DNA from: a virus
Strand: one strand, 5' to 3'
DNA length: 64,000 nt
IMG/VR virus record: IMGVR_UViG_3300032675_000001
Location: 296,684-360,683 of that record
In this document: one piece after another, positions 1-64,000 of the stretch
Position numbering within the stretch: the first letter of the stretch is position 1
Layout of the letters: each line of letters starts with the position of its first letter
The notes under the pieces: generated by a model
The model's database searches: none
Seen by the model: only the letters and a program-made list of their open reading frames with translations
What the model was told of the DNA's origin: nothing
Program-made: the position numbers and the translations under genes

Positions 1-268
1 CATGACCAGTCAACGAACGGTCAATCAATCTGGAAAGCAAGTCGGAAAGTTCTTCCCATGGATTTTCAGCATTGATAATACCAGCAGATTCCGGAATCTG
101 CTTGATGCCGAAAGTAAGAAATGGATTATAGCAAGTGCGGATTCCATAAAGAAAACGCTGGGAAATTTCATTTCCAAGAATAGCGGCTTCATGCGCCTGC
201 CTGATCACATCTTCCTTGTGAAGGCGCGAATCGCTTTCATTCAGTTTCTTGAGCCAAGATGCAGACAC
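1..268 (-). CDS. ATP-dependent DNA ligase, N-terminal part (cut by window edge)
   Basis: Eighty-nine codons are visible, starting at a GTG with AAGGAG eight bases upstream; the rest lies left of the window. Aligned by eye to T4 gp30, the same N-terminal helical pattern appears: LKKLNE near the start, FLYGIRTCYNPFLTFGIKQIP around residues 42-62, and a closing R-x-LTG at the point where gp30 has RKLTG. The nucleotidyl lysine motif is not in the window. It would seal nicks in replication with the polymerase, clamp and RNase H encoded here. Ligase is inferred from the N-domain alone; another protein sharing that helical domain is possible. Confidence 0.6.
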   Translation of the reverse strand, partial: MSASWLKKLNESDSRLHKEDVIRQAHEAAILGNEISQRFLYGIRTCYNPFLTFGIKQIPESAGIINAENPWEELSDLLSRLIDRSLTGH

Positions 269-291
269 GTAAAATCTCCTTAATATGCTTC

Positions 292-320
292 ACTATATAT
301 CAAAAAGATGTGCTTGTCAA
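292..320 (-). promoter_or_regulatory. Sigma70-type early promoter for the ligase-like gene
   Basis: TTGACA (315-320), a 17-bp spacer and TATAGT (292-297) on the minus strand, just upstream of the GTG start. It overlaps the last codons of the preceding small gene. Confidence 0.75.
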
Positions 321-526
321 TCTTGTTTGAGCAGCATCCATGTATATTCCTGTTCGGATATCCAAAAATCATCCGGCCAAGTTACGTCAGGGTAATCTCT
401 TAAGCGATATCCCCATTTAAACCACAGGGACTTTCCACTGCGTCCACACTTTCTTGGGAATAGAGAGAAATGCCGATCCCATTGCTGTTTGGGTTTATAA
501 ATATCATCACCAGAATAGAATGCCAT
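317..526 (-). CDS. Small Trp/Tyr-rich phage protein, 69 aa
   Basis: The ATG at 526 overlaps the stop of the gene before it (TAATG) and has a GAGGTGG ribosome site. The protein is rich in Trp, Tyr and basic residues, with a WISEQEYTWMLLK stretch near the C-terminus. No family recognised. It is the last member of the tandem array of small genes at 0.3-2.3 kb but lacks the array's usual C-terminal F-x-LRWS ending. Confidence 0.65.
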   Translation of the reverse strand: MAFYSGDDIYKPKQQWDRHFSLFPRKCGRSGKSLWFKWGYRLRDYPDVTWPDDFWISEQEYTWMLLKQD

Positions 527-762
527 TACGACCACCTCAATAAAAATATCACAGCATCTTGTTCGGTGAAGAAACTGATTTCTTGCCAATCACAAATGCC
601 ATGGGAACCTCTTTTTGACAAATAAGACCTTGGATACTCTTGCTGCCACCGCGCCATAATGTCCTGAACAGTACTCATTGTCTTAAACTTATTGATTAAG
701 TTAAGCATTGCGTTCTGCGCTGCGCCTGCCTTCGCCATATTTACGTTAAGTGTGTAACTCAT
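526..762 (-). CDS. Small array protein ending in FLLRWS, 78 aa
   Basis: Start chosen at ATG 762, which overlaps the previous stop (ATGA), rather than the upstream TTG. The C-terminus EQDAVIFLLRWS matches the array motif (acidic, Ala, aromatic, Leu-Arg-Trp). The last codons AGG TGG also form the Shine-Dalgarno of the next gene. Function unknown; probably an early accessory protein. Confidence 0.65.
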   Translation of the reverse strand: MSYTLNVNMAKAGAAQNAMLNLINKFKTMSTVQDIMARWQQEYPRSYLSKRGSHGICDWQEISFFTEQDAVIFLLRWS

Positions 763-968
763 GACCAACTCAGGGTGACAAAGGTAGCAAGAGGATTCTC
801 GGTGTCATAGATTTCAACATATCCACCGAAATGCCCATTATTTACAGATTCAGAACGTGTTGTACAGCCGTTCTGCCACGTATTAGGACCCGAAGGACCA
901 AGTGATCTAGTCATAAGGTCGCTAATCTCTTTATACATCATTTTCGTATCTTTAAAATACAGTCTCAT
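759..968 (-). CDS. Small array protein ending in VTLSWS, 69 aa
   Basis: ATG at 968 has a strong GAGGTGG site five bases upstream. The C-terminus ends in TLSWS, a degenerate form of the array motif, and its final AGT TGG TCA TGA couples to the next start. The middle contains a Gly/Asn/Ser-rich segment. Function unknown. Confidence 0.6.
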   Translation of the reverse strand: MRLYFKDTKMMYKEISDLMTRSLGPSGPNTWQNGCTTRSESVNNGHFGGYVEIYDTENPLATFVTLSWS

Positions 969-983
969 GACCACCTCAAAAAA

Positions 984-1190
984 CTATGAATGTAGCAGTG
1001 TTAAATATACCCAAGCTTTATCTGCTTCCTTAAAGGTACTATATGTTTTTGTAAAAAGCAAGGGAGAAGATATGATGTATGAAGTTGCAGCAGCATTCCA
1101 TTGGAACTTGGCCCCGCGTCCTCTACGCCGTTTAACCCTCTTCATCATAGTAAGTTTAGGATTGGACCTAATTACAGTTATCTTTTCCAT
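984..1190 (-). CDS. Small basic array protein, 68 aa
   Basis: ATG at 1190 overlaps the preceding stop (TAATG) and follows AGGTGG. The N-terminal half is very basic (KRVKRRRGRG around residue 17), so nucleic-acid binding is possible. The C-terminus (EADKAWVYLTLLHS) resembles the array ending but lacks LRWS. It is the one member whose stop does not overlap the next gene; 15 bases intervene, and there the Shine-Dalgarno is non-coding. Confidence 0.55.
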   Translation of the reverse strand: MEKITVIRSNPKLTMMKRVKRRRGRGAKFQWNAAATSYIISSPLLFTKTYSTFKEADKAWVYLTLLHS

Positions 1191-1399
1191 TACGACCACC
1201 TCAACGCAAACCAAACAGCGTCCTCATCATCCACAAATTGCACAAACTTACCCTTCCAGCTTGGTCCGGGATAAAATCTATCCTTACAGTTTGGCCAACA
1301 CCAGTCTATTACTTCTTTCCTATCATGATGATTAAAATGCACATCGTGAAGTATTGGAACCTGAAGACCAAACTGTCCAATTGTTTTACAGGTAATCAT
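1190..1399 (-). CDS. Small array protein ending in FALRWS, 69 aa
   Basis: ATG at 1399 with GAGGTGG upstream. The C-terminal stretch DDEDAVWFALRWS is the clearest copy of the motif shared by the array. Trp and Asp/His-rich middle. Function unknown. Confidence 0.65.
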   Translation of the reverse strand: MITCKTIGQFGLQVPILHDVHFNHHDRKEVIDWCWPNCKDRFYPGPSWKGKFVQFVDDEDAVWFALRWS

Positions 1400-1605
1400 G
1401 TCCACCTCAACAGAAACCAAGCCAAATCACGATAGTTAATGAAACGAATGGAGAACAACCCATCGTCCCAAATGAACATATTGTTCTGTCTACACCACTT
1501 CTTAGCAGCATTTAGTGTATCTTGAACTTCTGACCAACGTTCCTCACCGAGATTATATTTCAGTTCTAGCCTATAAGGCTTACTATGTTCATGAACCCAT
1601 TTCAT
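1396..1605 (-). CDS. Small array protein ending in FLLRWT, 69 aa
   Basis: ATG at 1605 (ATGA overlap with the previous gene, GAGGTGG site). C-terminus YRDLAWFLLRWT; the final codons AGG TGG ACA TGA carry the next gene's ribosome site and start. Function unknown. Confidence 0.65.
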   Translation of the reverse strand: MKWVHEHSKPYRLELKYNLGEERWSEVQDTLNAAKKWCRQNNMFIWDDGLFSIRFINYRDLAWFLLRWT

Positions 1606-1832
1606 GACCACCTCAAAACAAATAAAGTCATCTTGGATTCATCAGTAATATCAAGAAACCATCTGCGGGCTTTGCTGTCCCAATAAAGACGCCAACCAGT
1701 TCCACAACTGTCACACCAAAGTTCACCTGCATCAGCCGAAATGAGTGGTCCAACATTGTCATTTAACCATTCGTCAATGACACGAGACGGCATATCGGTG
1801 ATTACTGGGTAACTTGAAACATCTAAGATCAT
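1602..1832 (-). CDS. Small array protein ending in FVLRWS, 76 aa
   Basis: ATG at 1832 overlaps the upstream stop. The middle carries LWCDSCGTGWRLYWD, a C-x2-C pair that could bind metal, though only two Cys are present. C-terminus MTLFVLRWS as in its neighbours. Confidence 0.65.
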   Translation of the reverse strand: MILDVSSYPVITDMPSRVIDEWLNDNVGPLISADAGELWCDSCGTGWRLYWDSKARRWFLDITDESKMTLFVLRWS

Positions 1833-2065
1833 GACCACATCATCCTAAAAAGCAATGCAACATTTTCGTCAGGTACTTCCACCCAACCATAAGTTTTTGA
1901 AGGAACCTCACAGTTATATCGCTCAGCCCATTCAAGAATCTCTTCTTTATTAGCAGCATAAAACTTTTCGTCAACCCAAAAAAAGGTTTTAACTGAAGGT
2001 TGGTAGGTGAAGCGAACACCCTGTTCCTTCAGTGTCCAGAGGCTCAGTGTCCAGAGGCAAGTCAT
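1829..2065 (-). CDS. Small array protein with duplicated N-terminus, 78 aa
   Basis: ATG at 2065 overlaps the preceding TGA. The first residues read LWTLS twice because of a perfect 15-bp tandem duplication. C-terminus DENVALLFRMMWS is a variant of the array motif. Function unknown. Confidence 0.6.
   Translation of the reverse strand: MTCLWTLSLWTLKEQGVRFTYQPSVKTFFWVDEKFYAANKEEILEWAERYNCEVPSKTYGWVEVPDENVALLFRMMWS
2029..2058. repeat. Perfect 15-bp tandem duplication
   Basis: The unit TCAGTGTCCAGAGGC occurs twice head to tail inside the N-terminal codons of the 78-aa gene. It adds five residues in frame, so it looks like a recent slippage event. Confidence 0.9.
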
Positions 2066-2268
2066 AGATACTTCAACGAAAAGGCTACATACCTTTTCTC
2101 ATCAATGATTTCAAACTGACGGTTTGCCCAGTCTACAAGACACAGACCAGCAGCAGGAACAATAACTTTGTTGATATACATATTACTGATACCAATACTT
2201 TTCCATTCATACCCGTTGTCAAACAACCATTTCATCAGATTGTTAAATGCCCACTCTGACATGTACAT
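2062..2268 (-). CDS. Small array protein ending in FSLKYL, 68 aa
   Basis: Two in-frame ATGs (2268 and two codons later) are possible. The C-terminus YVAFSLKYL matches the ending of the 77-aa protein at 15 kb (LWFKLKYL) and is related to the LRWS endings. First member of the array in transcription order. Function unknown. Confidence 0.6.
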   Translation of the reverse strand: MYMSEWAFNNLMKWLFDNGYEWKSIGISNMYINKVIVPAAGLCLVDWANRQFEIIDEKRYVAFSLKYL

Positions 2269-2271
2269 GAG

Positions 2272-2463
2272 TCACCGCTGACGAAGCTTTTCGGTATCAC
2301 GGATGAACGAATGTGCCCAAAAGAAAAACAGTAAGAGATTCAACGCAATAGACCAGAAATGTGGGTGATTGTAATTATATGCGAGACTACTACTTGTAAT
2401 CAACAGGAACACGGCGTCCCAGATTACACACAGCCATGCGAAAAACTTTTGCCTATTAGTCAT
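2272..2463 (-). CDS. Small membrane protein, 63 aa
   Basis: Two hydrophobic segments (about residues 8-27 and 37-51) separated by a polar turn with NYNHPHF, and a charged C-terminus. Predicted two-span inner-membrane protein. Role unknown; early membrane-modifying functions are typical for such genes, but nothing specific is seen. Confidence 0.6.
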   Translation of the reverse strand: MTNRQKFFAWLCVIWDAVFLLITSSSLAYNYNHPHFWSIALNLLLFFFWAHSFIRDTEKLRQR

Positions 2464-2466
2464 TTT

Positions 2467-2694
2467 CTAATCTTTCAGTATAGTAAAGAGATCACCATAC
2501 TCGTATTCTAACACAACGCTATCCCTAAGTCTATAGTAGATTCGTCTGCGGTAGATTTTTTTGAGCCAAGTATATTTGTTCTCAACTTTAACGGGGAACC
2601 AAGCAAAATGATTTGCCCATTCGCCGCACGTCCTTTCACCAAATCCCCCATTACAAAAGTCTTTGATGATTGCTTCCCGTGCCCCGAAGATCAC
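2467..2694 (-). CDS. Small hypothetical protein, 75 aa, GTG start
   Basis: GTG at 2694 preceded by GGAG eight bases away. Basic middle (KKIYRRRIYYRLR). No family recognised. It follows the 52-aa membrane protein with almost no gap. Confidence 0.5.
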   Translation of the reverse strand: MIFGAREAIIKDFCNGGFGERTCGEWANHFAWFPVKVENKYTWLKKIYRRRIYYRLRDSVVLEYEYGDLFTILKD

Positions 2695-2697
2695 CGA

Positions 2698-2856
2698 TTA
2701 GTCTCCGCAAATCTGCTTAATCTCAGTCGCACTGCGATTGGATTGGGCATACGATTGCAGACAATCACTCTTGACATGTTCGGTATATCCGAGCGAACCA
2801 AACATTACCAAGAAGATGACCGCAATCGCAATCGCATACCATTTGAAATCGTCCAT
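2698..2856 (-). CDS. Small single-span membrane protein, 52 aa
   Basis: ATG at 2856 is one base past the stop of the larger upstream gene. One hydrophobic segment (about residues 7-23), then a soluble tail with two Cys (about residues 32 and 50) that would face the periplasm and could form a disulfide. Function unknown. Confidence 0.55.
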   Translation of the reverse strand: MDDFKWYAIAIAVIFLVMFGSLGYTEHVKSDCLQSYAQSNRSATEIKQICGD

Positions 2857-2857
2857 T

Positions 2858-3505
2858 TTAAATCACCCTTACATAGTAAAGTTGAGTGGAATCTTCGCGG
2901 TGAGCCTTGACCTTACCCTCAATGTTCATGGTAGTGCCAGTGGCGACAAGACGCTTGAATCTGAAAAACACCGACTCGTTATCGGGAGTGATTCCAGTGA
3001 TGAAAAACGTGTCCCATGGTTGAGAATGGTTACAGCGAAGTACTTCAATCTCCAGTTGCACCTTGTCGCCAACTTGACCAATGTGACCATTAGCATCACG
3101 CAGCCGACGATTGATTGCAGCCTTTTTTTCATTGCGAAGATAGCAAGAAGGAAGCGAAGAAATAAACCCGACTTCAAACAGACCAACATCTTCGCTGTTG
3201 GCATATGCCATAGCTTTAGATTCAAACTCAGAGAGAACGCCGCCCTGCAAAATCTTGAAAGTAAGAGCCTGAAAATGACGAATGACATGCTCAGCCATTT
3301 CACAATCTTCATCACGGATGTCAAACTTTCCGTCGATAAAGTCGCGAGTCAGATACTTATTGGCAATACGCTTCTGATCACCATGTTCGTCATATTCACC
3401 CTGCTTGAGATATTCACCATTCACGCGGTGAGCAGCACATGCTGCATCAAACACTTTACGAGTGTTGAAGCGAATGGAAGCACCCGAAACACGAGAATAA
3501 GCCAT
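2858..3505 (-). CDS. Conserved-looking phage protein, 215 aa, possible OB-type C-domain
   Basis: First gene behind a consensus promoter, so expected early and strong. The N-terminal half is charged and helical. The C-terminal third (about residues 145-215) has alternating strands and ends with IEGKVKAHREDSTQLYYVRV, which resembles small nucleic-acid-binding or OB-like domains seen in phage proteins. That resemblance is only by pattern; no catalytic motif is visible. Confidence 0.65.
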   Translation of the reverse strand: MAYSRVSGASIRFNTRKVFDAACAAHRVNGEYLKQGEYDEHGDQKRIANKYLTRDFIDGKFDIRDEDCEMAEHVIRHFQALTFKILQGGVLSEFESKAMAYANSEDVGLFEVGFISSLPSCYLRNEKKAAINRRLRDANGHIGQVGDKVQLEIEVLRCNHSQPWDTFFITGITPDNESVFFRFKRLVATGTTMNIEGKVKAHREDSTQLYYVRVI

Positions 3506-3536
3506 TTTGAAATCCTTTGTTAGAATCTATGGGTGG

Positions 3537-3565
3537 TATATAGACTAACACAAAACCTATGTCAA
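3537..3565 (-). promoter_or_regulatory. Sigma70-type early promoter
   Basis: TTGACA (3560-3565), 17-bp spacer, TATATA (3537-3542). Drives the 215-aa gene and probably the small genes below it. Confidence 0.8.
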
Positions 3566-3571
3566 CAGCTT

Positions 3572-4513
3572 TTATTCGGAGCCGTAACAATTATTTACTC
3601 CGGGTTCTCCGCCAATCAAGTCACCCAATGTCTGATTCCACTTTATGATACTGTCAGTATCATGAAACCTAGACCTCAACTCTTTTCTAACTTTTCTAAA
3701 ATCAAACCAGTCTTCTCTGCCAGTAATAGTAGTTTCCCAGCCAAAACTTTTGTGACGAAGTTCAAGGTTTCCGAATCCCATGTTTTCTAACATTCTTTTT
3801 TTGAGATATCGTATTTTTAAATTATCCCCATCAATATTATCTGGGTCCTCTTCATGAACTTTTATATGCTCTTTAATGAAGAAGATGTTGGATTCAAGGC
3901 TATGGCTTAGCATATTGCCTATGCCAGAAATGCCATTTTCTTGCATGAAAATGTCATAGAAGCAATATTCATGCCGAAGGGGGCTGTAAACTTTCCTACC
4001 TATATTAAGCTGTGGCCAAGTATAATCTCCGCCAATAACTGGACATGAAACACATTGTCCCAACAACCACATATGGGCAGCAACATGCGGCATGGTCAAT
4101 TTATAGGGTTCCATGTATTTTATGTGATCGCCGTTTCCAAAGAAGCTTTCTACATCTAAATCTATCAAAACATGCTTGATTTGGTTTTCTCTGCAAAACT
4201 TTTCTGCATAGTATAGATCATGCGTATTAAAGGGACTTTGTTTATATATAAGCCTCAGTGTCATTGCAACTACTGGGATTTTATTTTGTAAACATGATAT
4301 CAGTGAACATTCACTATCCAATCCTCCGCTGTATAAGATTTCTGCTGGAACATTTTTTCCATAAAAATGTTCAGCCATTGCGGATTGAACGGAATCAAAA
4401 TTTGAAATTTCGGTATCTGAAATTTCAGTAGTAAAGATGTTACGTTCAGGGCCGAACTCCATCGTATGTTTACGGTAGTTGTTCAGCCCTGAATGCCAAG
4501 TTTTTGCAGTCAT
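3572..4513 (-). CDS. PP-loop ATP pyrophosphatase-like protein, 313 aa
   Basis: The signature SGGLDSE (about residues 60-66) is the PP-loop used by asparagine synthetase, QueC, tRNA thiolases and NAD synthetase relatives to adenylate a substrate. A second conserved-looking region has GQCVSCPVIGGDYTWP, with two Cys near a glycine turn. Start taken at ATG 4513 rather than the TTG one codon upstream. No glutaminase domain is attached, so it would use another nitrogen donor or act on a different substrate. Substrate unknown: 7-deazaguanine synthesis, amidation and tRNA modification are all possible, and no other queuosine gene is in the window. Confidence 0.7.
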   Translation of the reverse strand: MTAKTWHSGLNNYRKHTMEFGPERNIFTTEISDTEISNFDSVQSAMAEHFYGKNVPAEILYSGGLDSECSLISCLQNKIPVVAMTLRLIYKQSPFNTHDLYYAEKFCRENQIKHVLIDLDVESFFGNGDHIKYMEPYKLTMPHVAAHMWLLGQCVSCPVIGGDYTWPQLNIGRKVYSPLRHEYCFYDIFMQENGISGIGNMLSHSLESNIFFIKEHIKVHEEDPDNIDGDNLKIRYLKKRMLENMGFGNLELRHKSFGWETTITGREDWFDFRKVRKELRSRFHDTDSIIKWNQTLGDLIGGEPGVNNCYGSE

Positions 4514-4520
4514 CAAGTAT

Positions 4521-4820
4521 TTAACTGTTTTTGACGAGGTTCTTTACAATATCGTATTCTTCTGCTGCCTTTTTGAGAGCAGGATATTCTTCTTCAAGAG
4601 TTTTGCGATCAGTTTTCTTGTGTACTCGCTGGATTTCGCCATCTACAACTTCAAGCGAATAATCATAACCATTGAGACGATTAAGACAACGTTGGTAGCT
4701 GTTGGCTTGCGCTTTGTACATAGCAGCAAGAATTGGACTCTTTTCCTTTTCCTCGACTTTAGCCATTTCTCGCAGAAGTTCGATTTCTGCCTTCATTGCA
4801 TCTTCAATAGTGTAAGGCAT
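4521..4820 (-). CDS. Coiled-coil small protein, 99 aa
   Basis: Starts at ATG 4820 with GAGGTAATC upstream. Almost wholly charged and helical (Glu/Lys/Ala-rich), with heptad-like spacing in residues 10-60. No family recognised. Confidence 0.6.
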   Translation of the reverse strand: MPYTIEDAMKAEIELLREMAKVEEKEKSPILAAMYKAQANSYQRCLNRLNGYDYSLEVVDGEIQRVHKKTDRKTLEEEYPALKKAAEEYDIVKNLVKNS

Positions 4821-4822
4821 GA

Positions 4823-5197
4823 TTACCTCATCTTCTTCAAACGACTAAACACGCCTTCACTGACTTCAAATTTGTCTTCGGTGTGGACACGAATATAATG
4901 TTCTTTCCATTGGGGATCAATACCTGAGCCGTCAACACGATAGTAGTTTGCTGGGCTGCAATTCATTTGTTTAGCCAACACCATCAACCAGTCATCACGA
5001 TCAACACGACCGACAATGCGATATTTGTTGCTGATGCAGATATACCCCTTTTCATGAAGCTGTGTAGCTTCACCCTTCTCTAGAAACTCTACAAGTTCAG
5101 GTGCAGGGTGCATCGCTGGACAATCTTTATCGCCATACTTGCAGGAGCCTTCGTAGTCACCCATGTTACAGTGAGCCATATGAACAGCGTAGGTCAT
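4823..5197 (-). CDS. Small protein with Cys/His-rich N-terminus, 124 aa
   Basis: ATG overlaps the preceding stop (TAATG) and has GAGGAC upstream. The first 30 residues contain H-x3-C, then C-x5-C and a His, a plausible zinc site. The rest contains GRVDRDDWLMVLAKQMN. Function unknown. Confidence 0.6.
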   Translation of the reverse strand: MTYAVHMAHCNMGDYEGSCKYGDKDCPAMHPAPELVEFLEKGEATQLHEKGYICISNKYRIVGRVDRDDWLMVLAKQMNCSPANYYRVDGSGIDPQWKEHYIRVHTEDKFEVSEGVFSRLKKMR

Positions 5198-5601
5198 TAT
5201 TGTCCTCTCAACTTAGAGTTCAAGTAGTTTTTATACCAATCCTGCGTAGTTTGATACAGCAGTTGACGGCAATCATCATCCATTGTGTTTCTGTCGCCGG
5301 GACTCGCATCTTTTCCCAACTGAACATTAAGTCCATAGTCACCGTTTCCGACCCAAATGCTTACATCATCGCCGTGATTCATGTGGTAGTTATCAGTGCT
5401 CCAAGAAGTCGGATCAGTACGAATAGAGTAGACCACAGCACTTACAGCAGGATCATTGCACTTATCAATGTGAGTAGGAGCATCCTTTGCAATAGGATGA
5501 TGTGCGAATGGATTGGGAACGTATGCACAGCATAGAGCAACCACGAGCATTCCGCCTGCAAGGGAAAAAAATACTTTTTGGCGAGAAAAAATATTATCCA
5601 T
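5197..5601 (-). CDS. Membrane-anchored or exported small protein, 134 aa
   Basis: A hydrophobic stretch (about residues 10-27) follows a short basic N-terminus, giving a signal anchor or signal peptide. The remainder is polar with several Cys, consistent with a periplasmic domain. Coupled to both neighbours by TAATG overlaps. Function unknown. Confidence 0.6.
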   Translation of the reverse strand: MDNIFSRQKVFFSLAGGMLVVALCCAYVPNPFAHHPIAKDAPTHIDKCNDPAVSAVVYSIRTDPTSWSTDNYHMNHGDDVSIWVGNGDYGLNVQLGKDASPGDRNTMDDDCRQLLYQTTQDWYKNYLNSKLRGQ

Positions 5602-5807
5602 TATTTGCGACTTTCCAGAATAGTATCACGCACCCATTCACGATCAATACTATCATAAATGGGAAGTTCACCAGAAGCAGAATATTTCCGATCCAGCTTG
5701 CGAGTAGCATCAACTACTTCGGTATAGGTAGCATCTACATCCCTATAGATGCCAGTCTTACCGTTGTAAAATTCAAGAACATAGTTGATAAAATCTTCGC
5801 GGTCCAT
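5601..5807 (-). CDS. Small conserved-looking phage protein, 68 aa
   Basis: Start chosen at ATG 5807 (AAGGAT eight bases upstream); the longer frame upstream is not supported. The sequence FINYVLEFYNGKTGIYR followed by FDSIDREWVRD-like residues resembles a small protein family I associate with T4-like phages. No function known. Confidence 0.65.
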   Translation of the reverse strand: MDREDFINYVLEFYNGKTGIYRDVDATYTEVVDATRKLDRKYSASGELPIYDSIDREWVRDTILESRK

Positions 5808-5808
5808 A

Positions 5809-5958
5809 TTACCAATCCTTCTTGGGGTGCTTATCCTTGCGCTTATAGCGCAGTTTGGATTCAACCGTTTTCGGCTTGAAGGGAGTGCCATGGGCATAAA
5901 GCTCCAGCGCACGAATCTTCGGGCGACATGCTTCAACCTTAATAACTTCTTTCTTCAT
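5809..5958 (-). CDS. Small basic phage protein, 49 aa
   Basis: ATG 5958 with AAGGAGAAG upstream, directly behind a consensus promoter. Lys/Arg-rich (KLRYKRKDKHPKK tail), with GTPFKPKTVESK in the middle. Likely early; nucleic-acid or host-protein binding is possible, function unknown. Confidence 0.65.
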   Translation of the reverse strand: MKKEVIKVEACRPKIRALELYAHGTPFKPKTVESKLRYKRKDKHPKKDW

Positions 5959-5982
5959 GGCACTTCTCCTTTCTGTGCATTG

Positions 5983-6011
5983 CTTATACATGTGTTGATA
6001 TAGACTGTCAA
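5983..6011 (-). promoter_or_regulatory. Sigma70-type early promoter
   Basis: TTGACA (6006-6011), 17 bp, TATAAG (5983-5988). It begins at the end of the terminator of the preceding gene, so it restarts transcription. Confidence 0.8.
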
Positions 6012-6045
6012 CAAAAAAGTGCCAGAAGTTTCCTTCGGACACTTT
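6012..6045 (-). terminator. Rho-independent terminator
   Basis: Minus-strand hairpin of 13 positions (12 paired) with a GAAA tetraloop (arms 6033-6045 and 6016-6028) followed by a T-run. Ends the 92-aa gene transcript. Confidence 0.8.
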
Positions 6046-6069
6046 GCCGTTCTGGACGGTCCTGAGAAC

Positions 6070-6348
6070 TTACTTTTTTGGGGGATTACTGTTTACAAAG
6101 TCATACATTTTTTGAGCAGTTTCAAGGACCTTTTCAAGTCCGGGAAACTCTGGTGCGTTGACAGTAGTAACAAGTTGACCTGTTTTCTCATCGCGCTTTT
6201 GAGAAAGCTCCCAGCCCAAAAACTTTGCTTGATATTCAGCCTGAACTAAATCTTTAGCCATGTTTAGAATATCAGAACGAATCTCATAGCCATTCTTGGA
6301 TTGGTTGATTTTAAAATCTGGAAGTCCCGGAATTTTTTTATCACTCAC
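6070..6348 (-). CDS. Small phage protein, 92 aa, GTG start
   Basis: GTG at 6348 preceded by AAGGAT. The body is amphipathic helical (LNMAKDLVQAEYQAKFLGWELS). No family recognised. It is the last gene before the terminator at 6.03 kb. Confidence 0.6.
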   Translation of the reverse strand: MSDKKIPGLPDFKINQSKNGYEIRSDILNMAKDLVQAEYQAKFLGWELSQKRDEKTGQLVTTVNAPEFPGLEKVLETAQKMYDFVNSNPPKK

Positions 6349-6353
6349 TCTTG

Positions 6354-6413
6354 TTATCCTTCAATCTTTGGTTTGGAAAGGTATTCCCACTCATCTTGGG
6401 TATATGGCCACAT
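6354..6413 (-). CDS. Putative 19-aa peptide
   Basis: ATG at 6413 with GGAGAT spaced correctly, ending just before the 92-aa gene. The peptide is acidic and aromatic (WPYTQDEWEYLSKPK). Possibly a genuine tiny protein or a leader coupling translation; evidence is the ribosome site only. Confidence 0.35.
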   Translation of the reverse strand: MWPYTQDEWEYLSKPKIEG

Positions 6414-6423
6414 GACTATCTCC

Positions 6424-6549
6424 TTAGATTGCAAGGAGACCGTACAGTGCAAATAAGCATAGTCCCAAAATAGTAAAGTTGCCAACTTGTGCTAGTCTAC
6501 TAATGTTCTTGTTTGATAGAAAATTCATAGGGGTTACATATCTGTTCAT
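6424..6549 (-). CDS. Small membrane protein, 41 aa
   Basis: ATG 6549 overlaps the stop of the upstream gene (ATGA) with a GGAAAAT site. A single hydrophobic helix (about residues 22-41) forms the C-terminus. Below usual annotation size but well supported by the start context. Confidence 0.5.
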   Translation of the reverse strand: MNRYVTPMNFLSNKNISRLAQVGNFTILGLCLFALYGLLAI

Positions 6550-6821
6550 TTTATTTTCCTTTTGTGTGTAAGTGCGGAATCCACTGATTCCTTTGTTGAC
6601 TTAATCGCATCATTTAAAAACGATTTATTTGACACAATGCCGTATAGGTCATGTGCAGTCTTAAACGAAACGTCAACTGCCTTCTTGGTATATTCGGTTT
6701 GTGTTTCTACGAAATGGTTTAAAGTTTTCGCCAGTTCTTCGTGTTTTACAAAAGTATCAACTGCGATCTTTTTTGATGACTGAAATGCATCAATGGCTGT
6801 ATCGATAAGCATCTTAAACAT
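6546..6821 (-). CDS. Phasin-like helical protein, 91 aa
   Basis: Start at ATG 6821 (AAGGAAATAACT upstream). Amphipathic helices without Cys and the pattern of FVETQTEYTKKAVDVSF resemble phasin-type proteins that coat polyhydroxyalkanoate granules or bind membranes. The similarity is weak and by eye. Host granule or membrane association is possible. Confidence 0.5.
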   Translation of the reverse strand: MFKMLIDTAIDAFQSSKKIAVDTFVKHEELAKTLNHFVETQTEYTKKAVDVSFKTAHDLYGIVSNKSFLNDAIKSTKESVDSALTHKRKIK

Positions 6822-6907
6822 AGTTATTTCCTTTTCTGTGTGTGTTGTGTGTTGTAGACCGAAATCTACGTGGCTATTTAGTCTTTGCTGCAATGCAAAA
6901 ACTTATA

Positions 6908-7309
6908 TTACTTACGAGATTCCAGATATTCTGTAAGTGTCCCGTAAAGTGTCATCATCATTGCGATCTTATGATCGTATATTCTGATGTATGGACCTTT
7001 GCGATCCTTCTCCCTATATACACCCAAATAGTATGGGCAGTCAAGCTTTTTGGTCACTTCCTTAATAAAGGCATCCCATTCTGCTCTATCAAACTTTCCT
7101 ATAGGAAACTCATAATGAGCAATCTTGGCAAGCTGAAATGCCTTCATTCCTTCTTCTGTCAAACGAAGGCCAGAACCACCCCTGCCAGTCACCCACCAGC
7201 GAAATAATAGCTTGTCTACCGTAAGTTCTTTCCAAACGTTTTCTTCAACATCTGGAACTTCTGAGAGAACCGTTTCTGTTATTTCTTTCTTTGTTTTAGG
7301 ATAGGTCAT
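6908..7309 (-). CDS. Conserved-looking phage protein, 133 aa
   Basis: Contains RWWVTGRGGSGLRLTEEG near the middle and ends with PYIRIYD...MTLYGTLTEYL, a pattern I have seen in T4-like marine phages; function unknown. The N-terminal part overlaps the end of the upstream gene by 14 bases. Confidence 0.65.
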   Translation of the reverse strand: MTYPKTKKEITETVLSEVPDVEENVWKELTVDKLLFRWWVTGRGGSGLRLTEEGMKAFQLAKIAHYEFPIGKFDRAEWDAFIKEVTKKLDCPYYLGVYREKDRKGPYIRIYDHKIAMMMTLYGTLTEYLESRK

Positions 7310-7595
7310 CAGGGTAAACTGTGCGCCCCGAGTTCATAAAGACCACCGTGAACTTGTCAGTTTTGAACTGTGCGTTCAGTTTGCGGCATAAGTTACGAGC
7401 ATGACCCGGATTAGAAAAACTGGTTTTCTTGTATTTGGGTGCAGCATCATTGGTTAGATAGTGTGATGACTTCAGATTGATAGGTTGATCATCATAGAAA
7501 ACTGCCCAAATACCTGCAGCTTCTACGATTTGATCACACTTATATGTTTTTTTGTCTACATATTCTAATAGTACGTTTGGTTGGGTTCTACTCAT
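7296..7595 (-). CDS. Hypothetical phage protein, 99 aa
   Basis: ATGA overlap with the upstream gene fixes the start. The sequence has ARNLCRKLNAQFKT followed by a V-rich strand, a small alpha/beta pattern. No family recognised. Confidence 0.6.
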   Translation of the reverse strand: MSRTQPNVLLEYVDKKTYKCDQIVEAAGIWAVFYDDQPINLKSSHYLTNDAAPKYKKTSFSNPGHARNLCRKLNAQFKTDKFTVVFMNSGRTVYPDDLS

Positions 7596-7801
7596 TTAAA
7601 AGAGCCGCCTTTAATCTCTATTTGTATTACATCATTTGATTTATCATTCGTCTTGGCGCTACTCAACTCATACAAATCTGATAGTAACTTTGAAATCTCA
7701 TCACGTAATCCACGTGCTTCTGTGACAGGCAAAACAATGTCTTTTGATTGTTTTGACTCCATCAAAGTCATTTTATCAATGAATCGCTTAATATGAATCA
7801 T
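7592..7801 (-). CDS. Small hypothetical protein, 69 aa
   Basis: ATG at 7801 overlaps the stop of the 151-aa gene. Charged and helical. The sequence GATAAATAC lies 3 bases upstream, but it also encodes the upstream C-terminus, so its role as a late promoter is doubtful. Confidence 0.55.
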   Translation of the reverse strand: MIHIKRFIDKMTLMESKQSKDIVLPVTEARGLRDEISKLLSDLYELSSAKTNDKSNDVIQIEIKGGSFK

Positions 7802-8256
7802 CAGGTATTTATCGCATTCTGTGCTTCGGTTTCAGTTTTATAGGGACCGGAATATTCATATCGTTGAATGAAGATATACTTAGGACAGAAAACTGCCTGT
7901 TTCACTCCATTCTGGTCCATAGCAAACCATCCAGCCGCATGAAGACATTTGCTTTTCTTTGTAGTTGTGAACAGATGAAGTCCACGCTTAACATCAAAGA
8001 TGGAGTTATAAATCTTTGCAGGAGTTGGGTATTGTGGATATGGCATTGCCACTTTAGTGTTATTAGACTTAAGTGGCTCAAAACGAATGTGAGTCTTTTT
8101 CTTCAACTCATTTGCATTATCAAACTGGAGGAAATTGCCGTTAAGCTGCACACCATAACCGGAATTGTTGGCTTCAATGTTGCCAACCTTCTTCTCGCCA
8201 TCAGTGACAATCCAGAATTGATTCTTGATGATTGGTTTTGCAATAAGTTCGGTCAT
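7801..8256 (-). CDS. Hypothetical phage protein, 151 aa
   Basis: Two-part protein: an N-terminal beta-rich region (residues 1-60) and a C-terminal region with CLHAAGWFAMDQNG and a Tyr-rich end. TAATG coupling to the gene above. No function recognised. Confidence 0.6.
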   Translation of the reverse strand: MTELIAKPIIKNQFWIVTDGEKKVGNIEANNSGYGVQLNGNFLQFDNANELKKKTHIRFEPLKSNNTKVAMPYPQYPTPAKIYNSIFDVKRGLHLFTTTKKSKCLHAAGWFAMDQNGVKQAVFCPKYIFIQRYEYSGPYKTETEAQNAINT

Positions 8257-8393
8257 TATTGTTCCTTATTCTTTTTATTTGACTTGTACTTAGTGTAGAG
8301 ATATGCCCAAAAGAAAGTCCCGCAAAGAAAGCCAACTGCAAATGAGCCTAATACCCACTCAACAATGCTGCCGAAAGAAATCATAGTAATCAT
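8256..8393 (-). CDS. Small membrane protein, 45 aa
   Basis: Start chosen at ATG 8393 because it forms an ATGA overlap with the upstream stop, as at neighbouring junctions; a longer start at 8411 is possible. One long hydrophobic segment (about residues 8-33) and a Lys/Asn-rich tail that should stay cytoplasmic. Confidence 0.5.
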   Translation of the reverse strand: MITMISFGSIVEWVLGSFAVGFLCGTFFWAYLYTKYKSNKKNKEQ

Positions 8394-8608
8394 TGCACTA
8401 AAGTATCCCATACTAGTTCTGCATCCCTGACAACTGCCAGAGGAGAAACCCATCCATTGATAATCGCTTTATTCAGAAGTTCTTTATACTCGGAAGGGCA
8501 TTTATTTGAAATTTCAACACCTGCTCTGGTAGCCATTATACCCCCATCCTTAACCAAAAAGTTAGGATCACCGGGACGAATGGTTCTCAATGAAGTTTTG
8601 TAGCTCAT
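8390..8608 (-). CDS. Small conserved-looking phage protein, 72 aa
   Basis: ATGA overlap with the upstream gene. Motifs RAGVEISNKCP and NGWVSPLAVVRDAELVW match a small family I associate with aquatic T4-like phages. Function unknown. Confidence 0.6.
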   Translation of the reverse strand: MSYKTSLRTIRPGDPNFLVKDGGIMATRAGVEISNKCPSEYKELLNKAIINGWVSPLAVVRDAELVWDTLVQ

Positions 8609-9012
8609 TTGTGCATAACCTCTGCGCTGAGCATGATGAACAGGAACTCTTTTTCTTCCTCTTCATTGAGGACTCTTATACCAGTGCCAGCGCGATTCTT
8701 GGTGTACTCAAATGAGCCATCAGAATTCTGACGAACAACTGTGGTGGCTTCATATATCACGCTCATACCGGGCTTTTTAGGATATCTGTACCACTGTAGC
8801 TGACCCGATTCATTATACATTTCTACGTAATGCGGCTGCCAAACATGCTCCCAGTACAGGTGTGTATCAGATTCCATGTCCATCCAAACAGACTTACTTT
8901 TCTTCCTGTTCGTAGCTATATTGACTTCCATTCCCGGACGAAAACCTCTGTTTACGCTTTGGAAATCTTTCAACCAGTCAGACATTTTAACCCAATTAGT
9001 CATGGTATTCAT
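8605..9012 (-). CDS. Hypothetical phage protein, 135 aa
   Basis: Start set at ATG 9012, four bases after GGGGAG; ATG 9003 is an alternative. Aromatic, beta-rich protein (HLYWEHVWQPHYVEMYN) with an acidic C-terminal segment. Not recognised. Confidence 0.55.
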   Translation of the reverse strand: MNTMTNWVKMSDWLKDFQSVNRGFRPGMEVNIATNRKKSKSVWMDMESDTHLYWEHVWQPHYVEMYNESGQLQWYRYPKKPGMSVIYEATTVVRQNSDGSFEYTKNRAGTGIRVLNEEEEKEFLFIMLSAEVMHK

Positions 9013-9202
9013 TAATCTCCCCACGATTCCATGCTTCAACTGCCAGATTGGAACCCTCTCTGTACTCTCCGAAAATGAAACCATCTGTGTGCCTATCACA
9101 GTACTCACACACTACCATAGTATCACTGTCATCTGCATAGTTAGGCTCACACAAAATGGGAGTTTTGCTACAAACACATTTATTGAGTTCATAATCACCC
9201 AT
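8996..9202 (-). CDS. Lar-like zinc-ribbon protein, 68 aa
   Basis: Start at ATG 9202, next to the RNase H stop. Two Cys pairs (C-x-C near residue 9, C-x2-C near residue 35) and the ending AVEAWNRGE recall restriction-alleviation protein Lar and related phage zinc ribbons, where a zinc knuckle precedes an EAWN motif. If correct it could inhibit host restriction. Similarity is by pattern only; it may be a generic zinc ribbon. Confidence 0.45.
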   Translation of the reverse strand: MGDYELNKCVCSKTPILCEPNYADDSDTMVVCEYCDRHTDGFIFGEYREGSNLAVEAWNRGEINEYHD

Positions 9203-10196
9203 GAAGCACACCCTTATACGGGGAGTTCAGCCACTTTGCATATGCATCCGCCGATTCCGAAATGCGGTTGAGTTCATACTTACCACAGAACTTCATCAGG
9301 TGAATACCAACCTGAGGAGTTGTGATCAAACGAACATCACTGCGAATAACAGCGTCCACTGCATTCTTGATTTCTTCCGGCTGTGCGTTAAGATCAATCA
9401 GAGTGCGATTGCGTTCATAATCATCACGAACACGATGCTCTACTCCGTTGTGATCTGTCCACTTTTGCAGCATCAGATTATTCCAATGGAATCCCTGCTT
9501 GTTACGATCATTATATGCTTCTTTGATGCCCACAGAATTCTTGGAACCCTTTTCGCGAACACCGGGATAGGCACTGAACACATTATCGGTAGCATCGCCA
9601 CGAATGCACTTCTTGAACAGAAGGTATTCAGGGTCTTCAAGCAACTTGTGTTCCTTGGTTTTCTTGTCCTTTACCGGGCGATCACGGTCATCATAATACC
9701 CGTCCAGCTTGATCAACTGACCAGCAACACCGTTATATTGGTGAACATTTTCACTGATCAACTGCACAAAGTCAGTGTCGGAGGAAATGATAAAGTGATT
9801 ATCATTGGGATGAAGCCGAATAAACCGTGCGATCAAATCGTCTGCTTCTGCGTTTTCACAACGAAGAACAGAAGCATTGGTCTTTTCACGAAGAAAAGTT
9901 ACAAACTGATCATAGGTTTCCCAGAACATTTTGTTTTCTTCAATCTCTTTCTGAGATACCGTTGCTTCATCAATGGCACGGTTGGCCTTGTATGGCTTGT
10001 AGAAATCCTTACGCCATGAATGCCCCTCAAGGCAGAACACGACATGATCAATGCCAAATTTACGTACCATCTGGTTCACAGATGACAGCGTAAGATGCAT
10101 TGCCATACCAATCTTTTCCCATGTGTCTTGACTCTTTGAGGCAACATGACGTGCACGGAAAAAGGTGTTGGCTGTGTCAATCAGTGCGTAGTTCAT
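9195..10196 (-). CDS. rnh: RNase H / 5'-3' exonuclease (T4 Rnh family, FEN nuclease)
   Basis: Removes RNA primers and flaps from lagging-strand DNA. The FEN/PIN metal-binding acids are visible in order: the Asp of ALIDTAN near the start, EAEADDLIARF around residue 116, SSDTDFVQL around residue 140, and RGDATDNVF around residue 195 before the helix-hairpin-helix-like segment. The basic arch region WRKDFYKPYKANR is present. Length 333 aa is close to T4 Rnh (about 305). It follows a perfect early promoter, as expected for replication. Confidence 0.88.
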   Translation of the reverse strand: MNYALIDTANTFFRARHVASKSQDTWEKIGMAMHLTLSSVNQMVRKFGIDHVVFCLEGHSWRKDFYKPYKANRAIDEATVSQKEIEENKMFWETYDQFVTFLREKTNASVLRCENAEADDLIARFIRLHPNDNHFIISSDTDFVQLISENVHQYNGVAGQLIKLDGYYDDRDRPVKDKKTKEHKLLEDPEYLLFKKCIRGDATDNVFSAYPGVREKGSKNSVGIKEAYNDRNKQGFHWNNLMLQKWTDHNGVEHRVRDDYERNRTLIDLNAQPEEIKNAVDAVIRSDVRLITTPQVGIHLMKFCGKYELNRISESADAYAKWLNSPYKGVLHG

Positions 10197-10221
10197 ATGA
10201 ATCCTTTGCTAATATCCGGAC

Positions 10222-10250
10222 ATTATACACATAATATGCGTATATGTCAA
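10222..10250 (-). promoter_or_regulatory. Consensus sigma70 promoter for RNase H
   Basis: TTGACA (10245-10250), exactly 17 bp, TATAAT (10222-10227): the best consensus promoter seen in the window. Confidence 0.9.
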
Positions 10251-10259
10251 GCATCAATA

Positions 10260-11009
10260 TCAACTTTCTTCAAACAAGTCATTATCAAGGACAGAAGGAG
10301 GGAAAATCCTTGCCTTTGCGATATCAAAGTACTTTTCTTCCTTTTCTATTCCGATAAAGCTTCTCCCGAGATTCTTGCAAGCAACACCGGTTGTTCCGGA
10401 ACCCATCGTGTTGTCCAAGACAACATCGTTGGGGTTGCTATAAGTGTTGATCAGGTATTCCATCAGTTGAACAGGTTTTTGTGTGGGGTGAAAGCCTTTT
10501 TCCTGTTTAAACCTTAGGACAGTTTTTGGGTAGCGAGTACCATCTGGGTTGTCACGGTGAACTGAGTTGGCACTGCCGTAAACTTCACCAATCTTAGCTT
10601 TGTCACTACTAAACCCTCTGTATGGAGTTCCCTGTGTCATTTGTGGATTGTACACCGTTTTCTGGCGACAAAAAACTACGATATTCTCATGTGACTTTAG
10701 GGGCATAGACTTAGCACACATAGGATTTGTTCCTTGAGGCTTTTCCCAAATCCATTCATACTTGAAGTGCTTGAGGTTGGAAGCGATCAATGTAGTGGTA
10801 AATGGCTGTGCAGCAGTAAAGACCATTGCAGCAGATTTCTTACATACACGATAATATTCGTCCCATAGTTGATCAAGGGGTAAAATACTATCCCACTTAC
10901 AGGCAGTAGTTCCATATGGAAGATCAACAAGTAGCAAATCAACCGAATCTTCGTCTAACGTCTTTAATATATCTAGACAATCACCATGTCTTAGATCAAA
11001 TGTTACCAT
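10260..11009 (-). CDS. DNA methyltransferase, beta-class amino-MTase
   Basis: Transfers a methyl group from S-adenosylmethionine to an amino group of A or C. Motif IV DLPYG is near residue 29 and motif I, VLDNTMGSGTTG, near residue 197, so the catalytic motif precedes the SAM motif, as in beta-class enzymes. Between them lies a recognition segment with SHENIVVF. HPTQKP, typical of this class, is near residue 174. Its start lies inside the last codons of the nuclease gene upstream, so the two form a unit. It may protect phage DNA from its partner nuclease, from host enzymes, or both. Confidence 0.85.
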   Translation of the reverse strand: MVTFDLRHGDCLDILKTLDEDSVDLLLVDLPYGTTACKWDSILPLDQLWDEYYRVCKKSAAMVFTAAQPFTTTLIASNLKHFKYEWIWEKPQGTNPMCAKSMPLKSHENIVVFCRQKTVYNPQMTQGTPYRGFSSDKAKIGEVYGSANSVHRDNPDGTRYPKTVLRFKQEKGFHPTQKPVQLMEYLINTYSNPNDVVLDNTMGSGTTGVACKNLGRSFIGIEKEEKYFDIAKARIFPPSVLDNDLFEES

Positions 11010-11554
11010 GTGGAAATATCTCTAGCCAGCCCAGAGTTTAAGAACTGATTGAACTTGTTGACTCCATTGAGCATGTAGTCATCATTACCACCGTCCTTGC
11101 CACCCTGCTGAACACTAAAGTAGTTTTTAATTTCACCGGTTGAATGTGCCTGAACAAAATCTGCCTTATCCATCCACACCACATGTGACTTGCTGATGTC
11201 TGGATTAATGCCAGCAAAAATGATACGATCCCAGTCTTTGGATACTGCAATGTGATTGAAGATAAAGCTGTTCTCGTCGCATTCGCCAGTTTTGCTGTTT
11301 GTCAGCGCGGCAGAAAACTTAATTTCCGTTTTGTATCCCTGAACAACTCGGTCATGACTTGCGTTAAATGGCTTCTCAACCGTCAAGTTATAGTCGGTAG
11401 CCAACATATCAGAAATAACATACTCTCCGAAGGAGCCTTTTTGCTTGTTTCCCATAGCCTTGTACCCTTCCATAAGTGTACCTTTCCATGGATCATTTAC
11501 GGCTTTTGCTAATACTGCTTGCGCACCGGGCCGTGCTAGTGCATTTTCAATCAT
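11003..11554 (-). CDS. Putative restriction endonuclease, PD-(D/E)XK type, 183 aa
   Basis: A helix with GSFGEYVISDML is followed by HDRVVQGYKTEIKFS: an Asp, ten residues, then E-x-K, the catalytic pattern of the PD-(D/E)XK nucleases. A strand with DWDRIIFAGINPD follows, as in many type II enzymes of this fold. The gene directly precedes and overlaps a DNA methyltransferase, the usual arrangement of a type II restriction-modification pair. Nuclease activity is inferred; it could also be a methylation-directed nuclease aimed at host or rival DNA. Confidence 0.65.
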   Translation of the reverse strand: MIENALARPGAQAVLAKAVNDPWKGTLMEGYKAMGNKQKGSFGEYVISDMLATDYNLTVEKPFNASHDRVVQGYKTEIKFSAALTNSKTGECDENSFIFNHIAVSKDWDRIIFAGINPDISKSHVVWMDKADFVQAHSTGEIKNYFSVQQGGKDGGNDDYMLNGVNKFNQFLNSGLARDISTW

Positions 11555-11578
11555 TAAATCTGTATTCCTTGTTAGAGT

Positions 11579-12031
11579 TTAACTTACTTCGGTGAATCCA
11601 TCGCCCAAATCCTTCTGGCGAATGATGCGAACATCATCACGTTTTTCAGGATCAGCGATTTCTTGTTCATATACCTCAAGCGCAATGTTTCGGCATACAG
11701 TCTGAAACCAACGATCAACGATCATCTGGTCTGTATCTTTTTTGTTGTATTTGTAGCCTTGCTTGATCAAGTTGATTACAAACTTGTCATTCCAATCAAG
11801 TTCAAACGAACCATTGTTGATGTCAGCCGGATCAAGGTCTACATTTAAAATAGCTACATAAGGCTCACCCCTAGAAGTCGCATATTCTTTGGGTGTTAAC
11901 TCTGGCTTAGTCTCTTTAGTTTTCCGAGGTGCCTTCACTTTAGGCATCGGCGGCTGTAGTTCCTTCTCAGGAAGCACAGATGCTGATGCATCGTCTTCCA
12001 TGGTTAACCATTTCTTAATTTTATCAAACAT
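11579..12031 (-). CDS. Conserved-looking T4-type phage protein, 150 aa
   Basis: Start at ATG 12031 (GGGAGAT upstream), not the longer frame. The N-terminus is a charged linker rich in Pro/Lys; the folded part (residues 58-150) contains GEPYVAILNVDLDP, GSFELDWND and VDRWFQTVCRNIALE, resembling hypothetical proteins of cyanophage and pelagiphage relatives. Function unknown. Confidence 0.7.
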   Translation of the reverse strand: MFDKIKKWLTMEDDASASVLPEKELQPPMPKVKAPRKTKETKPELTPKEYATSRGEPYVAILNVDLDPADINNGSFELDWNDKFVINLIKQGYKYNKKDTDQMIVDRWFQTVCRNIALEVYEQEIADPEKRDDVRIIRQKDLGDGFTEVS

Positions 12032-12035
12032 ATTT

Positions 12036-12671
12036 TTATCTCCCGATAGTATATATCTGTCTTTTATCACCGTGTTCATAAACACCACAGTCATATTCTC
12101 CACAATCATTGCAGTATTCCCGATGAATAACTTCACCTTCAATCCACTGAGGGGGAACACGGTTGGTCCACCGAAGCAAATCGGTCTTACCGTGATTGTA
12201 GTAGTTACGGTAATTGGTGATAGGGTCCAGACTGATGATATATTCTTGTGCCATGCAAGATGGCATTTTAGTCAGTCCACTTTGCTTGATATTCTTGGGG
12301 GCACCCTTCAGTATGGTCCCCAGCTTATCAATAGTGAGATGAATACGAGAATAACGATGGGTATACTCACGACCAAGAGCAAGTAGATGAGAATAAAGCC
12401 AATCGTAATTTGCGCTAGACTCACGGACCCATGCTGCGGACGGATGATTAACATGAGTAGCAGAATAGATAATAGTATCAATAGCATCGGGGAGTTTCCA
12501 AACTTTCTTTTTGCGACCTGAGTCCGTTTTACCGACTTCTTCCACACCATCAAGAACGCGATGTGCAGTAGACAACAGTTGGGCGGTTTCAAGAATCATC
12601 TTGACTACATGGCGATCAACCATGTTACGAGCGGCAACTTCTGGATCATAATCAACATAGAAGATATTCAT
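12036..12671 (-). CDS. Conserved-looking phage protein with HVVKM motif, 211 aa
   Basis: Starts MNIFYVDYDP and carries DRHVVKMILETAQLLSTAHR (about residues 18-38), NHPSAAWVRES and NYRNYYNHGK. I recall this pattern in many T4-like and cyanophage genomes without a proven function. Several conserved His and Lys residues suggest an enzyme, but no class can be named. Confidence 0.7.
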   Translation of the reverse strand: MNIFYVDYDPEVAARNMVDRHVVKMILETAQLLSTAHRVLDGVEEVGKTDSGRKKKVWKLPDAIDTIIYSATHVNHPSAAWVRESSANYDWLYSHLLALGREYTHRYSRIHLTIDKLGTILKGAPKNIKQSGLTKMPSCMAQEYIISLDPITNYRNYYNHGKTDLLRWTNRVPPQWIEGEVIHREYCNDCGEYDCGVYEHGDKRQIYTIGR

Positions 12672-12681
12672 GATACTATAC

Positions 12682-12828
12682 TCACTTGTCTTTCTTGGTG
12701 GATTTATAGTACTTCCACGCCATGATAGACAAAGGAATCAACGATCCCAATGGAAGAATGATGCTAACACCGATCACGGCAGGATGAAGTGCCGATCCAA
12801 GTTTGCTACTTTTCTTTTTCAGTGTCAC
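12682..12828 (-). CDS. Small membrane protein, 48 aa, GTG start
   Basis: GTG 12828 with AAGGAAG upstream; the start lies inside the previous 36-aa gene in another frame. One hydrophobic segment (about residues 17-36) is flanked by Lys-rich ends. The pair of tiny overlapping membrane genes recalls spanin-type nesting, but there is no lipobox. Confidence 0.45.
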   Translation of the reverse strand: MTLKKKSSKLGSALHPAVIGVSIILPLGSLIPLSIMAWKYYKSTKKDK

Positions 12829-12916
12829 TTATAACTTCCTTATATTTACGTGCCAGCAATACGTGCAACACTGCACACACTACGAAAACACAGGCGCATA
12901 GTATGATGTCATTCAT
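12806..12916 (-). CDS. Small membrane protein, 36 aa
   Basis: ATG 12916 follows a promoter by about ten bases. A Cys/Val-rich hydrophobic helix (residues 4-22) then a charged tail. Weak ribosome site, so confidence is limited. Confidence 0.4.
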   Translation of the reverse strand: MNDIILCACVFVVCAVLHVLLARKYKEVISDTEKEK

Positions 12917-12925
12917 AATATAATC

Positions 12926-12955
12926 ACTCTACACCAATATGACCACCGATGTCAA
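12926..12955 (-). promoter_or_regulatory. Sigma70-type promoter
   Basis: TTGACA (12950-12955), 18 bp, TAGAGT (12926-12931), upstream of the two small membrane genes and the HVVKM gene. Confidence 0.65.
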
Positions 12956-12978
12956 GACATATCATTCGTTTAGGTTTG

Positions 12979-13143
12979 TTAACCATTCCAATGATGTATT
13001 GCGTTTGCGATGATAAAGAAGTTAGTTACAAAGGCTTGAAGGACCAAGACTGTGCGAACCCAAGCAACCTTGTCGGATTCTTTATCACAGTCACTGGCCT
13101 TTTCGCCAAGCGCCTTAAACCAAATACGCTTAAATGTAGTCAT
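12979..13143 (-). CDS. Small membrane protein, 54 aa
   Basis: Start at ATG 13143, inside the end of the AIG2-like gene. The ending DKVAWVRTVLVLQAFVTNFFIIANAIHHW combines a polar Asp-Lys turn with a membrane helix; similar small proteins occur in aquatic phages. Function unknown. Confidence 0.55.
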   Translation of the reverse strand: MTTFKRIWFKALGEKASDCDKESDKVAWVRTVLVLQAFVTNFFIIANAIHHWNG

Positions 13144-13561
13144 ATTCTCTTTTAAATCCCTCTGCGGTATAGATTTGTTCAACATCAAGACCATGTGCTT
13201 TATATCCTTCTTCCAGCATTTCTTGATAGTACATGTTAGGAGAAGAATAATGTACATATTCTCCAGTCATCTGATATACCATGGCCTCATGTTCTTTACC
13301 GTTCACTGTAACAGTGACATATTTCTTTCCGTAAAAGGAAGGGTAGCCTTCAAGGATGTCAAGTTCTTCCTCACATTCTGGAGTAATGTCCCACAACACA
13401 CATTGCGCAACGTCACCATAGCTGACTTCAACATCAGCTACTCCACGAAACACAAGACGGTGGTCCACAAGATCATACCTACCAATACTGACTGCATTAG
13501 GGCATCTCTGTGACATTTGATATATGTTGGTATTCATTCCATAAGCAAGCATTAAAGTCAA
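13130..13561 (-). CDS. AIG2/GGCT-like gamma-glutamyl cyclotransferase-fold protein
   Basis: This fold releases 5-oxoproline from gamma-glutamyl amides. The substrate-loop motif LAYGMNTN (usual form Y-G-S-N) is at the N-terminus and the catalytic Glu sits in LDILEGYPSFY (about residue 73). Length 143 aa is normal for a single domain. The TTG start has a well-spaced AGGAG; ATG 13552 is the alternative. Two more domains of this fold are fused in the large protein at 38.9-40.4 kb, so the phage carries three. Confidence 0.75.
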   Translation of the reverse strand: MTLMLAYGMNTNIYQMSQRCPNAVSIGRYDLVDHRLVFRGVADVEVSYGDVAQCVLWDITPECEEELDILEGYPSFYGKKYVTVTVNGKEHEAMVYQMTGEYVHYSSPNMYYQEMLEEGYKAHGLDVEQIYTAEGFKREYDYI

Positions 13562-13587
13562 CTATAATCTCCTATTGCTAAAAAGTT

Positions 13588-13617
13588 AATATATACTAAT
13601 TTAGAGTTAGCTGTCAA
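13588..13617 (-). promoter_or_regulatory. Sigma70-type promoter for the AIG2-like gene
   Basis: TTGACA (13612-13617) with TATATT or TATATA (13588-13595) at 16-18 bp. It is divergent from the GIY-YIG gene on the plus strand. Confidence 0.65.
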
Positions 13618-13624
13618 GAAAAAA

Positions 13625-13632
13625 GATAAATA
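13625..13632 (+). promoter_or_regulatory. T4-type late promoter for the GIY-YIG endonuclease
   Basis: GATAAATA on the plus strand, about 60 bases before the start codon, matching the late consensus found elsewhere in the window. Confidence 0.6.
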
Positions 13633-13637
13633 AAAAT

Positions 13638-13688
13638 GTAGTTCGCGGAATTGGCGTTCCCAACTACTCTAATACTGCAACGGAGTAT
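13638..13688 (+). promoter_or_regulatory. Structured leader of the GIY-YIG gene
   Basis: Two stems can form: GTAGTT (13638-13643) with AACTAC (13662-13667), and ATACT (13672-13676) with AGTAT (13684-13688). The second buries part of the GGAG ribosome site. T4 homing-endonuclease genes are known to be restrained in this way. Confidence 0.5.
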
Positions 13689-13693
13689 CAGTA

Positions 13694-14293
13694 ATGACTA
13701 TTTATTATGTATATTCTTATCTAAGAAAAGATGGAAGTCCATATTACATCGGCAAAGGCAAAGGCGGAAGAGCATACGACCACAATCATGTAGTTCCTCT
13801 ACCTAAAGATCGTAATAGGATAGTTTTCTTAGAAAGAAATCTAACCAATGTCGGTGCGTTAGCACTGGAACGAAGGTACATACGATGGTATGGACGAAAA
13901 GATTTAGGAACCGGTATATTACGCAATCGTACTGATGGCGGAGACGGATTCTACTCTCTAGTGAGAACTGATAAGCACAAAAAGAATATATCCACTTCAC
14001 TCACTGGCATAAAGCGAGTTCCTTTATCTGAACAACGAAAAGCACACTTAAGTAAAGTACTGACTGGTGTTTCAAAGCCAGCTTCAAGCCGCCCCGGAGA
14101 ACTCAATCCGTTTTATGGAGCGAAACATTCTGAAAAGACCTTACTCATTCAGAGAGAAGCAAAAATAGGCGAAAAGAACGGAATGTTTGGAAGAAAACAA
14201 AAACGTATAGTGTGTCCACACTGCGAAAAAGATACCTCAGTGAATGTTTATGCTGCGTACCACGGAGATAAATGCCGAAAAAAAGCTATTTAA
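13694..14293 (+). CDS. GIY-YIG homing endonuclease with NUMOD3 and zinc finger
   Basis: The GIY-YIG core appears as [11 protein letters not shown]...[12 protein letters not shown] at residues 4-28 with the catalytic Arg region following. NUMOD3-like DNA-binding repeats ([22 protein letters not shown]) lie around residues 135-175, and a C-terminal CPHC...H...C zinc finger ends the protein. One of only two plus-strand genes, it sits between two minus-strand genes with no intron visible, so it is a free-standing mobile endonuclease. Its finger matches that of the HNH protein at 45.1 kb. Confidence 0.88.
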
Positions 14294-14501
14294 ACTTTCT
14301 TACTATTATCACCCCATATCTTAGAGAGGTTGTTTCACAGCCGATTCGCTTCAATGCAGCTTCGGCAAGATTAATCATTCTTATGCTATTTCCGCAGATT
14401 ATTGTTAATGGGAAACTGTCCTGATTCATAAGAACGAAGTTTTCCACCATCATATCTACGTCTTGATGTTTAACACCGTGAAGGTCAAGTTCATGTGACA
14501 T
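14286..14501 (-). CDS. Smr-domain-like protein, 71 aa
   Basis: Begins with [18 protein letters not shown], the LDLHG motif of small MutS-related domains, followed by IICGNSIRM in place of the usual T/H-G-x-G motif. Smr domains nick or bind branched nucleic acid or cleave RNA. A minimal stand-alone domain. Its 3' end overlaps the GIY-YIG gene's end, convergent. Confidence 0.7.
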
Positions 14502-14789
14502 TCACATTTCCTCTACTACTGGCTCATCACCCAGTCCATAAGTCACTCTGTATTCCTTTCCGTTGTGGTTATAGAAATACGTATGAGTTCGTTGATTGTT
14601 AGAATCCCCGTAATGTCCTATTAGCTTAAGAACTGTGAGCATGTGCTTTGCTTCGTCACCTTCAAGTTCTCGCGTTTCATGACCATGAATCTGACGTAGC
14701 CATTCACGTAGCTTTTCCGGAGGCCATTTCATTCTTTCTTCGGTCTGTTTACGAATAACTTCAATGATGCGCCTATTTCTTTCGCTCAT
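14502..14789 (-). CDS. Hypothetical protein, 95 aa
   Basis: Charged N-terminal helix (RRIIEVIRKQTEERMKWPPEKLREWLRQ) and a beta-type C-terminus. The start lies inside the end of the membrane gene above. No family recognised. Confidence 0.6.
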   Translation of the reverse strand: MSERNRRIIEVIRKQTEERMKWPPEKLREWLRQIHGHETRELEGDEAKHMLTVLKLIGHYGDSNNQRTHTYFYNHNGKEYRVTYGLGDEPVVEEM

Positions 14790-15051
14790 TATTATTCCTT
14801 ACATAATACATTGCCATGACTAACCAGATAGTAGTCATTCCAGCAAGAGTGGCACCTGCAAACAATGAGAACCATTGATGCAGATGCCAGTAGAAATATA
14901 CGTTCCAGAATCCCCAAACAGCCCAAAAGAAGCTTGAAGGCCAAAATGTTCCCTTTACTGTTTTGTGCTTCCGAAGCGTAAAGATATTGATAGTTGCCGC
15001 TACCGCACCAAACGCTTCAAAGCTGCCATTGATTAAATCTGGTATGTTCAT
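14773..15051 (-). CDS. Four-helix membrane protein, 92 aa
   Basis: Three to four hydrophobic segments; the pattern NGSFEAFGAVAATINIFTLRK, KGTFWPSSFFWAVWGFWN and a Tyr-Trp motif matches small transporter-like membrane proteins seen in many phages. Function unknown. ATGA overlap with the gene above. Confidence 0.65.
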   Translation of the reverse strand: MNIPDLINGSFEAFGAVAATINIFTLRKHKTVKGTFWPSSFFWAVWGFWNVYFYWHLHQWFSLFAGATLAGMTTIWLVMAMYYVRNNNERKK

Positions 15052-15281
15052 AAGTACTTCAATTTAAACCACAATTCATCTGCTTCTGCACGGAATTTCA
15101 AGCGATACTTGAAACACATTGAGACGGGATCGTATGCTTCTTCTAAGCCGTAATTGCCCGGAAAATGCTTCTGCGTTTCATTCAATACATACTGATACCG
15201 GTGAACTTCCTCGGCCTCAGTCAACCAGTTAACAGGACCGAGCTTATTCAGAAGTTCCTCAGGAGTCACGATAAATTCCAC
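15048..15281 (-). CDS. Small protein ending in WFKLKYL, 77 aa
   Basis: GTG start at 15281 chosen because the longer frame overlaps the reductase gene. The C-terminal EADELWFKLKYL is the same signature as the tandem array at 0.3-2.3 kb, so this is a distant member of that family placed elsewhere. Confidence 0.55.
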   Translation of the reverse strand: MEFIVTPEELLNKLGPVNWLTEAEEVHRYQYVLNETQKHFPGNYGLEEAYDPVSMCFKYRLKFRAEADELWFKLKYL

Positions 15282-15289
15282 AATTATTT

Positions 15290-16360
15290 TTATGTAAATA
15301 CGCGATTGAACTGATTGTTGACACGAATGAATGTGGTGCATTTACTTAAGTGCTTAAGCTCGGCGGCACCGGTATAAGTACACGCGCTTCTTAGTCCGCC
15401 AAGAATGTCACGAATAGTATTTTCAACTGGTCCCTTGTATGGAATCTCTACAGTTCTGCCTTCGCTGCTACGATAGTCAGCAACTCCGCCATGATGTTTG
15501 TTCATGGCAGTTTCACTGCTCATCCCATAGAACTGCACACGGCGTTCACCCGTCAAGATAATATCAGCCTCATCACTATAATATCCAGTAGGCTTCCAAC
15601 GAGTAAACTGTGTGCCACCACCTTCATCATGACCGGCAAGCATTCCACCGAGCATTACGAAATCAGCACCTGCACCAAATGCCTTTGCTACATCGCCAGG
15701 ACAAGTACAACCGCCATCAGCAATAATATGACCTCCAAGACCGTGTGCTGCGTCTGCGCACTCGATAATTGCGGAAAGTTGTGGATAACCCACGCCAGTC
15801 TGGATACGAGTAGTACACACAGAACCGGGTCCAATACCCACCTTAATAATATCAGCGCCACGTAAAATTAACTCCTGAGTCATATCTGCGGTAACAACAT
15901 TGCCAGCAATGATAGTTTTATTGGGGTATAGTCCCCTAACCTTGGCAACAAAATCACCAAAATGTTCACTATACCCATTGGCAACATCAATACAGATAAA
16001 TTCAAACGGATACAGGGTCATCAAATCTTGAAGTTTTTGATAATCTGCATCACTTGTTCCTGTACTTACCGCAACATTACTAAAGTTGATATTCCCATCA
16101 TAAAGTTCAAAACCAGCAACATTGTAGCTTTTAACCAAGCAGGTAAACAAAGAGTTCTTGTTTAACTCTTCTGCCATAGCAAGGGTTCCAACCCCATCCA
16201 TGTTTGCCGCCATAATGGCAATCCCCCGCCATTCGGCACCGCTATGTTTGAACTTAAAATTTCGTTCTAAATTGACTTCCTTGCGACTAGAAAGAGTTGA
16301 CCGCTTTGGACGAATCAACACATCACTAAAGTCAAGAAGAATCTCATTTTCAATACGCAT
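15290..16360 (-). CDS. guaC: GMP reductase
   Basis: Converts GMP to IMP with NADPH, releasing ammonia. The TIM barrel of the IMPDH/GMPR family is seen through its landmarks: [11 protein letters not shown] with the catalytic Cys (about residue 180), DGG and GGMLAG phosphate-binding glycines, and the flap [20 protein letters not shown]. The ending [23 protein letters not shown] is typical of GMP reductase rather than IMP dehydrogenase, and no CBS domains are inserted. Length 356 aa fits. In a phage it would rebalance purine pools made by host RNA and DNA breakdown. It is coupled (TAATG) to a 28-aa gene. Confidence 0.88.
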
Positions 16361-16446
16361 TAGTAACCCATTCTAAACTCATTACATTTAACACATCTCT
16401 GTGGTGTTGGATAAAGACCCCTATCAAGGAGGATATTTTTAACCAT
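16360..16446 (-). CDS. 28-aa CxxC peptide coupled to guaC
   Basis: ATG 16446 lies in the end of the previous gene, and the stop overlaps the guaC start (TAATG). The peptide contains [14 protein letters not shown], a single C-x2-C, so a half zinc site that could dimerise. Likely expressed because its frame is framed by overlaps at both ends; function unknown. Confidence 0.5.
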
Positions 16447-16675
16447 GCGTTTTGGCAGCTTCTTGTTCCCTCCAACGGGTATAATCAATCTCCCACTGGT
16501 TTTTCACTGCCTTGCCAGCGATAAATTTTTGGAACTGCCGATAGATGTAACTCTTGCTGCTGTAGAGTTCAGCCTCGTCAAAACGATAGCCGTACATGCT
16601 ACAAAAATCACGATACTTATCAAGATCGTCAAAGATTTGATTGATGTTCGTGTTTGGCTTAGTATTCTTAGACAT
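16439..16675 (-). CDS. Small conserved-looking phage protein, 78 aa
   Basis: AAGGAT site before ATG. Contains YRDFCSMYGYRFDEAELY and KNQWEIDYTRWRE, a helical pattern I associate with small T4-like phage proteins. Function unknown. Confidence 0.65.
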   Translation of the reverse strand: MSKNTKPNTNINQIFDDLDKYRDFCSMYGYRFDEAELYSSKSYIYRQFQKFIAGKAVKNQWEIDYTRWREQEAAKTHG

Positions 16676-16684
16676 TTATAATCC

Positions 16685-17071
16685 TTAGATTTTTAGGTTG
16701 TTTAAAGGTTGGGTTGTGTTGTAGGAAATCGTTACACCGTTACTTTCACTTTCGGATGCAGTGATAACGATGTCACGATTTGGGTAGCGAGTTGCAATAT
16801 ATTCATATAGCTCATCGCAGAGTTCTTCGCATGATTTATATGCCACACGAATAGCAGTATCATCAAAGAGGTTATTTAACCATCTTTTGTATGAATCTAT
16901 TTCAATCTCTTCGTCAGATTTGTCAAGCTCAAGCTGTATTCTGAAATCTATAATACGAGGATTGATACCAACACGAGGAGTGCTGATTTCAACCCACATA
17001 TTACGTTTCGCTTTGCTCTTTATCCTGTTGCGCGCATCTTGGAGAGCGGCACTTCGTTGTTCATCTATCAT
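16685..17071 (-). CDS. Hypothetical phage protein, 128 aa
   Basis: The predicted promoter ends about ten bases before ATG 17071, so the leader would be very short; GTG 17080 is an alternative. Helical with paired acidic residues, and a beta-rich C-terminal part. Not recognised. Confidence 0.6.
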   Translation of the reverse strand: MIDEQRSAALQDARNRIKSKAKRNMWVEISTPRVGINPRIIDFRIQLELDKSDEEIEIDSYKRWLNNLFDDTAIRVAYKSCEELCDELYEYIATRYPNRDIVITASESESNGVTISYNTTQPLNNLKI

Positions 17072-17080
17072 AATGTTCAC

Positions 17081-17109
17081 ACTATACCATGATGTTTAGG
17101 ATTAATCAA
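17081..17109 (-). promoter_or_regulatory. Sigma70-type promoter with near-leaderless start
   Basis: TTGATT (17104-17109), 17 bp, TATAGT (17081-17086). The expected transcription start falls within a few bases of the ATG at 17071. Confidence 0.6.
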
Positions 17110-17118
17110 CCGTTTTGG

Positions 17119-17493
17119 TCAACCAACTTTGACTTCATCCTTGATCAGAGCCTTAATGACACTGATTTGAGCCTTCTTCTCGTTGATTTGATCTAACAAA
17201 TCCTTGATGGCAGGACTAGTTTTAGCAAGTGCCTCAAGTTCATACTCTTCGTCACGCTTTTTCCTTGCCCATTCAAGAATGTTTTCAGCATCAGTGCTAA
17301 GACCAATACTTACATGACCGAGGTTCATATCTATCCACTGTTGACCATCGTTTACCTGAATGTTTTGCGTTGCGCTATTGAACCTCATATCACCAAGTCC
17401 AAGCGCACCAGAATAACTATTAAGATAGGTAGTGGGAGGAAAACCTCCATTAACCACAATATGTCGGTTACTTCCGCTGATACTTTTAAACAT
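17119..17493 (-). CDS. Phage protein downstream of the clamp, 124 aa
   Basis: ATG 17493 overlaps the clamp stop (TGATG). The N-terminal part is Gly/Asn-rich with strands (GALGLGDMRFNSATQNIQV), like a small beta-prism or virion fragment, and the C-terminal third is a charged coiled coil. Function unknown; co-translated with the sliding clamp. Confidence 0.65.
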   Translation of the reverse strand: MFKSISGSNRHIVVNGGFPPTTYLNSYSGALGLGDMRFNSATQNIQVNDGQQWIDMNLGHVSIGLSTDAENILEWARKKRDEEYELEALAKTSPAIKDLLDQINEKKAQISVIKALIKDEVKVG

Positions 17494-18215
17494 CACTTCA
17501 CCGCTGGTAATAGATAACGCCACACTGAAAGACCACTGTCTACAGTGATTTCAATAACTCCCGCATCAGCAATGCGAACAACTTTGTCACCCGGCAAGTC
17601 CATGATTGCGAGGAAAACCTTCACTGGCCAGTTCCATGGCTTCGCAATCTTGCCGCTCACAGTTGATTGGAATACGAAGTTTCCGGAGTGTGTGGAAGGA
17701 TCACCAAAGTAAATCTTCAAGTCACCGTTTTCAGTCTTGGTCTTGAAATAAGCTTCTTCGCTGTTAGCCTGCGCCTGCTTTTTCAAACGCTGAATGTTGG
17801 CAACTAGCGGCTCAAACTCAACATCCCAAGAAGTTCCCTTAAAGGCTACATTCTTAACCTTTTCCTCAACAATCCCTTTTCCCATCAAACGATAATCGTT
17901 AACGAAGTCGCCAGTCTTGGTCTCAAAGTGAATAGCAGCAGGTGCAGTTGGATCAGATGAAGTCCCACGGGTGACATTGATGGTAGCATTATCATCATAG
18001 TCATCAAAGTTTACGATAGTCTTCAGCTTTGTCAAGTTTGGCATACCAAAAGTGCCAACAAAGTCTGCGAGAGGAGTCTTGAAGTTACCATAAACGATAA
18101 CGGTTCGGTCTTCCGAAGATGCAGTAATCTGAGTATCACTATCTGTTCCAGATACCTTCACAAGATCAACGAAACTGTGGGTATGCTGAATGATATCAAG
18201 CAAATAATCTTTCAT
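17493..18215 (-). CDS. 45: DNA polymerase sliding clamp (gp45)
   Basis: Trimeric ring that holds the polymerase on DNA and, in T4, also activates late transcription. The N-terminal HTHSFVDLVKVSGT, the middle VNFDDYDDNATI, the KPWNWPVKVFLAIMDLPG segment and a C-terminal strand fit T4 gp45; 240 aa against about 228 in T4. Placed directly downstream of the polymerase gene. The late promoters in this window make its late-transcription role relevant. Confidence 0.85.
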   Translation of the reverse strand: MKDYLLDIIQHTHSFVDLVKVSGTDSDTQITASSEDRTVIVYGNFKTPLADFVGTFGMPNLTKLKTIVNFDDYDDNATINVTRGTSSDPTAPAAIHFETKTGDFVNDYRLMGKGIVEEKVKNVAFKGTSWDVEFEPLVANIQRLKKQAQANSEEAYFKTKTENGDLKIYFGDPSTHSGNFVFQSTVSGKIAKPWNWPVKVFLAIMDLPGDKVVRIADAGVIEITVDSGLSVWRYLLPAVK

Positions 18216-18239
18216 TGTGTTTCCTTTTTATAGAATAAT

Positions 18240-18266
18240 ATTATACGAATGGAGGGTATAAGTCAA
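18240..18266 (-). promoter_or_regulatory. Promoter for the sliding clamp
   Basis: TTGACT (18261-18266) and a perfect TATAAT (18240-18245), but with a short 15-bp spacer. AAAGGAAAC precedes the ATG. Confidence 0.55.
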
Positions 18267-18274
18267 TGTTTTTG

Positions 18275-21028
18275 TTAACCAAAACTGAAAAGATCATTGA
18301 ACGTGCTATTGGTGTCCGTATCTAAACGAAGGTCCCATTTTAAAACGCCAAGAAGGTTTTCAACCTTTTCGTCAACCAGCTTGCGTTCCATATCCTTATC
18401 ATCAAACGGAAGGTCAAGGAACCATTGTGGAAGCCTCAACTCATCAGTTGGATAAGCGATAGATGTAAAACCAAGAGGATTGGTCTTAAGAGAACACACT
18501 ACCACTTTCATACCATCAACGATCTTCTGGCTATAGTTGTCCCCATGCATCTTGCGTAAATAGTTGTAGTTTATGGCTGCTCTAGCGTGACCAACTCCAC
18601 ACTTGCCAGTTTTTTCAAACTCAATCGTATGATTGGTCAAGTTATTGACTGATTTTGGATTTCCTTTAGTCCAACTATCTTGTTCCGATAAGTGATTCTT
18701 GAAATCCTTGATTTTTTCAATAACTTCATCACGCTGCTTACCTTGCTGGATAACCATACAAAGGACATCCATCAGAAACTCTTGAATATACTTTGGTGTG
18801 TCAGAACGCTTCAATGCAACGCCCATGGCCTTTACCTTACCATATCCAATGTTTACGCCCTTCTTTTTGGCTTCTTCTGGATCAGTGATCAGATCATAGC
18901 GATCACCTTCCATGTCAAAGATATTGATGGCATAAATCTTCTTAGTGATGAAAATAGCACGATCACCGATCAACTCGCGACCAGCCTTAATGACTGAACC
19001 GTTCTTGCGTGGACAGTGAAATACGCGTTCCATGAATGCAGGGAAACTATCATTAGTCTGCTCTGCGATGTTGTCATAGAGTGCAACACAAGTATCCTTA
19101 TTCCATTCTACCTCACCCCTATCAATCTGATCCTTTAGCATAGGGTATGCAGTGAAGTAGCAAGAGTCAGTATCGCCATATACGATTGAACTACCTTCAT
19201 GGGTGTAGTTACCCTCAATGAGTTCATTGATCTTACTCATCATGTGGCGAGTAATCTGTCGACCAGATAAAGTAACTGACTGACCAATACGTTTATCGTA
19301 GAAACGGCAGTGTTCATTCAAAAGTGCGCCATATGCAGAGTTGAGTAGAATCTTACGAACAAGCTGTCGCTTATCATAATACTCAAATAACACCATATCA
19401 CCAGAAGATTTTGCTTCTTTGGCTTGCTTCTGAGTTGCCTTACGTTCTGAATACCAACGAGAAAGCAGACCCGGAATGACACCTTCTTTCTCATATGTAA
19501 AGATGGTGCCATTTGCTGAAAGAATGTAGGGGTTATTGCTATCAAAAACCATCTTCCAGATTTCGGCAGCAGACATTTCTACTGATCGTCCATCTTCATA
19601 ATCAACAATCAGCATGGTGCCACGCTCTTGATTCATAATAGCCGTATATTCAAGCGAGCCAAAGAGACCATCCCAAAGTAGTGCAGCAGTTATGCCCTTA
19701 TCTTCACCCTTTTTAGTCTTTTTCTTTTTCTTGGAAATGGCAATGCTCTTTTCCTTCATATAATGATCGGTAAGAGTTTGACGAACCTGAGCAACGATTG
19801 TCTCTGGAGACATGTTTAGTGCACGAATGTCTGATGGATACAGTGAGTTGATGTCAACTGCGCCAACATATTCATGCATACCTACCTGAGGATTGGCAAC
19901 GAATGCACCTGCAGCCTGCGTAGTGTCATTGGTTTCCTGTTCTCGTGTTTTATCAGGAATGATGAATCCACGCTCATGTGCTTCATTGACAACAGCCATC
20001 TCAATCATGGCCACAGAACCCATTGCAGTAGGTAGCAGCACGGTATTTTCGTGAGCCAGAGCGTTTGCAAGATCAAGAAACTTCGTCTTACGGTGAATCT
20101 TCACCATAAGCATAGTATCCTGTCGGTTATATTCAATGAACTTCTTAAAGTCTTGGTTATACAGTTGGTCTAATGAACCCTCATACTGAGTCTTGCGTTC
20201 ATTTACTTCCATTTCGCCAATAGAATCAAGTGAATAACTGTGGCGAGATTCATAGTTATACTTCTTGTATAACTGCAAATAGTCCATGTGAATACGACCA
20301 ACCAAGTCATAGGTGGACTCTTCCTTACCAAAGCGTTCATATGTTCTTACCTTAGGAAGTTGCCCAAGAAGACAGAACTTTCGTGTGTCATCCTTGGACA
20401 TAATACGAGTCACACGATTCACACAGTATGGAATATCGTATCCCTCTGAGTTCCATCCAGTGAGAACATCGGCATCTTCAATCAGTTCAAAGAATGTCTC
20501 AAACATTTCAATCTCAGAACGAAAAAGAAACGTATTGGGAAAATCATTGACCAACTCTTGCGCCGTCTCATCGGACATATGCTTCGGTGGGATGGCAAGT
20601 GTAATCAGTTGATCCAACCAATCCAAATACAACGAAATAGCTGTAACTGGATTGAATGGATCATCCGTTGGACTAAAACCTCTTTCGGGGTCAAAGTCCA
20701 CTTCAATATCGAAGAAGCATGTATGGAGTTTTGGAGGCTCTACGTTAAGGTAGTTGTCCGCCAAGCAGCGGAACACAACGTTGACATCGCTTTCAAACAA
20801 CTTCTTATTGCTGTGAATGCGTTTTTCTTTCTGAAACTCAGTACGTTTACGTGTTGAGAATCTGGAAAGAGAATCACCGAAGATAGAACGATACTTGCCC
20901 TTGTGGTCAGGATAATAGAGAACATAGTTTGTTGGATATTCTCTATATACCCGATTGCCCTCAGGAGTTCTTTCTACAACGTGAATGCGATCATCTTTTA
21001 TTGACAATACGGCATCAACGTAGCTCAT
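18275..21028 (-). CDS. 43: Family-B DNA polymerase (gp43)
   Basis: Replicative polymerase with proofreading. The exonuclease motifs are in order: FFDIEVD (about residue 107), NSEGYDIPYC (about 195) and YNRQDTMLM (about 302). The polymerase motifs follow: DINSLYPSD (A, about 395), KILLNSAYG (B, about 560) and YGDTDSCY (C, about 622). Length 917 aa, near T4 gp43 (898). The frame is intact. The HNH gene upstream ends in an ATGA overlap with this start, so its translation is probably coupled to that mobile gene. Confidence 0.95.
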   Translation of the reverse strand: MSYVDAVLSIKDDRIHVVERTPEGNRVYREYPTNYVLYYPDHKGKYRSIFGDSLSRFSTRKRTEFQKEKRIHSNKKLFESDVNVVFRCLADNYLNVEPPKLHTCFFDIEVDFDPERGFSPTDDPFNPVTAISLYLDWLDQLITLAIPPKHMSDETAQELVNDFPNTFLFRSEIEMFETFFELIEDADVLTGWNSEGYDIPYCVNRVTRIMSKDDTRKFCLLGQLPKVRTYERFGKEESTYDLVGRIHMDYLQLYKKYNYESRHSYSLDSIGEMEVNERKTQYEGSLDQLYNQDFKKFIEYNRQDTMLMVKIHRKTKFLDLANALAHENTVLLPTAMGSVAMIEMAVVNEAHERGFIIPDKTREQETNDTTQAAGAFVANPQVGMHEYVGAVDINSLYPSDIRALNMSPETIVAQVRQTLTDHYMKEKSIAISKKKKKTKKGEDKGITAALLWDGLFGSLEYTAIMNQERGTMLIVDYEDGRSVEMSAAEIWKMVFDSNNPYILSANGTIFTYEKEGVIPGLLSRWYSERKATQKQAKEAKSSGDMVLFEYYDKRQLVRKILLNSAYGALLNEHCRFYDKRIGQSVTLSGRQITRHMMSKINELIEGNYTHEGSSIVYGDTDSCYFTAYPMLKDQIDRGEVEWNKDTCVALYDNIAEQTNDSFPAFMERVFHCPRKNGSVIKAGRELIGDRAIFITKKIYAINIFDMEGDRYDLITDPEEAKKKGVNIGYGKVKAMGVALKRSDTPKYIQEFLMDVLCMVIQQGKQRDEVIEKIKDFKNHLSEQDSWTKGNPKSVNNLTNHTIEFEKTGKCGVGHARAAINYNYLRKMHGDNYSQKIVDGMKVVVCSLKTNPLGFTSIAYPTDELRLPQWFLDLPFDDKDMERKLVDEKVENLLGVLKWDLRLDTDTNSTFNDLFSFG

Positions 21029-21654
21029 TTTTTACTCTTACAATTATGGCCATGCCAGCGAATATAGTTACTATTTCCTTTTCCGATTTTACCACAGTAC
21101 TCACATTCCCATTCCTGATTTTTATATTGTTTAGGTTGTTTACTTGCGGTGCAGTTCTGACCGTGCCAGCGTTTTAGATTAGCAATATCAGATTCTATAC
21201 CACAGTTAAAGCAAGTTGCTCTTTTTCGGTTAAGAGCAGCTTTTCTGTTTTTAGCTCTGGTCTCCAGTGATCTTTTCTTTCCCGTTTGTATTTCAGACAT
21301 TTTTTTGGCAATACGTGGGTTTCGCATTGGGTTTTTGTCTCCGAGAAGATCAGGGCGTGGCCCTCCCTTCAGAAAATGGTGACTCCCATCAGCTATACGC
21401 CGTAAAGCATGATTTTTACTCAGCAGAGATATCTCTCCCGGTGTTTTTCCCATTCTTAGTGCTAAAAGAATACATGCGGCCCAATCACCTTGGCGATGAT
21501 GTATGTCATAATGTTCCTGTATCGAAATACACATGAGATTGCTAATTTTGTTGTTTAATTTGTTTCCATCTATATGATGAATATCATATGATCTACCATC
21601 TTTATCTTTTGGTATTGGACCATAATAAGATTCCCATAACTTTCTGTAGTTCAT
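21025..21654 (-). CDS. HNH homing endonuclease with zinc fingers
   Basis: The HNH core is DIHHIDGNKLNNKISNLMCIS (about residues 24-44), followed by a NUMOD-like segment GDKNPMRNPRIAKKMSE and two C-terminal C-x2-C...H-x4-C fingers (RWHGQNC, RWHGHNC). It stands immediately before the polymerase gene with an ATGA overlap, having apparently inserted without breaking an ORF. A late promoter and a possible ribosome-site-blocking inverted repeat precede it. Confidence 0.88.
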   Translation of the reverse strand: MNYRKLWESYYGPIPKDKDGRSYDIHHIDGNKLNNKISNLMCISIQEHYDIHHRQGDWAACILLALRMGKTPGEISLLSKNHALRRIADGSHHFLKGGPRPDLLGDKNPMRNPRIAKKMSEIQTGKKRSLETRAKNRKAALNRKRATCFNCGIESDIANLKRWHGQNCTASKQPKQYKNQEWECEYCGKIGKGNSNYIRWHGHNCKSKK

Positions 21655-21656
21655 GA

Positions 21657-21753
21657 GAATACTCCGATTAGTAAGTGTAGTGTTGGGCTATCTGTGAATC
21701 GGCACAGAAAGGTAGCTACTGCTGTTCGCACAAAGATATTTATCAGAGTATTC
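21657..21753 (-). promoter_or_regulatory. Leader with late promoter and anti-Shine-Dalgarno arm
   Basis: GATAAATATC (21735-21744) is a late-type promoter. The ribosome site GGAGTATTC (21657-21665) has an exact 8-base complement, GAATACTC, at 21746-21753, upstream of that promoter. Only read-through transcripts would contain both arms. The region holds no gene or recognisable tRNA. Confidence 0.5.
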
Positions 21754-21759
21754 ACCGTA

Positions 21760-22014
21760 TCAGGTTTTACCCACCGTGGCTAGTATTGTATTTAGTTCCT
21801 CATTTTCCTCGTTCGTTTCATTCAAACGAGACTTATAAGCAATCTTGATAGCCTTCTTGAGGATGGATGGCTTGATTTCAAGTTCTTCTGCAATCGCCTT
21901 AACAGTGTCGTTAAGACCTTCATTGAGAGTTTCAACTTCCTGTAAAACGTTGATTCCCTCGTTGACGAGTTGAGTCAGTTTGAGCTTTGCTTCTGCATTA
22001 AAGTTACGTGACAT
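21760..22014 (-). CDS. DsbA-like double-strand DNA-binding protein
   Basis: 84 aa. The segment LNEGLNDTVKAIAEELEIKPSILKKAIKIAYK and the acidic tail NEENEELNTIL resemble T4 DsbA, a small helical protein binding near late promoters. It has a strong early promoter of its own. Identity is by pattern and size; a generic helix-turn-helix regulator is the alternative. Confidence 0.6.
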   Translation of the reverse strand: MSRNFNAEAKLKLTQLVNEGINVLQEVETLNEGLNDTVKAIAEELEIKPSILKKAIKIAYKSRLNETNEENEELNTILATVGKT

Positions 22015-22037
22015 ATTATCTCCTTGTTAGTCTAGTT

Positions 22038-22065
22038 ATTATAGCAGACTGCGTAGAAAAGTAAA
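22038..22065 (-). promoter_or_regulatory. Sigma70-type early promoter
   Basis: TTTACT (22060-22065), 16 bp, TATAAT (22038-22043), preceded by an A/T-rich GACCAAAAAC element also seen before the next two genes. Confidence 0.8.
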
Positions 22066-22074
22066 GGTTTTTGG

Positions 22075-22761
22075 TCAATCCATTTGATTAATTAGATTTT
22101 CAAGATCATTTAAAAGATTAATAGGTAAGGTTTCGGTGTATCCATCTGAACACTCATTCTTGGTAACTGCGCCATTGACATATCCAAAATGAGATTTGAT
22201 CTTAGATTCCCACTCAAGTCCCTTTTCTCCAGTATCAAAATCTTTTATATAATGTACAGTATATGCCCCATTCTTGGTCCGGTGACTGGCTAGTCTCCTT
22301 TTTAGATTAGTTGTCACCCCAAATTTAATAAAAGTATCAAATAGCAATACATAACCAGTTGATGGTTTAGTTGGATTAAATCCCTGTCCATTGCAGTTTG
22401 GGCATGGTGATTTTCTTTTTATACGATTTGGAACCACTGACCATGTATATCCACATGTAAGGTGGGTATGTGATATTTTTGAGTGTGTGCCATTATATTC
22501 TTCATTGACGATAAAATCTGGATTATTTAAACTCAACTGTTCTACATATTCATCATGTGTTAATTTTTGATTTCTAGCACACTTTGGACAGCCTCTTCCT
22601 ATTTTAATTTTTTCTGGTTTGGCCATCCACGTATGTCCACATCTGAGACTGGTGTATGATATTTTTGTAGTATTATTGATGTAGTTTTCGTTAACTATCA
22701 ATTCAGGTCTGTGTATACGTAAAAATTCTACGTATTCTTCATGTGTCATTTTTTTTCTCAT
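22075..22761 (-). CDS. GIY-YIG-type endonuclease with two zinc-ribbon modules
   Basis: Two copies of a 55-60 residue module (HRPELIVNENYIN...TSLRCGHTW...GCPKC and NPDFIVNEEYNG...LTCGYTW...CPNC) with Cys pairs that should bind zinc, followed by a compact GIY-YIG-like domain from about residue 135 (GYVLLFDTFIKFGVTTNLKR, then EWESKIKSHFG). Such free-standing proteins are common mobile genes in large phages. It is a tandem paralogue of the next gene, which has only one module. Confidence 0.75.
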   Translation of the reverse strand: MRKKMTHEEYVEFLRIHRPELIVNENYINNTTKISYTSLRCGHTWMAKPEKIKIGRGCPKCARNQKLTHDEYVEQLSLNNPDFIVNEEYNGTHSKISHTHLTCGYTWSVVPNRIKRKSPCPNCNGQGFNPTKPSTGYVLLFDTFIKFGVTTNLKRRLASHRTKNGAYTVHYIKDFDTGEKGLEWESKIKSHFGYVNGAVTKNECSDGYTETLPINLLNDLENLINQMD

Positions 22762-22767
22762 ACCAAT

Positions 22768-22795
22768 ATGATATCAGATATCACGAAAAAGTAAA
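22768..22795 (-). promoter_or_regulatory. Promoter of the two-module endonuclease
   Basis: TTTACT (22790-22795), 16 bp, TATCAT (22768-22773); transcription would start close to the ATG. It is nearly the same sequence as the promoter of the neighbouring paralogue. Confidence 0.5.
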
Positions 22796-22804
22796 CAGTT
22801 TTGG

Positions 22805-23293
22805 TCAACATAGTTGTTCAAGTTCTTCAAGTAGGAAAAGGGGTAGTGTCTCGGTATATCCACAGGGGCACATCTCTTTGGAAACTGCACCTTGGGGATA
22901 TCCAAAATGATTTTTTATTCGTTTTTCCCACTCAATAGCATCTTTTCCGTTAGTGAATGTTTTTGTATAATGCACCGTGTGTTTTCCGTTCTTTGCTCGG
23001 TGATCTTTTAGTCTGTTCTTTAATATGTTAGTAATACCATATTTTAAGAATCCATCAAAAATCAGAATATAAACGGTTACTGGCTTAGTGGGATCAAACT
23101 TGCATATACGACACATGGGACAGCCTCTCCCAGATTTAATATTGGTTGGTCGCGCCAGCCATTCATGTCCACAAGTAAGGTGGGTGTGTGATATTTTTGT
23201 TGCGGCATTGATATATCTACCGTTAACTACAAACTCTGGTCTATGTGTGCGGAGATATGCTTCGTATTCTTCCTGAGTTACCGTTTTTGTCAT
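22805..23293 (-). CDS. GIY-YIG-type endonuclease with one zinc-ribbon module
   Basis: 162 aa paralogue of the preceding protein: one module (HRPEFVVNGRYIN...LTCGHEWLARP...GCPMC) and the same C-terminal nuclease domain (TVYILIFDGFLKYGITNILK, then EWEKRIKNHFGYPQGAV). Probably arose by tandem duplication with later loss or gain of one module. Confidence 0.75.
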   Translation of the reverse strand: MTKTVTQEEYEAYLRTHRPEFVVNGRYINAATKISHTHLTCGHEWLARPTNIKSGRGCPMCRICKFDPTKPVTVYILIFDGFLKYGITNILKNRLKDHRAKNGKHTVHYTKTFTNGKDAIEWEKRIKNHFGYPQGAVSKEMCPCGYTETLPLFLLEELEQLC

Positions 23294-23299
23294 ACCATA

Positions 23300-23327
23300 A
23301 TGGTATCACATATCACAAAAAAGTAAA
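23300..23327 (-). promoter_or_regulatory. Promoter of the one-module endonuclease
   Basis: TTTACT (23322-23327), 16 bp, TACCAT (23300-23305). The -10 lies in a small palindrome, ATACCATTATGGTAT, that runs into the start codon. Confidence 0.45.
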
Positions 23328-23340
23328 CACTTTCGGGCAA

Positions 23341-23928
23341 TCACTGGAAAATGTGATGATTCTTTTCGCCGTAAATCTTGATGTATTTACCAGCTAACAT
23401 ATCAGCCATAGCCTCAATAGGACTACCGGGATAGCTGGCACCGGGCTTGATCATACCGATTTCATCTTGACGAACATGGACCAGTTCATGAAAAACTGTG
23501 CGTAGTATGTCAACAAGATTTCTGTCCTTGGCATAAACCCATACTGAACCTTGTCCCTGAACATGCCCACCAGTGTGATGATTGTCTTGGGCATCTTGTG
23601 TATCATAGCTAAGTTGAATTTTTGGTAGATGTTGAATGTGAAGTCTTCTGCCAGCCCATTCAGCAAACTTTCTGACTTCTTCTCCAAGATCATCAGTTGG
23701 GTTTCCGCTAGTTTCGTCTAAATCTCTAACGTCTTCAATCCAATCGGCGGGAACTTTATGGTAAGTTCTTTTAAAAATATCATGAAGTGCTTCATCGGTA
23801 AGTCTATGCTTTTTTGCAATGCTGCGAATCAATCTATCAATGGTATCATAATCATGCTTCTCCAAAGAAGGTAGTTTCTTGGCTAGTTCATGTGCAGCCG
23901 CTGCATGGATGATGTCTTCTGTTAACAT
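23341..23928 (-). CDS. HELVH zinc metalloprotease-like protein, 195 aa
   Basis: The zinc-binding HExxH motif is seen as FHELVHVRQDEIG (about residue 155), followed by IEAMADMLAGKY, where a downstream Glu could be the third ligand. Start at ATG 23928 rather than the longer frame, because GATAAATAC lies four bases before it. Context: late gene beside the outer-membrane barrel and curli block. Could process virion or envelope proteins; substrate unknown. Confidence 0.65.
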   Translation of the reverse strand: MLTEDIIHAAAAHELAKKLPSLEKHDYDTIDRLIRSIAKKHRLTDEALHDIFKRTYHKVPADWIEDVRDLDETSGNPTDDLGEEVRKFAEWAGRRLHIQHLPKIQLSYDTQDAQDNHHTGGHVQGQGSVWVYAKDRNLVDILRTVFHELVHVRQDEIGMIKPGASYPGSPIEAMADMLAGKYIKIYGEKNHHIFQ

Positions 23929-23932
23929 GAAT

Positions 23933-23941
23933 GTATTTATC
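23933..23941 (-). promoter_or_regulatory. Late promoter abutting the metalloprotease start
   Basis: GATAAATAC with only ATTC between it and the ATG; no ribosome site fits in between. Confidence 0.6.
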
Positions 23942-23945
23942 CTAC

Positions 23946-23980
23946 TAAAAACAATAACGGCGGAGAAATTAATCCCCGCC
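23946..23980 (-). terminator. Terminator after the outer-membrane barrel gene
   Basis: GC-rich 8-bp stem (arms 23973-23980 and 23959-23966) with a short loop and a T-rich tail on the minus strand. Confidence 0.75.
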
Positions 23981-24004
23981 GCCATCATTTGACTGTGAAC
24001 GCTA

Positions 24005-24481
24005 TTAGAAGCGAACAGAAGTCGTAGCAACTACGCCGTTGTTCTTGACACCGCCAAGATCAGTATGAGCATACTGAACACCAACTGAGAATGGTCCTAC
24101 AACATTCAAATCAACGCCCCCAGTTGCACGAAGCCCCTGAAGATTGTGTGCATGAAGATCGCGTAGGTTATCATAACCAAGACCAGCATATACAAGAGTA
24201 TAACCAGTCACTTCATAACCAAGACGAGCGCCAACATTGACATCGCGACGATCAAACACGTTGTCAAGGCCAGTTTCCAAACCAGCAGTGATCGGACCAA
24301 CAACCTTGGTGTCGTAACCGAGTTCAACACCATAAGTGAAGTCACGATTTGACGGAATGTTTGAGATGTCCTGATAACCAACTTCACCAGTTACGCGAGG
24401 ACCAACAAAGCTATCTGCCATTGCTGGAGCGGCAGTTGCGGCGGATACAGCCAATAGTGCTGCTGTGATTAACTTCTTCAT
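24005..24481 (-). CDS. Outer-membrane beta-barrel protein, 158 aa
   Basis: A signal peptide (MKKLITAALLAVSAATAAPAMA) precedes about eight alternating amphipathic strands (GEVGYQDI, TYGVELGYDT, VNVGARLGYEV, VYAGLGYDNL, VGVQYAHTD) and a C-terminal Phe, the usual signal for barrel assembly. Likely an eight-stranded OmpA/OmpX-like barrel placed in the host outer membrane. It has its own host-type promoter and terminator, so it is expressed apart from the curli block beside it. A role in surface masking or superinfection exclusion is inference. Confidence 0.75.
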   Translation of the reverse strand: MKKLITAALLAVSAATAAPAMADSFVGPRVTGEVGYQDISNIPSNRDFTYGVELGYDTKVVGPITAGLETGLDNVFDRRDVNVGARLGYEVTGYTLVYAGLGYDNLRDLHAHNLQGLRATGGVDLNVVGPFSVGVQYAHTDLGGVKNNGVVATTSVRF

Positions 24482-24527
24482 ATTTTTCCTTTTTCTGTTT
24501 GAGGATTATTTCTCTAATCCAGTATCC

Positions 24528-24556
24528 TATATAGCATCAGATACATGAAATATCAA
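24528..24556 (-). promoter_or_regulatory. Sigma70-type promoter for the barrel gene
   Basis: TTGATA (24551-24556), 17 bp, TATATA (24528-24533). Confidence 0.75.
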
Positions 24557-24573
24557 GCATTTTGGTCCACAAG

Positions 24574-26631
24574 TTATTTTGATGTTGCCCTGTACACCCC
24601 ATCCCAATCTCTAGGTTTTGGTGGATTCTGTTGTATCTCTTTGATCCTATCTTGCATCATTAAGTAATAAGATTTCAGTACGCCGTTCCAGTTATTTTCC
24701 ATAGCCTGTGCAAAACCCAATGCTCTGTTCCAAGCACCCATTCTATATGCATCCATGAATCGTTGATGTGCTAGTTGCGCTTTTGCGTCCTTGTGCTCCA
24801 ACACCGTATAGATTCTGGAAGGTTCTGTTTTGCCCTTGACTGCGATAAGATCAAGTTCAACGACCTGATACTTGTCTTTCACGTATTCTGCGGTTTTGGG
24901 ACCAATAATGATTTTAACCCCGTAAGGCTTGCTTTGACCTTCCAGCCTACTTGCGAGATTAACGCCATCACCCAGACAAGTATAATCAAACCGCTGGTCG
25001 CTGCCCATATTGCCGACAACAACAGTATCAGTATTAATACCGAGACCCATTCCAAAAGCTGGTACGCCTTCTTTTTTGACTTCATTGTTAAATTCCTCCA
25101 ATGCTTTCAACATCTGAAACGCTGTTTTTACTGCATCCAATGCGTGTTTCTCATTGTTTACAGGTGCGTTCCAGAATGCCATTTGAGCATCACCTATATA
25201 CTTATCAAGCGTACCTTTGTTCTCAAGAATTGCTTTGGTCATCGCTGTCATGTAGCGATTCATAATCTTGGTCAATCCTTGAACGTCCTTGCCATAATGT
25301 TCTGAGATTGTAGTGAAACCACGAACATCCGTGAACATGATGGACAGTTCTTGCTCAGTGCCTCCTAGCTGTAATAGTTCTGGTTGACGCTGTAGTTGTG
25401 CAACAAGATCAGGACTCAAATAAGTTCCAAACTGCTTCTTGATCTGCTGCTTTTGTAGAAACTCATTGATGAATTTTACACTGTAAACATGCAAATAAAT
25501 AATGAGAGCAGACAAGAAGTTGAATGAAATATCAAACAATATCTTATTATGACTATATAGATATACAGGAGTATAAGCATATCCGATCAGTAATATTCCA
25601 ATCCAAACAATGGAATATCTTAGATTAGACAAGCCTATAACTGCTAGTGAAAGAAGCACAAATGCCAGAAGATCAACCAGCCCAACCCAATTCGGAATTG
25701 ACACAGAATCCTGATTTATCAGAGTCTGAAGAATGCTGGCCTGAACCTGATGGGGCATTTTGGCACCAGCCGGAGTCGCTACTGGGTTTGCGATCCCGCT
25801 CGCAGTCACACCGAGTAGAACGATCTTTCCATCGAGACGAGGAATATTCTCGCCTACTTCAAACGATGAGAATTCGGAATTCGGATTAATAAACACACGA
25901 CCATATTCATCTGTAGGAATTTTACCAAACTGTGGAACACGAACAGCCTCAACACCAGTCTCATTTATTTTCGCTTGATAGCTTGGATCACCAGCAGCGA
26001 CACGCAACAGTTCTAAGGCGAACGAAGGGTAGTATTCGCCATTTGAAGTCCCTAATAAAGGCATTCGGCGCACAACCCCATCCGTCTCGGGAAGAGTTGT
26101 TGTTATGCCGACACCTACAGCGGATTGTTGAAGAACTGGAATGTTATCAAGAACACAAGGATAGTTCGGAAGAAACTGAGTTGGTTTCCCGTCACCGATT
26201 ACAGCAACACCTGTGCGGCGAGTCTGACGATTATCCCTAGTGCAATCGGTTGAAAGTGTTTGGCTAAGCACTACAGGGTGATTTGCTAACGCATTTGCAA
26301 AGGCATCATCACCATTGAATCTATCTTTTTCCGGATAGAGAATGGTGCTTCCAACAAGACCAGCATGACCATTATCGTAAATGTCATTGATAATCTTGGC
26401 ATAAGTGTCTCTAGGGAATGGATATTGTCCGTATTTTTCTATTGCTTTCTCGCCAATATTTGCAATGACGATTTGATCAGAATGTACAGGCTTGCCTAGC
26501 ATAAGATAATCATAAAACTTAAGCTTCATCGCATCAACTAGATACGGATTGGAAAGCTTGACGATAAGAAGTAATGTTAAAGTGAAAAGAGCCATCCAAG
26601 GACTCAATAGGATTTTTCGTAGTTTTTTCAT
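24574..26631 (-). CDS. CHASE2-domain adenylate/guanylate cyclase, 685 aa
   Basis: A transmembrane receptor cyclase. After one N-terminal membrane helix (about residues 11-30) comes a periplasmic CHASE2 sensor (to about 300: FYDYLMLGKPVHSDQIVI, then FPRDTYAKII, and the end motif KIVLLGVTASG). Three membrane helices follow (about 315-385), then a class III cyclase domain (about 425-600). Catalytic residues are present: both metal Asp (MFTDVRGFT and YIGDAQMAF), the base-binding Lys (LDKYIGD), and YTCLGDGVNLASRLE with the transition-state Asn and Arg. Lys in the base pocket favours ATP. The frame is complete. It is the last gene of the curli block. A membrane cyclase is very unusual in a phage. 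Confidence 0.9.
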   Translation of the reverse strand: MKKLRKILLSPWMALFTLTLLLIVKLSNPYLVDAMKLKFYDYLMLGKPVHSDQIVIANIGEKAIEKYGQYPFPRDTYAKIINDIYDNGHAGLVGSTILYPEKDRFNGDDAFANALANHPVVLSQTLSTDCTRDNRQTRRTGVAVIGDGKPTQFLPNYPCVLDNIPVLQQSAVGVGITTTLPETDGVVRRMPLLGTSNGEYYPSFALELLRVAAGDPSYQAKINETGVEAVRVPQFGKIPTDEYGRVFINPNSEFSSFEVGENIPRLDGKIVLLGVTASGIANPVATPAGAKMPHQVQASILQTLINQDSVSIPNWVGLVDLLAFVLLSLAVIGLSNLRYSIVWIGILLIGYAYTPVYLYSHNKILFDISFNFLSALIIYLHVYSVKFINEFLQKQQIKKQFGTYLSPDLVAQLQRQPELLQLGGTEQELSIMFTDVRGFTTISEHYGKDVQGLTKIMNRYMTAMTKAILENKGTLDKYIGDAQMAFWNAPVNNEKHALDAVKTAFQMLKALEEFNNEVKKEGVPAFGMGLGINTDTVVVGNMGSDQRFDYTCLGDGVNLASRLEGQSKPYGVKIIIGPKTAEYVKDKYQVVELDLIAVKGKTEPSRIYTVLEHKDAKAQLAHQRFMDAYRMGAWNRALGFAQAMENNWNGVLKSYYLMMQDRIKEIQQNPPKPRDWDGVYRATSK

Positions 26632-26641
26632 GGCTCTATCC

Positions 26642-27835
26642 TTAATGTTTTACATATGAATATCCAGTGCAGGTTCCAGTAGTACAAGTAATGCTCATTG
26701 ATGCGCTATCAGTAGTAGTAGGATTATCCTGAACGACAGTTACTCCGATATTTGAACTATTTAGCGTAAGAGAAAACATTTTCTGTGCAGTGCCAGCTTG
26801 TGTGGCACTTACCGTATTTCCACTAGTTGGTATATTAAGTTCTAAGAAGTGATTGCCCGTTCCAGTCTGTGATGTGGTGATGTTATTACCTGTTCCTGTA
26901 ACGTTCTGAAATAGATTTTGTCCACCTGATTGAGTGTTGTTCAATATGTTTGAGTTGCCGTTAATGATAGCCTGCTCATAGTTGGAGTTTCCTGCCTGAT
27001 TTACTGTCATATTATTTCCAGTTCCAACAATATTAGCTTCAACTAGGTTATGATATCCATTCAATGTTTGACCACCTTGTGTCACGTTCAAGCTATTTGA
27101 TGCACCGTTAATAACCAATGCTGTGCCATTAGGACCTCTTACAGCATTGTAATCACCTGTTTGAGTAACAGTTACACTAGTGTTATCTCCACCGTATTGA
27201 TTGATGTAGACAGTGTTATAACCTATAGTTGAGGTTTGGTTTATATAGTTCTGCTCTATTGAACTGATAACAGCAGGAGGATAAGTGGGTGCAGGAGGTG
27301 CCGCAGATTGTCCTGCTGCTAATGGAGTAGTTGAGCCACTGCCTGCAAAAGTATTTGTTTGCGCAACAGTTGGGTTTAGAGTACCAGTAAAGCTGAATCC
27401 ATTTGAGTTAGGGAATCCATAGTCAGTGCTGAAGACTGTGCCATTTAGATTGGCATTGGTGAAGAAAAAGAAATGATGTCCTAGACTGTCTGTTCCCTCA
27501 ACATCCAGTTTACCCGGACCAAGATCAGCCGCAACGGAACCATTGCTATTATACACAATCATTTCCCAGGGATAGCTAGGATTGCCACTAGCGATAAATC
27601 CGATATATTGCGTTGACGATAAGTGATAAGGTGATCCTGTGTTCCAAGAAGTGCCTATGCCACTTAGGCTATAGATTTGACAAGTTGTGGTATACAAGCA
27701 AGCACTGACATTCCATTGCGTGTCACTGAACTGTGCAGCACCGAACTCCAGATTGGAAAAAGAGGTTGCCATAGCAGGAACAGTGAATAACCTTAAACAT
27801 AGAATGAAAAGTAGAATCTTATTAAAGGTTTTCAT
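26642..27835 (-). CDS. Secreted curlin-like repeat protein, 397 aa
   Basis: Signal peptide ending near PAMA. Residues about 25-190 form a non-repeat domain; then come repeats of roughly 20-24 residues rich in Asn, Gln, Gly and Thr, for example NTSVTVTQTGDYNAV, NSLNVTQGGQ, NNMTVNQAGNSN, NNITTSQTGTGNH. The spaced S/T-x-x-Q-x-G-x-x-N pattern is the amyloid repeat of CsgA/CsgB curlins. Likely substrate of the CsgG pore encoded two genes upstream. Its start overlaps the FecR gene stop. Confidence 0.75.
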   Translation of the reverse strand: MKTFNKILLFILCLRLFTVPAMATSFSNLEFGAAQFSDTQWNVSACLYTTTCQIYSLSGIGTSWNTGSPYHLSSTQYIGFIASGNPSYPWEMIVYNSNGSVAADLGPGKLDVEGTDSLGHHFFFFTNANLNGTVFSTDYGFPNSNGFSFTGTLNPTVAQTNTFAGSGSTTPLAAGQSAAPPAPTYPPAVISSIEQNYINQTSTIGYNTVYINQYGGDNTSVTVTQTGDYNAVRGPNGTALVINGASNSLNVTQGGQTLNGYHNLVEANIVGTGNNMTVNQAGNSNYEQAIINGNSNILNNTQSGGQNLFQNVTGTGNNITTSQTGTGNHFLELNIPTSGNTVSATQAGTAQKMFSLTLNSSNIGVTVVQDNPTTTDSASMSITCTTGTCTGYSYVKH

Positions 27836-28974
27836 TTGTTAGGTGCTCCATTCTGGACTATTGTTATTGTTCCTTGTGGTCTACCATCACCTTGATTAGT
27901 CCATTTTTGATTCATAAAGTTGTATGAATCTACCAGTCCATTTTGAGAAACCACTACCTGTACTTGTGTATTTAGCGGTAACCAAACAGTAGCAGCCTGC
28001 TCTTTGTCTTGAGAAAGTTCTGAATAAGCCCATCCTATTTGAACAAGTTTCTTGTTCAATACAGGAGAAACATTGGTGTGTATTGTTTGTTTTGGAAGAG
28101 TTGCATTGTTTTCCAAATAAACCTGTTCCAATTGATCTGGAGTAGCGGGCTTGGCAGCAATCAATACTGCAACTTCTTCAAATGGATCACCACCTGAGTC
28201 TGGGTCTTGGTTTGCATCAGCAGCCGCCTGTGAAGGGTTCAACGAAAGCTTCAATGCGTTTTTTGATATCTTGTTAAGACTATCACCAGAATCGGTAGTG
28301 GGTGCTGAAATCTGTAGTGTATTGTTTACCTGCTTCATTGTCATATTTACTTTGACCGGAGGAGCAGGTGGAGTGAAACTGTTTTCCACCATAGTTGCTT
28401 GGAAAGGTCTGGACAGAGTTACTACTCCAGCAGCAGTTAGAACCTCAATAGACCCGGTTGGGCATTCATCTGTTATCTTTGTGGGGTCCTTGTCATCATA
28501 ACAGCTAGGTAGTAGAATGACAGTTGTTTTGCCAGTTTCATCAACTGACATCAAAAAGTCTGTGCCACGAACACCAATCGTTGCAGTTGGAGTATGTATA
28601 TTAACACCACCGGGATTGCCATGTGCGATTTTACCAGATGCATATCGCACTGTACCTAATGCAACTTTAAGACCAAGCTTGCCTTTGTTTGAGTTTCCAC
28701 CATCATATACGAAGTCATCTATTACAAGCTTACTGTTTTCGGTGATATTAACCGTAGTGCTATCAATAAACGTGATCTTGAACTTACCTTGACTGTTGGT
28801 GGTGATCGTATCCATCTTTTCAATCCCGCTACCTTTAGCAGCAGGATGTATCGTATTTGATCTTTTGATTTGACCTCCGCCTCTAAAATCTGTTACCGAC
28901 CCGATTGATGCCATCGCAGGGGTCGATAATAGAAGTAATAGATTAATGGCCAGTCTTAATATTGAACGTGCCAT
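27832..28974 (-). CDS. Secreted FecR-domain protein, 380 aa
   Basis: Signal peptide ending STPAMA. The FecR-type domain spans about residues 25-170: IGSVTDFRGGGQIKR, GKFKITFIDSTTVNI, LKVALGTVRYASGK and TPTATIGVRGTDF, the last being the hallmark of exported FecR domains. The C-terminal part is Pro- and Lys-rich with a final strand segment. In bacteria such proteins often neighbour CHASE2 proteins and surface polymers; a periplasmic sensor or scaffold role is likely. Confidence 0.8.
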   Translation of the reverse strand: MARSILRLAINLLLLLSTPAMASIGSVTDFRGGGQIKRSNTIHPAAKGSGIEKMDTITTNSQGKFKITFIDSTTVNITENSKLVIDDFVYDGGNSNKGKLGLKVALGTVRYASGKIAHGNPGGVNIHTPTATIGVRGTDFLMSVDETGKTTVILLPSCYDDKDPTKITDECPTGSIEVLTAAGVVTLSRPFQATMVENSFTPPAPPVKVNMTMKQVNNTLQISAPTTDSGDSLNKISKNALKLSLNPSQAAADANQDPDSGGDPFEEVAVLIAAKPATPDQLEQVYLENNATLPKQTIHTNVSPVLNKKLVQIGWAYSELSQDKEQAATVWLPLNTQVQVVVSQNGLVDSYNFMNQKWTNQGDGRPQGTITIVQNGAPNK

Positions 28975-29749
28975 TGTTACCGGTACTCGTTATGTTGATT
29001 ACTGTTTCAGAAGCACCATACTGTTGAGTAGTAAGAGTGTTACCTGTTCCAGTAAAGCTGGCATATAGAGAGTGACCATATGTTCCACCGGCATCAGTTT
29101 GTGTCACGTTAGTAGTATTGTTGCTACCAGTGAACAATAATGTTTGTGACGAGTTAGGCGAGTTATCAGTTACAGTAAATGCGTTATTGTTGCCATTGGT
29201 GTTGATTGTTTGCGTAATATTTGCAGCAGACCCATGAAAATTCAATGAGTTGTTGTTACCATCAAATACAACATTAAGATTCAACTTATTACAGTTTGAA
29301 TCGCCCTGCTGTGTGCCACATGCAATGACAGCAGTATTATTATTACCAATCTGTTGAATAGTAGCAGTTGCGCCACTACCTGTTCCAGTAGAACCTACAA
29401 TACCCATTAGTAATGAGTTTGAATTGCCAGTTTGAATAACTGTAACAGTTTGATTGTCACCAGAAAGATAAATTGGATTTACCAAAGTACCTGTAATGTT
29501 AGATACACCTGTTTGTTGGATATTTACATTTACGTTATTACCTGACTGATCAATGTATACTTTATTTGTTGTTGCTACTGTGCCTGCTTCTGTTGCATTG
29601 GGTGAAGTTGCTACGATTGCAGGAGGATTTGGTGCAGTAGGAAGTACCGCAGTTGCTGGAGTGCCAGCATCAACTGATGCTGTTTGTGCAAACGCAGCAC
29701 TAGATACTAGCAACGAACCAAGAATTAATGCATATTTTATTATTTTCAT
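28943..29749 (-). CDS. Secreted curlin-like repeat protein, 268 aa
   Basis: Signal peptide ending SSAAFA. An Ala/Pro/Thr-rich linker is followed by repeats such as NNVNVNIQQTGVSN, NQTVTVIQTGNSN, ATATIQQIGNNN, NNTTNVTQTDAGG and NTLTTQQYGASE. The Q-x-G-x-x-N curlin pattern is clear. Directly follows csgG. By analogy with E. coli one of the two curlin-like proteins could nucleate (CsgB role) and the other polymerise (CsgA role); which is which cannot be told. Confidence 0.78.
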   Translation of the reverse strand: MKIIKYALILGSLLVSSAAFAQTASVDAGTPATAVLPTAPNPPAIVATSPNATEAGTVATTNKVYIDQSGNNVNVNIQQTGVSNITGTLVNPIYLSGDNQTVTVIQTGNSNSLLMGIVGSTGTGSGATATIQQIGNNNTAVIACGTQQGDSNCNKLNLNVVFDGNNNSLNFHGSAANITQTINTNGNNNAFTVTDNSPNSSQTLLFTGSNNTTNVTQTDAGGTYGHSLYASFTGTGNTLTTQQYGASETVINITSTGNNGTFNIKTGH

Positions 29750-29760
29750 CTTTGTAATCC

Positions 29761-30588
29761 TTACTTTGTTGTAGTTGTTTGTGCGGTTGCCTTAAAGTGC
29801 CAAAGCCCTTTCTTTTCGCCGCTCTTTATTAGTTCTGCTACACCGAGTTCAATGGCTGCTCTTATAGCATAACTTCCAGCTTCATTAGTCGTTTGTTGTC
29901 CATCAAGTTCAAATGCCTGTGTTCCCAAATCAAAGAGTTTAAACACTGTTATACCCTCTGAGGTAGACAAAACATTTTTATTGACAGTGACACTATCTAA
30001 TACTTCGCCGGTTTGTGTAGATACGAGTCGCATATTGATTACGACCATATCTTCACTGTATTGAGTATTCGGACCTATGCCTAGATAACGAACCCCATTA
30101 CCTCCTGTTTTAGTATCACTGTTATAATCAATGATACCACCTTCAATGATCAAGCCCGCTACCGTTAAAGGTGGCAGCGGTGTTGCTTTATCACCATATT
30201 CTTGTTCACGCATCTGACGAATAAGTTGACGTTCCTTTATGAGACTGTCAATACCCACACGTTCAACTGGTCTAAACCATTTGCCATTGTCAACATCTGA
30301 TAGAGTTTTAATAAGATATGCGTCAGCACCCTGAGTTACTGCGGTACTGAACGTGCTTAGAGTTGATGATGGCTTACGCTGTCCAGTCTTGTCAGTAAAT
30401 GCATATACTGCAACTGGAATCGGTGGACCTTCAGGATCAGGGATGCCCTTGAATACCTTTTCATTGGCAAACTTAGACACTACAGGCTTTGATCTAAGCA
30501 TTTCCGTGTCTTTGTTCAGTCTAGGGTGAATGCCTCCGATACAACCGGACAAAAGAAGCATTAATGGCAAAATCAATAGTTTTTTCAT
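29761..30588 (-). CDS. csgG: Curli secretion pore lipoprotein CsgG
   Basis: Lipoprotein signal with lipobox LLLSGC at residues 11-16. The alignment to E. coli CsgG holds by eye along the chain: VAVYAFTDKTGQRKP (VSVYNIQDETGQFKP), FSTAVTQGADAYLIKTL, WFRPVERVGIDSLIKERQLIR, LTVAGLIIEGGIIDYNSD, KTGGNGVRYLGIGPNTQY, MRLVSTQTGEVLDSV and ETGV-like IELGVAELI near the end. Length 275 aa against 277. It would form the outer-membrane export channel for the curlin-like proteins. Confidence 0.93.
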   Translation of the reverse strand: MKKLLILPLMLLLSGCIGGIHPRLNKDTEMLRSKPVVSKFANEKVFKGIPDPEGPPIPVAVYAFTDKTGQRKPSSTLSTFSTAVTQGADAYLIKTLSDVDNGKWFRPVERVGIDSLIKERQLIRQMREQEYGDKATPLPPLTVAGLIIEGGIIDYNSDTKTGGNGVRYLGIGPNTQYSEDMVVINMRLVSTQTGEVLDSVTVNKNVLSTSEGITVFKLFDLGTQAFELDGQQTTNEAGSYAIRAAIELGVAELIKSGEKKGLWHFKATAQTTTTK

Positions 30589-30599
30589 GTCAAGGCTCC

Positions 30600-31055
30600 T
30601 TAAAACGCAAATGTCGCAATAGGAACATTGACCACTGTTTGATTGCCTGAACTGTCAACTACCGTGAGTTGCACATTGGTGCCTGTTTTTAGGTAACTAA
30701 TGGTGTTTCCATCTAGATTAAATGTTCCTGCGTTGGATGATCCTCCGGCTTGGAACAAGTTGTTTGACAACTGTGTTGCAAGCTGTGCATACACTTGTGA
30801 AGTAAACAGAGAAATAAACTTAGCTAGAGGAGTGTTTGATGCAGCAGCGGCGGCGGCTGCTTGAGCAGATGCTAATGCATTTGCATTTGAGGCAGCATTA
30901 GAAGACTCTAACGACTGCACCGAAAGTACATGGTTAGACCAGTTGATGCCATTAAATGAAGGGTCTTTAAACTGCTGAATCAGTGGATCAGCATGTGCCG
31001 TTCCTGCAATACTAAGTGCTGTGATTAGAGAAAGTGCTTTTAATATTTTTCTCAT
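30600..31055 (-). CDS. csgF: Curli assembly factor CsgF
   Basis: Signal peptide, then IQQFKDPSFNGINWSNHVLS, matching the CsgF N-terminal plug (FQFRNPNFGG...), which binds inside the CsgG channel. A low-complexity Ala/Ser/Asn stretch follows, then the C-terminal strands NVQLTVVDSSGNQTVVNVP, matching LQLNVTDRKTGQTSTIQV. Length 151 aa against 138. It sits directly upstream of csgG with the same order as expected for a functional pair. No CsgE is seen. Confidence 0.88.
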   Translation of the reverse strand: MRKILKALSLITALSIAGTAHADPLIQQFKDPSFNGINWSNHVLSVQSLESSNAASNANALASAQAAAAAAASNTPLAKFISLFTSQVYAQLATQLSNNLFQAGGSSNAGTFNLDGNTISYLKTGTNVQLTVVDSSGNQTVVNVPIATFAF

Positions 31056-31072
31056 TATTTCTCTCCAAATAT

Positions 31073-31402
31073 TTAACTACTTCCGCCAGAAGCCTCTTGA
31101 TCTGCTTCTTTGTGATGTACACGAGGTTGATTGATAATCTTTTCGGCCTCAACACGCTCATGTTCAATGGTCTTTCCGCGCAAGTGTAATACCGTATTAA
31201 CTTTTTGATTAAGTCTGATCAAGTCATTGTCTAGCATTCTGATACGATCAATCAGCGCGATCAGAACAGTGTTTGCTTCGCTGAGAACCGGCTTGACTTC
31301 TTTTGTCGCCCATTCCCAAACGTAGAACACGAAATATCCCATGCCGCCAGCAGCAATGATGGGGAATCCATACTTGTTTACTAGTTCTGCTATTTCACCC
31401 AT
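31073..31402 (-). CDS. Small holin-like membrane protein, 109 aa
   Basis: One hydrophobic helix (about residues 11-29: FPIIAAGGMGYFVFYVW) is followed by an amphipathic coiled region (TVLIALIDRIRMLDNDLIRLNQKV). A paralogue of the next gene upstream, with the same GFPI-A-A-G-x-GYFVF core. Could be a holin-type or membrane-scaffold protein of the curli block. TAATG-type coupling links the pair. Confidence 0.6.
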   Translation of the reverse strand: MGEIAELVNKYGFPIIAAGGMGYFVFYVWEWATKEVKPVLSEANTVLIALIDRIRMLDNDLIRLNQKVNTVLHLRGKTIEHERVEAEKIINQPRVHHKEADQEASGGSS

Positions 31403-31686
31403 CAGTCGCGTCTCGCATCTGTCTTGCCATCAGCACGAGCGATTCGTTCAACATCTGGTCTTAAACCCAACGCATTTGAAACAACAGTGTCAATGCGAAT
31501 GACATCGTGATTCATAGTCTTAACACGATTGTCTAGTGCGGTGATGATACCAGCCATACCTTTTACGCTACCCGTGACACCAGCAAGAATAAACTTTAGG
31601 GTGAGGAACACAAAGTAACCAGCCCCTAATGCAGCCGCAATAGGAAATCCAACATCACCAATAACTTTAAAGATATCTGTACCCAT
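31402..31686 (-). CDS. Small holin-like membrane protein, 94 aa
   Basis: First gene of the curli block. Hydrophobic helix VGFPIAAALGAGYFVFLTLKFI then a helical tail with ALDNRVKTMNHDVIRIDTVV. Clearly related to the 109-aa neighbour. Function unproven. Confidence 0.6.
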   Translation of the reverse strand: MGTDIFKVIGDVGFPIAAALGAGYFVFLTLKFILAGVTGSVKGMAGIITALDNRVKTMNHDVIRIDTVVSNALGLRPDVERIARADGKTDARRD

Positions 31687-31702
31687 AAACCCTCATAACA
31701 GT

Positions 31703-31731
31703 AAAACCCCAGTGTTTTGTTTACACTGAGG
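31703..31731 (-). terminator. Terminator upstream of the curli block
   Basis: Minus-strand stem CCTCAGTGT/ACACTGGGG (8 of 9 paired) with an AAACAAA loop and a TTTT tail. It ends the 100-aa gene's transcript, so the curli block needs its own promoter. ACTAAATAATAG just upstream of the stem is a weak late-type match. Confidence 0.75.
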
Positions 31732-31769
31732 TGTTACTATTATTTAGTCATTTTGGGTATTTTTAAGTA

Positions 31770-32072
31770 TCAGTAGATACTGCGTGGCATCTTTTCTTTT
31801 TGGGCAAAGTTGATCAGCGCATCAGTAAAGTCCATGGCGCTCTTGCAAGCCTGATTTTGCATGGCTTCACGATCAATCGGCTTGAGACCATTGTAAACAT
31901 CAAAGAAGGCGTGAATGGTCCGAAGAGGAATCTTCACCTTGTCCCCATCTTGGAAAACGATGTCGCGATTTCCACCAACATCAATGCTCTTGCGAAGCTG
32001 CATCGGAAGAACGGGAATCTTGTCGTAGTCGGGATCATTGATCAGAGCGTCTTCGTAGAATGCCTTAGTCAT
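31770..32072 (-). CDS. Small hypothetical protein, 100 aa
   Basis: ATG 32072 with AAAGGTGACC upstream. Contains GGNRDIVFQDGDKVKIPLRTIHAFFDVY; a compact alpha/beta protein. It has its own promoter and terminator as a one-gene unit between the curli block and the head-protein block. Not recognised. Confidence 0.65.
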   Translation of the reverse strand: MTKAFYEDALINDPDYDKIPVLPMQLRKSIDVGGNRDIVFQDGDKVKIPLRTIHAFFDVYNGLKPIDREAMQNQACKSAMDFTDALINFAQKEKMPRSIY

Positions 32073-32101
32073 TGTGGTCACCTTTCGTTTGTGATGACAG
32101 T

Positions 32102-32130
32102 CTTCTAAGGCATGTAAATCAACGTGTCAA
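32102..32130 (-). promoter_or_regulatory. Sigma70-type promoter
   Basis: TTGACA (32125-32130), 17 bp, TAGAAG (32102-32107). Confidence 0.65.
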
Positions 32131-32133
32131 CAG

Positions 32134-33582
32134 TTATTTTTGAAAAAGTGAAAATAAATTCCCAGTGACATAGTTCTTATCTTGTCCAAACATACTATGT
32201 TGTAAATGCTTGATAATATCTGGGGTAAGGTGTCTTGCTCTCATTCCCCCACGAGGAAAAAGATGCACTTCTACTGGTTCATCGCCTTCAACCTTTTGAA
32301 TAGCCATCATGCGATTGCGCCCTTCATGACCACTGACTCTGGCATCTTTACTGAAGTCACCGTCTTCCCATTCTCGTGGAATATCTATGGTCAAAAAGGG
32401 TGAACCCAATGCTCCACCTTGTTCAATATGACCTGCAATGTGATCAACGCTTGTGGGATTGTTTAATCTGTGAGCAAGCTTTAAAAACATACTCGGTTTC
32501 ATCAAAACACGCAATCCCATGTAATCCACGTTAGCATTATATGGAACAGAACCAAGCCCGTTTTCGTTGTCTACTTTGTATTCATCAAGTTCTGATTCTT
32601 TTATGTCTTTTGGCATTGCATAAAAGATATGCTTACCTACAGCGGCAAGTTTTTTAGTTCCTTTTGCCCAATATGGATGAATATCTTTGGTGTGATAAAA
32701 GACTGCACCGTGTGTTGGGTCAGGAGCATGACCAGACATGATCTTCTTGGCAAGCTCATAGCTCTTGGCCCATAGCTTGTAATCAAGACCTTTGCCAGTG
32801 TTTTCAAGCTTCTTTAACCATGTATTGAAATCTTGACCACCGGGTGCTTTTCTGGACTTGATGATCTTATCAAGATGTTCCATTTCTTGTGCATATTTGT
32901 AGTTTGGATCGTTGTGGTTCCAGCAACTAAACTGACTTGGTTTTGTGGCAACACCAACAATACCTTGACCAAAACGTCTTGCGTGTGCCTTATCATTGGC
33001 GCGATTCTTAATGACATTACCGATTGCTAGCATACCATTTGCGCCTTGATCCCTTGCTTCTCCCCACATTGTGTGGGCAAGAATCTTAGTGGGGTCTTGG
33101 TGTACTGGTTGTGTTGCTGCTGGGAGATCAAAACGAACAACAGGATCAAACTGCTGCTGTTTATTGTGCATAGCCAATCCGCCTGCCGCCAAAGCCGCTG
33201 CGCCGCCTGCGGCTAGTGCACCCTTCTTAGCCCAATCGGGAAAAGCTTCATCAAGCGATTCATTCATACCTAAAGGAAGATTGGCAACATGCTGCAATGG
33301 AAGATTGACTAGTTTCAATGCACCACTCGCAAACTGTCTCCAGTAACCGGTATTATGAATATGCTGCATCATGTAATACAGATATCTTGCATCAAGAACA
33401 TCAGTAGCCGTTACCTTGATACCGATATTTTCTGGTGAATATTCCTTGGTTGGTGTGCCTACCGATTTGTCACTACCTTTGCGCTGAAGCCAGAAATCAG
33501 CATCAGGAAAGTTTGTCTTCACTGTTGCTAAATCTTTGAGCCTTACGCCAGCGGATTCTGTTATGAACTCTTTCGCTCTCAT
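32134..33582 (-). CDS. Capsid-targeted SleB-type cell-wall hydrolase fusion, 482 aa
   Basis: The ATG overlaps the previous stop (TAATG). The first residues, MRAKEFITESAG, fit a T4 capsid-targeting peptide with a gp21-like cleavage site (I-T-E before S-A). Next comes a domain with DADFWLQRKGSDKSVG and TDVLDARYLYYMM, resembling type I specificity-subunit-like phage domains, then an Ala-rich hydrophobic helix (about 130-150). The SleB/cell-wall hydrolase core is TMWGEARDQGANGMLAIGNVIKNRA (split here around residue 185), with the catalytic Glu of GEA. The C-terminal domain (from about 340) has GSPFLTIDIP and GHEGRNRMMAI, common in phage structural polyproteins. Likely injected with DNA. Confidence 0.7.
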   Translation of the reverse strand: MRAKEFITESAGVRLKDLATVKTNFPDADFWLQRKGSDKSVGTPTKEYSPENIGIKVTATDVLDARYLYYMMQHIHNTGYWRQFASGALKLVNLPLQHVANLPLGMNESLDEAFPDWAKKGALAAGGAAALAAGGLAMHNKQQQFDPVVRFDLPAATQPVHQDPTKILAHTMWGEARDQGANGMLAIGNVIKNRANDKAHARRFGQGIVGVATKPSQFSCWNHNDPNYKYAQEMEHLDKIIKSRKAPGGQDFNTWLKKLENTGKGLDYKLWAKSYELAKKIMSGHAPDPTHGAVFYHTKDIHPYWAKGTKKLAAVGKHIFYAMPKDIKESELDEYKVDNENGLGSVPYNANVDYMGLRVLMKPSMFLKLAHRLNNPTSVDHIAGHIEQGGALGSPFLTIDIPREWEDGDFSKDARVSGHEGRNRMMAIQKVEGDEPVEVHLFPRGGMRARHLTPDIIKHLQHSMFGQDKNYVTGNLFSLFQK

Positions 33583-35816
33583 TATCCAATCCGCTCTGCT
33601 CGTATATGTCGAGAATTCCAAGTTGGGTTTTCTCGTCTAGCGATATTTATTGCTTCTTCCGCACTTGAAGCAGTCACATTGGATATACCACTGGCGTCTC
33701 CTCTATGGACTCTCCATAACGCTGGTGCTGTTTCTGTATTTTCAGATGATGAAGTATTACCATTTTCTGCTTCTTCCCAGCGAGCATTAAATCGCATGAT
33801 CCAATTAATCTGAGCATCAGTTAGGTTTTCATAGTCTTGATCATGTGGGTCAACGTGAGGAAGACCTTGTTGATCGCACCATAGTTCATATTCACGAGTT
33901 AGTTGATCAATAGCTTGCGCTCTTGGTCCATCCTGTTGAGGAGCATATGCATTGACATCATCTGAAGGAGTAGGAGGTGTTTGGCGGCGACCGGGTTCGG
34001 CAACGTCAACAGAAATATTCTGTAGTGGCATAGTTCTCCACACGTGATTGCGAGCCGCCAGCCTATTATATGCCACTTCTGAATTGGGACCAGATGCGTA
34101 TGCAGGAGCAACTGAACCATCACGTGTCATAAATCTATATGTTGTTTCACCCTCGGCAGGCTCATCAAGAATGCCCTGTGGATCATTTTCACCAGATAGT
34201 ATCTTAGCTAGTTCATCGTTCGTTTTACGATTGTACTTCTTCTTTGCAAGAGCACCGGCAAGTTCTTCCTTATTAAGTTCACCGGCCATATATCTAGCAA
34301 ATAAACTCATTTCTGCCTTAGGGTCTTTTGGTTTAAGTAACTTATATAATCCCTTTAAGTATTCTTTACGATACTTCTGTGGATCACAAGCTGCATCAAG
34401 TGCTACGACAAATCTCAACACAGTATTTTCAATCTTACTAAAGTTAGAGTTTAACCAATCATTACCGGGACCACGAAACTCAACCCAGTTTTCTTTAGTA
34501 TTAATACTGGTGAACTTTCTGGTTGACCCATTATGAATAATCTTACTTGCTATTTCTTCCATATTACTGCGTAATTTTTCAAATAATCTTTCTGTTTCCT
34601 GTGGATTATCTTTTGCTTTATTTTTAATAATATCAAGTGCAGACTCACAGTAAGAGTTAGCTATACGACCAAACTGGTTAAGAACATACTGATCTCCGGA
34701 AAGAATAGCAAGCTTTACATAATCCAAGTTACTTTTACTATAGTTAGGAACACTTACGTTCATGTGTAAACCGCATGAACTATTAGTGTATGCACCAACG
34801 TCATCTGCCCATTCTTTAATCTTGGAGATATCATCAAACATTTCATCTACTGGCAGTGGAGGACTAATAAACTCTAATCCTGCCTCATCTGAACCATATG
34901 CTCTTAAACTAGAATCTGGTTCAATAGTATACCCATCAGATGTTCTGCGAGCACCGTGATATGATGAACTCCAGTTTACGCTGCGCCCGATGGCGTCTTC
35001 AAATCTGCTAGCGACTTCTTCAATGGATTCGCCGCCATTGTTGTTATATACTGGTTCAGGATCACTCCAGCGGGTCCATGCTAAATCATTATTACGGTTC
35101 ATTCGGTGATTATATACGTCATCCATATCATTGATACCGATGCTCTCTAGGAACTCTTCTTGATCAACCTCATCACGATCAAATCCGTATATGTATGGGC
35201 TATTTTCATCTGGGTCGGCTTCATCGTCTTCATCATAACTATAATAGTTTGGAATCATGTCGCCGTCTTTAAATGACTCGTATGCTTGATCGTAATAGTT
35301 GTAGCCAGCAGCATTGCCGGGTCTTTTCCATTCCTCATCGGCTACTTCTTCGTAATCTTCTTTAGTGGGAATACGATCACCCAATAGGTCTTCTGGTTTA
35401 TCTAGATAATCAGCAATATCTGATGGATCAGCATTTTTCTTAATCCAGTTTAAAAGATATTCCTTGCCTCTTTTTTCCCAATCTTTTTTGACATATGTTT
35501 CTAAATATTCATCAAACTTTTCTTCTAATACCCGTCTTAATTCGGCAATAGTGGATCGGGTATTGTGATCACGTTCATCAAAGAAATCAACAATGTCATC
35601 AATGCTTCTAGCAGGCTCATTTTCATCGTAACGTTCTGGGTCTTGGTAGTCTGGTTCATCATCCTCGGTGTTAACGTCAGGAACGATCATTTCAAACTCC
35701 ATACCAACCTTAGCATCAATCTGATTAGCCAGTTTTTTAAGGTTAGTAGGACTCATCTCCACTTCAAGGAGTTGTTGTTGTGCTTCGTATAGGTCAAGGA
35801 AATGTTTTGCTCTCAT
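33582..35816 (-). CDS. Capsid-targeted amidoligase-family protein A, 744 aa
   Basis: Start MRAKHFLDLYEAQQQLLEVE is nearly the same as in the next gene and fits a prohead-targeting peptide. The amidoligase (COOH-NH2 ligase, glutamine-synthetase-like) core is marked by KVGMEFEMIVPDV (metal Glu, about residue 40), GLEFISPPLP, CGLHMNVSVPNY and WVEFRGPGNDW with the phosphate-binding Arg. A long acidic insertion lies between the first motifs. The C-terminal 40 residues hold one Y/W-R-V...SAEEA-IA repeat. It may ligate amino groups to carboxylates on peptides or proteins; substrate unknown. Confidence 0.75.
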   Translation of the reverse strand: MRAKHFLDLYEAQQQLLEVEMSPTNLKKLANQIDAKVGMEFEMIVPDVNTEDDEPDYQDPERYDENEPARSIDDIVDFFDERDHNTRSTIAELRRVLEEKFDEYLETYVKKDWEKRGKEYLLNWIKKNADPSDIADYLDKPEDLLGDRIPTKEDYEEVADEEWKRPGNAAGYNYYDQAYESFKDGDMIPNYYSYDEDDEADPDENSPYIYGFDRDEVDQEEFLESIGINDMDDVYNHRMNRNNDLAWTRWSDPEPVYNNNGGESIEEVASRFEDAIGRSVNWSSSYHGARRTSDGYTIEPDSSLRAYGSDEAGLEFISPPLPVDEMFDDISKIKEWADDVGAYTNSSCGLHMNVSVPNYSKSNLDYVKLAILSGDQYVLNQFGRIANSYCESALDIIKNKAKDNPQETERLFEKLRSNMEEIASKIIHNGSTRKFTSINTKENWVEFRGPGNDWLNSNFSKIENTVLRFVVALDAACDPQKYRKEYLKGLYKLLKPKDPKAEMSLFARYMAGELNKEELAGALAKKKYNRKTNDELAKILSGENDPQGILDEPAEGETTYRFMTRDGSVAPAYASGPNSEVAYNRLAARNHVWRTMPLQNISVDVAEPGRRQTPPTPSDDVNAYAPQQDGPRAQAIDQLTREYELWCDQQGLPHVDPHDQDYENLTDAQINWIMRFNARWEEAENGNTSSSENTETAPALWRVHRGDASGISNVTASSAEEAINIARRENPTWNSRHIRAERIG

Positions 35817-35820
35817 TGAG

Positions 35821-35829
35821 GTATTTATC
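35821..35829 (-). promoter_or_regulatory. Late promoter abutting the amidoligase A start
   Basis: GATAAATAC with CTCA before the ATG at 35816; there is no room for a ribosome site. Confidence 0.6.
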
Positions 35830-35843
35830 AAACTTTAGGATTG

Positions 35844-38435
35844 TTATGATGAAACAGGACGAACCGCAAACACATCACGCGCCTGTGATGGTGTTAGCCC
35901 GTGGCTACCAAGATTTACATAATCACGCAATCTTACGATTGCATCATGCTCGCTTCTTGCCGGAAATACTGAACCTGGAACCGGCTGATTGGTTCTAGTG
36001 TCAATCAAATGATATGGTTTAGGTGCTTCTGCCAATCTTTGGTTCTGTCTTATAACATAACCTTCTGCATAACGTGGATCGAACTCCTGTCTAACCGCAG
36101 TTACAGACCCAGCAGGGAATTTTTCATAATCCAGTTTGGTAGCTATATCTGACGCTTCTTCTTCGGATTTAGCTACCACATAATCATACCCATTCATATT
36201 ATGAACACGATACATTTTAATGTCGGAAGGGTCAATGGGATTTGCGTCAATTTCTTCACGTTCTTTACGCTGACGAATCATGTCTTCTTGTGCTCTTTTG
36301 TATGCTTCAACACTGTTATCAGAAGGACTATCTTCATATACATGACATGCAATATTATTTTCACTAATGCTAGGTTCTATCTGCTTAGCAATAGCGGTTG
36401 CTTCATCAACACTTTTTGCAGCTATATAACCATTGAAGCGTTCTCTCCATATAACCGAGGCAAATTCTCTGACAATAAATATTTTTTCACGGCTTAGCCA
36501 CTTTTCAGCAAATGCAAGTTTTTCGTTTTGAAGATTCAATAAGTTTCTTGCATCCCTAAGTGATAACAATCTGTCCAGTTCAGAGACTCTAATATCGACC
36601 GCGCTAGATGGTATTTTTGCGAACGGAGATTCAATAGTTTTAACAATGTTCTCAGCCTCCTCTTCCGACTTAGCAAGAACAAGCATTACTTTACTATTAT
36701 ATTCTATCTTATATTCTTTAAGTTCACTATCAACATCAATATGATGTCTTTTAACGGTTACATACTGTACAGTATTTTTATTGAATATTTTTGGCTCATA
36801 TCCTTGTGCAGCCTTCAATGCCTCCGCACCATTATCTACTTGAGGAGTATTCTTGATGTAAACAGTGTGATGCTTTTCACCATCATCATAAATGACTTCC
36901 CAATCACCATCATCTACTTGATCATCATTAAGCCTAATAACACCATTTTTTGACAAACGATCTGCTTTTTTGAACATCAGTTCATCAGCATATCTTTGTT
37001 TAGTGATGTCACCAGCCATATATTTTGCAAACAAACTCGTTTGTTCACTTTTTTGAGTTGATGGAAGTGCTTTATACAATGCCTTCAAGTATTCTTTACG
37101 ATACTTTTGTGGATCACATGCGGCATCAAGTGCCACTACATATCTAAGCACGGTGTTTTTAAGTTTATCTATATTATCATCAAGCCAATTATTTCCAGGT
37201 GCGCGGATTTCAACCCATCCTGACTTAGTATTGACGCTTGTGTATTTGTCAGTGTTTCCGGAATGTAGGACCTTACTTGCTATTTCTTCCATTCCTGATC
37301 GTAGTTTCGTGAGTAATTGTTCTACCTTTTTTTGATCGGTTGCTCTATCTTTAATGATTTCAAGTGATGATTCTGCATAATACCATCCCGTTCTTCCGAA
37401 AATTTCAAGAACATGTTCATCACCAGACAATAATACAAGTTTTACCCAATCAAGTTTGTCGCGACTATAATTTGGCACGCTAATGTTTACGTGAAGACCA
37501 CAATCTGAATTGGTTTTGCAACCGTAATCTTTTGCCCATTCAATTATCTTGTCCATGTCATCAAACGTTTCCGTTATTCCCGGTGGTGGAGTTGGACTGA
37601 TCAATTCCAGCCCATCATATCCATCTATGGGATTTTTGTCACCGACACTAGAATCTCTTTCTAAAGAATATCCGTCTGGTCTTCTTGGAGCAGAGTGATA
37701 GCTTGTTCCAACATAAACTTTTTTTCCTAAAGCGGATGAAATTTCCTCACCAACTTCATCGATGGAAACATTCCCTTGAGTAGGATATGTCCAGTGTGGC
37801 CAAGTAATGTCTGCTCTTCTCAGATTACGAATAACATCCGACATGTTTCTGATACCAATGGAACGTAAAAAGTCTTGTTGACTTAAGTTAACATAATCAT
37901 ATCCATCCATAAACTCTTCACGGGCATCATCGTAATAAGAATCTTCCTCATCCCAAGACTTTTTTGCTGCTTCTTTATAGTCTTCTGGAGTTGGTTCATA
38001 TTCTTCTTCGTCGTTTACTTCTCTTTCCAAATATTCAGCAATGTCTTCATCTGATACGTTGTTTTTGATCCAGTAGTATAACTCTTGTTTACCATCGGAT
38101 GCCCAGATTTCAATTTTTTGTTCATCTGCCCATTCACGAAATCTTTCTTCAAGTTCTTCACGCAAGTCATTGATTTCACTTCTGCCATTATAATCACCAT
38201 CATGAAAGAAGTTACAAATGTCATCAATGTCATTTGCGCGTTCGTCGGCATCCCAATCTTCTTCCCGATCAGCATCCTCATCGTTTCCCTCTACATCAGG
38301 GACAAACATTTCATATTCAATGCCAACTTTAGCATCAACATTGCTAGCAAGCTTCTTTAGGTTTGAAGGAGACATTTCTACTTCAAATAGTTGTTGCTGT
38401 GCCTCATAAAGGTCAAGGAAGTGTTTTGCTCTCAC
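35844..38435 (-). CDS. Capsid-targeted amidoligase-family protein B, 863 aa
   Basis: Paralogue of protein A over residues 1-480: KVGIEYEMFVPDV, GLELISPTPP, CGLHVNISVPNY and WVEIRAPGNNW are all kept. The C-terminal 380 residues add four or five diverged units containing AKSEEEA-x-x-IA (VLAKSEEEAENIV, YIAAKSVDEATAIA, VVAKSEEEASDIA). GTG start, translation probably coupled to the Dps gene. The duplicated catalytic core with different tails suggests different substrates or positions inside the head. Confidence 0.75.
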   Translation of the reverse strand: MRAKHFLDLYEAQQQLFEVEMSPSNLKKLASNVDAKVGIEYEMFVPDVEGNDEDADREEDWDADERANDIDDICNFFHDGDYNGRSEINDLREELEERFREWADEQKIEIWASDGKQELYYWIKNNVSDEDIAEYLEREVNDEEEYEPTPEDYKEAAKKSWDEEDSYYDDAREEFMDGYDYVNLSQQDFLRSIGIRNMSDVIRNLRRADITWPHWTYPTQGNVSIDEVGEEISSALGKKVYVGTSYHSAPRRPDGYSLERDSSVGDKNPIDGYDGLELISPTPPPGITETFDDMDKIIEWAKDYGCKTNSDCGLHVNISVPNYSRDKLDWVKLVLLSGDEHVLEIFGRTGWYYAESSLEIIKDRATDQKKVEQLLTKLRSGMEEIASKVLHSGNTDKYTSVNTKSGWVEIRAPGNNWLDDNIDKLKNTVLRYVVALDAACDPQKYRKEYLKALYKALPSTQKSEQTSLFAKYMAGDITKQRYADELMFKKADRLSKNGVIRLNDDQVDDGDWEVIYDDGEKHHTVYIKNTPQVDNGAEALKAAQGYEPKIFNKNTVQYVTVKRHHIDVDSELKEYKIEYNSKVMLVLAKSEEEAENIVKTIESPFAKIPSSAVDIRVSELDRLLSLRDARNLLNLQNEKLAFAEKWLSREKIFIVREFASVIWRERFNGYIAAKSVDEATAIAKQIEPSISENNIACHVYEDSPSDNSVEAYKRAQEDMIRQRKEREEIDANPIDPSDIKMYRVHNMNGYDYVVAKSEEEASDIATKLDYEKFPAGSVTAVRQEFDPRYAEGYVIRQNQRLAEAPKPYHLIDTRTNQPVPGSVFPARSEHDAIVRLRDYVNLGSHGLTPSQARDVFAVRPVSS

Positions 38436-38438
38436 GTG

Positions 38439-38882
38439 TTATGCTCGCGAAGTTTTAAGAATTGAACGCAACATCCAGTTATGCTTACCATGAGCATCAA
38501 TGCGTTCTGCAATGAAGTTTGCAATACCTTGCTCATCCGCGTCTTCTGCAAGATGAAATGCTTCTTTCCACATTGCAAGTAATCTCTGATTATCTTCGTA
38601 GAGTTCTTGCATCATCAACTCTGCACGAGGAATCTTTATTTGGTCCTGTATCTGGCTTAACTCAGAAAAACGAACAAGGCTACCTGGAGCATATGAATCA
38701 AGTTGACGAATCATTTCGGCAGTACGATCAATAGAGTTATCATACACTTCTGAATATAGTTCATCAAGAAACTTGTGATATTGAGGGAAATCAGCGCCTT
38801 CAATATTCCAATGAAAGTTTTGCGTTTTGATTGAAAACGCATAAGATGTTGCTAATAGTGTTTTCAGTGCGTCAGCGAGCAT
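38439..38882 (-). CDS. dps: Dps/ferritin-like DNA-protection protein, 147 aa
   Basis: Four-helix ferritin-like fold: the N-terminal helix has SYAFSIKTQNFHWNIEGADFPQYHKFLDELY, with the His-Trp and the D-x3-E spacing of the Dps ferroxidase site, and the C-terminal helix has GKHNWMLRSIL. Length is typical. Dps binds DNA and oxidises Fe(II) with peroxide, protecting DNA. It sits in the late block between proteins with head-targeting peptides, but has no such peptide itself. Late promoter at 38.90 kb. Confidence 0.85.
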   Translation of the reverse strand: MLADALKTLLATSYAFSIKTQNFHWNIEGADFPQYHKFLDELYSEVYDNSIDRTAEMIRQLDSYAPGSLVRFSELSQIQDQIKIPRAELMMQELYEDNQRLLAMWKEAFHLAEDADEQGIANFIAERIDAHGKHNWMLRSILKTSRA

Positions 38883-38901
38883 TGATATAATCCTTATTGG
38901 A

Positions 38902-38910
38902 CTATTTATG
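38902..38910 (-). promoter_or_regulatory. Late promoter for the Dps gene
   Basis: CATAAATAG, 19 bases before the ATG, leaving space for the AAGGAT ribosome site. It lies in the C-terminal codons of the upstream gene. Confidence 0.55.
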
Positions 38911-40447
38911 CTTCCTCATTCACATCAACATACTTAATAGGCTTATGTGACATCGCTGCTGCCAATGCTCTGTGGTGTCCATCAATGATTCTATCACCTG
39001 CAAGCACTATTATTTGCTGGGAAAGATTAGGATTATTTTGATAATCAGATACTATAGCTTCCTGTTCAGGTTGCATTTTATAAAACAAATCTTCTAAATC
39101 ATCAACACCATATTGATTTGATAGTACCTGTTCCAACACAAATGGTTGAATGGTATGAACAGTAAATGGTATATCAAAGTCATTATCACCTACAAAGTTC
39201 CAAATCATTTCATCATGATCAGGATAAGCACCATCATAAATGTCTGATAGAGTTATAGTTTGGTTGCCTACACTTTCATATGTGCTGGCTAATGTTCTTC
39301 GCTGTCCACGACCATGATGCTTAGTATATTGATGTTCTTGCTCATATGTGGTTGGACCACCCACCATTGCTCCACCACTGTTACCTGCTGATCCACCACC
39401 TAACCCAGTGCTTACTGTTTCATTCTGGACATAGCTGTGCCCTCTACGTGCAGGGTCCCAATCACCATTATCATCGTCACTATCATCAACATCAAGATAG
39501 CTATTATTGCCCCATGTGTCATAATCCTGATCATCGTGATCATCTTGATAGCCATGGTGTTTATGATCATCAAGCATATCAAGTGCATCATATAGTTGAT
39601 GAAGCGGAACCCCAGCGTGAGAATATCCTATTTTGACCATTTGAATATATTGTCTTGATGGAACTGTTCCTTGCACCCGTCTAAGTGTATAAGGAGTCAT
39701 TACATAAACTTCTGCTACATATTTCTCGCCATCACAGTATACGGGATATGTTCTACGATCATATAGCTCTGGATACCCTTCAACCTGATCAAGTTGACTT
39801 ATAATACGTCTATCAACTTCCCATAAGCAGCCATAAACTTTACTACCGCTATGTGGTTCTACGTTTGCATATTGATACATTACATATTCAAAGTTGCGAA
39901 GTTCGGCAACTCCAATCAGATGAATACCTTCCATGTTATTTGGATCACACAGCATACCATAACTGAAATAGTATGTCGGAAGTCCCCCTGCCTCGTGTAG
40001 TTCTTGATTGCTAGAAACGTCTTTTGGTGCATTTTCTATCTGTTCAAGTGGAAGACCGTGTTCTGTATATCCTTCCTCACAACTTTCAACATACCATTCT
40101 GGTGTATCTGGTTTGTTTTTATGAGTAGGGTCCATGATATAAGTCATTGCTCTTACTGGACCATGTTCTGTGTCTATTTGGACTGGGACACGATTATATG
40201 CTTTATGCAATCCTTCATCATGATCCAACTCTTTTAGGTCTTTGGTATTGACTCTCCAAAGAATGCCGTAGCATTGTGTATCATCTTCATTTTCAAGATC
40301 AGCATAGTGACGGAATACAAGTTTAAAGTTCTTCAATACACCTTTGCCGAGCAGCTTGGCAGAAGGGCATCGTTCTTTCATGATATGAGTATTTGTGTTG
40401 TGACCATATGCAAAGTAGTTAATGGTTTCAACTTCATCTGCTCTCAC
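38906..40447 (-). CDS. Double AIG2/GGCT-like domain protein fused to ParB-like domain, 513 aa
   Basis: GTG start giving MRADEVETINYFAYGHNTN. Domain 1 (about 10-145) has FAYGHNTN and the catalytic Glu in LDHDEGLHKAY; domain 2 (about 160-300) has FSYGMLCDP and LDQVEGYPELY. A long Asp/His/Gly-rich linker follows. The C-terminal region (about 440-513) has a ParB/Srx-type motif, DRIIDGHHRALAAAMSH. It lies between amidoligase-family genes and a GNAT gene, all with MRA starts. Gamma-glutamyl cyclotransferase-type domains would remove or process gamma-glutamyl linkages that amidoligases make. Confidence 0.8.
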   Translation of the reverse strand: MRADEVETINYFAYGHNTNTHIMKERCPSAKLLGKGVLKNFKLVFRHYADLENEDDTQCYGILWRVNTKDLKELDHDEGLHKAYNRVPVQIDTEHGPVRAMTYIMDPTHKNKPDTPEWYVESCEEGYTEHGLPLEQIENAPKDVSSNQELHEAGGLPTYYFSYGMLCDPNNMEGIHLIGVAELRNFEYVMYQYANVEPHSGSKVYGCLWEVDRRIISQLDQVEGYPELYDRRTYPVYCDGEKYVAEVYVMTPYTLRRVQGTVPSRQYIQMVKIGYSHAGVPLHQLYDALDMLDDHKHHGYQDDHDDQDYDTWGNNSYLDVDDSDDDNGDWDPARRGHSYVQNETVSTGLGGGSAGNSGGAMVGGPTTYEQEHQYTKHHGRGQRRTLASTYESVGNQTITLSDIYDGAYPDHDEMIWNFVGDNDFDIPFTVHTIQPFVLEQVLSNQYGVDDLEDLFYKMQPEQEAIVSDYQNNPNLSQQIIVLAGDRIIDGHHRALAAAMSHKPIKYVDVNEEA

Positions 40448-40451
40448 GTGA

Positions 40452-40973
40452 TCAGCCCTTTGTCCACAATAACAAGTTATAGTTTCCACGACTGCTGGTC
40501 CAACTATCACCAGTCTTTTTGAAACCACCAAACTGCAGTAGTTTATTTATGGTAGTATTTTCTTCACGAGTAGTTGCGAATATTGGCGCATTAGTACTAC
40601 GAACAAGATTGCGGCACAAATATATGCCTACTCCTCTTGTACGATATTCTGATTTCACGAATGCATAACCGATTTCTAGGTTATAACGTCTTTCCAATTC
40701 TGGAACATTAGCTTCAATGAATACTTTGTGACGATAGACATTGATTGGATTTTTTAATGCAATAACGCCAACCGCCCTATCACCATCCATTGCATATGCA
40801 ATGCTCTCTGCATTTCTGAGATTCTTGTCTACAACGACCATATCAACTTCTGAACCTTCGGCAATCAACTGTGATAGTTGTGCCATTACATTGCGGCTAA
40901 TGTTACTCGCATTTCCGATATGATATTGAATAGTGGTTGTCTGATCTTCAAACAGGAACTCAAATGCTCTCAC
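40452..40973 (-). CDS. Capsid-targeted GNAT acetyltransferase, 173 aa
   Basis: GTG start. N-terminus MRAFEFLFEDQ is a short prohead-targeting type peptide. The acetyl-CoA motif is EIGYAFVKSEYRTRGVGIYL (about residues 97-116, R-x-x-G-x-G type), with LLQFGGFKKTGDSW near the C-terminus, typical of GNAT proteins. It may acetylate host or phage proteins or small molecules right after injection; the target is unknown. Confidence 0.75.
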   Translation of the reverse strand: MRAFEFLFEDQTTTIQYHIGNASNISRNVMAQLSQLIAEGSEVDMVVVDKNLRNAESIAYAMDGDRAVGVIALKNPINVYRHKVFIEANVPELERRYNLEIGYAFVKSEYRTRGVGIYLCRNLVRSTNAPIFATTREENTTINKLLQFGGFKKTGDSWTSSRGNYNLLLWTKG

Positions 40974-42018
40974 CAGTTATTCCTTTTAGAATAGCACTTT
41001 CCTTTTTCATATGAGTTCCAGCCATCTTTGGTTTGAACTTGCGATATGATTGGCCAGCATAACCGCCTTGACCCATACCGCCGCCATATGAAGTGTCTTC
41101 TTCAAGTTCTCCATCTGCTTGACTGCCATCACAGTCATAATCACAGTTAACATCTCCACAATAGTCGCACTCAATCCATCCTACACCATGTCTGTGTTCA
41201 TCGTCATGTTGTTTTGAGAATGCATCTTTGTATTTGTCGTATTCTGTTTTTTTCTTTTTAAACGGAACCACATCGCCTTCATCCAACTCGCCAGCAGGAT
41301 GGGCGCGATAAGAAGTTGCGTTGTCAAAACTATCAAACTCATTGAGTTTTCCAGCAGGCTTTATTTTTACTTGACGCCATCCACCTTCTTGATAACCGAC
41401 TGCTGGGTAATCTGGATTCTCACTGATGGCACCTCTAAATGATCTATCCTTTAGACCACCATAAGGATTCACTGCTGGGGTTTTTTCTGCTGCAAAACGC
41501 ATATCAGTGTCTTCACCGAAATAAAGATTCTTCATTTCTTCTTCGGCGGCTGCGATAGTGTTTAGTGTATTAGCAAGTTGCTTGACGTTGTATGCAGCAG
41601 CTTTGAATGAACCTTTACTAATGTCATTTGCTAATGCAGTGGCTTCACCATGTGCTTTCTTCTTTAATCGTGATAGACTCATTGTTCCGGCACCACCAAG
41701 AATAGCAACTTCTGGATCGTCCTTATCATGACCTACAATAACGCCTTCTTTTACAGGAACACAAATATCCTTGCCGTCTTTGGTTCCAGCATATCTTTTG
41801 CCTTTCCAGCAACGCTTGCCGTCTGCACCCTTTTTGGCTTCTGTCTCATGCATTTCCTGCTTGATTTCAATCTTTTTGTTAGGGAACTTTACTCGCAACC
41901 TGTCTGCATCTTTTCTTGCTTCGGCTTGGTTGGCATATTTGGTTGAAGGCTTTCCATCAATATAGATAACCGAAACACTTTCAGATTCGTCAATAAGCCC
42001 CTTGATGATTGAACTCAT
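40960..42018 (-). CDS. Putative internal head protein, 352 aa
   Basis: Starts MSSIIKGLIDESESV, again like a cleavable targeting peptide. The region KRCWKGKRYAGTKDGKDICVPVKE (split, about residue 70) has a C-W-K-G motif also seen in the nucleotidyltransferase at 44.4 kb. A helical middle part (ALANDISKGSFKAAAYNVKQ) and a Cys-rich cluster near residue 280 (CDYCGDVNCDYDCDG) follow. Probably virion-internal; function unknown. Confidence 0.6.
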   Translation of the reverse strand: MSSIIKGLIDESESVSVIYIDGKPSTKYANQAEARKDADRLRVKFPNKKIEIKQEMHETEAKKGADGKRCWKGKRYAGTKDGKDICVPVKEGVIVGHDKDDPEVAILGGAGTMSLSRLKKKAHGEATALANDISKGSFKAAAYNVKQLANTLNTIAAAEEEMKNLYFGEDTDMRFAAEKTPAVNPYGGLKDRSFRGAISENPDYPAVGYQEGGWRQVKIKPAGKLNEFDSFDNATSYRAHPAGELDEGDVVPFKKKKTEYDKYKDAFSKQHDDEHRHGVGWIECDYCGDVNCDYDCDGSQADGELEEDTSYGGGMGQGGYAGQSYRKFKPKMAGTHMKKESAILKGITGESI

Positions 42019-42019
42019 T

Positions 42020-42691
42020 TTACTTACCCTTTTTGTGGTTTCTGTTGTTTAAATATCCACGTTTGTTGGCAGTTGCCCAAGCAATATCAGTTGCCTTGTC
42101 TTTTGACTTTCCTGCTTCACGTTCTGACTTGGCAATGTGCTTTACCATGCGATCAACTTTGGCACCTTCAAACGCTACACCACCAGCGATAGTTCCACCA
42201 TTTGGAATAGATTCAAAAGGCTTACCCGCATCCTGTTGACTTGCAAGATACTGCATTGTAGATGACATCATAGCCTTGATGCCACCGATCTTTTCTGATA
42301 CCCATTCAGGGAACTGATCTTTGTCAGAAAGTCTCTTTTCTAGTTCTGATGCTAGACGAACAATAGTGCGAAGGCTGTTTTTAAGGGTTTCACCTTCGTG
42401 TTCAGCTTTATCTGGATCATGAGGAACAAAGCCCGTTCTAGTATTACGGCCTTGACCGGGAACTACGATAATGTCTTCTTCATCAAGATGTGCTTCTGAA
42501 ACTTTCTTGGACTCACTGATAGAGTTGGCATAAGGACCCTTCTTCTTAGCCTTGCCCTTCATAACTTTAGATGCAGGTTGAAGTCCAGGAACATCTACAG
42601 ATTCCTTGGTTCTCTTTTGTGTAGTCATTGGCATCGCAACTGTTGCAACTGATCCTGCACACGTAGATTCGAAGATATCACTAATTTTCAT
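42020..42691 (-). CDS. Putative internal head protein with FESTCAGSVA start, 223 aa
   Basis: MKISDIFESTCAGSVATV at the N-terminus is common in T4-like aquatic phages and fits a targeting peptide. The C-terminal segment KVDRMVKHIAKSEREAGKSK, then DIAWATANKRGYLNNRN, is a conserved-looking basic helical module. Late promoter and good AAGGAT site. Likely virion-associated. Confidence 0.65.
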   Translation of the reverse strand: MKISDIFESTCAGSVATVAMPMTTQKRTKESVDVPGLQPASKVMKGKAKKKGPYANSISESKKVSEAHLDEEDIIVVPGQGRNTRTGFVPHDPDKAEHEGETLKNSLRTIVRLASELEKRLSDKDQFPEWVSEKIGGIKAMMSSTMQYLASQQDAGKPFESIPNGGTIAGGVAFEGAKVDRMVKHIAKSEREAGKSKDKATDIAWATANKRGYLNNRNHKKGK

Positions 42692-42713
42692 TTATTAAAT
42701 CCTTGCTGATCTA

Positions 42714-42722
42714 GTATTTATC
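42714..42722 (-). promoter_or_regulatory. Late promoter
   Basis: GATAAATAC, 22 bases upstream of the FESTCAGSVA gene start, leaving room for an AAGGAT ribosome site. Confidence 0.7.
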
Positions 42723-42723
42723 A

Positions 42724-42757
42724 AAAACAAAAAAAGAGCCTCCATTTCTGGAGGCTC
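42724..42757 (-). terminator. Rho-independent terminator after the glycosyltransferase
   Basis: Perfect 9-bp stem GAGCCTCCA/TGGAGGCTC (arms 42736-42744 and 42749-42757), 4-base loop and a long T-run on the minus strand. Directly followed by the next late promoter. Confidence 0.9.
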
Positions 42758-42784
42758 AAGTTTGCGCTAACTTATATTAATCTA

Positions 42785-43759
42785 TTAGGCTGCTTTCTTG
42801 GCCTTAGCCTTAGTTGCCTTTACTGGGGTTGCGATTCCAGCGGCAGTCAATGCTGCGGCTGTGGCATCTTCTGGTGCCGGTGCTGCTGCAGCCTCTGCCG
42901 CTGCCCTCTGTTGCTGTGCTTCAACGAACATCGGTCCAACAGTGTTGAGCAAGTGTTCCTGATTTTCCATACAGAATACATACGAACCAGAGTGGCGAAG
43001 CAATACGCGCTTGTCAACCCAGATACGACCACCAAGATCGCGCCAGTTTTCACAGAAAGTCCAGTCTTCAGAATAGTAACGATTCTGACGAACTGCGGTG
43101 TCGAAGTAGGTCTTTAAGTACTGATCGTACTTTGGATCAAGACCAATGTCATTCTTATACTGCTTTACAGCAGGATGTGCATTGAGCTTTTCAAAGACAT
43201 GCTTCTTCATGAGAAGGAAGCCTGTACCAGCCTTTGAAACTTCCTGAAGTCCATCTGGACCTTCTTCGGCACCTTCAAACCCGTTAACAACCCACTTGAT
43301 GGGCATAGTCTTCATTGGGTACAAACCACCGATAACGTCAACGTCCCTGTTCAAGAGGACCAGCAAATGCCAAGGTTCCCAACCGATATCAGCGTCAACG
43401 AAGAACAAGTGTGTTGCATCGGGCATGTCTAAAAACTTAGCAGTAAGAGTGTTACGTGCTCTGCTGATAAGAGATTCGTTTACCATTGTCTCAAGAGTCC
43501 AGTCAATGCCCAACTGGCGAGCAGTATTTGCCCACTTGATGAATGACATAAAAGTTGATTCAGTCAACATGCCGCCGTAGCAAGGCATTGCGATATGAAC
43601 CTTAGTTGTGCGAAGGAAGTCAACGTTAACTTGAATCTGTCCTTCTTGTGGCTGCTGTTCCTGAGCAGCCTGTTCAGCAATTTCCTGTACCTTTTCGACT
43701 GGAACAGTGCGTTCTTCGCCATTAGGTGCAATATTCTTAGTAGTTGGTTTACGTGCCAT
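42785..43759 (-). CDS. GT-A-type glycosyltransferase, 324 aa
   Basis: The nucleotide-sugar domain starts around residue 50 (VHIAMPCYGGMLTES) and has the metal motif FVDADIGW (about 130), then GGLYPMK and AGTGFLLMKK. Late motif YYSEDWTFCENWRDLGGRIW. The C-terminal 50 residues are an Ala/Pro/Lys tail (TPVKATKAKAKKAA), histone-H1-like. Could glycosylate phage DNA, head proteins or host envelope; no hydroxymethyl-base synthesis gene is seen here. Confidence 0.75.
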   Translation of the reverse strand: MARKPTTKNIAPNGEERTVPVEKVQEIAEQAAQEQQPQEGQIQVNVDFLRTTKVHIAMPCYGGMLTESTFMSFIKWANTARQLGIDWTLETMVNESLISRARNTLTAKFLDMPDATHLFFVDADIGWEPWHLLVLLNRDVDVIGGLYPMKTMPIKWVVNGFEGAEEGPDGLQEVSKAGTGFLLMKKHVFEKLNAHPAVKQYKNDIGLDPKYDQYLKTYFDTAVRQNRYYSEDWTFCENWRDLGGRIWVDKRVLLRHSGSYVFCMENQEHLLNTVGPMFVEAQQQRAAAEAAAAPAPEDATAAALTAAGIATPVKATKAKAKKAA

Positions 43760-43817
43760 GTAGTCCTCTTCTTGTTGTAAACTATAAAGATATTTACATC
43801 GTGAAGAGGGGGTGAAA

Positions 43818-45134
43818 TTATTTTTCTTCTAAATAATCCACACTTTCATCTACTTTTTCAGGCTTTTGGGCAACTACTTTTGGTGCTTCCGGTTCTGGGG
43901 ATTTTTTGCTATCAACCTGGTCCTGTAGAGCATTGACACGCTTCATGAGCAGATTGATTTCTTTATCTTGACGCTTATCATCTTCTTCTGAGTGCATGAT
44001 ACTGCGCATCACGAAGCGAAGGAATGCCTGTTGCTTTGATGGCGCTGAAGGATAATGTGTTCTTGCAAACGCAGCAGTCTTGTGAAATTCTGGGTGAGTA
44101 TACAGTCTCTCAAACTCATCATCACTGACTATGTTTCCTTTGTCGTGCTTTTCTTCTGGAAGAAATCTAATCTCTGATCCATTGATCAAATAGAATCCAT
44201 CACCTAAAGATTCCATAACATCTTCGTTTTTTGGCTTCTTGTGGTGCTTCTTCATATTGATGGCAATAGCGGCCTGTTGAGCGGCATTTGCTGCTTCTTC
44301 CACGCTTTCATTCGGAACACAGTTAGGAACAGTTTTGCCATTCTTCTTTTTATTTCCAACTGGCTTGTAGCCTTTCCAGCATGGGTTGGTGTTTTTTAAT
44401 GTCTTCTTAGCCTCGCTAAGTAGTTCAAAAAACTTTGCCTTCTGTTCAAGTGTTGCTTCACTTAATAGTGGCTTTATCTTATTAACCAACTCTCTCACAC
44501 TTTCGGTGATTTGCAAGTTATTGTCAAATGTTTGCTTCATGTGCTGAGCCGCATCACCATACAAATCGGTGAGGATTCTTAACTTAGTTCTATCATTGGC
44601 ACCAGCATATGCTTTGCGAATAGCACTTGCATCACGCATAGTCTTGCCAGCAATTGGAAACTCTTGAACATCCGTAGTCATAACATAAGCATGACCAGTT
44701 CCCGGTGTTCCTTTAGTCATTGGTTGCAGATTCAGAGTTGCTTCCTTGGTGAATGGCTGCATATAACTTGGCTGACCATTCTTTGTTGGCTTGAATGAAA
44801 AGCGAGCGTCCTCATTCATGTCCTTTCCACTCACACCAAATACCAATGCAGTCTTGGTAGGGTCCATTCCCTTGCTTTGAAGGTGATTGGCATATTCCAT
44901 TGCGTTATATGGATTGCGGACAATCAAAATGTTCTTTGCAGGAATACCCAAAGTCTTAGCCATTCTCGCACGATCTTCTGCCAAAAATGGGCTATCAGGT
45001 TGTTCCTGTTTTGCTGAAATGGCAAGCAGTGTATTAGGCAAGCCAAACTTTTCAGCAAGCTGTTTGAAACTTGCTGCATGTCCCTTATGAAATGGGTGGA
45101 AACGCCCAGGCATCACTGCAATTATATTTTTCAT
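43818..45134 (-). CDS. Nucleotidyltransferase (HxGH family) fused to a phage structural-type tail, 438 aa
   Basis: The first 190 residues form a cytidylyl/adenylyltransferase fold: VMPGRFHPFHKGHAASF has the H-x-G-H site, DRARMAKTLGIP follows, and AIRKAY near residue 170 serves as the C-terminal phosphate motif. The rest is charged and includes NPCWKGYKPVGNKKKNG, the same C-W-K-G element as in the internal head protein at 41.8 kb. This points to either NMN/NaMN adenylyl transfer or a phospho-sugar or lipid head-group transfer; the product is unknown. Confidence 0.75.
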   Translation of the reverse strand: MKNIIAVMPGRFHPFHKGHAASFKQLAEKFGLPNTLLAISAKQEQPDSPFLAEDRARMAKTLGIPAKNILIVRNPYNAMEYANHLQSKGMDPTKTALVFGVSGKDMNEDARFSFKPTKNGQPSYMQPFTKEATLNLQPMTKGTPGTGHAYVMTTDVQEFPIAGKTMRDASAIRKAYAGANDRTKLRILTDLYGDAAQHMKQTFDNNLQITESVRELVNKIKPLLSEATLEQKAKFFELLSEAKKTLKNTNPCWKGYKPVGNKKKNGKTVPNCVPNESVEEAANAAQQAAIAINMKKHHKKPKNEDVMESLGDGFYLINGSEIRFLPEEKHDKGNIVSDDEFERLYTHPEFHKTAAFARTHYPSAPSKQQAFLRFVMRSIMHSEEDDKRQDKEINLLMKRVNALQDQVDSKKSPEPEAPKVVAQKPEKVDESVDYLEEK

Positions 45135-45865
45135 GGTTTATCCTTACATTTGTCGCCATGGAATCTTGCATACATATTATTGGCAAATGATCTTTCGCAA
45201 TACTGGCATGTTGTTCTATGTTTTCGTGATCTCTCTAGACATGCTTCTAAATGGCGTTCCGGAACGCCATTTCTGTGCATCGGATTAATATATCCTTCTG
45301 AATTTGTCAATTCTTTAATCTTTTTACTGATTTTATTTTTAGTAGAATCTGTTATTGTTTGTTTGGATCGTTTTTCTCGCATTAAGATTTTGGTACTGTC
45401 AGTGTGCGTTTTGTTACTCATTCCTGTTGTTTTGCCACGTTTATCGATTGCATCTTGATGCTTAGTTTTCACGACCGGATCATACATTGGGTTGTTCAGA
45501 GTCATTCTCTGAGACATTTCTTTTTTCGCCAGTTCCATGACATAGGAATATGTTCTGCTGTTGGTTTTGTATCTCTCTGATTGATGTTTATTTCCAGAAT
45601 ATGTCATTCGTCTAATAGCATATATCATTTTACTTTTTGCTTGACCAGACGTAATTTTTGTTAACAAGCGATGACATATGAAATGTTCCTTAGGTGTTAA
45701 CTGGACTAAATTTTCCTTAGAGTTAGACCCCCCTAGTGATTTTGGAATAATATGATGAATTTCTGAATATCTATCTGGTGCCAATGTTCTTTTCTTGGCA
45801 AAAGATATGACACTATAATATACTGCAGTATATTTGTTGTTCAGAAATTCATCAAACATTTTCAT
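45131..45865 (-). CDS. HNH homing endonuclease with NUMOD and zinc finger, 244 aa
   Basis: HNH core YSEIHHIIPKSLGGSNSKENLVQLT (split at residue 33) with an H-H pair and trailing His-Arg. NUMOD-type repeats (TLNNPMYDP, GYINPMHRNG) and a C-terminal C-x2-C...H-x4-C finger (CQYCERSF, RFHGDKC). Its stop overlaps the nucleotidyltransferase start by ATGA, as the other HNH gene does with the polymerase. Confidence 0.85.
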   Translation of the reverse strand: MKMFDEFLNNKYTAVYYSVISFAKKRTLAPDRYSEIHHIIPKSLGGSNSKENLVQLTPKEHFICHRLLTKITSGQAKSKMIYAIRRMTYSGNKHQSERYKTNSRTYSYVMELAKKEMSQRMTLNNPMYDPVVKTKHQDAIDKRGKTTGMSNKTHTDSTKILMREKRSKQTITDSTKNKISKKIKELTNSEGYINPMHRNGVPERHLEACLERSRKHRTTCQYCERSFANNMYARFHGDKCKDKP

Positions 45866-45876
45866 TTCATTCCCTC

Positions 45877-46263
45877 TTAATATGAAAGCTTGACGAAATT
45901 CACACCACCGCCTTGGAAATCTTCTATAACGGCTCTCATATACACAAAAGTGCCTTCAATGTTGGTATAGGTAGAAGCGTTTGATGCAAGCTGTGCTGCC
46001 GAGTTAGGAGTAGCATTGGCATTGGCATCAAGCTCATATACGCTAAACCAATCTGTTTCTTGTGGATTTGTAGCAAGAGTTGCTTCAATGATAATGTTAC
46101 CTGTGCAGTTTGTCAAGCTAAGATTTACGGTTTGTAAATCTTGATTGCTGAGGTAATATGAAGCGGCAGGCTGCGCATTACCTTCTACAGTGTATGGTGC
46201 GCCGTTGCCCGGATTTATGTAGGGAGTTTGTGGTAATAGGATCAGGGTAGTTGCTTGTGCCAT
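45877..46263 (-). CDS. Probable virion protein, 128 aa
   Basis: Almost wholly beta-type, Asn/Thr/Ala-rich, with no charge clusters (TNCTGNIIIEATLATNPQETDWF). This composition fits a small tail or head-decoration domain. Co-translated with the 54-aa gene through TAATG. No family named. Confidence 0.6.
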   Translation of the reverse strand: MAQATTLILLPQTPYINPGNGAPYTVEGNAQPAASYYLSNQDLQTVNLSLTNCTGNIIIEATLATNPQETDWFSVYELDANANATPNSAAQLASNASTYTNIEGTFVYMRAVIEDFQGGGVNFVKLSY

Positions 46264-46427
46264 TATGCCGTTTCCACTTCTACCAAGACCCCATCACCCA
46301 CGAGTTCTTGTGTTACTTGTTCTAATGCAGCGTATACTTCGTCAGTGAGGATGTCTGTTGCATCTTCGCTGTCTCTGACAAGCTTACTAAGCTTGATTAC
46401 GAGAACATTTTCAACTAACTTTGCCAT
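46263..46427 (-). CDS. Small acidic protein, 54 aa
   Basis: ATG 46427 with GGAGTATTTC upstream, behind a late promoter, and the stop overlaps the next gene. Val/Glu/Asp-rich helical peptide (KLVENVLVIKLSKLVRDSEDA). Likely a real late small protein, function unknown. Confidence 0.65.
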   Translation of the reverse strand: MAKLVENVLVIKLSKLVRDSEDATDILTDEVYAALEQVTQELVGDGVLVEVETA

Positions 46428-46448
46428 GAAATACTCCAATTATATGGA

Positions 46449-46457
46449 GTATTTATC
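46449..46457 (-). promoter_or_regulatory. Late promoter for the 54-aa and 128-aa genes
   Basis: GATAAATAC, 21 bases from the ATG with a GGAG site between. Confidence 0.75.
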
Positions 46458-47144
46458 TTAGTCTGGACGCTTTTCCAATTTGAAAGATTTACCAGTAATA
46501 TTAGGAAACAAAAGATGCATCATAGTCAACACTGATTCATTATTGTAATCAATTGTGCAGTTATCTCGCAACCAAATACGCTTGTATCCACTAGTAGACC
46601 TTAACCAGTTTTCAAGCGGAAGATTGCAATAAAGATCAGGAGTCCTTCTTACGTAGTCTAGAAGTTCTTCTCTAATCTCAAGTTCTACCCTCTTGTTCTT
46701 CAAATGCAATCTATACTTAAACTTTGGTTCTTTTGCAAAATACTTTACCCCAGCAGGCATGAGTTTAACTTCCGTGATTGTTGCAGCTTGGCTAATCTTT
46801 TTTACACCATCAAAAAGAGTAATGTCATTAGAAAAAAATGAAATGCTATCTCGTTCGTGTCGAGTTCCAGTATCAGGTTCGTTATTGAATTTCTTTTTGA
46901 ATGCTAGTATTTTTCCTAATTTTTTATACTCTGCTTCTGTCGGGTGAACAAATTCTGCTAACTGATACTTTTCCTTATTCAGTTCGTGAAACGTAGCATC
47001 ATATTCGATTCGTTCCCTTAATTCTTTTATGCTATTGCACCAGTACGCAAGATATAGAAACGGATGACTGATAGCAACTCTGTACTTATATTTGCTATAG
47101 TACAGAGTGCTACGTTGCTCAACCTTCAACTTCAATGATGCCAT
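46458..47144 (-). CDS. Hypothetical T4-like phage protein, 228 aa
   Basis: ATG 47144 lies in the last codons of the Clp gene. Basic protein with a long Lys/Arg-rich middle, a hydrophobic patch (HPFLYLAYWCNSIKE) and an aromatic C-terminus. Not recognised. Confidence 0.65.
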   Translation of the reverse strand: MASLKLKVEQRSTLYYSKYKYRVAISHPFLYLAYWCNSIKELRERIEYDATFHELNKEKYQLAEFVHPTEAEYKKLGKILAFKKKFNNEPDTGTRHERDSISFFSNDITLFDGVKKISQAATITEVKLMPAGVKYFAKEPKFKYRLHLKNKRVELEIREELLDYVRRTPDLYCNLPLENWLRSTSGYKRIWLRDNCTIDYNNESVLTMMHLLFPNITGKSFKLEKRPD

Positions 47145-49386
47145 CTTCGCCAACTCGTGCGGTTTGCTTTACGGTAACATCAAAGACAATCTGACCATCT
47201 TCCATGTTAGCCATGATGTTCGCATCCTTGATACGTTCAAAGAGAATCTTCTTTGAAAGCGGAACACGAATGAGTTCATCAATCTTACGACCAAGCGGAC
47301 GAGCACCCATCTTGGGATCATATCCCTTATCAGCAAGGTAATCAATCACAGGCTCACTCAGGTTAAGAGTGATATTGTGCTTTTCGTTGAGCGGCTTCTT
47401 CACATCTTCCAAGAACTTCACAACGATCTTCTTAATTGAAAGCGTATCCAACTTGTTGAACTTGCAGACAAGATCAAGACGATTACGGAACTCAGGCTTG
47501 AAGAACTGCTTCAGTGCCTTATCGTCTTCTCCGGTCTTTTCAAGATCACCAAAGCCGATATTGTTACGTTCATTGTCAGCCGAACCCAAGTTTGAAGTAA
47601 GAATGATGATCGTGTTCTTGCACGACACTTCCTTACCGTTGGAGCCAGTGATACGACCTTCATCAAGCATCTGCAAGAAGATGTTGAAAATATCAGGATG
47701 TGCCTTTTCAACTTCGTCAAACAGAAGAATAGAATGCGGGTTCTTGCTCAAGTCTGAAATCAAACGTCCACCTTGAACCTGTGAATCGCTGAAGCCAACA
47801 TAACCTGGGGGAGGACCGATCAAGCTGCTTACGCTGTGCTTCTCACTGTATTCCGACATGTCATACTTGTGAAGCGGCATATCCAAGTTCTTGGACAGCA
47901 ACTTTGCCAACTCTGTTTTACCAGTTCCCGTTGGACCCAAGAACAAGAAGCTCGCAATCGGCTTCTTTTCGTTACCGATCCCCGCAAACGAGACATATAC
48001 ACGCTCAAGAACATCGTTGACGGTCTTATCCTGACCATACAGCTTGTCCTTGACGTTTGCTTCAAGATTCTGAACACGATCCATGTTGTCTCCGCTAAGT
48101 TTATCAGCAGGTACACCAGTGAACTTTTCAACCTGTTCGTGAATCAACTTCTTAGTAATGATTGCTTCATCGTTGCCAAGAACCTTCTGCTTCGCACAAG
48201 CGGCATCAAGCAAGTCAATAGCCTTGTCAGGGTTCTTGCGATCATGAATATACCGGGCAGCACTATCAACAGCAGCTTCAACGGCTTCCTGAGTGATGTT
48301 CACATTATGGAAGTCATTCAATCGTGCAGACAGACCACTCAAAATGCGAATGGTAGAGTCGTGCGAAGGCTCGTCAATGCTGACGCGATAAAAACGGCGC
48401 ATCAAAGCACGGTCCTTCTCAAAAGACTCGTAAAACTCTTCCCACGTGGTAGAAGCAATGACCTTGAGAGTACCCTTAGTGATAGCAGGCTTGATCATGC
48501 TCGCAAAGTCAGGACCGCTGTTGCCAGCATTCCCTGCACCCTGCATAGTATGCGCTTCGTCAATGAAGAGAATCGCCTTCTTCTTGGCATTCAATGCTTC
48601 AAGAACGTTCTTGATCTTTTCCTCAAAGTCACCGCGATAACGCGAACCAGCCAGCAACGAACCAACTTCAAGCGAGTAAAGTTCATGGTCAAGCAAGAAG
48701 TCAGGAACTTCCTTGTTTACGATTGCCTGTGCAATACCTTCTGCGATTGCAGTCTTACCAACGCCCGGATCACCAACCATAAGCACGTTAGACTTGAAAC
48801 GCTTGGCGAGAACATTGACAATATCATCAATCTCAGTAGCACGACCGATCACCGGCTCAAGCTTTTCATCACGAGCAAGCTGAGTGAGATTGATAGTATA
48901 TTCTTCAAGGATTTCATCAGCCTGAGAATCACTGATGGTGCTGCTTGAAACTCCGCCCTTGTAGTTCTTTTCCCAATGACGAACAAAATCAGTCTTGGTG
49001 ATGCCGTACTTTAGCAAAAAGTAATGAGCATGTGAGTTGCCCTCACTTGCAATAGAAAGATACAGATCAATCGTGGTAACCTGACGGCGACCTGTAAAAA
49101 GAACCTGCGTAACTGAACGATTCATCACACGTTCAAGCGCATTAGTCTTGCGTGGATTGCAGTTTGGATCAGTGGATTCGATTGCATGAAGAGAGTTTAC
49201 ATATGCCTCAACTTCAGAAATCATAAGATCAGTGTCAACATTGAACTGATTCATGCACTTTTTGAACGGTGGGTGAGTGATCAGTGCCAGCAATAGATGC
49301 TCAATCGTGCAATACTGATGCTGACGAGTCTTTGCAGCCTCAACTGCGCGTTCAATAATATTTTCAATTTCAGGTGACGTTTGCAA
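47119..49386 (-). CDS. clpA: ClpA-like double-AAA unfoldase
   Basis: Clp N-domain (about residues 1-150: EIENIIERAVEAAK, TIEHLLLALI), then two AAA modules. D1: GDPGVGKTAIAEG and LFIDEAH; D2: GPTGTGKTELAKL and LLFDEVEKAHPD, with sensor LTSNLG. No ClpB-type coiled-coil insertion is present between modules, so it is ClpA-like. At the place where ClpA has its ClpP-binding IGL loop the phage protein has NNIGFGDLEKT, a ClpX-type IGF. It may therefore redirect host ClpP. 755 aa, complete. Confidence 0.9.
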   Translation of the reverse strand: MQTSPEIENIIERAVEAAKTRQHQYCTIEHLLLALITHPPFKKCMNQFNVDTDLMISEVEAYVNSLHAIESTDPNCNPRKTNALERVMNRSVTQVLFTGRRQVTTIDLYLSIASEGNSHAHYFLLKYGITKTDFVRHWEKNYKGGVSSSTISDSQADEILEEYTINLTQLARDEKLEPVIGRATEIDDIVNVLAKRFKSNVLMVGDPGVGKTAIAEGIAQAIVNKEVPDFLLDHELYSLEVGSLLAGSRYRGDFEEKIKNVLEALNAKKKAILFIDEAHTMQGAGNAGNSGPDFASMIKPAITKGTLKVIASTTWEEFYESFEKDRALMRRFYRVSIDEPSHDSTIRILSGLSARLNDFHNVNITQEAVEAAVDSAARYIHDRKNPDKAIDLLDAACAKQKVLGNDEAIITKKLIHEQVEKFTGVPADKLSGDNMDRVQNLEANVKDKLYGQDKTVNDVLERVYVSFAGIGNEKKPIASFLFLGPTGTGKTELAKLLSKNLDMPLHKYDMSEYSEKHSVSSLIGPPPGYVGFSDSQVQGGRLISDLSKNPHSILLFDEVEKAHPDIFNIFLQMLDEGRITGSNGKEVSCKNTIIILTSNLGSADNERNNIGFGDLEKTGEDDKALKQFFKPEFRNRLDLVCKFNKLDTLSIKKIVVKFLEDVKKPLNEKHNITLNLSEPVIDYLADKGYDPKMGARPLGRKIDELIRVPLSKKILFERIKDANIMANMEDGQIVFDVTVKQTARVGEDGIIEVEG

Positions 49387-49397
49387 TTTTAAATCCT

Positions 49398-50186
49398 TTA
49401 GGTAGTTTGGTTACGCTTGATACTTTCAATGACATCAATGCTTACATTATCAGGAATGAATGGTTTTAGCAAGAGAATTTGATCACCATATTGCCCATTT
49501 TGCATAGGCATACCGTAACCGGGCAGTCTAATTTGCTGATACGGTTGGGTTTTTTCATGAATTTTCACTTCAATTTTTTTTCCACCAATCGTGTCAACTT
49601 CTACCACAGTTCCGACGATAAGATCGAGAACTGAAATAGAAAGATTTGAGTAAAGATCGTATCCTTTACGATCAAAACGCAAATCTGGCATAACGATAAA
49701 CTCTACCAAGAGAGTTGCATCGTCAATGACACCTTCATAACGTATTTGGCTACCAGAGTCAACACCTTTTGGTACCTTGATGGTGATGAGTTTTGTTCCG
49801 TTAGGCGTATTGGCCTGTAGGAAGTGTTCTGCACCATTGTATGCGTCAATGAGTGAGACTGTCACTCTAGTTCTGTATGTAGGCTTTTGTGGCTGTCTCT
49901 GATGCATGTTTTGACCAAAAACCTGACTGAACAGACTATCAATATCAAAACCATTGACATTAAAGTTGAATCCACCCGGCATTCCGTTAAACTGTGGTTG
50001 CGGGTTATCATATTGTGACTTTTTAGCAGGGTCGCTTAATGTTTCGTATGCCGTGCTAATTTCTTGAAATTTTGCTAGATCACCACCCTTATCAGGATGA
50101 TGCTGCATTGCTAGTTTACGATATGCTTTTTTGATTTCTTCTGGGGAAGCATCTCGCGATACTCCCAGTGTGTTATAATGATCCAT
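49398..50186 (-). CDS. DnaJ/CbpA-like co-chaperone, 262 aa
   Basis: J-domain at residues 1-65 with HPD in [10 protein letters not shown]; a short G/F-like stretch ([14 protein letters not shown]); two beta-sheet substrate domains follow, with [16 protein letters not shown]. There is no zinc finger, so it is type II, CbpA-like. ATG 50186 preferred over ATG 50192 because of spacing from AGGAT. An inverted repeat surrounds the start. It would supply substrates to host DnaK and perhaps the phage Clp. Confidence 0.88.
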
Positions 50187-50211
50187 TTTCATATCCTAAC
50201 ACACTGGGAGT
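50161..50211 (-). promoter_or_regulatory. Perfect 15-bp inverted repeat around the dnaJ-like start
   Basis: Arms at 50161-50175 and 50197-50211 are exact complements, with a 21-bp centre that holds AGGAT's last bases and both candidate ATG codons. A possible promoter overlaps it: TTGACA (50216-50221), 17 bp, TAGGAT (50193-50198). It may work as a DNA operator or, in read-through RNA, as a hairpin. Confidence 0.8.
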
Positions 50212-50225
50212 TGAATGTCAATATA

Positions 50226-51218
50226 TTAGTGGAATCCACCAAGTCCTGAACTGCCCGGTAACCCACTGGCACCCGGCAAGCCGCCACTCATACCTAAGCC
50301 ACCTGACATGCCACTTGTGTTAGCCAATCCAGTTGGAGCAGGAGGTGCTGGCGGAGCGATTCCTACTGGTGCAGGAGTTGCTGTTGAATTAGTAGATACA
50401 CCCTGAATCTTTTCTTGAGTACGACCATATGCTGCAATACCAAGAACGGCACCCATCGCAACGTGGAACAATCCAGCGCCCTGTAAAGTAAGCGGTTGCC
50501 ACTGTACATTTACTGCGCCGTGAAAGATTGCCTGTACGATTGACCAAAGAATAGGAGCAATAACAAAGTCAAATACGCAAACGCCCATATACATCCAGCC
50601 CATAACTGGACGCCACTTTTTGTTGATCCAGTCTTCGTTGGTATTGGCTACTAGAACATCAGCACCTTGTGCAGCATTATTTCCTGCGCTGGTCATGTTC
50701 CCCTGAACGACTACGCCCATGCCCATCTGGCCACCCATTTGACCGCCCATGCCTCCAGACATACCGCCCATGCCCATGCCTCCAGACATACCGCCCATGC
50801 CCATGCCTCCAGACATACCGCCCATGCCCATGCCGCCCATACCACTGCCTTGCGTGACACCGACTCCCACGGACATCCCGCTGCCCATGCTGCTTCCGAA
50901 CCCACTACTAGATGGTGGATTTGTTTGATTGGCCGCTACATTCATTTGTTGCATGTGTTGCAACATATCCGGATCGTTAGTGAGTGATGCAACATGCTCA
51001 TCATTTTTACCAACGATTTGCATGTGCTCATCATTATCTTTTGTTGCTAATGCAGCAGGTTCGGATGATGGCTTAGGTGCGGTGTCTTCATCGTCATCTG
51101 GCTGACCATCATCGTCTCCGTCTGTTTGACTTGGCATCGGAGCACTCTGAGGTGGAACACCCTGAGTTGGGTCAGTTGTACCTGGAATTCCTTGTGTCGC
51201 GTCCTGTGTGTCATCCAT
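50226..51218 (-). CDS. Gly/Met-rich protein with holin-like membrane domain, 330 aa
   Basis: N-terminal 90 residues are acidic and Pro/Gln-rich; residues about 105-165 are a repeat of GGMSGGMGM units; residues about 190-275 hold WRPVMGWMYMGVCVFDFVIAP and LFHVAMGAVLGIAAYGRTQEK, two to three helices resembling 3TM holins of gene-transfer-agent type. A Gly/Ser/Leu tail follows. Could be a holin with a flexible oligomerising region; unproven. Confidence 0.6.
   Translation of the reverse strand: MDDTQDATQGIPGTTDPTQGVPPQSAPMPSQTDGDDDGQPDDDEDTAPKPSSEPAALATKDNDEHMQIVGKNDEHVASLTNDPDMLQHMQQMNVAANQTNPPSSSGFGSSMGSGMSVGVGVTQGSGMGGMGMGGMSGGMGMGGMSGGMGMGGMSGGMGGQMGGQMGMGVVVQGNMTSAGNNAAQGADVLVANTNEDWINKKWRPVMGWMYMGVCVFDFVIAPILWSIVQAIFHGAVNVQWQPLTLQGAGLFHVAMGAVLGIAAYGRTQEKIQGVSTNSTATPAPVGIAPPAPPAPTGLANTSGMSGGLGMSGGLPGASGLPGSSGLGGFH
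50751..50831. repeat. Three tandem copies of a 27-bp unit
   Basis: The unit starts GCCTCCAGACATACCGCCCA on the plus strand and repeats perfectly at 50751, 50778 and 50805, coding nine residues of Gly/Met/Ser each. Further degenerate units flank it. Prone to copy-number change. Confidence 0.9.
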
Positions 51219-51221
51219 AAA

Positions 51222-51764
51222 TTACATTCCTGCCATTGCTTTTAAGTTCTTGATGTATTCATCGTTATTGTGGCCCGCAGTTACCGGTTCAATCCCAGCA
51301 CGTTTGCGAACTTCATTTAATTCTTCGTCAGTTTCATGGGCTTCTTTGTACTCACCGGGATTCAGAATCATTTTACTTCCGATTATTTCAGGGTCTGCAT
51401 CATAACCTTCATTGTCAATCTCAACTGTCCAGTCTTTTAACTTATACCCAGTTAATGTTTGTAAATCAGATAATAGTCTGCAAATTCTTTCAGGTACTTT
51501 CGTTCTGCGTTCCATTTCAACGAATACCAGATATTTTCCCGGCTCGATTTCACCGTCACTAATACTTGCGTCTAATACAAAATCATATCCTCTCTCAAAC
51601 CAAGAGACTAAATCTTGACCGGCAAGTTCCGAATATACTGTAAAAGCAAGAGTTACTATAGCAGCATCGCTTCCCATTTTTGCAGCATATTCATCGACAG
51701 ATACCTTATCACCCATCTGCCCTTCCATGTCCATATAATCTAGGTTTTCGTTAAGAATAGCCAT
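51222..51764 (-). CDS. Conserved-looking T4-like phage protein, 180 aa
   Basis: Mixed alpha/beta protein (YLVFVEMERRTKVPERICRL, GYDADPEIIGSKMILNP). Translation coupled with the genes around it. Its position among virion genes suggests a structural or assembly role; no function known. Confidence 0.65.
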   Translation of the reverse strand: MAILNENLDYMDMEGQMGDKVSVDEYAAKMGSDAAIVTLAFTVYSELAGQDLVSWFERGYDFVLDASISDGEIEPGKYLVFVEMERRTKVPERICRLLSDLQTLTGYKLKDWTVEIDNEGYDADPEIIGSKMILNPGEYKEAHETDEELNEVRKRAGIEPVTAGHNNDEYIKNLKAMAGM

Positions 51765-51766
51765 AG

Positions 51767-52378
51767 TTAACCCTGTGGTGCAGCGGAAGGTGGCATTGCT
51801 GCTTGTTGAGCCATTGGTTGATTTTGGTCTTGCATTGTTTCTGCACCGTGTTCTTGACTGTCCATTTCATCAAGGTCTTCGTTGTATGCATCTTCAATGT
51901 CTGAAAGGTCAATAGTTTGATCAGCAAGATCAATTGATCCTTCTTTGATGTCATTCATGAGTTCAATTGGAATCTTGATTTCAACAAACCAAACTTTGCG
52001 TTTTTTCATTTTTGGATATCTGGTTCCCGGAACAAAATCTTCATAGTCTTGTACTTCTACAGGAACTTCAAGTTCTGACTTTCCAAATGTTACTTTGCAT
52101 CCAATCGCATCCAATCTCAGTGCGCCTCGTGGATCAGGCATCAACTTGTAAGGCCACATGAAAGTACATTTGCAAGAATATCTGCCGACAACTGGACCAT
52201 CTACAAGTTCACCAATGAGCCAATTTTTGTATGCGTACAGGTCTGCTTCGTCCAATACTCGCTCAAAGTCAAGTAAGGTGGACATGGAGCCATCGCTCAT
52301 GTAAACGTTCTTAATCGTATCAACAATGCTTACGAAGTTAACGTCATTAAAGAATTTATCTGCTGGTAAACTAGTCAT
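51767..52378 (-). CDS. Conserved-looking T4-like phage protein, 203 aa
   Basis: Beta-rich core with CKCTFMWPYKLMPDPRGALRL and KVWFVEIKIPIELM; an acidic linker and a Gln/Pro/Ala tail end it. The start is only four bases after a late promoter. Probably virion-associated, function unknown. Confidence 0.65.
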   Translation of the reverse strand: MTSLPADKFFNDVNFVSIVDTIKNVYMSDGSMSTLLDFERVLDEADLYAYKNWLIGELVDGPVVGRYSCKCTFMWPYKLMPDPRGALRLDAIGCKVTFGKSELEVPVEVQDYEDFVPGTRYPKMKKRKVWFVEIKIPIELMNDIKEGSIDLADQTIDLSDIEDAYNEDLDEMDSQEHGAETMQDQNQPMAQQAAMPPSAAPQG

Positions 52379-52382
52379 ACGA

Positions 52383-52391
52383 GTATTTATC
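52383..52391 (-). promoter_or_regulatory. Late promoter abutting the 203-aa gene
   Basis: GATAAATAC with only TCGT between it and the ATG. No ribosome site present. Confidence 0.65.
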
Positions 52392-52404
52392 TTTTTAGGA
52401 CTAT

Positions 52405-52450
52405 TGCAAGGAATTCGGTAGAATTCTTGCAGCGTAGATTAGTATTTATC
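52405..52450 (-). promoter_or_regulatory. Second late promoter and hairpin upstream of the 203-aa gene
   Basis: GATAAATAC at 52442-52450 is followed by an 11-bp hairpin with one bulged base (arms 52421-52431 and 52405-52416), then the promoter next to the gene. A longer leader from this promoter would fold before the start codon. Confidence 0.55.
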
Positions 52451-52479
52451 CCGTGAAACTATTTTACTGTTGCTGATAG

Positions 52480-52508
52480 TTTACACATTCTGAATATCTA
52501 AGTATCTA
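52480..52508 (+). promoter_or_regulatory. Promoter for phoH
   Basis: TTTACA (52480-52485), 17 bp, TATCTA (52503-52508) on the plus strand. Confidence 0.55.
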
Positions 52509-52559
52509 TGAGAGCAAGTTGTGCTTCTCAATAACGGTGTATCAGATTAGGAGAATCAT

Positions 52560-53339
52560 GTGACCAAACGCAAAACAAGCGCACTTAGACAGAAAGACAC
52601 CCGTTCTGGAAGAAGATATCAAGATAACGAAAGTAAGGCACATTACATGAAGGAATCAAAGACTATCGACTTCACCCAAGCCCAACCCAAAAGACAAACG
52701 AAACCAGTAGAGTTAGTGCCTCAGAGCATAAATCAGGAAAAATATATTATAGCATTGACAGACCCTGAAACAGACATCGTAGTGGTTAGTGGACCAGCGG
52801 GTACCGGCAAAACATACCTCGCTATGTTAGCAGCTATCAAAGCAATGAGACAAGGAGACTGTGATAAGATATTACTTACAAGACCAGCAGTTGCAGTTGA
52901 TGATGAAAGGCATGGGTTTCTACCCGGCGATTTGAATCAAAAAATGGAACCGTGGGTTAGACCTCTATTTGACGTATTAAGAGAGTTCTATAACACAAAA
53001 GAACTTGAATATATGGTTGAAGAACAAATTATCGAAATCGCTCCGCTCGCATTTTGCCGTGGACGTAACTTCAAGCACAGTTGGATCATTTTAGATGAAG
53101 CACAGAATGCTACACCTAGCCAGATGAAAATGCTAATGACTAGAATTGGTGAGGGCAGTAAGATAGTCATTACTGGAGATGTAGAACAGACTGATCGTAG
53201 AACACCTGAAAACGGCTTGTTAGACCTCACGCACAAGATTCAAAAGTACAATGTGCCCGGAATGAAGGCTTGTCAATTTGATACTAAAGATATTAGAAGA
53301 CATGAAATCATTGAACACATTTTGAATATGTATTCATAA
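52560..53339 (+). CDS. phoH: PhoH-family ATPase, 259 aa
   Basis: P-loop VVVSGPAGTGKTYLA (about residue 78) and Walker B WIILDEAQNA (about 178), with KILLTRPAV between. PhoH is frequent in aquatic phages; its role there is uncertain (RNA or phosphate-stress related). GTG start after AGGAGAATCAT; the ATG one base before would run straight into TGA. One of two genes on the plus strand. Confidence 0.9.
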   Translation: MTKRKTSALRQKDTRSGRRYQDNESKAHYMKESKTIDFTQAQPKRQTKPVELVPQSINQEKYIIALTDPETDIVVVSGPAGTGKTYLAMLAAIKAMRQGDCDKILLTRPAVAVDDERHGFLPGDLNQKMEPWVRPLFDVLREFYNTKELEYMVEEQIIEIAPLAFCRGRNFKHSWIILDEAQNATPSQMKMLMTRIGEGSKIVITGDVEQTDRRTPENGLLDLTHKIQKYNVPGMKACQFDTKDIRRHEIIEHILNMYS

Positions 53340-53343
53340 AGTT

Positions 53344-53363
53344 AACGGGGCGAAAGCCCCGTT
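53344..53363. terminator. Bidirectional terminator between convergent genes
   Basis: AACGGGGC-GAAA-GCCCCGTT, an 8-bp perfect stem with a GAAA tetraloop, placed between phoH (plus) and the 93-aa gene (minus). Confidence 0.8.
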
Positions 53364-53368
53364 AATAA

Positions 53369-53650
53369 TTACTTTCTGCCCTTTTTCTGTTCAGCCATAG
53401 TAATCGGTGCTTCCCGATCAAGTTGCCCAATCAGATTAGGATAAATTTTCAAATAATATTCACGCAGCTTTGCAAAGTCAGCGTCATGTTCCTTGCCTTC
53501 AATCACTGACTTGACAATAGTTTTCGTACCAAAGTCAACAATGACATTGGCATTCTCTTTGTCACGAGGAGTGACGTTTTTGGAGACAGAAACGATTTCA
53601 TCAATTCTGCCATTTGTCTTTCTTAAGAAACTTACTAAAAGATATCGCAT
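53369..53650 (-). CDS. Conserved-looking T4-type phage protein, 93 aa
   Basis: ATG 53650 after GGAGGAACATTA. Sequence MRYLLVSFLRKTNGRIDE, then VIVDFGTKTIVKSVI and DFAKLREYYLKIYPNLI, resembles a small T4-like protein near the clamp-loader genes. Function unknown. Confidence 0.65.
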   Translation of the reverse strand: MRYLLVSFLRKTNGRIDEIVSVSKNVTPRDKENANVIVDFGTKTIVKSVIEGKEHDADFAKLREYYLKIYPNLIGQLDREAPITMAEQKKGRK

Positions 53651-53928
53651 TAATGTTCCTCCCAACAGTTTTTTTCATAGTCCCAGTGACGCTTATCGTA
53701 AAAATTGATCATGAAAAAATGCCTAAACAGTTCAATTTCAAACATCAATCCTGCATGATCACGTCCATATGGTGAAAAGTCTAGTGACAAACCGATTAAA
53801 CTATTTCCACCTTGACTCATTTGGACTTCTAGATTCTTGTTCTTACTTAGCTTCCATGTCTTTTCAATATAATCTTTTTGTTTGATTTCTTTGAAAGGCC
53901 AGCTAAGATTGAACCCTAAACGGATCAT
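53650..53928 (-). CDS. Hypothetical phage protein, 92 aa
   Basis: Aromatic, beta-rich protein (GLMFEIELFRHFFMINFYDKRHWDYEKNCW) with an end that overlaps the next start. No family named. Confidence 0.6.
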   Translation of the reverse strand: MIRLGFNLSWPFKEIKQKDYIEKTWKLSKNKNLEVQMSQGGNSLIGLSLDFSPYGRDHAGLMFEIELFRHFFMINFYDKRHWDYEKNCWEEH

Positions 53929-53940
53929 GCTGTTAATACC

Positions 53941-54870
53941 TCATATAGTAGTTAATTCGCAAAGTGTTGCTGCCATACTGATTTCGGGAATACCAACGAG
54001 CGGCAGATTTGCTAGCCCATTACGAATAGTAATGATAGCAGCATCCTTTTTCTCGGTAGTGTTGCCCCATAGATCAAGATTGTCATACATCCATCGGTAA
54101 CAGTCTTCAATACGAGTAGGATACAGTGAAATGTATTGCAACAACTGCTGGCGACCTTCAAGAATCTTCCCAGACTTAAAAAGTTCTGTAGCAGCAACAA
54201 GAAGTTCATCTTCTCCACTACCGGTTGACTGCGGTTTGTTCAGTGTTCCACTCGTGGAGTTCTGTTGCAACTGATTAAGACACTTGCGTAGATCAGGATA
54301 TGAACTACGCACATATGTATCAAGATCATCCAAATCAAACTCAATCCCCTCATTGAGCAACACAGTGGCTGCACGAGTGGTGAAGTCAGTCATGTCTGGT
54401 TTAGCAATATGAAACTTGTAGCAGCGGCTTTCACGCAATGCCGCAATGATCTTATGCTCATAGTTGCAAGTAAGAATATAACGCACCGTGTCAGCATATG
54501 CTTCCATATCATTACGAAGTGCCGCCTGTGATGCCTGTGTCAAGTAGTCTGCTTCGTCTAGCAAAACTACCTTGAACTTACCGAATGGCATAGTCTGCAC
54601 GAAGCCATTGATCTTGTCGCGTAGGAAATCAATGCCGTTTTCTCTGGAAGCATTGATTTCAAGAACATCATATTCTTCTACGTCAAGTGCCTTAATAAGG
54701 ACTTTAGCGAGTGTAGTTTTGCCAGTGCCGGGATCACCAGATAGAAGCAGGTGTGGAATAGTTCCTTCTTGAATCCAATGTTCTACTTGCTTCTTCTGAT
54801 TCTCATTAACAAATACATATTCATCAATAGATACAGGTCTATACTTCTCAACCCAAAGTTGATTTTTCAT
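53941..54870 (-). CDS. 44: Clamp-loader ATPase subunit (gp44)
   Basis: RFC-type AAA: WVEKYRPVSIDEYV (box II) at the start, P-loop SGDPGTGKTTLAK (about 45), Walker B VLLDEADYLT (about 103) and the arginine-finger motif ESRCYKFHI (about 148). A helical collar domain follows. 309 aa against about 319 in T4. Loads the gp45 clamp. The small subunit gp62 is not recognised in the window. Confidence 0.92.
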   Translation of the reverse strand: MKNQLWVEKYRPVSIDEYVFVNENQKKQVEHWIQEGTIPHLLLSGDPGTGKTTLAKVLIKALDVEEYDVLEINASRENGIDFLRDKINGFVQTMPFGKFKVVLLDEADYLTQASQAALRNDMEAYADTVRYILTCNYEHKIIAALRESRCYKFHIAKPDMTDFTTRAATVLLNEGIEFDLDDLDTYVRSSYPDLRKCLNQLQQNSTSGTLNKPQSTGSGEDELLVAATELFKSGKILEGRQQLLQYISLYPTRIEDCYRWMYDNLDLWGNTTEKKDAAIITIRNGLANLPLVGIPEISMAATLCELTTI

Positions 54871-54897
54871 ATTTCACTTTCATTTGTTTGAGATTGT

Positions 54898-54926
54898 ATT
54901 CTATATGATTTTGGGGAAAATGTCAA
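54898..54926 (-). promoter_or_regulatory. Sigma70-type early promoter for gp44
   Basis: TTGACA (54921-54926), 17 bp, TAGAAT (54898-54903). Confidence 0.8.
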
Positions 54927-54993
54927 GAGTTTTGGGAAGTGGGGGCAGTTGCATAGCACTCCGCCAAAATGTTTATCCACTCCCCAAAAACCT

Positions 54994-55368
54994 TTAATAA
55001 TCTACACCTGTCATAGTGTAGTCTTCAACTTTTTCTTTACTTATTAACAAAATATCATTAGGGTCTACTTTACGGATGACTTTCTCGCCGTCTTCGTCTT
55101 CAATGGTTTGACCACGTGACCAGCGACCGTGTGCTATCATAATATAATCGCCTACTTCTATATCTTCTTTTGATTTAGGTCCTACTGCATATACCTGTGC
55201 CCAACGGGGACGGATACCTGCACTTTTCATATCGTCATCTAGCAAAATGAGTCCACCCCGACTTAGACGTTCTCTGAACTCCATTCCATGAACTAGGATA
55301 TGATCTCCTAATGCACGGAACTCACTTTTTTTAAATACTGATTTAGTTAAGTTACGTTTTTCAGCCAT
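54994..55368 (-). CDS. GroES-type co-chaperonin (gp31 role), 124 aa
   Basis: The GroES beta-barrel begins with FRALGDHILVHG (about 17-28); the mobile loop is RERLSRGGLILLDDD, where GGLIL would contact GroEL; then WAQVYAVGPKSKEDIEVGDYIMI and NDILLI at the end. T4 gp31 supplies the same role for folding the capsid protein. Somewhat longer than bacterial GroES (about 97). Confidence 0.82.
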   Translation of the reverse strand: MAEKRNLTKSVFKKSEFRALGDHILVHGMEFRERLSRGGLILLDDDMKSAGIRPRWAQVYAVGPKSKEDIEVGDYIMIAHGRWSRGQTIEDEDGEKVIRKVDPNDILLISKEKVEDYTMTGVDY

Positions 55369-55370
55369 TG

Positions 55371-55724
55371 TTATTTAGACTTTTTACTCGTAGTTGTGGC
55401 AGTTTGTTGCGCCTTGATTTGCTCAACTTCCGCCGAATCATCGTCATCAAAGCCAAGATCATCTGCAGTGAATTCTTCTTCCATCTGATCGGCAGCAGCA
55501 GGAGTTGCATTTTTTGCAACGTTATTGACTGCACGATTTGAAACAGTCTTCTGATATGCCTGTGATGCTCTTTGAGTTACGGGAACAATAATTTTTCCTT
55601 TTGCGTCAATCTGATCGCCTCTAGCGTTAACGCTCATGTTGCCCACTGCACGAGTGCGCTCATTTCTTGCTGCCAATGCAGCCATATCTAAGCTTTTTCC
55701 TTGTGCTGTTCTATATGATGCCAT
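55371..55724 (-). CDS. Conserved-looking late T4-like protein, 117 aa
   Basis: ATG after AAAGGAGATTTACA behind a late promoter. N-terminus YRTAQGKSLDMAALAARNERT and a NARGDQIDAKGKIIVP segment are typical of a small virion-region protein in aquatic T4-like phages. The tail is acidic then basic. Function unknown. Confidence 0.65.
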   Translation of the reverse strand: MASYRTAQGKSLDMAALAARNERTRAVGNMSVNARGDQIDAKGKIIVPVTQRASQAYQKTVSNRAVNNVAKNATPAAADQMEEEFTADDLGFDDDDSAEVEQIKAQQTATTTSKKSK

Positions 55725-55743
55725 TGTAAATCTCCTTTACCTT

Positions 55744-55752
55744 GTATTTATG
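55744..55752 (-). promoter_or_regulatory. Late promoter
   Basis: CATAAATAC with an AAGGAG-type ribosome site and 19-base leader before the 117-aa gene. Confidence 0.7.
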
Positions 55753-55765
55753 TTTTTGAAATTTG

Positions 55766-56272
55766 TTACTTCAAAAACTCATGTATGGAGAGGTCATAAT
55801 AGAGTGAGTTTATTTTGTGTATCCCGATTAGATATAGCACAAAACTACTGACACTGGAACCACGACCAACGCCCCATACGATGTTGTGCTTACGCATAGT
55901 GTCAACGAGATATTTAAGATACCTTAGGAGCATGAACATGTCGCGTTCTTGATAGAGCAAAAGTTCTTCCCCTGCTCTTTGTAATTCTGCTTCATCTGCA
56001 CATTGATCTAATACGAATTTTGCGATATCAAAGTCACGATATTCGTCAGGAATAAACCATCTGTTTCTTAGTTCTTCGTCAAACTCTTTAACAGTTTGTG
56101 AGCTTGGTTCATATTGTATTAGATGGGGAATTTTCTGCAAGTCTAGACCGACATCAAACTTAATCTGCTCTGCAACGAGAACATTCTTAAGTTCAATGTC
56201 GGGGTTGGTTAGATATAGATCACATAGGTCTTGCTCTGTGTATATCTGTTGACCAAACTTATCTGTAAGCAT
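55766..56272 (-). CDS. DnaE-palm-like fragment protein, 168 aa
   Basis: The C-terminal stretch IVWGVGRGSSVSSFVLYLIGIHKIN, then YYDLSIHEFL (about residues 130-166), matches the GRGSS palm region of bacterial DNA polymerase III alpha. No active-site aspartates follow because the protein ends there. The N-terminal part is helical and acidic. It is in frame and intact, and I recall similar short proteins in T4-like phages. It may bind DNA or act as a decoy; polymerisation is not possible from what is present. Confidence 0.7.
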   Translation of the reverse strand: MLTDKFGQQIYTEQDLCDLYLTNPDIELKNVLVAEQIKFDVGLDLQKIPHLIQYEPSSQTVKEFDEELRNRWFIPDEYRDFDIAKFVLDQCADEAELQRAGEELLLYQERDMFMLLRYLKYLVDTMRKHNIVWGVGRGSSVSSFVLYLIGIHKINSLYYDLSIHEFLK

Positions 56273-56274
56273 TC

Positions 56275-56556
56275 TTATACTATAACACGCTCTTCGTGAA
56301 TTGTCAAGCCATAAGCTTTTGCAATATGCATATGGTATTCAACTGCCTCTTCCCAATTGCGGTGACGAGCGATAACTTCGCTGTCTTCTTTGGTAAACAG
56401 ACAGCTTTCAAAATTATAATCTACAGGATGGTACAGCGTCCCATCAAGACACGACAGTTCCACAGTAGATAACCATTTCTGACTATCACGAAGGATATCA
56501 AACAGATCATCATTTTTACTGACGATTTGCCGCCTCTGTTGGATTTGGTAGGTCAT
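56275..56556 (-). CDS. Hypothetical phage protein, 93 aa
   Basis: Contains NWEEAVEYHMHIAKAYG, a helical segment, and a Cys pair near the middle. ATGA-coupled to the gene above. Not recognised. Confidence 0.6.
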   Translation of the reverse strand: MTYQIQQRRQIVSKNDDLFDILRDSQKWLSTVELSCLDGTLYHPVDYNFESCLFTKEDSEVIARHRNWEEAVEYHMHIAKAYGLTIHEERVIV

Positions 56557-56954
56557 GACACTTCTTTCATTCGTTCTTTAGTGGTTACCCAGAACACGAG
56601 TTCATCAACTCGTGTGCCATTGACCCACCATTCTTTGATGCCATCTTCCCGCTCAATAGCAGGACCATCTTCCCGATGCCGTTTGCCATTCAGATACCAG
56701 TAATTGTCGCCGTTTTCATATTCAACAGCAGGGCCATCCTCGCGATGGAGATGTCCATTCAGATACCACCAATTGGTGCCATCTATCATTACAATAGCAG
56801 GGCCATCCTCGCGGTGAAGTTTGTCATTCAGATACCAGTAATTGTCGCCGTTTTCATATTCAACAGCAGGGCCATCCTCGCGATGGAGATGTCCATTCAG
56901 ATACCACTTCTTGATCCCATGTTTTATTATTTTCATTGTGGGTTGTTCAGACAT
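56553..56954 (-). CDS. MORN/YwqK-like repeat protein, 133 aa
   Basis: Five repeats of the type WYLNG-x-LHREDGPAV with acidic and Asn-Gly turns (ENGDNYWYLNG), each about 23 residues. These resemble antitoxin YwqK/MORN-type beta repeats; in phages they occur in proteins of unknown role. ATG 56954 overlaps the stop above (TGATG). The repeats are nearly identical in DNA. Confidence 0.7.
   Translation of the reverse strand: MSEQPTMKIIKHGIKKWYLNGHLHREDGPAVEYENGDNYWYLNDKLHREDGPAIVMIDGTNWWYLNGHLHREDGPAVEYENGDNYWYLNGKRHREDGPAIEREDGIKEWWVNGTRVDELVFWVTTKERMKEVS
56685..56905. repeat. Tandem DNA repeats coding the LHREDGPAV units
   Basis: A segment of about 75 bp (starting near 56690) recurs near 56828 with very few differences, and shorter units recur between. 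This argues for recent in-gene duplication. Confidence 0.75.
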
Positions 56955-57352
56955 CACGCCACCTCCACAAGATAAGCCTTGATAGAGCCATACTTGAGGC
57001 CCAGTTCATGTTCGAGGATTTCCCAACCATAGAACTTGAGTTCGTCGGTGGTGATACCTTCTGCATCAGCGATGATGTAGATGGCATCTTCGGTGGTGGT
57101 CTGAATCACGATATCACGAACTTCAAACACGCGGGCAAGGAAGCGATTCCAGTTCTTCTCTTTCTGCACGATTTCTTCTTCAATGATCTGATCAAGGCGA
57201 ACAGAAAGGCTCTGCACCTCAGCGTCAAACTCTTCCACCGACGCAAACGTGTGACCACGAGGACGAAAGCCGTATACGTCCTTGTAGAGGTCCGAATAGA
57301 TAGAACCGTCATGCGAGTTGGTCAGGCGATCAATGTCAGAGAGAGTAAGCAT
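56954..57352 (-). CDS. Conserved-looking early phage protein, 132 aa
   Basis: ATG 57352 with AAGGAGATTTGAA. Sequence IYSDLYKDVYGFRPRGHTF near residue 20 is a motif I associate with many phage early proteins of unknown function. Strong early promoter upstream. Confidence 0.7.
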   Translation of the reverse strand: MLTLSDIDRLTNSHDGSIYSDLYKDVYGFRPRGHTFASVEEFDAEVQSLSVRLDQIIEEEIVQKEKNWNRFLARVFEVRDIVIQTTTEDAIYIIADAEGITTDELKFYGWEILEHELGLKYGSIKAYLVEVA

Positions 57353-57381
57353 TTCAAATCTCCTTGTGTTCCGATGAATCA

Positions 57382-57410
57382 CGTATAATCGGGAGAAATG
57401 CGTCTGTCAA
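57382..57410 (-). promoter_or_regulatory. Sigma70-type early promoter
   Basis: TTGACA (57405-57410), 17 bp, TATACG (57382-57387). Confidence 0.75.
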
Positions 57411-57419
57411 CAGCTATTT

Positions 57420-57971
57420 TTATTTTTTTGATTGCCACTGCAAATTTATATCAGACCATTTTACGTCACTGAAAAGCTTCACAACATTGTCGTTCTTGGG
57501 ACATTTCTTGTCATTGTCGCTTAAACAAATATTTGCACGGTTCCACCAATTTTTTCCATTAAACGTGCTTTCCGCGATTTCTGACACAATGCTGTATCTC
57601 ACACCTTCACTAAGTGATGAACCAAAAACCATGTCAGTGATCTTCATACGACCTTCCATGATGGCGTTTAGTTTTTGAAGCAGAATCATTCCTATGATCT
57701 GATCATATGGTTCTTCTGGAAGTTCACAAACTCTGATATTTGCAGACTTATATAGGTTGATCTGATCGGTAAGTTTGGAATCAACGAATACAGAACTCTG
57801 AATTACCTGATTAACATAATATATTAACCTCTCCATCGCTATGCTTTGTTCATAGGCGGATTCGGTTTCTATCAGTATGCTTAGCATCATGTCATACGTA
57901 TTGATGTGAAATTCATTCTCAAAGTGTATACCACACTGAAAATAGAAATCTTTCTCAATTCTTGTGTTCAT
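57420..57971 (-). CDS. Hypothetical T4-like phage protein, 183 aa
   Basis: Helical first half (MMLSILIETESAYEQSIAMERLIYYV), then FGSSLSEGVRYSIVSEIAE, and a Lys-rich end. It overlaps the start region with the next gene. Possibly an assembly factor in the tail region; unknown. Confidence 0.65.
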   Translation of the reverse strand: MNTRIEKDFYFQCGIHFENEFHINTYDMMLSILIETESAYEQSIAMERLIYYVNQVIQSSVFVDSKLTDQINLYKSANIRVCELPEEPYDQIIGMILLQKLNAIMEGRMKITDMVFGSSLSEGVRYSIVSEIAESTFNGKNWWNRANICLSDNDKKCPKNDNVVKLFSDVKWSDINLQWQSKK

Positions 57972-58206
57972 TGTCCGACTGTATCTTGATTTTAGAATTC
58001 AAATTTTGCTTTTCAAACAGTTCATCCATCTTTTTACGATGTTGATTTTTATAGGTTTCCATGGCCATTTGAATTTGATGCATGAGAGGCCCATTCTGTG
58101 TTTTATAAGCAAATGTCAACTTGGCTGTAAGCTTGGTGATTACTTCTTGAAGTTCTTCCAATGTTTTAGTCTCAAGTTCCTTTTTGTTAATGAACGGATG
58201 TTCCAT
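57955..58206 (-). CDS. Small coiled-coil T4-like protein, 83 aa
   Basis: Start at ATG 58206; the longer frame overlaps the virion gene. Wholly helical (LEELQEVITKLTAKLTFAYKTQN...IQMAMETYKNQHRKKMDELF). Similar small proteins lie in tail clusters of T4-like phages. Function unknown. Confidence 0.65.
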   Translation of the reverse strand: MEHPFINKKELETKTLEELQEVITKLTAKLTFAYKTQNGPLMHQIQMAMETYKNQHRKKMDELFEKQNLNSKIKIQSDNEHKN

Positions 58207-58210
58207 GGTA

Positions 58211-59239
58211 TTACCAAGTTTGCAATGGAATACGAGTCCAAATGTTGGAGCCGATATAATATGTAGCAGTTGCAGAGCCATTTGCAGTAGATAATGCGAA
58301 CACGCTTCCTGCGCTACCGCTTGAGCGAGTAGCACTTATTGTGATGTTTGGAGCCGCAGCATTGGACAGAACATAATAAACAGTGTTGGCAACCAAACCA
58401 CCAAATACGTTTCCAGTGAAAACGATTGGAGCATTATTTGCAAGATTGGTTGTGCTGCTTAATGTGATGAGATTTCCGGTAGCATATGTATTTGTTGCAG
58501 TCACTGCATAAGCAGTAGAGTTGTAACTTCCCGTGCAAACATAAATGTAGTTAGCATCAACTGCTACAGTGCCAGCAGTATCACCTTGTAGACCTGTTGG
58601 AGCAGGAGTGCGCTGCTGAACTTCTGTTGACTGGAATGGTCGGTTCAATGGCTCTACGAGAATGGTATTACCGCAGTCTAATGATGAAAACTTATATTCA
58701 AGCAGAGTTGTGTTTGCTGGTGCAGTTATCGTTGGATATCCGCCAACGTTAGCATAGTTTTCAAGAAGAGTAGTACCAAAGTTACTTCCAGTGTTGGAAA
58801 CACATGCTGTAGGCAACTGAATAGTTGCATTTGCAGTTGATACAGTCAAACGTAGAATGACATTGCTTTCAGTATTGGTAGGAGACCAGTTACCAAACTG
58901 AAGTATAGTATTTCCGGTAATCGCACCGTACTGAACATCAGCTTGATTTACGTTTACCAACACTGTTCCAGCCAATGAATTACCCAAGTTATATGATGTT
59001 GCCCTAAACCCACTGGTTGATGCATTGCTGATGAGAGTGTTTGCCATGTCATTGTTCAATGACGTATTATTCAATGCAGCTTTCACAACTACTTTGGTCT
59101 GTAAGTCAGTGATTTCTGTTGCCGCAGTGTTTAACTGTGCAGTAATCTGAGTGAAGTTATCTCTGAAACCCTGAGTGCTATTGTTCACTCCGGGAACAGG
59201 ATAATTGTTATTGATTCCGTTTGTATTGATCTGGCTCAT
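58211..59239 (-). CDS. Virion/tail protein with FTGNVFGG module, 342 aa
   Basis: N-terminus with VPGVNNSTQGFRDNFTQI is common in aquatic T4-like structural proteins. The central part is Asn/Thr-rich beta. Near residues 250-320 is a module ITLSSTTNLANNAPIVFTGNVFGG...YYVLS that also occurs in the 955-aa protein. Likely tail or baseplate decoration. Confidence 0.7.
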   Translation of the reverse strand: MSQINTNGINNNYPVPGVNNSTQGFRDNFTQITAQLNTAATEITDLQTKVVVKAALNNTSLNNDMANTLISNASTSGFRATSYNLGNSLAGTVLVNVNQADVQYGAITGNTILQFGNWSPTNTESNVILRLTVSTANATIQLPTACVSNTGSNFGTTLLENYANVGGYPTITAPANTTLLEYKFSSLDCGNTILVEPLNRPFQSTEVQQRTPAPTGLQGDTAGTVAVDANYIYVCTGSYNSTAYAVTATNTYATGNLITLSSTTNLANNAPIVFTGNVFGGLVANTVYYVLSNAAAPNITISATRSSGSAGSVFALSTANGSATATYYIGSNIWTRIPLQTW

Positions 59240-59257
59240 ATTTCTCTATTCCGTAAT

Positions 59258-59266
59258 GTATTTAGT
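59258..59266 (-). promoter_or_regulatory. Possible late promoter (variant)
   Basis: ACTAAATAC, 18 bases upstream of the 342-aa gene with GGAATAG between; one mismatch from the usual form. Confidence 0.45.
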
Positions 59267-59289
59267 TTTCTCAACATTGGTGTTAAAAT

Positions 59290-62157
59290 TCACTGATCTA
59301 GCTGAGTTTGGTTAGGTAAAATAGTTTCCTGTGGGAACAAGACATAAAAATCATCAGAATCAACTGGAGATGGCGTAGGTGTGGCACTTGGTAATCCTGT
59401 CCATGCAGGAGGATTGACATTGCTATCATAATTATATGTAGTGCTCTTATCCACGCTAAATCTATCAATCTTAAAATTGATCATGTTTAGGGTCTGCAGT
59501 TCACCTACTGGATTTAGCCAATTGTTTTGAATCTGGTATTGAATATACTGCGCATAGCTTCCAGTAGTTCCATTTGGCAATGTAGTAGTTCCCGGTAAAC
59601 AATAAGCTATCACCCATGCTGGTGTAAATCCAAGCGTTGATCCATCTTTTTGTTGACTCGACATCCAAGCAGGGAGAATACCTATGGCATTCTGATCACC
59701 AAGGTAATTTTCTACCTGTTGTCTCATGTTTGACAAAGAATTGGGATATAAATTTTGTGCATAACCAGGTGTCAAACTTGTGTAATAATCTTTAGGATCG
59801 GTCCATGCCACAAATGACATGCTTCCAGTTGCATTTGTAAGAGTGACTGGCGTTCCATCTTCTGACATGGAGATAGTGAACTGAGTTCCATTTAAAATGC
59901 TCAGTACATAATATGTGGTGTTAGTATTGACTCCACCAAATGGCGTCCCATTAAAGATTATGTAGTCATTGACATTCAATCCTTCAGTAGAATCGCAAGT
60001 TATCAAGTTAGTAGATGAAAATGTTTGAGTGATCGTCCCATCCATGGTGTTTGTACCACCAATATAGCTTGAGAAAATGTCAACTTCCGAGGAATACCAT
60101 GGTCCTAGATTCAACGTAATAGGAAACGGCCATCGCACTTCTTTAGAAACACTGGTTCCATATGGAATAACATTGTTTGTTTGTGAATCTGTACTATAAC
60201 TACTATAGTTTTGATTAACATTTGAAGGGTTTACCAAATTGTCAATGACACGACTATACACTACTTCATAGATAATATTTCCATTGGAATCTCTTGCTAC
60301 AGCAGTGTCAATTTCACCAAGAGTAATGTTTCTCCAATAGTGATTTTCAGTTACTGCCGCAATATATTGATCCATGTTACTGGCGTTTATCCCATATGCA
60401 TGTTCATAAATCACATCAGTTGCTACACCGAAGTTTGGATCGTCGCCGCGATATATCATTGATGGTGGAATAAGATTGGTGTTTGTCAACAATGAATTTA
60501 TGAGGTTTCTATCAGAAGTGCTTGGTGTGCATTTAATATACAACGTGTCCGCAGGATGTGCATATTCTTGATATACAGTCAGGGTGAATGTTTGCTGAGA
60601 GTTAATAACTGGATATAATGGTGAATATGCTTCTGCTGTGAACGTGAAGACAGATGATTCACCTTGAGCCAGAAATTGATCAGTTGGTTGATATGGTATA
60701 TCTCCTATAATATCTCCGCTTTCAAGTAGTATCAGATTGGGTGGCAAAGAACCTTCTACCAATCTATATGAAAGATCAACATCGGATGTTGCGGATATAT
60801 TTAGAATGCTTGCAGTTCCATTATTTACTTGACCAAGATCAGCATCAGTTAGCCAAATGATATTTCCATTAATTGAATTTGCGACATTCATGGAGAAGTT
60901 GAATGTTGCTGATGCTATATTTGTATTATTAGTTTTAACTACAGAAACACTAAAGATGAACTGACCTATGCTACCATCAGCAATTATTGGTGTTCCAGTT
61001 ATCCATCCAGTTGTAGGGTCTCCGACAAGTCCCAGTGGCAAGTTGGAATACAAGTAAGTGAGTTGATTTCCATCAAAGTCATGGCCCAAAATTTTAAAAG
61101 CCACGAAATCATTACTCGTAAACTGAGTGATGTAGGCATATTGTGATGGTGCATATGTGTTGCCGTTTGAGTCTGGCGGTAATACATAATATCCAAACTC
61201 CTGAGGATTGCTACTTAAATTAAACGTTTCCGGTCTAGTATTGAATATTGTTGGTATTCTAGAATTTGGACCTAAACCAAGCCCACCTTGACTTACTGGT
61301 GTGTTTTGATTTATTACAGTAATGCTATACGTAACAATGTCATTTCCGAGCGGACTAACAAGTTTAAGAATGAACGAATAAGTTTGTATCGTGGGTGCAC
61401 CTTGATCAACTGGTGACAGTGTGGATGTCATATAACCAACGCCATCAGACAATATTGCGTTTTGACCTCCTGCTGTATACGAAATTGTAAAAGTGCTTTG
61501 ATCAATCACCGATGAGATGTAATATATTTGCCCTGCTCCAACTCCACCAAATACGTTTCCAGTAAATATGACAGGTCTTCCAACAGAAAACCCAGAAGTA
61601 CTTAGACAAATTAATGTGTTATTTGAAACTGCTACTACTCCCGTAACAACAGACGGTAAAGTAACATCTATAACAGGCGGTTGAGCATAGCCCCTGATGA
61701 TTCCTGCTTCGTTTATTTCTAATCCCGGTGGCAAACTTCCTTCAACTACAGTGATTATTACTTCATTGGTAGATACTGGATTATTGTAGGCTACTGGCAG
61801 TTCCACCCAAGTACTGTCATTAGTTGTGTATATATTACCAGAAGGAGCAACAAATGATGGTGCAGAAGCTCCCGAGACTACAAGATTGAATGTTATATCT
61901 TTGATATTTTGAAGATTATCGGTTGCTCTTACAACAAATGGATACGTTGTATTAAACGAAACAATTGTTGGTGAACCTTTAATCAAGCCGGAAGAAGTCA
62001 TGACTAAGCCAGGAGGCAAACTACCACTTATGATCGCATACGATACAGTTACTGCAGGCAATACCGCAGAAGCAGACAACTGAATTGGTTGTATTGCAGT
62101 CAATGCCGGAACAACTCCGAGTGATCCTGCTGGTGTATTCCAAACTGGCTGTGCCAT
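59290..62157 (-). CDS. Large tail/baseplate protein with Ig-like repeats, 955 aa
   Basis: Several He_PIG-type Ig-like repeats: SGSLPPGLVMTSSGLIKGSP, EGSLPPGLEINEAGIIRG, SNLPLGLVGDPTTGWITGTP, EGSLPPNLILLESGDIIGD. Two FTGNVFGG-type modules are inserted (about residues 180-245 and 730-790). The C-terminal part has TWxxxP-type segments and no catalytic motif. Probably a baseplate- or fibre-associated adhesin-like protein. The frame is intact. Confidence 0.75.
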   Translation of the reverse strand: MAQPVWNTPAGSLGVVPALTAIQPIQLSASAVLPAVTVSYAIISGSLPPGLVMTSSGLIKGSPTIVSFNTTYPFVVRATDNLQNIKDITFNLVVSGASAPSFVAPSGNIYTTNDSTWVELPVAYNNPVSTNEVIITVVEGSLPPGLEINEAGIIRGYAQPPVIDVTLPSVVTGVVAVSNNTLICLSTSGFSVGRPVIFTGNVFGGVGAGQIYYISSVIDQSTFTISYTAGGQNAILSDGVGYMTSTLSPVDQGAPTIQTYSFILKLVSPLGNDIVTYSITVINQNTPVSQGGLGLGPNSRIPTIFNTRPETFNLSSNPQEFGYYVLPPDSNGNTYAPSQYAYITQFTSNDFVAFKILGHDFDGNQLTYLYSNLPLGLVGDPTTGWITGTPIIADGSIGQFIFSVSVVKTNNTNIASATFNFSMNVANSINGNIIWLTDADLGQVNNGTASILNISATSDVDLSYRLVEGSLPPNLILLESGDIIGDIPYQPTDQFLAQGESSVFTFTAEAYSPLYPVINSQQTFTLTVYQEYAHPADTLYIKCTPSTSDRNLINSLLTNTNLIPPSMIYRGDDPNFGVATDVIYEHAYGINASNMDQYIAAVTENHYWRNITLGEIDTAVARDSNGNIIYEVVYSRVIDNLVNPSNVNQNYSSYSTDSQTNNVIPYGTSVSKEVRWPFPITLNLGPWYSSEVDIFSSYIGGTNTMDGTITQTFSSTNLITCDSTEGLNVNDYIIFNGTPFGGVNTNTTYYVLSILNGTQFTISMSEDGTPVTLTNATGSMSFVAWTDPKDYYTSLTPGYAQNLYPNSLSNMRQQVENYLGDQNAIGILPAWMSSQQKDGSTLGFTPAWVIAYCLPGTTTLPNGTTGSYAQYIQYQIQNNWLNPVGELQTLNMINFKIDRFSVDKSTTYNYDSNVNPPAWTGLPSATPTPSPVDSDDFYVLFPQETILPNQTQLDQ

Positions 62158-62165
62158 ATTATTCC

Positions 62166-62792
62166 TTAACTATTATGAGTGATTGAACCAAGAGCAAGAA
62201 GATATAATCTCTTTCTATCTTCAATACCTATTGTACCACCATTAATGCGACGAGTTAACATTACGAAGTTGTCAGTATCACAATATGCATTAAGTTTATT
62301 TACATACCAGAACCAACCAGCAGAAGCTGTAGCTCCAGCAGCAGTTTCCATGTATGCAGCAGTATCTTCAACGGATTTGCCTATTGAGTTTGCAAAGCGA
62401 GTATAGTTGTCGCGACCTGTCAACTGGATAAGTCCACGACCATGAAACATCCATCCATCACCTGAAGCTTCATCACCATTGCCCATACGATTTGCATATA
62501 CGCGATTGGCGATCTTTTCTGGTTTACGCTCGTATTCCATAGCGAGGGACATTGATGGGAAATACTTGTGGAAGGTCTTCATCAATGAAGCAGCCTTGTA
62601 CTTCAAGTTTTCCTTGGTTGCGGTGAAACCTCCCGATTCGTGTGCAACCTGTGCAACAAATGCTGCCTCACGTTTTGGGTTTTCAAGCATGTCATAATGT
62701 TTAGCAACATCATTTAGTGGGTCTACGAACATTTGAAGTATTGCTTCATGAGTATGTGGACACATATGCTGTAGCAGTTCTAAAGTAATCAT
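62166..62792 (-). CDS. GH19-type endolysin (chitinase-fold muramidase), 208 aa
   Basis: Catalytic Glu in FVAQVAHESGGF (about residue 53) and the second acidic site region in MFHGRGLIQLTGRDNY (about 118), with RRINGGTIGIEDR near the C-terminus. This fold cleaves peptidoglycan at host lysis. No signal peptide, so it needs a holin; the holin-like genes at 31 and 50 kb are candidates. Confidence 0.88.
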   Translation of the reverse strand: MITLELLQHMCPHTHEAILQMFVDPLNDVAKHYDMLENPKREAAFVAQVAHESGGFTATKENLKYKAASLMKTFHKYFPSMSLAMEYERKPEKIANRVYANRMGNGDEASGDGWMFHGRGLIQLTGRDNYTRFANSIGKSVEDTAAYMETAAGATASAGWFWYVNKLNAYCDTDNFVMLTRRINGGTIGIEDRKRLYLLALGSITHNS

Positions 62793-62803
62793 AATCTTTC
62801 CTC

Positions 62804-62959
62804 TTATGGACGGCCTTGACCGCGATATTTTTTATAACTAGCACGCTTTCTTTTGTTCATAGTGCTAAACTTAATGGAACCGAGTCCAATAGTTGTCTTT
62901 CCCTTATGGTTATTAGAGAAACTAATCTTGCCTGGTGCATTAGATGTTACTTTAGCCAT
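62804..62959 (-). CDS. Small basic protein, 51 aa
   Basis: ATG 62959 with AAGGAATATAA upstream. Lys/Arg-rich with NAPGKISFSNNHKGKTTIGLG and a final KKYRGQGRP. Too short for a usual ORF cut-off but well spaced between two genes. Perhaps a virion or DNA-binding protein. Confidence 0.65.
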   Translation of the reverse strand: MAKVTSNAPGKISFSNNHKGKTTIGLGSIKFSTMNKRKRASYKKYRGQGRP

Positions 62960-62972
62960 TTATATTCCTTCC

Positions 62973-64000
62973 TTAGCTATAAGTTGCGCCAACCGTGTAC
63001 CACTGGGTTGTTGTTGGTGCGATGAATTGTAAAGTTGCACTGTTGCCCGGTTGCGTAAATGCAGCATTTGTAGTCAACAGATTAATTGCTGCGCCCGATG
63101 CTGGGTAAACCGCAAGAGAATTCGCAGAAGTGTTGGTGATAGTGATTACCATACCCGGTATTGCTGTAGGGAGAATAACTCCATTTCCTGTATTTACAGT
63201 GCTCACAATGTTCATTTCTTTGGTAATTGCTGTTGCGGTTCCTTGTGTAGAGCCAGCAGCAGTAATTCCAGTACTTACTGAACGAATGTGGTAATTTGTA
63301 GCAACAAAATTATTAGCAGATACGTTTCCGGATGCTGTTACTGATGAGAATGTTCCTGTTACGTTTGCAGCATTGATGCCAGTCAAGTTTGCTGCTGAAA
63401 GTCCTGATGAGAATGTGGCCGACCAAGTTCCAGAGGTTATATTACCTACAGTTACTAAATTGCTAGCAGTTGTAATATTTGGCTGAGAAGCCGTATACAC
63501 TGTTCCAGAAACAAGCGCATTTCCAACTTGTCCAGATACGTTAGCACCCGGAATAGATGTAAGACCAGAACCAGAGCCGTAGAATGCACCAGTATTGGAA
63601 ATTACATTCGGCGCTGTTATATTACCACTTGAACCGAGAGAAGTTAGTGTGCCAACAGAAGTTACATTTGGCTGCGATGCAGTTGTTAATGTGCCAGTCA
63701 ACAGTGATGCGCCAATTGTTCCGGAGTTGGCATAAATGTTTGCACTTGTAGTAATATTACCAGAAGACACGAGTCCAGTTAATGTACCAACTGATGTGAT
63801 ATTAGGTTGAGCATTTGTTGTTACTGTTCCAGCAGTGGTTGCAGTTCCGGCGCTCGTTGCGTAAGTTGCGTTTGCTACATTTCCAGTGACGTTTGCGCCT
63901 GTAATAGAGCTAAGTGCTGCACCATTACCGAAGTGATTTGCAGTGACATTAGCACCAGAAATGTTACCTGTTACTGCAAGTGAAGTCAAAGTGCCAACTG
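62973..64000 (-). CDS. Repeat-rich tail fibre protein, C-terminal part (cut by window edge)
   Basis: The frame runs open to the right edge, so the true start lies outside. At least four repeats of ASQPNITSVGTLTSLGSSGNIT type, about 45-50 residues each, are followed by a C-terminal domain with ITNTSANSLAVYPASGAAINL. Such Thr/Ser/Asn/Gly-rich repeats are typical fibre shafts in aquatic phages. Confidence 0.78.
   Translation of the reverse strand, partial: VGTLTSLAVTGNISGANVTANHFGNGAALSSITGANVTGNVANATYATSAGTATTAGTVTTNAQPNITSVGTLTGLVSSGNITTSANIYANSGTIGASLLTGTLTTASQPNVTSVGTLTSLGSSGNITAPNVISNTGAFYGSGSGLTSIPGANVSGQVGNALVSGTVYTASQPNITTASNLVTVGNITSGTWSATFSSGLSAANLTGINAANVTGTFSSVTASGNVSANNFVATNYHIRSVSTGITAAGSTQGTATAITKEMNIVSTVNTGNGVILPTAIPGMVITITNTSANSLAVYPASGAAINLLTTNAAFTQPGNSATLQFIAPTTTQWYTVGATYS

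Follow-up and report, generated by a model that had tools for sequence, protein, structure and literature searches.

A curli-type gene block with a modular curlin, a FecR protein and a CHASE2 cyclase in a RaK2/PA5oct-like jumbo phage

In the window, the whole 64-kb stretch of phage DNA analysed here, eight consecutive open reading frames on the minus strand (24574-31686) encode sm1, sm2, CsgF, CsgG, cur1, a FecR protein, cur2 and a CHASE2-cyclase, separated by gaps of only -32 to +17 nt. This confirms the original prediction of eight tightly coupled genes, and the profile matches bear out the proposed content of the block, namely curli-type secretion together with its substrates, FecR protein and CHASE2 cyclase. 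We consider it moderately probable that infected cells use the block to make a cAMP-coupled adhesive amyloid, with the heads of cur2 displayed on the fibre and signalling through FecR and CHASE2. A terminator-like hairpin (31706-31732, minus strand) directly upstream of sm1 suggests that the eight genes are transcribed as a separate unit, although it is a consensus match only and the total hairpin count does not exceed that of shuffles. A T4-type late promoter upstream of the block was rejected, as TATAAATA is not enriched and CTAAATAA occurs at chance level. A cell-wall hydrolase gene (32134-33621) adjoins the block, and no tRNAs that could serve as a host clue were found within the window.

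The secretion pore and its curlin substrates

CsgG (29761-30588, minus strand) is an outer-membrane pore lipoprotein that matches PF03783 (1e-50) and aligns end to end with E. coli CsgG (PDB 3x2r, residues 1-270, E 8e-46). Its LSGC lipobox falls inside this alignment, bearing out the lipobox and full-length match that had been proposed. The adhesin-exporting pore HfaB of the Caulobacter holdfast anchor (HfaA/HfaB/HfaD) is a CsgG relative, and the window protein also matches the NCBIfam HfaB model (5e-6), but its score to CsgG is far better. The CsgF homologue (30600-31055, minus strand) carries a signal peptide and likewise matches the expected profile above its cut-off (PF10614, 7e-17). The block shares CsgG, CsgF and curlin-repeat substrates with E. 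coli csgBAC-csgDEFG, but has in addition the FecR protein, the CHASE2 cyclase, sm1/sm2 and a headed curlin. CsgC and CsgD were not seen within the block, and CsgE (PF10627) was not found in the 360-kb phage record. Alphaproteobacterial curli also lack CsgE (PMC3521004), indicating that CsgE does not define the wider curli family.

The two signal-peptide proteins that had been predicted to be curlin-like substrates are supported as such by profile comparison. As single sequences they fare poorly against PF07012, where cur1 (28943-29749, minus strand; CsgA/B-like) scores E 0.077, under the Pfam cut-off, and cur2 (26642-27835, minus strand) has no match, but the same family is matched by 10 of 23 cur1 orthologues and 11 of 42 cur2 orthologues. 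In addition, both profiles match the solved curlin-repeat protein 8c50 (cur1, E 6e-7; cur2, E 4e-16), and cur1 matches the NCBIfam CsgA model at 2e-4. Curlin motifs are significantly enriched in cur2 (5 against 0.25 in shuffles) and only marginally so in cur1, and the assignment of cur1 therefore rests on profiles. In the AlphaFold2 model of cur2 (pLDDT 80.5), residues 207-396 form regular strands, mostly at pLDDT 77-92, consistent with the beta-solenoid that a curlin substrate should have. The model also amends the earlier description of cur2 as a signal-peptide protein with curlin repeats: the repeats stand, but they are preceded by a separate beta-rich N-terminal domain (about 25-165) and a flexible linker (182-203).

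This domain is exchangeable, and cur2 is thus modular, with a conserved curlin solenoid behind varying N-terminal domains, an organisation that is new here. Among the 42 orthologues the N-terminal domain is of the F5/8-type-C family in 10 and of the PA14 family in two, and in some it belongs to no recognised family. The cur2 of HTVC008M is itself a PA14-curlin. Phages whose cyclases lie within a set of 76-85% identity differ at this position, with a window-type head (L003), a PA14 head (L011), a cur2 without a head domain (L005) or no cur2 gene at all (L006). Conversely, phages with FecR proteins of 35-37% identity have window-type heads that are 57-59% identical. Single-linkage clustering merged multi-domain proteins and was discarded as a way of counting head types. 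cur2 is also absent from the relative of the window phage with a 95% identical major capsid protein (MCP), and its absence from some relatives means that it is not essential. The usual ligands of F5/8-C and PA14 domains are glycans of other cells or matrix. The N-terminal domain of the window cur2 has no fold or sequence match outside these contigs, isolated phages and the PDB included, so that its relatives are the basis for suggesting that the head is probably glycan- or sugar-binding.

Together, these proteins could provide an infecting phage with a complete type VIII (curli) system, though one without CsgE. The outer-membrane pore and nucleation cap would consist of CsgG and CsgF, the fibre would be polymerised cur1, and cur2 would enter it through its curlin repeats and display its N-terminal domain as an adhesive head, with head specificity being exchanged between phages. 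The sticky infected cell may then hold sibling cells, particles or polymer. Against this reading, cells infected by phage Melnitz showed no clumping by cytograms or TEM and no fibres (PMC9004378). Surface shielding could rest on the same gene evidence: the fibres and the heads of cur2 would cover or bind phage receptors and exclude competing phages, with aggregation as a side effect. Variation of the heads is as expected from phage competition, but the heads have no receptor match and the ligands typical of F5/8-C and PA14 domains lie on other cells or matrix; we regard shielding, which has been put forward before (PMC9599517), as possible but unlikely.

The model proposed for Methylophilales phage Melnitz, a gated pore or pinholin of CsgG and CsgF for uptake or lysis timing with fibres irrelevant, appears to us quite improbable. 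The missing CsgE gate, the weak matches of sm1/sm2 to holin-like PHROGs (E 0.01-0.05) and the neighbouring hydrolase gene would agree with it. However, CsgG is a pore of the outer membrane, and curlins with exchangeable heads are kept across phages. Moreover, the Melnitz paper (PMC9004378) described the substrates as missing, whereas the Melnitz record contains all eight genes in the order of the window and itself annotates two curlin-repeat proteins. The predicted amyloid coat on the infected cell thus fits better than a pore acting in lysis alone, but the idea had already been published ('sibling capture', superinfection defence) and is unproven.

The FecR protein, the CHASE2 cyclase and the small membrane pair

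The cyclase (24574-26631, minus strand) is a CHASE2 class III adenylate cyclase, as predicted (PF05226, 3.6e-38; Guanylate_cyc PF00211, 1e-21). All of its catalytic residues are present, comprising the two metal Asp, the base-selecting Lys and Asp/Thr, and the transition-state Asn and Arg (D435, D481, K477, T551, N558, R562). The FecR protein (27832-28974, minus strand) consists of a signal peptide, a FecR fold (25-196), a linker and a C-terminal beta domain (302-374), and its AlphaFold2 model (pLDDT 77) matches FecR/PupR periplasmic domains. The predicted FecR domain is upheld (PF04773, 1.6e-12), with the correction that the protein is secreted, having beyond its signal peptide no hydrophobic segment and no cytoplasmic or anti-sigma domain. 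We therefore rejected a role as anti-sigma regulator, which calls for an inner-membrane helix and a cytoplasmic anti-sigma domain. In 20 alphaproteobacterial genomes, which share ancestry, a FecR gene lies within 4 kb of 16 of 39 CHASE2 genes against 0.44 expected, making FecR more likely the periplasmic partner of the cyclase than an iron regulator. We infer contact between FecR and CHASE2 from this gene neighbourhood; it would couple the state of the pore or fibre to cAMP made by the inner-membrane cyclase. The phage record holds no cNMP-binding domain, and the cAMP would thus serve the host's own CRP-type regulators.

Alternatively, the FecR protein could anchor the fibre, with its folded domain as a periplasmic retention plug and its C-terminal strands joining the curlin fibre. 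An ice-binding adhesin has a retention/anchoring domain of similar fold (5ix9, TM 0.75 over 61 columns), and invariant Q344 and Q374 lie in curlin-like C-terminal strands. However, sequence support is weak, with a match to the LapA retention model at E 0.04, no solved structure is related to the C-terminal domain, and the pairing of FecR with CHASE2 outside curli operons would be left unexplained; we rate anchoring a slim prospect.

The two predicted small membrane proteins are present. sm1 (31402-31686, minus strand; 94 aa) has a single transmembrane segment and a coiled-coil-like tail, sm2 (31073-31402, minus strand; 109 aa) is its paralogue (27% identical), and both belong to phrog_18771. 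The block is found at every sm1 locus with sufficient flank, which rules out sm1 as a general phage gene unconnected to curli. The pair is thus a dedicated membrane pair linked to the block, new here, and may act as inner-membrane accessories of curli assembly. These are almost certainly the same proteins that appear in the literature as "histidine kinases", but they are not kinases. The published annotation (PMC9599517) and the FecR domain call would have an iron-citrate-type FecR regulator and two kinases control the operon, which is very improbable given the secreted FecR protein, the lack of DHp and ATPase domains in proteins of this size, no kinase family at E<=0.5 among 26 members (HTVC008M and Melnitz included) and no HATPase_c in the 360-kb record.

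Carriers, earlier reports and meaning

The MCP of the window phage is 65-68% identical to those of Vibrio 2.275.O, PA5oct and GAP32, and homologues of the T4-type core were found. The carrier is thus a RaK2/PA5oct-like T4-type jumbo phage, which is new for this block. Block order is kept across dozens of viral contigs. The window's block resembles that of the relative with 95% MCP identity and those of unrelated phages to the same degree, indicating that it moves between lineages. In bacteria the block is not a common operon, since csgG is adjoined by FecR or CHASE2-AC in 7 of 80 GTDB csgG loci, and six of these are on phage-like contigs that also carry sm1/sm2, three with T4-type genes alongside (L086, L118, L122). 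The single bona fide bacterial case, Hyphomonas sp. TMED17, has csgF-csgG-curlin-FecR-CHASE2 in window order among ordinary bacterial genes, without sm1/sm2 or cur2.

The earlier statement that pelagimyophages carry csgF/csgG-like genes proved correct (PMC9599517; HTVC008M, Zaragoza-Solas et al. 2020, PMC7029224). The combination of substrates, sensor and second-messenger enzyme, put forward as new, is not: Wittmers et al. 2022 described the module in pelagi-podophages and -myophages, complete with FecR, the cyclase and two curlins, reported phage curli metatranscripts and proposed superinfection defence (PMC9599517). The module is also present in the public records of HTVC008M and Melnitz. 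Their order, HK-csgF-csgG-csgA/B-FecR-csgA/B-AC, is that of the window with sm1/sm2 in the HK slot. Their carriers are pelagiphages, whereas ours is a jumbo phage, and their text calls the upstream genes kinases and makes no mention of adhesive N-terminal domains on curlin 2.

The function of phage curli has been debated since 2020 without agreement, between fibres and a substrate-less lysis pore. The modular adhesin curlin, carriage by a jumbo phage, movement between phages and the membrane pair lead to concrete, testable predictions, namely heads on fibres, head-dependent binding and FecR-CHASE2 contact. More tentatively, the block may be a transferable, cAMP-coupled amyloid adhesion device with swapped lectin-like heads, and with the misnamed sm1/sm2 serving its assembly or control, that re-targets the infected cell and not the virion. 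If so, cur2 heads would be exchanged among phages much like receptor-binding domains.

The curli block and its surroundings

The minus-strand block at 24574-31686 is real, well conserved and already described in kind, and the window represents a new jumbo-phage member. Its eight ORFs encode two small membrane proteins (sm1 and sm2), CsgF, CsgG, a curlin-like protein (cur1), a FecR protein, a second curlin-like protein (cur2) and a CHASE2-cyclase. Because the intergenic distances are tight, between -32 and +17 nt (-1, +17, +11, +11, -32, -4 and +10 nt in order), the ORFs very probably form a single operon, and a terminator-like hairpin (31732-31706; consensus match only) separates it from the upstream gene. 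Pfam matches were obtained for CsgF (7e-17), CsgG (1e-50), FecR (1.6e-12), CHASE2 (3.6e-38) and the class III cyclase domain (1e-21). The CsgG assignment of the original prediction holds, as residues 1-270, including the lipobox, align with E. coli CsgG (E 8e-46). As single sequences, cur1 and cur2 each fall below the Pfam cut-off; Curlin_rpt is matched by 10 of 23 cur1 and 11 of 42 cur2 orthologues, and profiles of both match the solved curlin-repeat protein 8c50 (cur1 6e-7, cur2 4e-16). In the AlphaFold2 model of cur2, residues 207-396 form regular short strands, mostly at pLDDT 77-92, and thus the beta-solenoid expected of the repeat proteins is borne out for cur2.

What had been proposed as new, the presence of substrates, a sensor and a second-messenger enzyme in one phage block, had in fact been described. 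In pelagimyophages, csgF/csgG and accompanying hypothetical genes were reported by Zaragoza-Solas et al. 2020, who put forward the idea of 'sibling capture' (PMC7029224), and curli genes in a marine Bacteroidetes T4-like virus appear in a 2020 listing (PMC7198788). The claim of novelty fails because Wittmers et al. 2022 found pelagi-podophages and -myophages to carry this same order, 'HK'-csgF-csgG-csgA/B-FecR-csgA/B-adenylate cyclase, reporting metatranscripts for it and tracing the module to alphaproteobacterial ancestry (PMC9599517), and because the GenBank record of the Methylophilales phage Melnitz holds two annotated curlin-repeat proteins flanking FecR.

Immediately downstream of the cyclase, a 158-aa outer-membrane beta-barrel protein is encoded (24005-24481, minus strand; PF13505, 2e-11), whose gene occupies other positions in some related contigs. 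Also on the minus strand are a 229-aa ORF (23341-24030) that lacks a Pfam match but contains FHELVHVRQDE, a metalloprotease-like motif, and two related ORFs (22075-22761 and 22805-23293) whose treble-clef zinc-finger and weak GIY-YIG matches probably mark tandem mobile endonuclease-like genes. A 749-aa Amidoligase_2 protein (33582-35831, minus strand; 6e-10) is encoded next to a cell-wall hydrolase (32134-33621).

Carrier phages and movement of the block

The window forms the final 64 kb of a 360,683-base virus record. This record carries divergent T4-type core genes, and its major capsid protein (MCP) is closest (65-68%) to those of Vibrio phage 2.275.O, Pseudomonas PA5oct and the GAP32/CBB group. 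Among 50,697 phage records searched, no isolated phage of this group carries csgG; the only carriers are the pelagiphage HTVC008M, four Melnitz strains and an unverified 1.5-kb Salmonella contig. The latter (L084, OR851715.1, labelled Salmonella phage S.Kent 1-2-1) is of doubtful origin, and its csgG is ~40% identical to the window's. Large contigs of the same capsid group bear the block, namely L188 (259 kb, MCP 95%) and L235 (285 kb, MCP 72%), as well as L251 (282 kb, MCP 79%), where the stretch read includes only sm1/sm2. The block is also present in contigs L017, L021 and L029, whose MCPs are merely 36-40% identical to the window phage's. The CsgG (67-68%) and cyclase (69-70%) of these unrelated phages are as close to the window's as those of L188 (65% and 69%), which indicates that the block moves between phage lineages.

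The paralogous sm1 and sm2 (27% identical) each have a hydrophobic segment, that of sm2 scoring below the threshold used, and a coiled-coil-like tail. Relatives of sm1 are encoded in at least 593 viral contigs; an sm2-like match accompanies sm1 in all 79 loci read, and the curli block is always present where flank suffices; in some of these loci sm1/sm2 are encoded on the strand opposite to it. When the window is compared with HTVC008M/Melnitz, sm1 (52/60%) and sm2 (50/54%) are the best-conserved parts, ahead of CsgG (42/43%), cyclase (38-39%) and cur1 (27-28%). We take sm1/sm2 to be the genes published as 'HK', since they occupy the same slot in HTVC008M; none of 26 family members matches a kinase family, and the phage record contains no HATPase_c. 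Only 6 of 80 GTDB csgG loci have sm1/sm2. These contigs of representative MAGs (L085, L086, L101, L118, L122 and L133) hold complete or near-complete phage curli blocks, two such contigs occurring, for example, in Sphingobacteriales SW22112_bin_1. We read them as probable phage contigs that were binned with bacteria in error, given that T4-type genes lie beside the block in three (L086, L118 and L122).

Modularity of cur2 and the FecR-CHASE2 pairing

In the model of the window's cur2, a beta-rich N-terminal domain, or head, is well predicted (best at ~71-165), and a disordered linker (182-203) connects it to the curlin region. Sequence and structure searches returned no database relative of this head beyond these contigs. 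In other phages the position is taken by F5/8-type-C (10 of 42), PA14 (2 of 42, including HTVC008M AGE60352 at 2.7e-6) or other domains, and a structure search of viral models returned phage proteins named 'Curlin associated' and 'PA14 domain-containing'. Among close relatives (cyclase 76-85% identical), L003 has the window-type head, L011 a PA14 head, L005 no head and L006 no cur2. Conversely, L076, L077 and L081 share a window-type head at 57-59% identity, yet their FecR (35-37%) and cur1 (33-38%) are divergent. These patterns amount to an exchange of head domains, and the domain families suggest that they may bind glycans.

The FecR protein has a signal peptide and a FecR fold (4m0h and PupR matches, E about 1e-4), which a linker joins to a beta domain at the C-terminus. 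This layout, with no further membrane segment after the signal peptide, rules out a canonical anti-sigma regulator. FecR genes lie within 4 kb of 16 of the 39 CHASE2 genes listed in 20 alphaproteobacterial genomes, against 0.44 expected under uniform placement, although the genomes are related and the P value overstates independence. From this gene neighbourhood we infer that FecR is a periplasmic partner of CHASE2. Hyphomonas sp. TMED17 carries csgF-csgG-curlin-FecR-CHASE2 amid ordinary chromosomal genes, and an operon of this type is a plausible source for the phage module. Among 41 aligned viral CHASE2 cyclases, 13 carry Asp where the window's cyclase has T551, together with Ser replacing the transition-state Asn (N558), which suggests a second subtype with altered activity. 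We found no description of cur2 modularity, the nature of sm1/sm2 or the FecR-CHASE2 pairing in the open-access literature searched.

Proposed role of the phage curli

Because of the cur2 head families, we prefer aggregation or attachment of infected cells over shielding by curli against superinfection; the absence of clumping in Melnitz cultures (PMC9004378) counts against this view. Both readings are favoured over the lysis pore put forward in the Melnitz paper, which states that substrates are missing (PMC9004378), since curlin substrates are present in the phage's own record and are kept in phages. Since the phage encodes no cNMP-binding protein, cAMP is proposed to act on host receptors. 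The best-supported explanation is that infected cells would assemble CsgE-less curli that display adhesive heads and are linked to this cAMP signal.

What the first reader, a model, noticed from the sequence alone, without database searches (positions are those of the whole stretch)
24574..26631. Receptor-type adenylate cyclase in a phage
The cyclase domain keeps both metal aspartates, the base-binding Lys and the Asn/Arg transition-state residues, and the CHASE2 sensor with its membrane helices is complete. A phage-coded transmembrane cyclase could raise cAMP or cGMP in the host on a periplasmic cue. If the partner FecR or the curlin-like proteins are what it senses, the phage carries a whole signalling loop.
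Basis: partly seen in the sequence, partly recalled or inferred. Interest (0 to 1): 0.88.

Follow-up and report, generated by a model that had tools for sequence, protein, structure and literature searches.

The report
Phage membrane adenylate cyclase with curli
A giant virus of bacteria carries an intact gene for a membrane sensor that should make the signal molecule cyclic AMP, inside a set of genes for exporting sticky amyloid (curli) fibres; similar sets are known from ocean phages, and here it is shown that the set has been reshuffled between phages and once captured by bacteria.

Summary
Observation confirmed. ORF 24574-26631 (-), 685 aa, is an intact CHASE2 receptor plus class III cyclase with all six catalytic/substrate residues (D435, K477, D481, T551, N558, R562). 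It is a phage gene: the record is a 360,683-bp virus contig whose DNA polymerase is nearest to jumbo phages, and 591 viral stretches plus two cultured phages (HTVC008M, Melnitz) encode relatives. The residues match adenylyl, not guanylyl, cyclases, so cAMP is the predicted product. It ends a curli (type VIII secretion) operon CsgF-CsgG-curlin-FecR-curlin-cyclase; FecR lies upstream in 66/66 testable viral loci. This module, including FecR and adenylate cyclase, was published for pelagiphages in 2022, so it is a new member of a known kind. New here: the CHASE2 identity; strong FecR-CHASE2 linkage in bacteria (34 of 46 genes, 0.8 expected); the same cyclase paired with two very different curli/FecR modules; and capture of the cassette by two Caulobacteraceae, nested inside the phage tree. 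"Whole signalling loop" is not supported: no cyclic-nucleotide-binding protein was found in 15 phage records, so any receptor is presumably the host's. FecR as trigger is plausible but unproven; one published bacterial test speaks against it.

The parts
24574..26631 (-). CHASE2-class III adenylate cyclase, 685 aa
   Evidence: ORF; Pfam; catalytic residues; model pLDDT 85.6
26560..26616 (-). N-terminal transmembrane helix (aa 6-24)
   Evidence: hydropathy, helix 2-27 in the model
25645..26574 (-). CHASE2 domain, predicted periplasmic (aa 20-329)
   Evidence: Pfam PF05226 3.6e-38; separate model pLDDT 84.6
25486..25686 (-). transmembrane helix cluster (aa 316-382) between sensor and cyclase
   Evidence: hydropathy; helices 316-334, 340-362, 369-401 in the model
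24823..25353 (-). cyclase catalytic domain (aa 427-603), adenylyl-type residues K477/T551
   Evidence: Pfam PF00211; alignment to CyaB, CyaC and Cya2; Z 23.2 to CyaB 3r5g
26642..27835 (-). second curlin-repeat protein, signal peptide by eye
   Evidence: weak CsgB match; the gene at the same place in Melnitz has Curlin_rpt
27832..28974 (-). FecR-domain periplasmic protein
   Evidence: Pfam PF04773 1.6e-12; 66/66 loci
28943..29749 (-). first curlin-repeat protein
   Evidence: CsgA-like match; Melnitz homologue has Curlin_rpt; 49/50 loci
29761..30588 (-). CsgG outer-membrane curli pore (lipoprotein)
   Evidence: Pfam PF03783 1.2e-50; 50/50 loci
30600..31055 (-). CsgF
   Evidence: Pfam PF10614 7.3e-17; 50/50 loci
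31073..31402 (-). small single-TM plus coiled-coil protein (phrog_18771), unknown function
   Evidence: TM-coil gene(s) in 44/50 loci
31402..31686 (-). second, similar small TM protein, probable first gene of the operon
   Evidence: tandem pair in related loci
31706..31732 (-). terminator-like hairpin closing the preceding transcription unit
   Evidence: 10-pair stem followed by a T-rich tail
24005..24481 (-). OmpA-like beta-barrel protein downstream; optional member (12/75 related loci)
   Evidence: Pfam PF13505 2.4e-11

Best explanation
The gene encodes an inner-membrane adenylate cyclase whose CHASE2 domain sits in the periplasm and whose CyaB/CyaC-type catalytic domain sits in the cytosol and turns ATP into cAMP. 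It is the signalling output of a phage-borne curli (type VIII secretion) operon. During infection CsgG/CsgF form an outer-membrane pore and curlin-repeat proteins are exported. The conserved FecR domain, in the periplasm, reports the state of this export or of the envelope to CHASE2 and changes cyclase activity. The cAMP acts on a host receptor of the CRP type, because the phage carries none that could be found, and shifts the host towards a surface-attached, non-motile or otherwise altered physiology that suits the phage. Shown by sequence: domain make-up, intact active site, conserved operon, FecR linkage, purifying selection, no cyclic-nucleotide-binding domain in the records searched. Inferred: membrane topology, cAMP as product, FecR as trigger, host CRP as target, benefit to the phage.
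For: Domains and residues. K477/T551 are shared with the adenylyl cyclases CyaB and CyaC, while the guanylyl cyclase Cya2 has E and G there. Closest solved folds are CyaB (Z 23.2) and CyaC (Z 23.0). FecR 66/66, CsgG 50/50, CsgF 50/50, first curlin 49/50 in testable viral loci. In 19 mostly alphaproteobacterial genomes 34 of 46 CHASE2 genes have FecR within 10 kb, 0.81 expected, 28 upstream on the same strand. Between divergent phage modules the FecR domain (aa 51-200) stays 38-65% identical while the C-terminal part falls to 9-21%, as expected if the FecR domain faces a constant partner. Precedent: S. meliloti CHASE2 cyclases respond to a protein signal through the outer-membrane barrel NsrA and act through the CRP-type regulator Clr (PMC13001267; PMC7529298), and a CyaD1 construct without CHASE2 makes cAMP constitutively (PMC5498481). 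In four Rickettsiales/alphaproteobacterial loci the CHASE2 cyclase lies near cNMP-binding proteins, and L127 also holds a FecR/RTX type I secretion set.
Against: No activity has been measured. The FecR protein Smc02177, encoded near a CHASE2 cyclase gene, was not required for signal perception in S. meliloti (PMC5498481). The cyclase, CHASE2 domain included, shows no sequence difference tracking the curli/FecR module type beyond the first five residues, so its sensor may not read module-specific proteins. No phage cAMP receptor and no enriched CRP-like boxes. The host of the window phage is unknown.
Confidence: 0.5

Rival explanations
1. The cyclase is active and serves the phage, but CHASE2 does not read FecR or curlins. 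It reads an envelope or external cue (for instance through an outer-membrane barrel, as with NsrA in S. meliloti) and the curli genes are co-inherited for another reason.
For: The same cyclase lineage (about 70-77% identity) sits under two modules whose CsgG is about 42% and FecR about 30% identical, without matching differences in the cyclase. S. meliloti CHASE2 cyclases need NsrA but not the FecR protein Smc02177. An OmpA-like barrel follows the cyclase in this window.
Against: FecR is never missing in 66 testable viral loci and is linked to CHASE2 in bacteria without curli; the FecR domain itself is well conserved across modules. The barrel is present in only 12/75 loci.
Confidence: 0.3
2. 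The whole operon is a lysis device: CsgG/CsgF act as a gated pore (as proposed for Melnitz) and the cyclase only tunes its timing.
For: Proposed from structure and gene order in PMC9004378. Small TM-coil proteins lead the operon in 44/50 loci, and a cell-wall hydrolase lies nearby at 32134-33621.
Against: Curlin-repeat genes and FecR are kept as constantly as the pore, which a bare pore would not need. The window has separate endolysin-like genes. Two Caulobacteraceae keep the cassette with cyclase dN/dS 0.08, unlikely for a lysis device.
Confidence: 0.12
3. The enzyme makes another cyclic nucleotide (cGMP, or cCMP/cUMP as in Pycsar) and interferes with defence signalling.
For: Ten PADLOC PycC models match, best E=3.6e-24.
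Against: The best matches cover the common cyclase domain. Lys/Thr at the base-reading sites match adenylyl cyclases, unlike the guanylyl cyclase Cya2. The CHASE2-FecR-curli context is not a Pycsar locus.
Confidence: 0.05
4. A host fragment wrongly joined to a phage contig, or a decaying cargo gene.
For: None found.
Against: Same cassette in viral contigs and two cultured phages; dN/dS 0.06-0.13; phage replication genes on both sides; cassette GC 41.2% equals the window's 41.0%.
Confidence: 0.01

Closest known systems
Pelagiphage T8SS (curli) module with FecR and adenylate cyclase (PMC9599517; HTVC008M; Melnitz; PMC7029224)
   Same: Same genes in the same order, CsgF-CsgG-curlin-FecR-curlin-cyclase; cyclase 38% identical over 88-97% of its length.
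   Different: Here on a 360-kb contig whose DNA polymerase is nearest to Sinorhizobium phage Phosso and Agrobacterium phage Atu_ph07, not a pelagiphage; no histidine kinase domain was seen in the operon genes scanned; the papers read do not name CHASE2 (not among the terms searched).
Sinorhizobium CHASE2 adenylate cyclases CyaD1, CyaD2, CyaK with NsrA and Clr (PMC13001267, PMC7529298, PMC5498481)
   Same: CHASE2 plus class III cyclase in the inner membrane, signal crossing the outer membrane, a FecR gene nearby.
   Different: Bacterial, not in a curli operon as far as these papers tell, own CRP-type receptor Clr; the FecR gene there was not needed for perception.
Pseudomonas aeruginosa CyaB (3r5g) and Spirulina CyaC (1wc0-1wc6) catalytic domains
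   Same: Class III adenylyl cyclase fold (Z 23.2 and 23.0), same K/T substrate residues.
   Different: About 34-36% identity; the sensor part of the phage protein is CHASE2.
Burkholderia BiofilmReg operon, FecR/LysM protein with CHASE2 histidine kinase (PMC5192318)
   Same: FecR-domain periplasmic protein directly before a CHASE2 receptor, connected with biofilm formation.
   Different: Output is a histidine kinase and response regulator, not a cyclase; not phage.

Membership tests
CHASE2 receptor proteins | CHASE2 domain (PF05226) over cut-off | tested here: met
   132 bits, cut-off 26.3
CHASE2 receptor proteins | one TM helix before and several after the sensor | tested here: met
   hydropathy and model helices; prediction only
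CHASE2 receptor proteins | sensor regulates the output domain | not testable with these tools
   needs an assay; shown for CyaD1 without CHASE2 in PMC5498481
Class III adenylate cyclase, CyaB/CyaC type | two metal Asp, Asn and Arg transition-state residues | tested here: met
   D435, D481, N558, R562
Class III adenylate cyclase, CyaB/CyaC type | Lys and Thr base-specifying residues | tested here: met
   K477, T551; Cya2 (guanylyl) has E and G
Class III adenylate cyclase, CyaB/CyaC type | makes cAMP from ATP | not testable with these tools
   biochemical assay needed
Phage T8SS module of PMC9599517 | CsgF, CsgG, curlin repeat, FecR, adenylate cyclase in conserved order | tested here: met
   curlin repeats in the window itself only weakly matched
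Phage T8SS module of PMC9599517 | histidine kinase in front of csgF (podovirus version) | tested here: inconclusive
Pycsar PycC | PycC profile match | tested here: inconclusive
   E=3.6e-24 but essentially over the general cyclase domain
Pycsar PycC | adjacent Pycsar effector (PycTM or PycTIR) | not tested
   neighbours are FecR, curlin, OMP; no dedicated scan of neighbours
Bacterial canonical curli operon (csgBAC-DEFG) | CsgE, CsgC, CsgD present | not tested
   neighbours scanned with Pfam gave only CsgG and CsgF; no whole-contig search for CsgC/D/E

The most novel reading that the evidence does not exclude
FecR-CHASE2-adenylate cyclase is a general surveillance unit that reports the state of surface-fibre or adhesin export (type I secretion in bacteria, curli in phages) as cAMP. 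Phages exchange it as a module across curli types, and bacteria can capture the phage version, so a phage signalling-plus-amyloid operon has become a cellular trait in Caulobacteraceae.
Probability: 0.25. Interest if true: 0.8.

Novelty: new member of a known kind. Interest (0 to 1): 0.5.

Why it matters
If the cyclase works as predicted, phages alter the host's cAMP level with an enzyme of their own, coupled to an amyloid secretion system that their known hosts (SAR11, OM43) lack. The FecR-CHASE2 linkage gives a concrete partner to test for CHASE2, a sensor domain for which no solved relative was found here. The swapping of curli/FecR modules under one cyclase lineage, and the cassette's move into Caulobacteraceae, make the open question of what phage curli do testable in a bacterium that carries it as its own gene set.

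Tried and rejected
Host-contig artefact: rejected. Guanylyl cyclase: disfavoured by K477/T551. Pycsar: superfamily-level match only. Phage-encoded CRP: PF00027 and PF13545 absent from the 360-kb contig and PF00027 absent from 14 other phage records; most of these records may be fragments. CRP-like boxes: 36 found against 49 by chance. T4 late promoter TATAAATA: one match in the window, none near the operon. A single-sequence scan of bacterial genomes found no relatives; the profile scan did. Fold search with the CHASE2 domain alone gave no match of Foldseek E<=0.001 or Z>=5 and no sequence match in the PDB at E<=0.1, so its fold gives no ligand hint; this does not show the fold is new. First reading of the Caulobacteraceae contig as the cellular donor of the cassette: rejected after the tree placed it inside the phages. 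The Acinetobacter phage MD-2021a hits are bacterial-looking contigs, not used.

Full report
What is there. The ORF at 24574-26631 (minus strand) encodes 685 aa. Pfam finds CHASE2 (aa 20-329, E=3.6e-38) and the class III cyclase domain (aa 427-603, E=1.1e-21). The AlphaFold2 model has mean pLDDT 85.6, with helices after the sensor at 316-334, 340-362 and 369-401 leading into the cyclase; hydropathy shows one membrane segment at the N-terminus and a cluster at 316-382. That arrangement puts CHASE2 in the periplasm and the cyclase in the cytosol (inferred). D435, K477, D481 and R562 are invariant in 40 phage relatives that are less than 90% identical to each other; N558 is kept in 39 and T551 in 38. 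dN/dS between relatives is 0.06-0.13.

Which product. In the solved adenylyl cyclases CyaB and CyaC the two base-reading residues are Lys and Thr; in the guanylyl cyclase Cya2 they are Glu and Gly. The phage protein has Lys and Thr. Its closest folds are CyaB (Z 23.2, 189 residues, 2.0 A) and CyaC (Z 23.0). The prediction is cAMP.

Is it phage. The window is the last 64 kb of a 360,683-bp virus record. T4-like DNA polymerase, clamp loader, PhoH, exonuclease and endolysin families lie on both sides. The polymerase is nearest to Sinorhizobium phage Phosso (46%) and Agrobacterium phage Atu_ph07 (45%), phages of 469-490 kb. Of 599 pattern matches in viral contigs, 591 encode relatives. Among annotated phages the same cassette occurs in HTVC008M and the Melnitz phages.

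The operon. Reading 31686 down to 24574: two small TM-coil proteins, CsgF, CsgG, curlin-repeat protein, FecR, second curlin-repeat protein, cyclase, behind a terminator-like hairpin at 31706-31732. In the 80 best viral loci FecR precedes the cyclase in 66/66 that reach far enough, CsgG and CsgF in 50/50, the first curlin in 49/50, the TM-coil genes in 44/50; the OmpA-like barrel follows in only 12/75. These loci were chosen by cyclase similarity, so the numbers describe this cyclase lineage, not all phage curli.

FecR and CHASE2 in bacteria. In 19 genomes holding close bacterial relatives there are 46 CHASE2 genes; 34 have a FecR domain within 10 kb, where 0.81 is expected from FecR counts and genome sizes; 28 are upstream on the same strand. 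Many of these genomes are rhizobial relatives, so the cases are not all independent. CsgG is found in only 3 of the 19, so the FecR-CHASE2 link does not depend on curli. Sets read in detail (L087, L127) include a FecR-domain adhesin-like protein and type I secretion genes, and in four Rickettsiales/alphaproteobacterial loci also cNMP-binding proteins, in L127 one fused to HlyD-like domains.

Module swapping. Two curli/FecR module types occur in the viral loci. Between them CsgG is about 42% and FecR about 30% identical, while their cyclases remain about 70-77% identical, and no stretch of the cyclase, CHASE2 included, separates the two types apart from the first five residues. Distances of CsgG and FecR correlate at 0.98 with each other but only 0.3-0.6 with the cyclase protein's domains. 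So the cyclase has been exchanged between modules. This argues against a sensor tailored to one FecR. However, the FecR domain itself (aa 51-200) stays 38-65% identical across types while the C-terminal part falls to 9-21%, so a constant FecR-CHASE2 contact remains possible.

A captured cassette. A lake Caulobacteraceae MAG (L085) and a second genome of the same family (L185) carry the complete cassette on contigs with ordinary bacterial genes. Their cyclases are 93% identical to each other (dN/dS 0.08) and nest inside the phage tree: holding the phages together as one clade is rejected (p-AU 0.003), and the CsgF+CsgG+FecR tree agrees (quick method, long branches present). The nearest viral contigs carry phage ribonucleotide reductase and dCMP deaminase families. 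Cassette GC is 51% against 57% around it. The simplest reading is transfer from phage to bacterium; unsampled bacterial donors at several points cannot be excluded. Misbinning of a contig is possible for each genome; the bacterial genes on the same contigs speak against it being pure phage sequence.

What is known. PMC9599517 (2022) described T8SS modules with FecR and adenylate cyclase in pelagiphages of two families, with probable alphaproteobacterial origin. PMC7029224 and PMC9004378 discuss CsgG/CsgF as uptake pore, sibling capture or lysis regulator. CHASE2 does not occur in the text of PMC9599517 or PMC9004378. Work in S. meliloti shows that CHASE2 cyclases raise cAMP in response to a protein signal through the outer-membrane barrel NsrA and act through Clr, and that a CHASE2-less CyaD1 is constitutive, but also that the FecR protein Smc02177 is not needed for perception.

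Verdict. The protein is a new member of a known phage module rather than a first. The most likely mechanism is cAMP output from a periplasmic sensor tied to curli/FecR, acting on a host receptor. The claim of a complete phage-encoded loop is not supported: no cyclic-nucleotide-binding domain was found in the 360-kb contig or 14 other phage records.

Noticed in passing
L085:5963-12058; L185:9955-16012: Complete phage-type curli/FecR/CHASE2-cyclase cassette in two Caulobacteraceae genomes, nested inside the phage tree.
   Followed up: yes
L085:4776-5609: A calcineurin-like phosphoesterase, matching cyclic-nucleotide phosphodiesterase models SpdA and CpdA below their cut-offs, directly precedes the captured cassette.
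   Followed up: partly
L127:1500-6028: CHASE2 cyclase flanked by two cNMP-binding proteins, one also holding HlyD domains, in a Rickettsiales genome: possibly cAMP-controlled type I secretion.
   Followed up: partly
31073-31686: Tandem small single-TM, coiled-coil proteins (phrog_18771) lead the operon in 44/50 loci; in L056 and L061 they lie downstream on the other strand. Holin-like in look, function unknown.
   Followed up: partly
CHASE2 domain, 25645-26574: No solved structure was found to resemble CHASE2 by sequence or by fold of a model with pLDDT 84.6.
   Followed up: partly
CAKLQF020000009.1 and OR851715.1 (phages collection): The first, labelled Acinetobacter phage, carries isc and mfd genes and looks bacterial; the second, a 1,499-bp Salmonella phage record holding csgG, may be host DNA.
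   Followed up: no
22075-22761 and 22805-23293: Two similar proteins; the first has a treble-clef zinc-finger region (DUF4379) and a weak GIY-YIG-like end. They lie downstream of the operon; perhaps homing endonucleases.
   Followed up: no
23341-24030: Protein with an HELVH motif like a zinc protease, no Pfam hit, near the cyclase in several related loci.
   Followed up: no

Follow-up and report, generated by a model that had tools for sequence, protein, structure and literature searches.

A 64-kb stretch of viral DNA (the window; positions 296,684-360,683 of a 360,683-bp virus record) carries eight adjoining minus-strand genes that resemble a bacterial curli operon. In the direction of transcription these encode two small membrane proteins, CsgF, CsgG, a first curlin (curlin-1), a FecR-domain protein, a second curlin (curlin-2), and a CHASE2-adenylate cyclase. 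Judging from the sequences, we put at roughly 0.6 the probability that this curli module of a giant phage makes a secreted amyloid fibre with an exchangeable adhesin, onto which a FecR-cyclase signalling pair has been grafted. The gene order itself is not new, and the locus belongs to a phage module already published, here within a far larger genome. The novelty relative to the available text of the published accounts is a second curlin that bears a head and swaps it, together with the C-terminal tail of the FecR protein. The roles proposed for phage curli have been sibling-cell capture, superinfection exclusion, lysis timing, and uptake; the headed curlin-2 and the FecR tail make an adhesive fibre whose target is open to selection a better explanation than a pore for lysis or uptake. 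The exchangeable, adhesin-type heads point to the binding target of the fibre as a selected trait, which can be tested head by head, and a specific conjecture about the sensing of the module follows from the FecR tail together with the pairing of FecR and cyclase in bacteria.

The central genes lie in the order CsgG, curlin-1, FecR, curlin-2, as a previous sequence-only reading had described. CsgG (29761..30588; 275 aa; Pfam CsgG, E 1.2e-50) is the outer-membrane pore subunit; it has the lipobox LSGC and matches the structures of E. coli CsgG (PDB 3x2r, E 8e-46). It is followed by curlin-1 (28943..29749; 268 aa), the FecR-domain protein, which has a signal peptide (27832..28974; 380 aa; Pfam FecR, E 1.6e-12), and curlin-2 (26642..27835; 397 aa). 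The curlin-1 and FecR genes overlap by 32 bp and the FecR and curlin-2 genes by 4 bp (ATGA), again in agreement with that reading. Before CsgG lies CsgF (30600..31055; 151 aa; Pfam CsgF, E 7.3e-17), the sole copy in the whole record, preceded by small membrane protein 2 (31073..31402; 109 aa; PHROG 18771, E 8.7e-33) and small membrane protein 1 (31402..31686; 94 aa; PHROG 18771, E 2.9e-33). After curlin-2 comes the 685-aa protein with CHASE2 and class III adenylate cyclase domains (24574..26631; Pfam CHASE2, E 3.6e-38; Guanylate_cyc, E 1.1e-21). CsgF, the two small membrane proteins, and the cyclase were absent from the sequence-only reading, yet they are part of the same conserved unit. The genes of the module, both curlins included, are under purifying selection, with pN values of 0.13-0.24 versus pS values of 0.62-0.82.

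The two curlins differ in layout, as had been noticed before. In curlin-1, a signal peptide and a linker precede repeats that start at about residue 59 and fill the rest of the protein (residues 59-268, 28946..29575, from hits of a homologue profile). In curlin-2, a signal peptide is followed by a non-repeat head (residues 25-165, 27341..27763), which is predicted to be all-beta, then by a low-confidence linker, and then by repeats from about residue 206, which are assigned by profile hits and model alignment to a curlin beta-solenoid (residues 206-397, 26645..27220). Established curlins have a QX10Q spacing and a mean repeat of 23 residues (PMC10192328). This spacing had been set beforehand as the point on which a curlin assignment would fall, and the assignment stands, since spacings in the homologue families (89 curlin-1 and 94 curlin-2-slot sequences) peak sharply at 11 and 22/23 residues. 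Curlin-1 contains four copies of the motif QxGxxN and curlin-2 contains five, far above the 0.23 and 0.27 found in shuffled sequences (P 2e-4), so the repeats are not a product of chance. With a profile of curlin-1 homologues, 11 half-repeats are detected in curlin-1, with Gln-type positions at residues 68, 79, 106, 133, 147, 162, 184, 206, 217, 243, and 255, and 9 are detected in curlin-2. Matches to library families are weak: curlin-1 matches Pfam Curlin_rpt at E 0.077 and NCBIfam CsgA at E 2.3e-4, and curlin-2 has no Curlin_rpt match and an NCBIfam CsgB match at E 9.6e-4. In the curlin-2-slot proteins of relatives, Curlin_rpt matches reach 2.6e-11.

CsgE is found in Gammaproteobacteria but not in Alphaproteobacteria and is thus not a defining component of the whole curli family. 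Of the features of type VIII (curli) secretion, CsgG, CsgF, and the curlin spacing are present here and CsgE is missing: no CsgE was detected in the whole record at E values up to 10, nor, at E values up to 1, in any of 15 further phage records, of which ten exceed 200 kb. The sequence-only reading had likewise seen no CsgE and had supposed that export would either work without it or use that of the host. The absence is real, but it need not imply a host CsgE. Indeed, csgE is absent from all Alphaproteobacteria (Dueholm et al. 2012, PMC3521004), and, in PMC9599517, the published phage modules also lack it and the phage genes lie closest to alphaproteobacterial ones in the trees. Since these systems do without csgE, its absence here is expected, calls for no host protein, and is not remarkable.

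Searches of annotated phages with FecR matched solely HTVC008M and the Melnitz strains, and searches with CsgG matched these and a 1.5-kb Salmonella phage record. The pelagiphages HTVC008M and Melnitz have the eight genes in identical order, likewise without CsgE. Their genomes are 141-147 kb, versus 360 kb for the record here, and the window proteins are about 45% (FecR) and 43% (CsgG) identical to theirs. The order CsgF-CsgG-curlin-FecR-(curlin)-(cyclase) without CsgE, which is that of Wittmers et al. (2022, PMC9599517), is present in the window. The available text of that paper sets out the module in full: FecR, two curlins, and a cyclase are included, and CsgE is missing. It names the second curlin only as a further fibre gene and mentions no heads. 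CsgF and CsgG in pelagimyophages had been reported by Zaragoza-Solas et al. (2020, PMC7029224). Rfam and tRNA scans of the 64-kb window returned no matches and so gave no sign of the glutamine riboswitch that has been reported for Melnitz. Among bacteria, the curli genes of E. coli (csgBAC-csgDEFG) share CsgG, CsgF, and curlin repeats with the phage module, which differs in lacking CsgE, in its added FecR and cyclase, and in its headed curlin. Alphaproteobacterial curli operons, such as those of Sphingobium pTomTYG71b and an Indioceanicola profundi plasmid, share CsgF, CsgG, and tandem curlins, and no CsgE was seen in them. However, the loci inspected have neither FecR nor cyclase, and their curlins contain many regular repeats (8-18 QxGxxN each).

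Three scans of IMG/VR yielded about 160 loci; these are ranked best hits that include duplicates, so their counts are not natural frequencies. The module extends beyond the pelagiphages, in which it was described, to no fewer than ten additional phage records longer than 200 kb; among the papers searched, none connects jumbo phages and curli. Across the surveyed viral loci the block CsgF-CsgG-curlin-1-FecR is near-constant, and curlin-1 is uniform in length (median 260 aa, SD 23). The curlin-2 slot, in contrast, ranges from no gene to a protein of 803 aa (median 458 aa, SD 171). The median position of the first repeat is residue 239 in curlin-2 versus 36 in curlin-1; gene starts were called and repeats counted with an ORF caller and a profile of our own, on which these values depend. 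Close relatives L007, L011, L019, and L026 lack the second curlin, as do L131 and L137, and their operons are otherwise complete; in L005, curlin-2 is a headless protein of 155 aa. In about one-fifth of the complete slots a curlin could not be recognised: eight of these contain no gene, and some encode a different protein, for example a secreted nuclease, so the slot is not purely adhesive.

These absences bear on the suggestion of the sequence-only reading that the two curlins are a nucleator and a polymer. Curlin-2 would then act as a CsgB-like anchor for a CsgA-like polymer of curlin-1, or the roles would be exchanged, with the head serving only to attach the protein to the outer membrane or to CsgF. 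There are indeed two curlins per operon, and the weak NCBIfam matches, with CsgA best for curlin-1 and CsgB the sole match for curlin-2, fall in the same direction; however, CsgA and CsgB are distinguishable from each other only in Gammaproteobacteria (PMC3521004). Curlin-2 is unlikely to be indispensable in the manner of CsgB because the close relatives do without it, and the heads are mutually unrelated, with many matching binding domains and no common anchor among them. The pairing thus finds no specific support, and we regard it as improbable.

The heads argue instead for the fibre with an exchangeable adhesin. A curlin-2 protein usually has its head towards the N-terminus and its curlin solenoid towards the C-terminus. 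Among 54 curlin-2-slot proteins, Pfam identified F5/8-type-C domains in 13, PA14 in seven, and GLEYA in five, as well as a DNA/RNA non-specific endonuclease in two and an autotransporter barrel and a Gcw_chp domain in one each. In twenty slot proteins scanned singly, F5/8-type-C and PA14 domains, where located, are N-terminal to the repeats. The head of the window protein matches no Pfam family, and heads of its type recur in about 25 curlin-2 proteins, either at the N-terminus or further inside. Pairwise identities indicate, at the level of sequence, that heads are exchanged between phages on similar tails. The window protein and that of L006 are 79% identical in the head and 62% in the tail; with L094, whose head is PA14, the tails are 64% and the heads only 29% identical, while with L058 the heads are 71% identical and the tails have diverged to 36%. 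Similarly, L062 and L079 share tails that are 60% identical beneath an F5/8-type-C and a PA14 head, respectively (27%).

In an AlphaFold model of curlin-2 (pLDDT 80.3), the head is all-beta and is joined to a beta-solenoid by a linker of low confidence. In the model, the solenoid (residues 197-397) aligns by VIA-align to the beta-helices of SufD/SufB with Z scores of 16-17 (maximum 17.4); the strong matches are confined to this part, and the head aligned to nothing reliable. Foldseek returned no significant match for the whole model, a search that barely probed the fold of the head. It is the analogy with relatives that carry other heads that suggests an adhesin-type head for the window protein. 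Thus, of the amyloid with a capping or binding head that had been proposed earlier, the binding head gains support from the F5/8-type-C, PA14, and GLEYA domains in the same slot of relatives and from the head exchange.

CsgG is thought to export unfolded chains. The proposed fibre would then arise as follows. The infected host would make CsgG and CsgF, which would form an outer-membrane pore, and curlin-1, as the uniform fibre subunit, would be exported through it. Curlin-2 would pass the same pore, its C-terminal solenoid co-polymerising into the fibre and its N-terminal head, adhesin or lectin-like, being displayed; given export in unfolded form, the folded head of 140 residues must refold outside, a demand that counts against this reading. 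Because the head evolves by exchange, it probably determines the targets to which the fibre or the infected cell adheres, whether other cells, particles, glycans, or competing phages.

A different use of the pore was proposed for Melnitz by Buchholz et al. (2022), in which CsgGF acts as a gated, pinholin-like pore that times lysis and the curlins are passengers; that paper (PMC9004378) states that csgA and csgB are absent. Its authors also observed no clumping in Melnitz infections, which counts against an adhesive fibre. The surroundings of the window module agree with such a role, in that a cell-wall hydrolase (32134-33621; Pfam Hydrolase_2) and the two small membrane proteins, which have weak holin-like hits, lie just upstream. 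However, the Melnitz record annotates two curlin-repeat proteins, contrary to the stated absence on which the proposal is premised, and the survey also shows two curlin genes. Furthermore, both curlins are under purifying selection, and a pure pore leaves the repeat spacing and the head patterns unexplained. We therefore consider lysis timing quite unlikely.

The FecR-domain protein would be the link between the proposed adhesive fibre and signalling. A signal-peptide-type helix directly precedes its FecR domain, so the protein is predicted to reside in the periplasm and not to be an anti-sigma factor that spans the membrane. The model of FecR (pLDDT 87.6) has as its closest solved fold the cell-surface signalling domain of PupR (Z 15.6), and residues 21-117 resemble a cell-surface anchoring domain of an adhesin (PDB 5ix9, Z 11.1, 74/76 residues). 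In its iron-uptake form, FecR is an anti-sigma regulator, an identity rejected here: there is no cytoplasmic, sigma-binding N-terminus with a membrane helix before the FecR domain. The same feature weighs on the idea, raised in PMC7029224 and PMC9599517, that CsgG is an uptake pore that admits nutrients such as iron complexes under the control of FecR. Moreover, the partner of FecR is a cyclase, as in bacteria, rather than a TonB receptor, and the two curlins and their heads would be unexplained; an uptake pore is thus very improbable.

The C-terminal half of FecR is poorly conserved, but its last strand is conserved as Ile/Val-x-hydrophobic-x-Gln. Gln 374 is present in 64 of 66 homologues and Gln 344 in 59 of 66, and these two residues mark a curlin-like unit at residues 338-376 (27847..27963). 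The tail motif occurs in 54 of 68 homologues versus 4.3 in shuffles. The spacing between the two glutamines is 21-24 residues in 48 of 59 homologues, which is one curlin period, and 30 in the clade of the window. When a profile of the FecR C-terminus was compared with one of curlin-1, the best alignment ran end to end but did not reach significance (E 0.07, versus 0.45 for the reversed control). We therefore make no claim of common descent; the likeness may reflect mimicry, descent, or a chance composition of beta-strands. The model places the last strand inside a small C-terminal beta domain.

The CHASE2-cyclase is conserved in relatives, and its pairing with FecR is shared with bacteria. In a comparison covering plasmid records (Rhizobium, Sinorhizobium, Ensifer, Shinella, Paracoccus, and Ruegeria), a FecR-domain gene adjoins a homologue of the cyclase in all nine loci inspected; none of the nine has CsgG or CsgF alongside, and none of the nine FecR proteins has the curlin-like C-terminal strand. 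Since these pairs occur without csg genes, and the curli loci without FecR or cyclase, the gene content of the phage operon suggests that a curli operon has been combined with a FecR-cyclase pair, FecR lying between the two curlins. Removal of CHASE2 from S. meliloti CyaD1 makes cAMP production constitutive (PMC5498481), and by analogy CHASE2 is plausibly an inhibitory sensor here; that it senses FecR is our inference. FecR and the cyclase would thus form a signalling pair of bacterial origin, in which periplasmic FecR probably contacts curlin subunits or the base of the fibre through its curlin-like strand and reports to the cyclase, with cAMP as the presumed output and a presumed benefit to the phage. 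More specifically, the adhesin-anchor-like N-terminal part and the curlin-like last strand raise the doubtful but concrete idea that FecR is the periplasmic foot of the fibre, its last strand mimicking a curlin rung and keeping the growing fibre attached at the CsgG pore or through it, with the cyclase sensing occupancy of the pore or fibre. If so, the phage would possess a sticky amyloid whose binding heads can be swapped and which contains its own sensor of secretion.

A contig search with the FecR alignment matched only L169, a 6.8-kb contig in a Flavobacteriaceae MAG that carries a phage-type module; as a bacterial source of the module it was rejected, being taken for a misbinned phage contig. 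The two small membrane proteins at the start of the module are paralogues by alignment, have weak YvrJ and holin-like hits only, and match the proteins in the same position of HTVC008M and Melnitz. The literature terms these upstream pelagiphage genes histidine kinases; the window counterparts, in contrast, contain no kinase domain detectable with Pfam. Small membrane protein 1, which has a single N-terminal membrane stretch and a coiled-coil-like part, is probably what is labelled 'HK' there.

Judging from the alignment, the constriction of the CsgG pore differs in its chemistry. The E. coli constriction residues Tyr51, Asn55, and Phe56 correspond in the window CsgG (29761-30588) to Ser, Thr, and Phe, respectively; the Phe is the only one of the three that is retained. 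In contrast, the CsgG proteins of phages HTVC008M and Melnitz have a Leu at the position where both the E. coli and window proteins have this Phe.

Melnitz is described in its own paper as lacking csgA and csgB (PMC9004378), but in its record (surveyed locus L002, MZ577097.1, 51159-54825) FecR is flanked by two annotated curlin-repeat proteins. The slot following FecR, which is occupied by curlin-2 in the window, can also contain non-curlin secreted proteins in other surveyed loci (for example, L087:2686-3399 and L088:6978-7736). The L088 protein has a signal peptide and resembles a DNA/RNA non-specific endonuclease, while the L152 slot protein has a barrel-like C-terminus.

Two small membrane proteins of 94 and 109 aa are encoded upstream in the module (31073-31686), at the position where the literature instead names a "histidine kinase" in the published phage module. 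No kinase domain was found in either protein; their weak matches are to YvrJ and one holin PHROG. In many relatives these genes lie downstream and on the opposite strand, rather than upstream as in the window. The module is bordered directly upstream by a cell-wall hydrolase gene (32134-33621) and directly downstream by a gene for a small outer-membrane beta-barrel protein (24005-24481), which is found again only in the closest relatives.

A phage-type curli module is also present on a 6.8-kb contig binned as Flavobacteriaceae (L169, NZAX01000026.1), which is probably a misbinned phage contig. In addition, a CsgG is encoded by OR851715.1, an unannotated "phage" record of 1499 bp that bears the name Salmonella phage S.Kent 1-2-1; this record may represent host DNA submitted as phage.
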